Origin: Anaerolineae bacterium
Lineage (GTDB): Bacteria > Chloroflexota > Anaerolineae > Aggregatilineales > Phototrophicaceae
Assembly (NCBI GenBank): GCA_020848855.1
Contig: JADLHH010000324.1
Span: 1-5,349, forward strand
Reading direction: 5' to 3'
Length of the DNA stretch: 5,349 nucleotides
In this document: piece by piece, positions 1-5,349 of the stretch
Layout of the letters: every line of letters starts with the position of its first letter
Numbering within the stretch: position 1 is the first letter of the stretch
Notes under the pieces: generated by a model
The model's database searches: none
What the model was told of the DNA's origin: nothing
Seen by the model: the letters and a program-made list of their open reading frames with translations, nothing else
Translations under genes and position numbers: made by a program

Positions 1-1292
1 AGGAAGTCGCGCTCGGCGTTCATCTGGCGCAGCAGACTCTGAACCGAATCTTCCAGCATGTCGATGGTCACGTCGAGGCGATGCTCGTGGGCGGCGAGCA
101 TCCGTGAATGCAGCGCCACTTCGCGCACGAACGCGCCCGGCTGGTGGATCAGGTCGGGCACGACGCCGAGATGCTCGTCCTGCCACTGTTCGCGCATGTA
201 ATGGCGGAGCATGGCTTCCGCCTGCGTCTCGTCCTGAATCGTCGGGATGATGAAGATGCGGTCGAGCCGTCCAGGTCGCTTGGAGATGCGCTCGTCAATC
301 GCTTCGGGGTAGTTGGTGGTCGCCAGCAGCAGCGCCCCGCGCGGGTTATTAGGCGATTCGACGCCGTCCAGCACATTCAGCACGCGCGCCTTATCGTCGC
401 CCTGCAGGTAGGCATCCAGTTCCTCGACGATCAGCAGCACCGGGTAGCGCGCCGCCGTCACCGCCTGCAGCGCCCGCTGGATTTTGTCAAATGATGCGCC
501 ATCGCGGTCTGCGCCGGAGACGTAGACCACCACCCGCCCGTGCTTGATGGCGATCTTCGCCATTGCCGCGCACAGCATGGTCTTGCCCGTGCCCGGCACA
601 CCCGCCAGCAGCAGCTTGCGGAACGGCGGCAGCTTCAACTGGCGGTAGATATCCACGCCCTTGTTGAAGAAGGCTTCCATGTCGTCCAGCAGATTGGCTT
701 TCAGGTCGTCTTCGAGGATCACGTCCTCCCAGTCGACCGTCGGGTCGAAGAAAGCGTCCGTCCCGCCAATGATGTACACGTCGCGGCGGCGGCGGATGTG
801 CGGACGAACGGCGCGCGTGCAGGCAAATTCGAACGCCGCCCAGGCGTCGAGCCGGTCTTCGGGCACGATGGCAATCGCCGTGAGGTTCTGCACGTCCTCG
901 TTGAGGTGCGCGCTGAGGTAGATCACCTCGAAGGCATCGCCGTCGCGCGAGAACCGGAAGGCGAACGCCCCGGCAGTCGAAGTGATCGTCATCTTCCTGC
1001 CACGCGCGCCGTAGTCGCTGATCGGCGCAATAATCGGGCAGTCAAGCTGCTCCATCCCCTCGTAGCGCGCCTTGCCGCGCAGCCGCCGCCCAACCTTGAT
1101 CTGCTGATGGGCGATCCGGTTGCTGCACTCGGTCGAAGCCCAAATCGCCACGCAGGCACTGCCGGGCGAGCGCTCTTCCCAGGTTGTCCGCGCCCATTCG
1201 ACCAGAGGTTCATACTGCATGACGTTGTTCTCCGCGCCTCTGCCATGCGCGCCCTGAATACGCCTGAGCAACGTGCCTGAATTCTGCTTCAT
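1..1292 (-). CDS. AAA-family ATPase with uncharacterised N-terminal region (C-terminus cut by window edge)
   Basis: The minus-strand frame is open from an ATG at 1290-1292 to the left edge, giving 430 codons without a stop. The AAA core is clear: an entry motif around residues 188-193 (WEDVIL), Walker A GVPGTGKT at 231-238, Walker B LLIVEELD at 286-293, sensor-1 ATTN at 324-327, and a second region of homology with KRPGRLDR at 338-345 that supplies the arginine fingers. The arrangement resembles BCS1-like/classic AAA proteins, which use ATP hydrolysis to remodel or unfold protein partners as ring oligomers. Walker B has Glu (E290) where Asp is usual, with the catalytic Glu (E291) kept. Residues ~25-185 match no domain I recognise and may bind the substrate. 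No signal peptide or membrane helix is visible, so it is probably cytoplasmic. The start is uncertain: an internal ATG at 1218-1220 has GGAG 9 nt upstream, and the 24 residues before it look unlike a domain. The substrate is unknown. Confidence 0.88.
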   Translation of the reverse strand, partial: MKQNSGTLLRRIQGAHGRGAENNVMQYEPLVEWARTTWEERSPGSACVAIWASTECSNRIAHQQIKVGRRLRGKARYEGMEQLDCPIIAPISDYGARGRKMTITSTAGAFAFRFSRDGDAFEVIYLSAHLNEDVQNLTAIAIVPEDRLDAWAAFEFACTRAVRPHIRRRRDVYIIGGTDAFFDPTVDWEDVILEDDLKANLLDDMEAFFNKGVDIYRQLKLPPFRKLLLAGVPGTGKTMLCAAMAKIAIKHGRVVVYVSGADRDGASFDKIQRALQAVTAARYPVLLIVEELDAYLQGDDKARVLNVLDGVESPNNPRGALLLATTNYPEAIDERISKRPGRLDRIFIIPTIQDETQAEAMLRHYMREQWQDEHLGVVPDLIHQPGAFVREVALHSRMLAAHEHRLDVTIDMLEDSVQSLLRQMNAERDF

Positions 1293-1336
1293 CCACGAAC
1301 GTCCCTGCGCTCCGTCATGCGACGGGTATGCAACGC

Positions 1337-1345
1337 ATTATATCA
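1337..1345 (-). promoter_or_regulatory. Extended -10 promoter element for the AAA ATPase gene
   Basis: Read on the minus strand, this is TGATATAAT: a consensus -10 hexamer (TATAAT) preceded by the TG of an extended -10. Seventeen bases upstream there is no good -35 match, which extended -10 promoters tolerate. Transcription would start near 1330, leaving a leader of about 37 nt to the ATG at 1292 or about 110 nt to the alternative ATG at 1220. It is the best housekeeping-type promoter match I found in the intergenic gaps. Confidence 0.55.
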
Positions 1346-1346
1346 C

Positions 1347-1375
1347 TTGCCAGAAGCGGACATTACGATCACAAT
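1347..1375 (+). promoter_or_regulatory. Possible weak sigma70-type promoter for the deacetylase-like gene
   Basis: TTGCCA at 1347-1352 (5 of 6 to the -35 consensus) is followed after 17 bp by CACAAT at 1370-1375 (4 of 6 to the -10 consensus). It would give a very short leader, starting close to the ribosome binding site at 1385-1389. It lies back to back with the ATPase promoter, so the two genes could share control. Matches of this quality occur by chance, so this is tentative. Confidence 0.25.
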
Positions 1376-1384
1376 CTGGGCGAC

Positions 1385-1389
1385 AGGAG
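1385..1389 (+). promoter_or_regulatory. Ribosome binding site fixing the deacetylase start at 1397
   Basis: AGGAG lies 7 nt before the ATG at 1397. The frame is also open to an upstream ATG at 1328, but the deacetylase family similarity begins only after 1397 (TTHPRYADHD), so this site selects the shorter form. Confidence 0.75.
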
Positions 1390-1396
1390 ATCGCTT

Positions 1397-2428
1397 ATGA
1401 CGACGGTTTACACGACCCACCCACGCTACGCCGACCATGATCTGCCGGGGCACGCGGAACACGCCGGGCGCATCCGCGCCGTGTGGCAGCGGCTTGGCGA
1501 AAGCGGGCTGCTCGCCCGGATGCAGGCGGTCGAAGCGCAGAGTATCGACACCGACCTGATCCTGACGGTGCATACGCCCGAATACCTCGACGTGCTGCAG
1601 CGCGTCAGCGTCATGGGGCGCACGATGCTGCTCGACGCCGACACCTACGCCGGACCAGAGTCACTGGAAATCGCCCGGCTGTCGGCGGGTGGCGCAGTCG
1701 CGGCGGTCGATGCGGTGCTTGCCGGGCGCGCCGGAAACGGGCTGGCGGCGATTCGCCCGCCGGGGCACCACGCCATGCCGGATCACGGGATGGGCTTCTG
1801 CCTGCTTGGCAACATCGCTGTCGCGGCACGCTTCGCTCAGCGCCGGCACGGCATCGAGCGCGTGCTGATCGTCGACTTCGACGTGCATCACGGCAACGGC
1901 ACCGAAGCCATGTTCTACGACGATCCGTCCGTGCTGTTCATTTCGACACACCAGTACCCGCTCTACCCCGGCACGGGCGCAGTTACCGACACCGGCAGCG
2001 GCGACGGGATGGGCTGCACCATCAACCTCCCGATGCCCGCCGGCTGCGGTGACGCCAGCTACGCCACCGTGTTCGAGCAGATCGTGTGGCGCGCCGCCGA
2101 ACGCTTCGCGCCGCAGTTGATCCTGGTCTCCGCCGGGTTCGACGCTCATTGGAGCGACCCGCTCGCTCGCATGGATTTGACGCTGACCGGCTCCGCGCTC
2201 CTGACCCGCGAACTCATCCGCATGGCGGAGCGCCTGTGCGACGGCAAAATCGTCTTCGTCCTTGAAGGGGGCTACAACCTGGACGCGCTTGGCTTCGGCG
2301 TGACCAACGTCGCCCGCTTGCTGCTGGGCGACGAGCCGGTCGATACGCTCGGACCCTCGCCTCGCCGCCGCGCCGAGCCGGATATCACGCCGTTGCTGGC
2401 GCTGGTGAAGAAGCTGCACAAGTTGTAA
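1397..2428 (+). CDS. Class II histone-deacetylase-like zinc amidohydrolase (HDAC/AcuC/acetylpolyamine amidohydrolase superfamily)
   Basis: A complete 343-residue protein, normal length for bacterial HDAC-like enzymes, which remove acyl groups from acetyl-lysine or acetylated polyamines with an active-site zinc. Residues from the 1397 start: RPPGHHA at 120-126 with the catalytic His pair H124/H125; VDFDVHHGNGT at 159-169 with zinc ligands D162 and H164; SAGFDAH at 246-252 with zinc ligand D249; LEGGY at 289-293 with the transition-state Tyr Y293. The Asn in HHGNG and the Glu in EGGY are typical of class II rather than class I enzymes. All catalytic residues are present, so it should be active. 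There is no signal peptide, implying a cytoplasmic location. It is divergent from the AAA ATPase and convergent with the MgtC-like gene, ending 9 bp from it. The substrate (protein lysine, polyamine or other acyl amide) cannot be read from the sequence, and the neighbours do not settle it. Confidence 0.95.
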   Translation: MTTVYTTHPRYADHDLPGHAEHAGRIRAVWQRLGESGLLARMQAVEAQSIDTDLILTVHTPEYLDVLQRVSVMGRTMLLDADTYAGPESLEIARLSAGGAVAAVDAVLAGRAGNGLAAIRPPGHHAMPDHGMGFCLLGNIAVAARFAQRRHGIERVLIVDFDVHHGNGTEAMFYDDPSVLFISTHQYPLYPGTGAVTDTGSGDGMGCTINLPMPAGCGDASYATVFEQIVWRAAERFAPQLILVSAGFDAHWSDPLARMDLTLTGSALLTRELIRMAERLCDGKIVFVLEGGYNLDALGFGVTNVARLLLGDEPVDTLGPSPRRRAEPDITPLLALVKKLHKL

Positions 2429-2437
2429 GAGACGGGT

Positions 2438-2893
2438 TCAGGTTTCCGGCTGGCTGTCGTCATCCTGCGTGCCGGGATGCGGCGGCTTGTCCGATTCGAA
2501 GCGCCGGAGAATCGCCAGCACGAACCAGATCAGCAGCGTGCCGCAGATGGCGAGAAACCACGCACCCGTGCCGACCGCCATACCAACCGCCGCCGTAATC
2601 CAGATGCTGGCGGCGGTCGTCAAGCCGTGAATGTTGCGCCCGTACTTGAGCACTGTCCCCGCGCCCAAAAAGCCGATGCCCGGCAGAATTTGCGAGGCGA
2701 CCCGTCCGGGGTCGCCGCCGGGAAACGCCAGCATCGACAGCGCCGTGAACAGGCACGCCCCAATGCCAACGAGAATGTGCGTCCGCAACCCGGCGTCGCG
2801 CTGTTTGCGCTCGCGGTCTAAGCCGATCAGCCCACCGAGCAGCGCGGCAAGGAACAATTCGGATACAGTGATGAACTGGTCTTCCAGAGTCAC
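2438..2893 (-). CDS. MgtC/SapB-family membrane protein, short form
   Basis: A 151-residue hydrophobic protein of the MgtC/SapB family. Family signatures are visible: GGLIGLDRERK at 20-30, AGLRTH at 34-39, GIGFLGAGTVL at 72-82 and GLTTAASIW at 90-98. Hydrophobic stretches near 9-24, 39-57, 67-82, 92-108 and 111-128 suggest four or five membrane helices, followed by a charged, disordered C-terminal tail from about 130. It lacks the extra soluble C-terminal domain of longer proteins such as Salmonella MgtC. Family members are linked to low-magnesium growth, acid survival and inhibition of F-type ATP synthase, but many homologues are uncharacterised, so no specific role is claimed. The start is GTG at 2891-2893 and overlaps the stop of the upstream dynamin-tail ORF (GTGA, 2890-2893). 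Only a weak ribosome binding site precedes it, so translation is probably coupled. The stop lies 9 bp from the convergent deacetylase, with no room for a terminator between them. Confidence 0.92.
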   Translation of the reverse strand: MTLEDQFITVSELFLAALLGGLIGLDRERKQRDAGLRTHILVGIGACLFTALSMLAFPGGDPGRVASQILPGIGFLGAGTVLKYGRNIHGLTTAASIWITAAVGMAVGTGAWFLAICGTLLIWFVLAILRRFESDKPPHPGTQDDDSQPET

Positions 2894-3363
2894 GAATGGC
2901 TCGCTTCAATCTCGTCGCGCAGCGTGCGAATCTGTTCGAGATAGGCGCTCATCCGGCGCTGCTGGGTGGTGTACCGCTCAGAGAGCACTTCCAGGCGGCT
3001 GAAAATAGGCGTCAGCACCTGCGTGCCGTACTGTGTCAGGCGGTTGCGCTCTTTCTGGGTGAGGCTGTCCAGCGCCTCGCGATAGATGCGCTCGATTTCG
3101 TCAATCCGCGCGTTGAGTTCGCGGCGGATGTCTTCACTGACACGGCGGTAATAACGTACTGCCGCCACGCTTCCCAGCGCCGCCACCGGCGCTGCGAATA
3201 TCAGCGCGGGGAACGCCAGCGCCGCCGCGCCCACGCCCAGCACCGGACCGGGCGTGCCAACCGTCGCCACCAGCGCCACGACCAACCCGACCAGCGCCGC
3301 GCCTACGCTCCAGGTAAAGCCGCTCATGTTCGCCTGGAATAATTCCTGCATCTCGCCGATCAC
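2890..3363 (-). CDS. Membrane-hairpin and coiled-coil part of a dynamin-like protein (separated from its GTPase part by an in-frame TAG)
   Basis: An ORF of 157 codons from GTG at 3361-3363, or 153 from ATG at 3349-3351. After a short amphipathic start come two hydrophobic segments (about residues 15-34 and 41-69) that would form a membrane hairpin. Then a long charged helix (about 71-155), rich in Glu, Arg, Gln and Leu, looks like a coiled coil. This is the membrane-inserting paddle plus stalk region expected at the C-terminus of a bacterial dynamin-like protein. Its frame is the same as that of the GTPase ORF upstream, from which it is separated by TAG and four sense codons (Ser-Ser-Gly-Gln). 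Its tail also resembles the tail of the protein at 4866-5349. It may therefore be the C-terminal half of a recently interrupted gene, a product of read-through, or a separate subunit using the AGGTGA site at 3360-3365. It overlaps the MgtC-like gene by 4 bp. Confidence 0.8.
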   Translation of the reverse strand: MIGEMQELFQANMSGFTWSVGAALVGLVVALVATVGTPGPVLGVGAAALAFPALIFAAPVAALGSVAAVRYYRRVSEDIRRELNARIDEIERIYREALDSLTQKERNRLTQYGTQVLTPIFSRLEVLSERYTTQQRRMSAYLEQIRTLRDEIEASHS

Positions 3364-3365
3364 CT
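3360..3365 (-). promoter_or_regulatory. Possible ribosome binding site for restart after the TAG
   Basis: On the minus strand this reads AGGTGA, a good match to the 16S anti-Shine-Dalgarno complement, and lies 8 nt before the ATG at 3349-3351. It would allow the membrane/coiled-coil part to be made as its own polypeptide, which argues against the second half being simply dead. It could also be chance, since it overlaps a Gln-Val codon pair. Confidence 0.45.
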
Positions 3366-3378
3366 GCCCGCTCGACTA
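3364..3378 (-). other. In-frame amber codon and four-codon junction inside a dynamin-like reading frame
   Basis: The minus strand reads TCC TAG TCG AGC GGG CAG GTG across this point. The TAG at 3376-3378 ends the GTPase ORF, and the same frame then stays open for another 161 sense codons to 2890. Without the TAG the product would be one protein of about 596 residues with GTPase, helical, membrane-hairpin and coiled-coil parts in the order expected of a bacterial dynamin-like protein. A single base change (for example from CAG, GAG, AAG, TCG or TGG) would create it. Options are a nonsense mutation, a base-call error, read-through, or an evolved split. Confidence 0.8.
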
Positions 3379-4680
3379 GGATTTGAGTTCGGCTTCGGCG
3401 ATATTGATGGCTTCCTGAAGCGCCTCGCGCTGTTCGCTGTAGGTTCCGGCGTCCAGCCCGGCGACTTCCTGTTCGAGCAGGTCGCGTAGCTGGTTCAGCC
3501 GCTCGATGATGCTGCGCCAGTACTGGCGGCTGTTATCGACCAGCGCGTTGATGTAATTGCGCGTCGCCTCGTCGATATCGCGCAGCGCCCACCCGACGAC
3601 CTCGTCCTGAAACTGCTGCTGGAGCAGCTCGCGGTTGATCGAGCGCCCGATCTTGCGAAACGACAGGTTCTGATTGACGAAGTGCAAGCCGCGCACCCGC
3701 ATCCCCTCGAACACGCTGTCGATCTGGGCGCGGGCGACGGCACGCTGCCCGCCCAAGCCGGTGGACTGGTTTTCCAGTTCGCGCTGCACGTCACGGACTT
3801 TGAGCGTGTCGGCGGTGACGATGTCGGCGCGGGACTTGATCGTCTCGAAGTACTTCCGCGCGACACGATCTGCCATATCCAACTGCGCCAGCAGCTTTTG
3901 CTGCGCCGGGGGCGTCTCGCTGAAGACGCCGCGCAGGTGCGCCTTAACAGCTTCGATGCCGGACTCGGTCTGGCTGGAACTATCCATCGAGGCTTTGAGC
4001 GCGTCCTTCGCCGACACCATGAACAGCAGCGGCTTGAGGTCGAGCAAGTCTTCCACCTGCCGCTCGACAAAGCGCCGCACTTCCTGCCGCTCCGGCGCGC
4101 CGAGCAGGTCGACCTGATTGACGACAAGAATGATCTTCTTGCCGTAATCGCGCGCCAGCTCAAGATACAGCCGCTCGGTTTCGGCGAGCGCCCGCTTTGC
4201 CGACAGCACGAAGATCACCAGATCGCTGCGATGCAGGAAAGCTTTCGCCGTCTTCTCGTGCTTCTGGAAGACCGACCCCGTGCCGGGGGTATCGACCAGC
4301 GTGACGCCGGGCGCGCCGGTGTTGGGGTGCGTCCACTCGTAGATGCCGTCTTCACGCAGGGTCGGCTTGCGGTTCGCCGTCTCGGCAAAGCGGATCAGGT
4401 GGATGGCTTCGGTCGTGGGCGTAACGCCCATCTGCAGCAGGTTGTCGCCCAGCAGGGCGTTGATGAATGTCGATTTGCCGGCGTTGAATTCGCCGATGAC
4501 GACGACCAGAAAGAACATGTCGCGCAAATCCTGCGCCACATCGAGCAGGCGTCGTCGATCCTGCTCGGCAGGCTCGCCCAGGTCAGTGAGCGCTTCGGCG
4601 ATGTCCAGCAGCAGGCGAATTTCGCGTTCGCGGTAAGTCGCCAGCGGACCATCGAGCGTTGTTGGTAAGAATGTGGTCAA
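3376..4680 (-). CDS. Dynamin-family GTPase, GTPase and helical part
   Basis: A 434-residue protein with a full set of GTPase motifs: G1/P-loop GEFNAGKST at 63-71, G2 TPTTE at 87-91, G3 DTPG at 130-133, G4 NQVD at 188-191 (a common NKxD variant) and G5-like VSAK at 222-225. The GEFNAGKST loop followed by TPTT is typical of bacterial dynamin-like proteins, which bind membranes and use GTP to drive fusion, fission or repair. Residues ~245-434 are predicted mostly helical (neck/trunk region) and end in a charged helix. On its own it lacks a membrane segment; that lies in the following ORF in the same frame after the TAG. The start is TTG at 4678-4680 with GAGGGA 8 nt upstream; an in-frame TGA at 4705-4707 limits extension, and no ATG occurs until residue 55, too close to the P-loop. 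It follows a 185-bp gap holding a hairpin element. Confidence 0.92.
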   Translation of the reverse strand: MTTFLPTTLDGPLATYREREIRLLLDIAEALTDLGEPAEQDRRRLLDVAQDLRDMFFLVVVIGEFNAGKSTFINALLGDNLLQMGVTPTTEAIHLIRFAETANRKPTLREDGIYEWTHPNTGAPGVTLVDTPGTGSVFQKHEKTAKAFLHRSDLVIFVLSAKRALAETERLYLELARDYGKKIILVVNQVDLLGAPERQEVRRFVERQVEDLLDLKPLLFMVSAKDALKASMDSSSQTESGIEAVKAHLRGVFSETPPAQQKLLAQLDMADRVARKYFETIKSRADIVTADTLKVRDVQRELENQSTGLGGQRAVARAQIDSVFEGMRVRGLHFVNQNLSFRKIGRSINRELLQQQFQDEVVGWALRDIDEATRNYINALVDNSRQYWRSIIERLNQLRDLLEQEVAGLDAGTYSEQREALQEAINIAEAELKS

Positions 4681-4688
4681 GCGTCTAA

Positions 4689-4694
4689 TCCCTC
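4689..4694 (-). promoter_or_regulatory. Ribosome binding site for the TTG start of the dynamin GTPase
   Basis: On the minus strand this reads GAGGGA, 8 nt before the TTG at 4678-4680. It is the main reason for accepting a TTG start, since no ATG or GTG is placed suitably. Confidence 0.6.
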
Positions 4695-4728
4695 GTCGCC
4701 TGTTTCAGACGTGTTCGCGTTTCCCACC

Positions 4729-4750
4729 GCCGAGGGTTTAAACCCTCGGC
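4729..4750. repeat. Perfect 22-bp palindrome (outer hairpin 1)
   Basis: GCCGAGGGTTT is followed directly by its exact reverse complement AAACCCTCGGC. With no spacer it could be a dimeric protein site in DNA or, in RNA, a tight hairpin. No run of T follows on either strand, so it is not a standard intrinsic terminator. Confidence 0.85.
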
Positions 4751-4763
4751 TATTGCCAATGAC

Positions 4764-4784
4764 GCCGCTCACTAAAGGGGCGGC
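4764..4784. repeat. Inner hairpin 2
   Basis: The arms GCCGCTC and GGGCGGC pair over 7 bp with one T-G wobble, around a 7-nt loop ACTAAAG. Its reverse complement resembles hairpin 3. Confidence 0.6.
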
Positions 4785-4802
4785 TCTCTTTCGCTAATCA
4801 GC

Positions 4803-4825
4803 GGCGACCCCTTCAGTGGGTCGCC
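4803..4825. repeat. Inner hairpin 3
   Basis: The arms GGCGACCC and GGGTCGCC pair perfectly over 8 bp around a 7-nt loop CTTCAGT. It is a diverged inverted copy of hairpin 2. Confidence 0.75.
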
Positions 4826-4837
4826 CGGTACTTGTTA

Positions 4838-4859
4838 GCTGGAGGTTTAAGCCTCCAGC
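4838..4859. repeat. Outer hairpin 4, just after the stop of the second dynamin-like gene
   Basis: GCTGGAGG and CCTCCAGC pair over 8 bp around TTTAAG, giving a 22-bp near palindrome with one T-G mismatch inside. It lies 6 nt past the TGA at 4866-4868 in the direction of transcription. That position would suit protection of an mRNA 3' end or partial termination, but no T-tract follows. Confidence 0.75.
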
Positions 4860-4865
4860 GATGCA

Positions 4866-5349
4866 TCACCCCGGCAGCTTCACACCCATGATACTCGGCT
4901 TGCCCATCGCCGCCAGATCGGACTCGATTTTGACGATCTCCTGCCCCGCCACCTGCAGCCGCTTAAGCTGGTCGGTGTGGATTTCGGTCTGCGCTTCGAT
5001 CAGCCGGGTAAGCGGCGCAATCGCTTCGCGCCGAAGCTGCATCCCGTAGGTGATCTGCTTGTCCGCGCCGGCGTTCAACGCCTCAAGATAGCGCGCCTGA
5101 AGCTGAAGCAGGCGCTCAGTGTAAGCGTTTTCGAGCATCCGCCCGCGTACCGGCAGAAAGACCAGCCCGCCTACCCCGGCAGCCAGCAGCACGACCAGAA
5201 TCAGCCAGAAGGGCGAATTTTCGCCGCCGGGCGGGAACGCAACCAGCGAAAAGATCAGAAACACTACCAGAATGAGTTCGAACGCCGCCATGTACAGCAG
5301 CGAATTGCGCAGCGCCTGTTCCAGCCGGGCGGTTTCGACCTGCTGCGCC
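4866..5349 (-). CDS. C-terminal part of a second dynamin-like protein (start beyond right edge)
   Basis: The minus-strand frame ends at TGA 4866-4868 and is open to the right edge, giving 160 residues. A Met at 5289-5291 is only an internal codon, because the 19 codons before it are open and continue an amphipathic helix (VETARLEQALRNS) that leads into the membrane part. Two hydrophobic segments follow, one about residues 20-37 (FELILVVFLIFSLVAF) and one about 47-66 (FWLILVVLLAAGVGGLVF), separated by a short PPGGE-containing turn. After them comes a long charged helix to about residue 150. This is the same order as the membrane/coiled-coil piece at 2890-3363. A 61-residue ungapped stretch starting YLEAL here and YREAL there lines up by eye with shared Tyr, Glu-Ala-Leu, Lys, Pro, Glu, Gln, Arg, Ile and Ala positions. 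The likely role is the membrane-anchoring end of a dynamin-like GTPase partner. The GTPase domain itself is not in the window, so this identity is inference. Confidence 0.72.
   Translation of the reverse strand, partial: AQQVETARLEQALRNSLLYMAAFELILVVFLIFSLVAFPPGGENSPFWLILVVLLAAGVGGLVFLPVRGRMLENAYTERLLQLQARYLEALNAGADKQITYGMQLRREAIAPLTRLIEAQTEIHTDQLKRLQVAGQEIVKIESDLAAMGKPSIMGVKLPG

Follow-up and report, generated by a model that had tools for sequence, protein, structure and literature searches.

A dynamin-like gene pair and its neighbours

The window, by which is meant the whole stretch of 5,349 nucleotides that was analysed, carries two genes for dynamin-like proteins (DLPs), which remodel membranes; they lie in tandem and are here called DLP1 and DLP2. 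Judging from the relatives of the gene, the source bacterium is probably related to Aggregatilineales (Chloroflexota). On the basis of the open reading frame (ORF) table, profile matches and the alignment of relatives, the following features were placed along it.

4866..5348, minus strand: C-terminal part of DLP1, the dynamin-like gene upstream in the tandem, truncated by the window end
3379..4680, minus strand: N-terminal piece of DLP2 (434 aa), with Dynamin_N GTPase domain and helical region (helices from the model of relative P0032)
3376..3378, minus strand: in-frame TAG
2890..3375, minus strand: same-frame continuation of DLP2, 161 codons and TGA, with hydrophobic segments and long C-terminal helix
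3349..3365, minus strand: AGGTGA and ATG, a Shine-Dalgarno (SD)-like site and start inside the C-terminal part
2438..2893, minus strand: MgtC-family gene (PF02308), sharing 4 nt with the end of DLP2
1397..2428, plus strand: histone-deacetylase (HDAC)-like gene
3..1292, minus strand: AAA ATPase gene (ORF table, profile match, relatives), running off the window end

The upstream ORF of DLP2 (4680..3376, minus strand) starts with TTG, encodes 434 amino acids and ends at the TAG in 3378..3376; behind it, the frame is open from 3375 to a TGA at 2892..2890. The first-pass annotation had described a dynamin-like ORF split by a single in-frame TAG and continued in the same frame for 161 codons, and both points were borne out by the ORF table and the translation. 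The profile PF00350 (Dynamin_N) matched DLP2 with an E-value of 1.1e-24 (87.8 bits for a cut-off of 27), which gives it the GTPase domain expected of a bacterial DLP (BDLP/mitofusin type). According to the model of P0032, the 434-residue piece comprises this domain and several long helices, which by analogy would form the neck and much of the trunk. In the C-terminal part, hydrophobic segments were recognised by eye, and a long C-terminal helix returns to close the helical neck and trunk, as in BDLP and mitofusin. These hydrophobic segments make up the candidate lipid-binding tip; residues 474-504 have a pLDDT below 50 in the P0032 model, and the match of the C-terminal part to PF07332 was weak, below the cut-off. 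The annotation had placed the break between a GTPase part and a membrane/coiled-coil part. It is correct that the break lies behind the GTPase domain and ahead of the hydrophobic segments and the C-terminal helix, but the first piece also holds several long helices.

The surroundings of DLP2 recur in relatives. DLP1 was matched beside DLP2 in 5/5 genomes and then in 16/16 loci, establishing a tandem DLP pair. The block DLP1-DLP2-mgtC, followed by the HDAC-like gene on the opposite strand and the AAA ATPase gene, recurs in these 16 loci (DLP1 in 16, MgtC in 13, HDAC in 12 and AAA in 11), some of which are shortened by contig ends while some carry extra DNA between DLP2 and MgtC. In the ORF table the HDAC-like gene starts at ATG 1328, but most homologue matches begin near ATG 1397, and AGGAGA stands just upstream of 1397. 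Between DLP1 and DLP2, palindromes occur at 4729-4750 (perfect) and 4838-4859 (91%), both enclosed by a 28-nt inverted pair (4725-4752 / 4836-4863, 71%), and the whole of 4725-4863 resembles a small repeat element of palindromic type.

The stop position in relatives

In order to establish what stands at positions 3376-3378 in related genes, as the first-pass annotation had proposed, homologues were aligned at both the protein and the DNA level. For proteins, 7998 candidates were scored and the best 120 of 2722 matches were aligned; as one of them is the window itself, 119 relatives (518-622 aa) remained. All of these best-scoring relatives cross the stop position as one ORF, with Tyr in 116, Leu in two and Val in one. 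For the DNA comparison, 44 loci were entered, of which 39 are distinct around the stop site, and the codon was sense in 39/39 (Tyr in 38, Leu in one). In these relatives the position is occupied by a sense codon, neither by a conserved stop nor by the border of two genes. Both halves of DLP2 align with single-ORF relatives, most of them about 595 aa long, in frame, order and spacing; the argument that chance is an unlikely explanation for the arrangement is therefore sound.

The search was then widened to the order. Among 154 genomes, 101 had a match at E <=1e-100, giving 102 matches, 96 of which cover residue 435. Two of the 102 were flagged with a stop. In G089 the flagged TAA was rejected, as it is the natural gene end and no internal stop occurs up to residue 592. 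A true internal stop was present only in G087 (one of the 96 site-covering matches), an independent genome of 8.0 Mb (L025 / L048, contig C7) which carries an in-frame TAG of its own at residue 411, 24 residues ahead of the stop in the window. That TAG falls where the modelled helix 411-436 begins, and the frame behind it is open. In a class-wide sample of 396 genomes, 26 matched, all already among the matches of the order, and none had an internal stop. In viral contigs, no relative was confirmed. Among the relatives examined, the TAG is private to this sequence.

Intactness of the interrupted gene

Apart from the stop, the gene appears undamaged. Protein distance in the C-part divided by that in the N-part averaged 1.66 in pairs including the window (n=17), compared with 1.84 (sd 0.37) in pairs among those 17 relatives (n=136). 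As the ratio does not exceed that of intact pairs, it gives no sign that the C-terminal part has been released from selection. Furthermore, when the stop column itself was left out, the window deviated at none of the 162 columns that are at least 98% conserved (mean of the others, 0.99) and at one of the 200 columns that are at least 95% conserved (mean of the others, 2.74). Relative-rate counts of unique substitutions were 15-26 for the window and 7-13 for its sisters in the N-part, and 7-13 and 5-12, respectively, in the C-part; the extra N-part substitutions do not fall on near-invariant sites. With its near-invariant columns intact and its C-part not accelerated, DLP2 is unlikely to be an old, decaying pseudogene.

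An error-prone contig was also considered, and rejected for want of an excess of odd residues in DLP2. In a further comparison, unique residues amounted to 11/228 in the AAA protein and 9/152 in the DLP2 N-part, values above the mean of the other sequences and within their range, and we attribute these raised counts to the window's distance from a small set of comparison sequences. The other four proteins were unremarkable.

Since the relatives have a single ORF and the window gene is otherwise intact, DLP2 was one piece until very recently. We consider it very probable that DLP2 is an ordinary one-piece bacterial DLP of about 595 aa in which a conserved Tyr codon, just before the membrane-tip region, now reads TAG, either because the sampled cells acquired a nonsense mutation very recently or because of a base error in the contig. 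This was the first of the options named in the first-pass annotation, and it agrees with a stop that occurs in no other sequence examined and falls on a position held by Tyr in nearly all relatives. Nonsense mutation and base error are inseparable from the assembled sequence alone. Three observations weigh on the other side: a well-kept C-part in the same frame is also expected if the stop is read through or suppressed, the window has the raised number of unique N-part substitutions given above, and the TAG of G087 could hint at a tolerated break in this region.

Unlikely alternatives: read-through, two subunits or an altered code

According to the best-surviving alternative, which we regard as improbable, the TAG is genuine but subject to some read-through, by an amber-suppressor tRNA or by near-cognate decoding, so that a minor anchored full-length form would be made beside a soluble GTPase. 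The kept frame, order and spacing of an unrelaxed C-part are consistent with this, as are the independent in-frame TAG of G087 in the same region and the fact that no other visible gene end in the window is a TAG (the end of the AAA gene lies outside). However, no relative examined carries a stop at this codon (0/119 proteins, 0/39 loci). Folding of two 80-nt RNA stretches, one starting just after the stop (z 1.69) and one spanning it (z -0.43), gave no signal. One narrow amber-suppressor pattern, searched in six relatives (G087, G001, G002, G003, G055, G064), gave four matches, none of them a suppressor: two lay in the D-arm of tRNA-Ser(GGA) genes and two at places that hold no tRNA. No tRNA gene was found within the window. 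In the 16 relative loci, 12 of the 66 visible gene ends (DLP2 and four neighbours counted) are TAG, which is thus an ordinary terminator in the group. In addition, a U following UAG makes a good termination context in E. coli. Read-through, which the earlier annotation had also put forward, thus gained no positive evidence from the RNA folding or from the narrow suppressor search in the six relatives.

The annotation had further suggested that the gene has evolved into two subunits. In that case the membrane/helix part would start at ATG 3351 or GTG 3363 and join the GTPase part in trans, as has been proposed for LeoC/LeoB, a DLP split into two genes with a conserved split (PMC4159319). An AGGTGA is indeed present at 3365..3360 (minus strand), 8 nt before the ATG at 3351..3349, as the annotation had claimed, and 8/30 of the C-part proteins listed, among them that of the window, have their first residue at 437-452. 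With a list of five-base motifs of our own as the definition of an SD-like site, the combination of such a site and a start at the position of ATG 3351 was found in 0/39 loci (an SD-like site alone in four and a start alone in 16; one locus stops short of the site). As a start codon of some kind lies within residues 438-452 in 36/39 loci, automatic C-part starts there mean little.

The eight C-part starts had raised the question of recurrent splitting at the junction. For this, a chosen subset of pieces, mainly from longer contigs, was mapped, and eight other contigs were found in which two pieces could be paired from the length of the contig (the pairing being inferred). In seven of them the upstream piece ends elsewhere, at residues 234-480, with an apparent out-of-frame tail (five residues only in one), and these contigs are apparently broken by frameshifts; only that of G087 ends cleanly, at its TAG. 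Similarly, when 120 of 668 N-piece matches were mapped (size filter <473 aa), seven of those listed ended at residues 400-449, and the window's own was the only end within 425-450. Three other N-pieces terminate near 398-424 and have at most a short tail, namely P0158 and P0172, labelled partial at the source, and P0169, which is unlabelled and may have a stop there. In two of the 119 single-ORF relatives, P0052 and P0122, the protein seems to run into an out-of-frame tail further downstream. For the pieces mapped, the idea that the junction is split repeatedly was rejected. A split at this codon, unlike the conserved one of LeoBC, occurs in no relative examined, and the LeoBC split moreover lies inside the GTPase domain (PMC4159319). 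The two-subunit proposal is therefore unsupported and we hold it to be very unlikely. Among the papers listed in a literature search, none dealt with a split DLP of Chloroflexi, which is not proof of absence.

About equally doubtful is the idea that the stretch from trunk to tip tolerates stops, a leaky TAG having arisen here and independently in G087. Most of the product would then be a soluble GTPase that caps or regulates DLP1/DLP2, with little of the anchored full-length form.

Finally, an altered genetic code in which TAG is read as an amino acid throughout would be compatible with the window by itself, as no other visible gene end there is TAG, but its AAA, HDAC and MgtC frames are without internal TAG and the relatives use TAG as a terminator, and we give this reading practically no credence.

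Comparison with known dynamin-like systems and possible consequences

The part order of DLP2 is similar overall to that of BDLP1 of Nostoc punctiforme (2j68/2j69) and of IniA (6j72/6j73), which were the best structural matches of the P0032 model, at 14-20% identity in the structural alignments, query-normalised TM-scores of only 0.31-0.36 and a partly large rmsd. By sequence, BDLP was also the bacterial dynamin in the PDB that matched best (E 6.6e-12), the GTPase Der scoring slightly better. Against the PADLOC models, P0032 matched LeoA over residues 57-592 (E 2.4e-19) and LeoBC (E 1.4e-19). Unlike BDLP1 and IniA, the DLP2 copy of the window has its interruption ahead of the membrane tip.

In bacteria, DLP genes are commonly paired (PMC6104087, PMC4159319). 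Cj-DLP1 and Cj-DLP2 of Campylobacter jejuni are two adjacent DLP genes, as in the window, and in enterotoxigenic E. coli the two-piece DLP LeoC/LeoB lies next to a second DLP gene (PMC4159319). The LeoBC split is conserved and falls in the GTPase domain, whereas that of the window is confined to a single sequence and lies far behind this domain. For Cj-DLP1, removal of residues 470-695, its trunk, was reported to keep assembly with Cj-DLP2 and to abolish liposome binding (PMC6104087). This deletion serves as a model of how a truncated DLP2 might behave; however, it was engineered, whereas the truncation in the window comes from a stop codon and the assembly of the truncated DLP2 is putative.

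If the very recent nonsense change is real, the main product would be the 434-residue piece, with the GTPase domain kept and the membrane tip and C-terminal helix lost. Such a product would be unanchored and at best a soluble partner of DLP1; its pairing with DLP1 is speculation by analogy with the Campylobacter pair. Were some C-part produced through reinitiation at 3363 or 3351, it would be incidental. Downstream, the DLP2 stop and the GTG start of mgtC overlap by 4 nt (2890-2893), which makes translational coupling of the two genes likely. The early stop, about 485 nt upstream of mgtC, could thus affect mgtC expression.

The case calls for caution, in that a stop in a short contig may split a protein neatly at a domain border and still be private to that sequence, the relatives having an unbroken gene. 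Should the stop prove both real and leaky, the locus would provide a natural DLP without its membrane tip beside a partner gene, and thereby a way to learn which contribution of the tip DLP pairs require.
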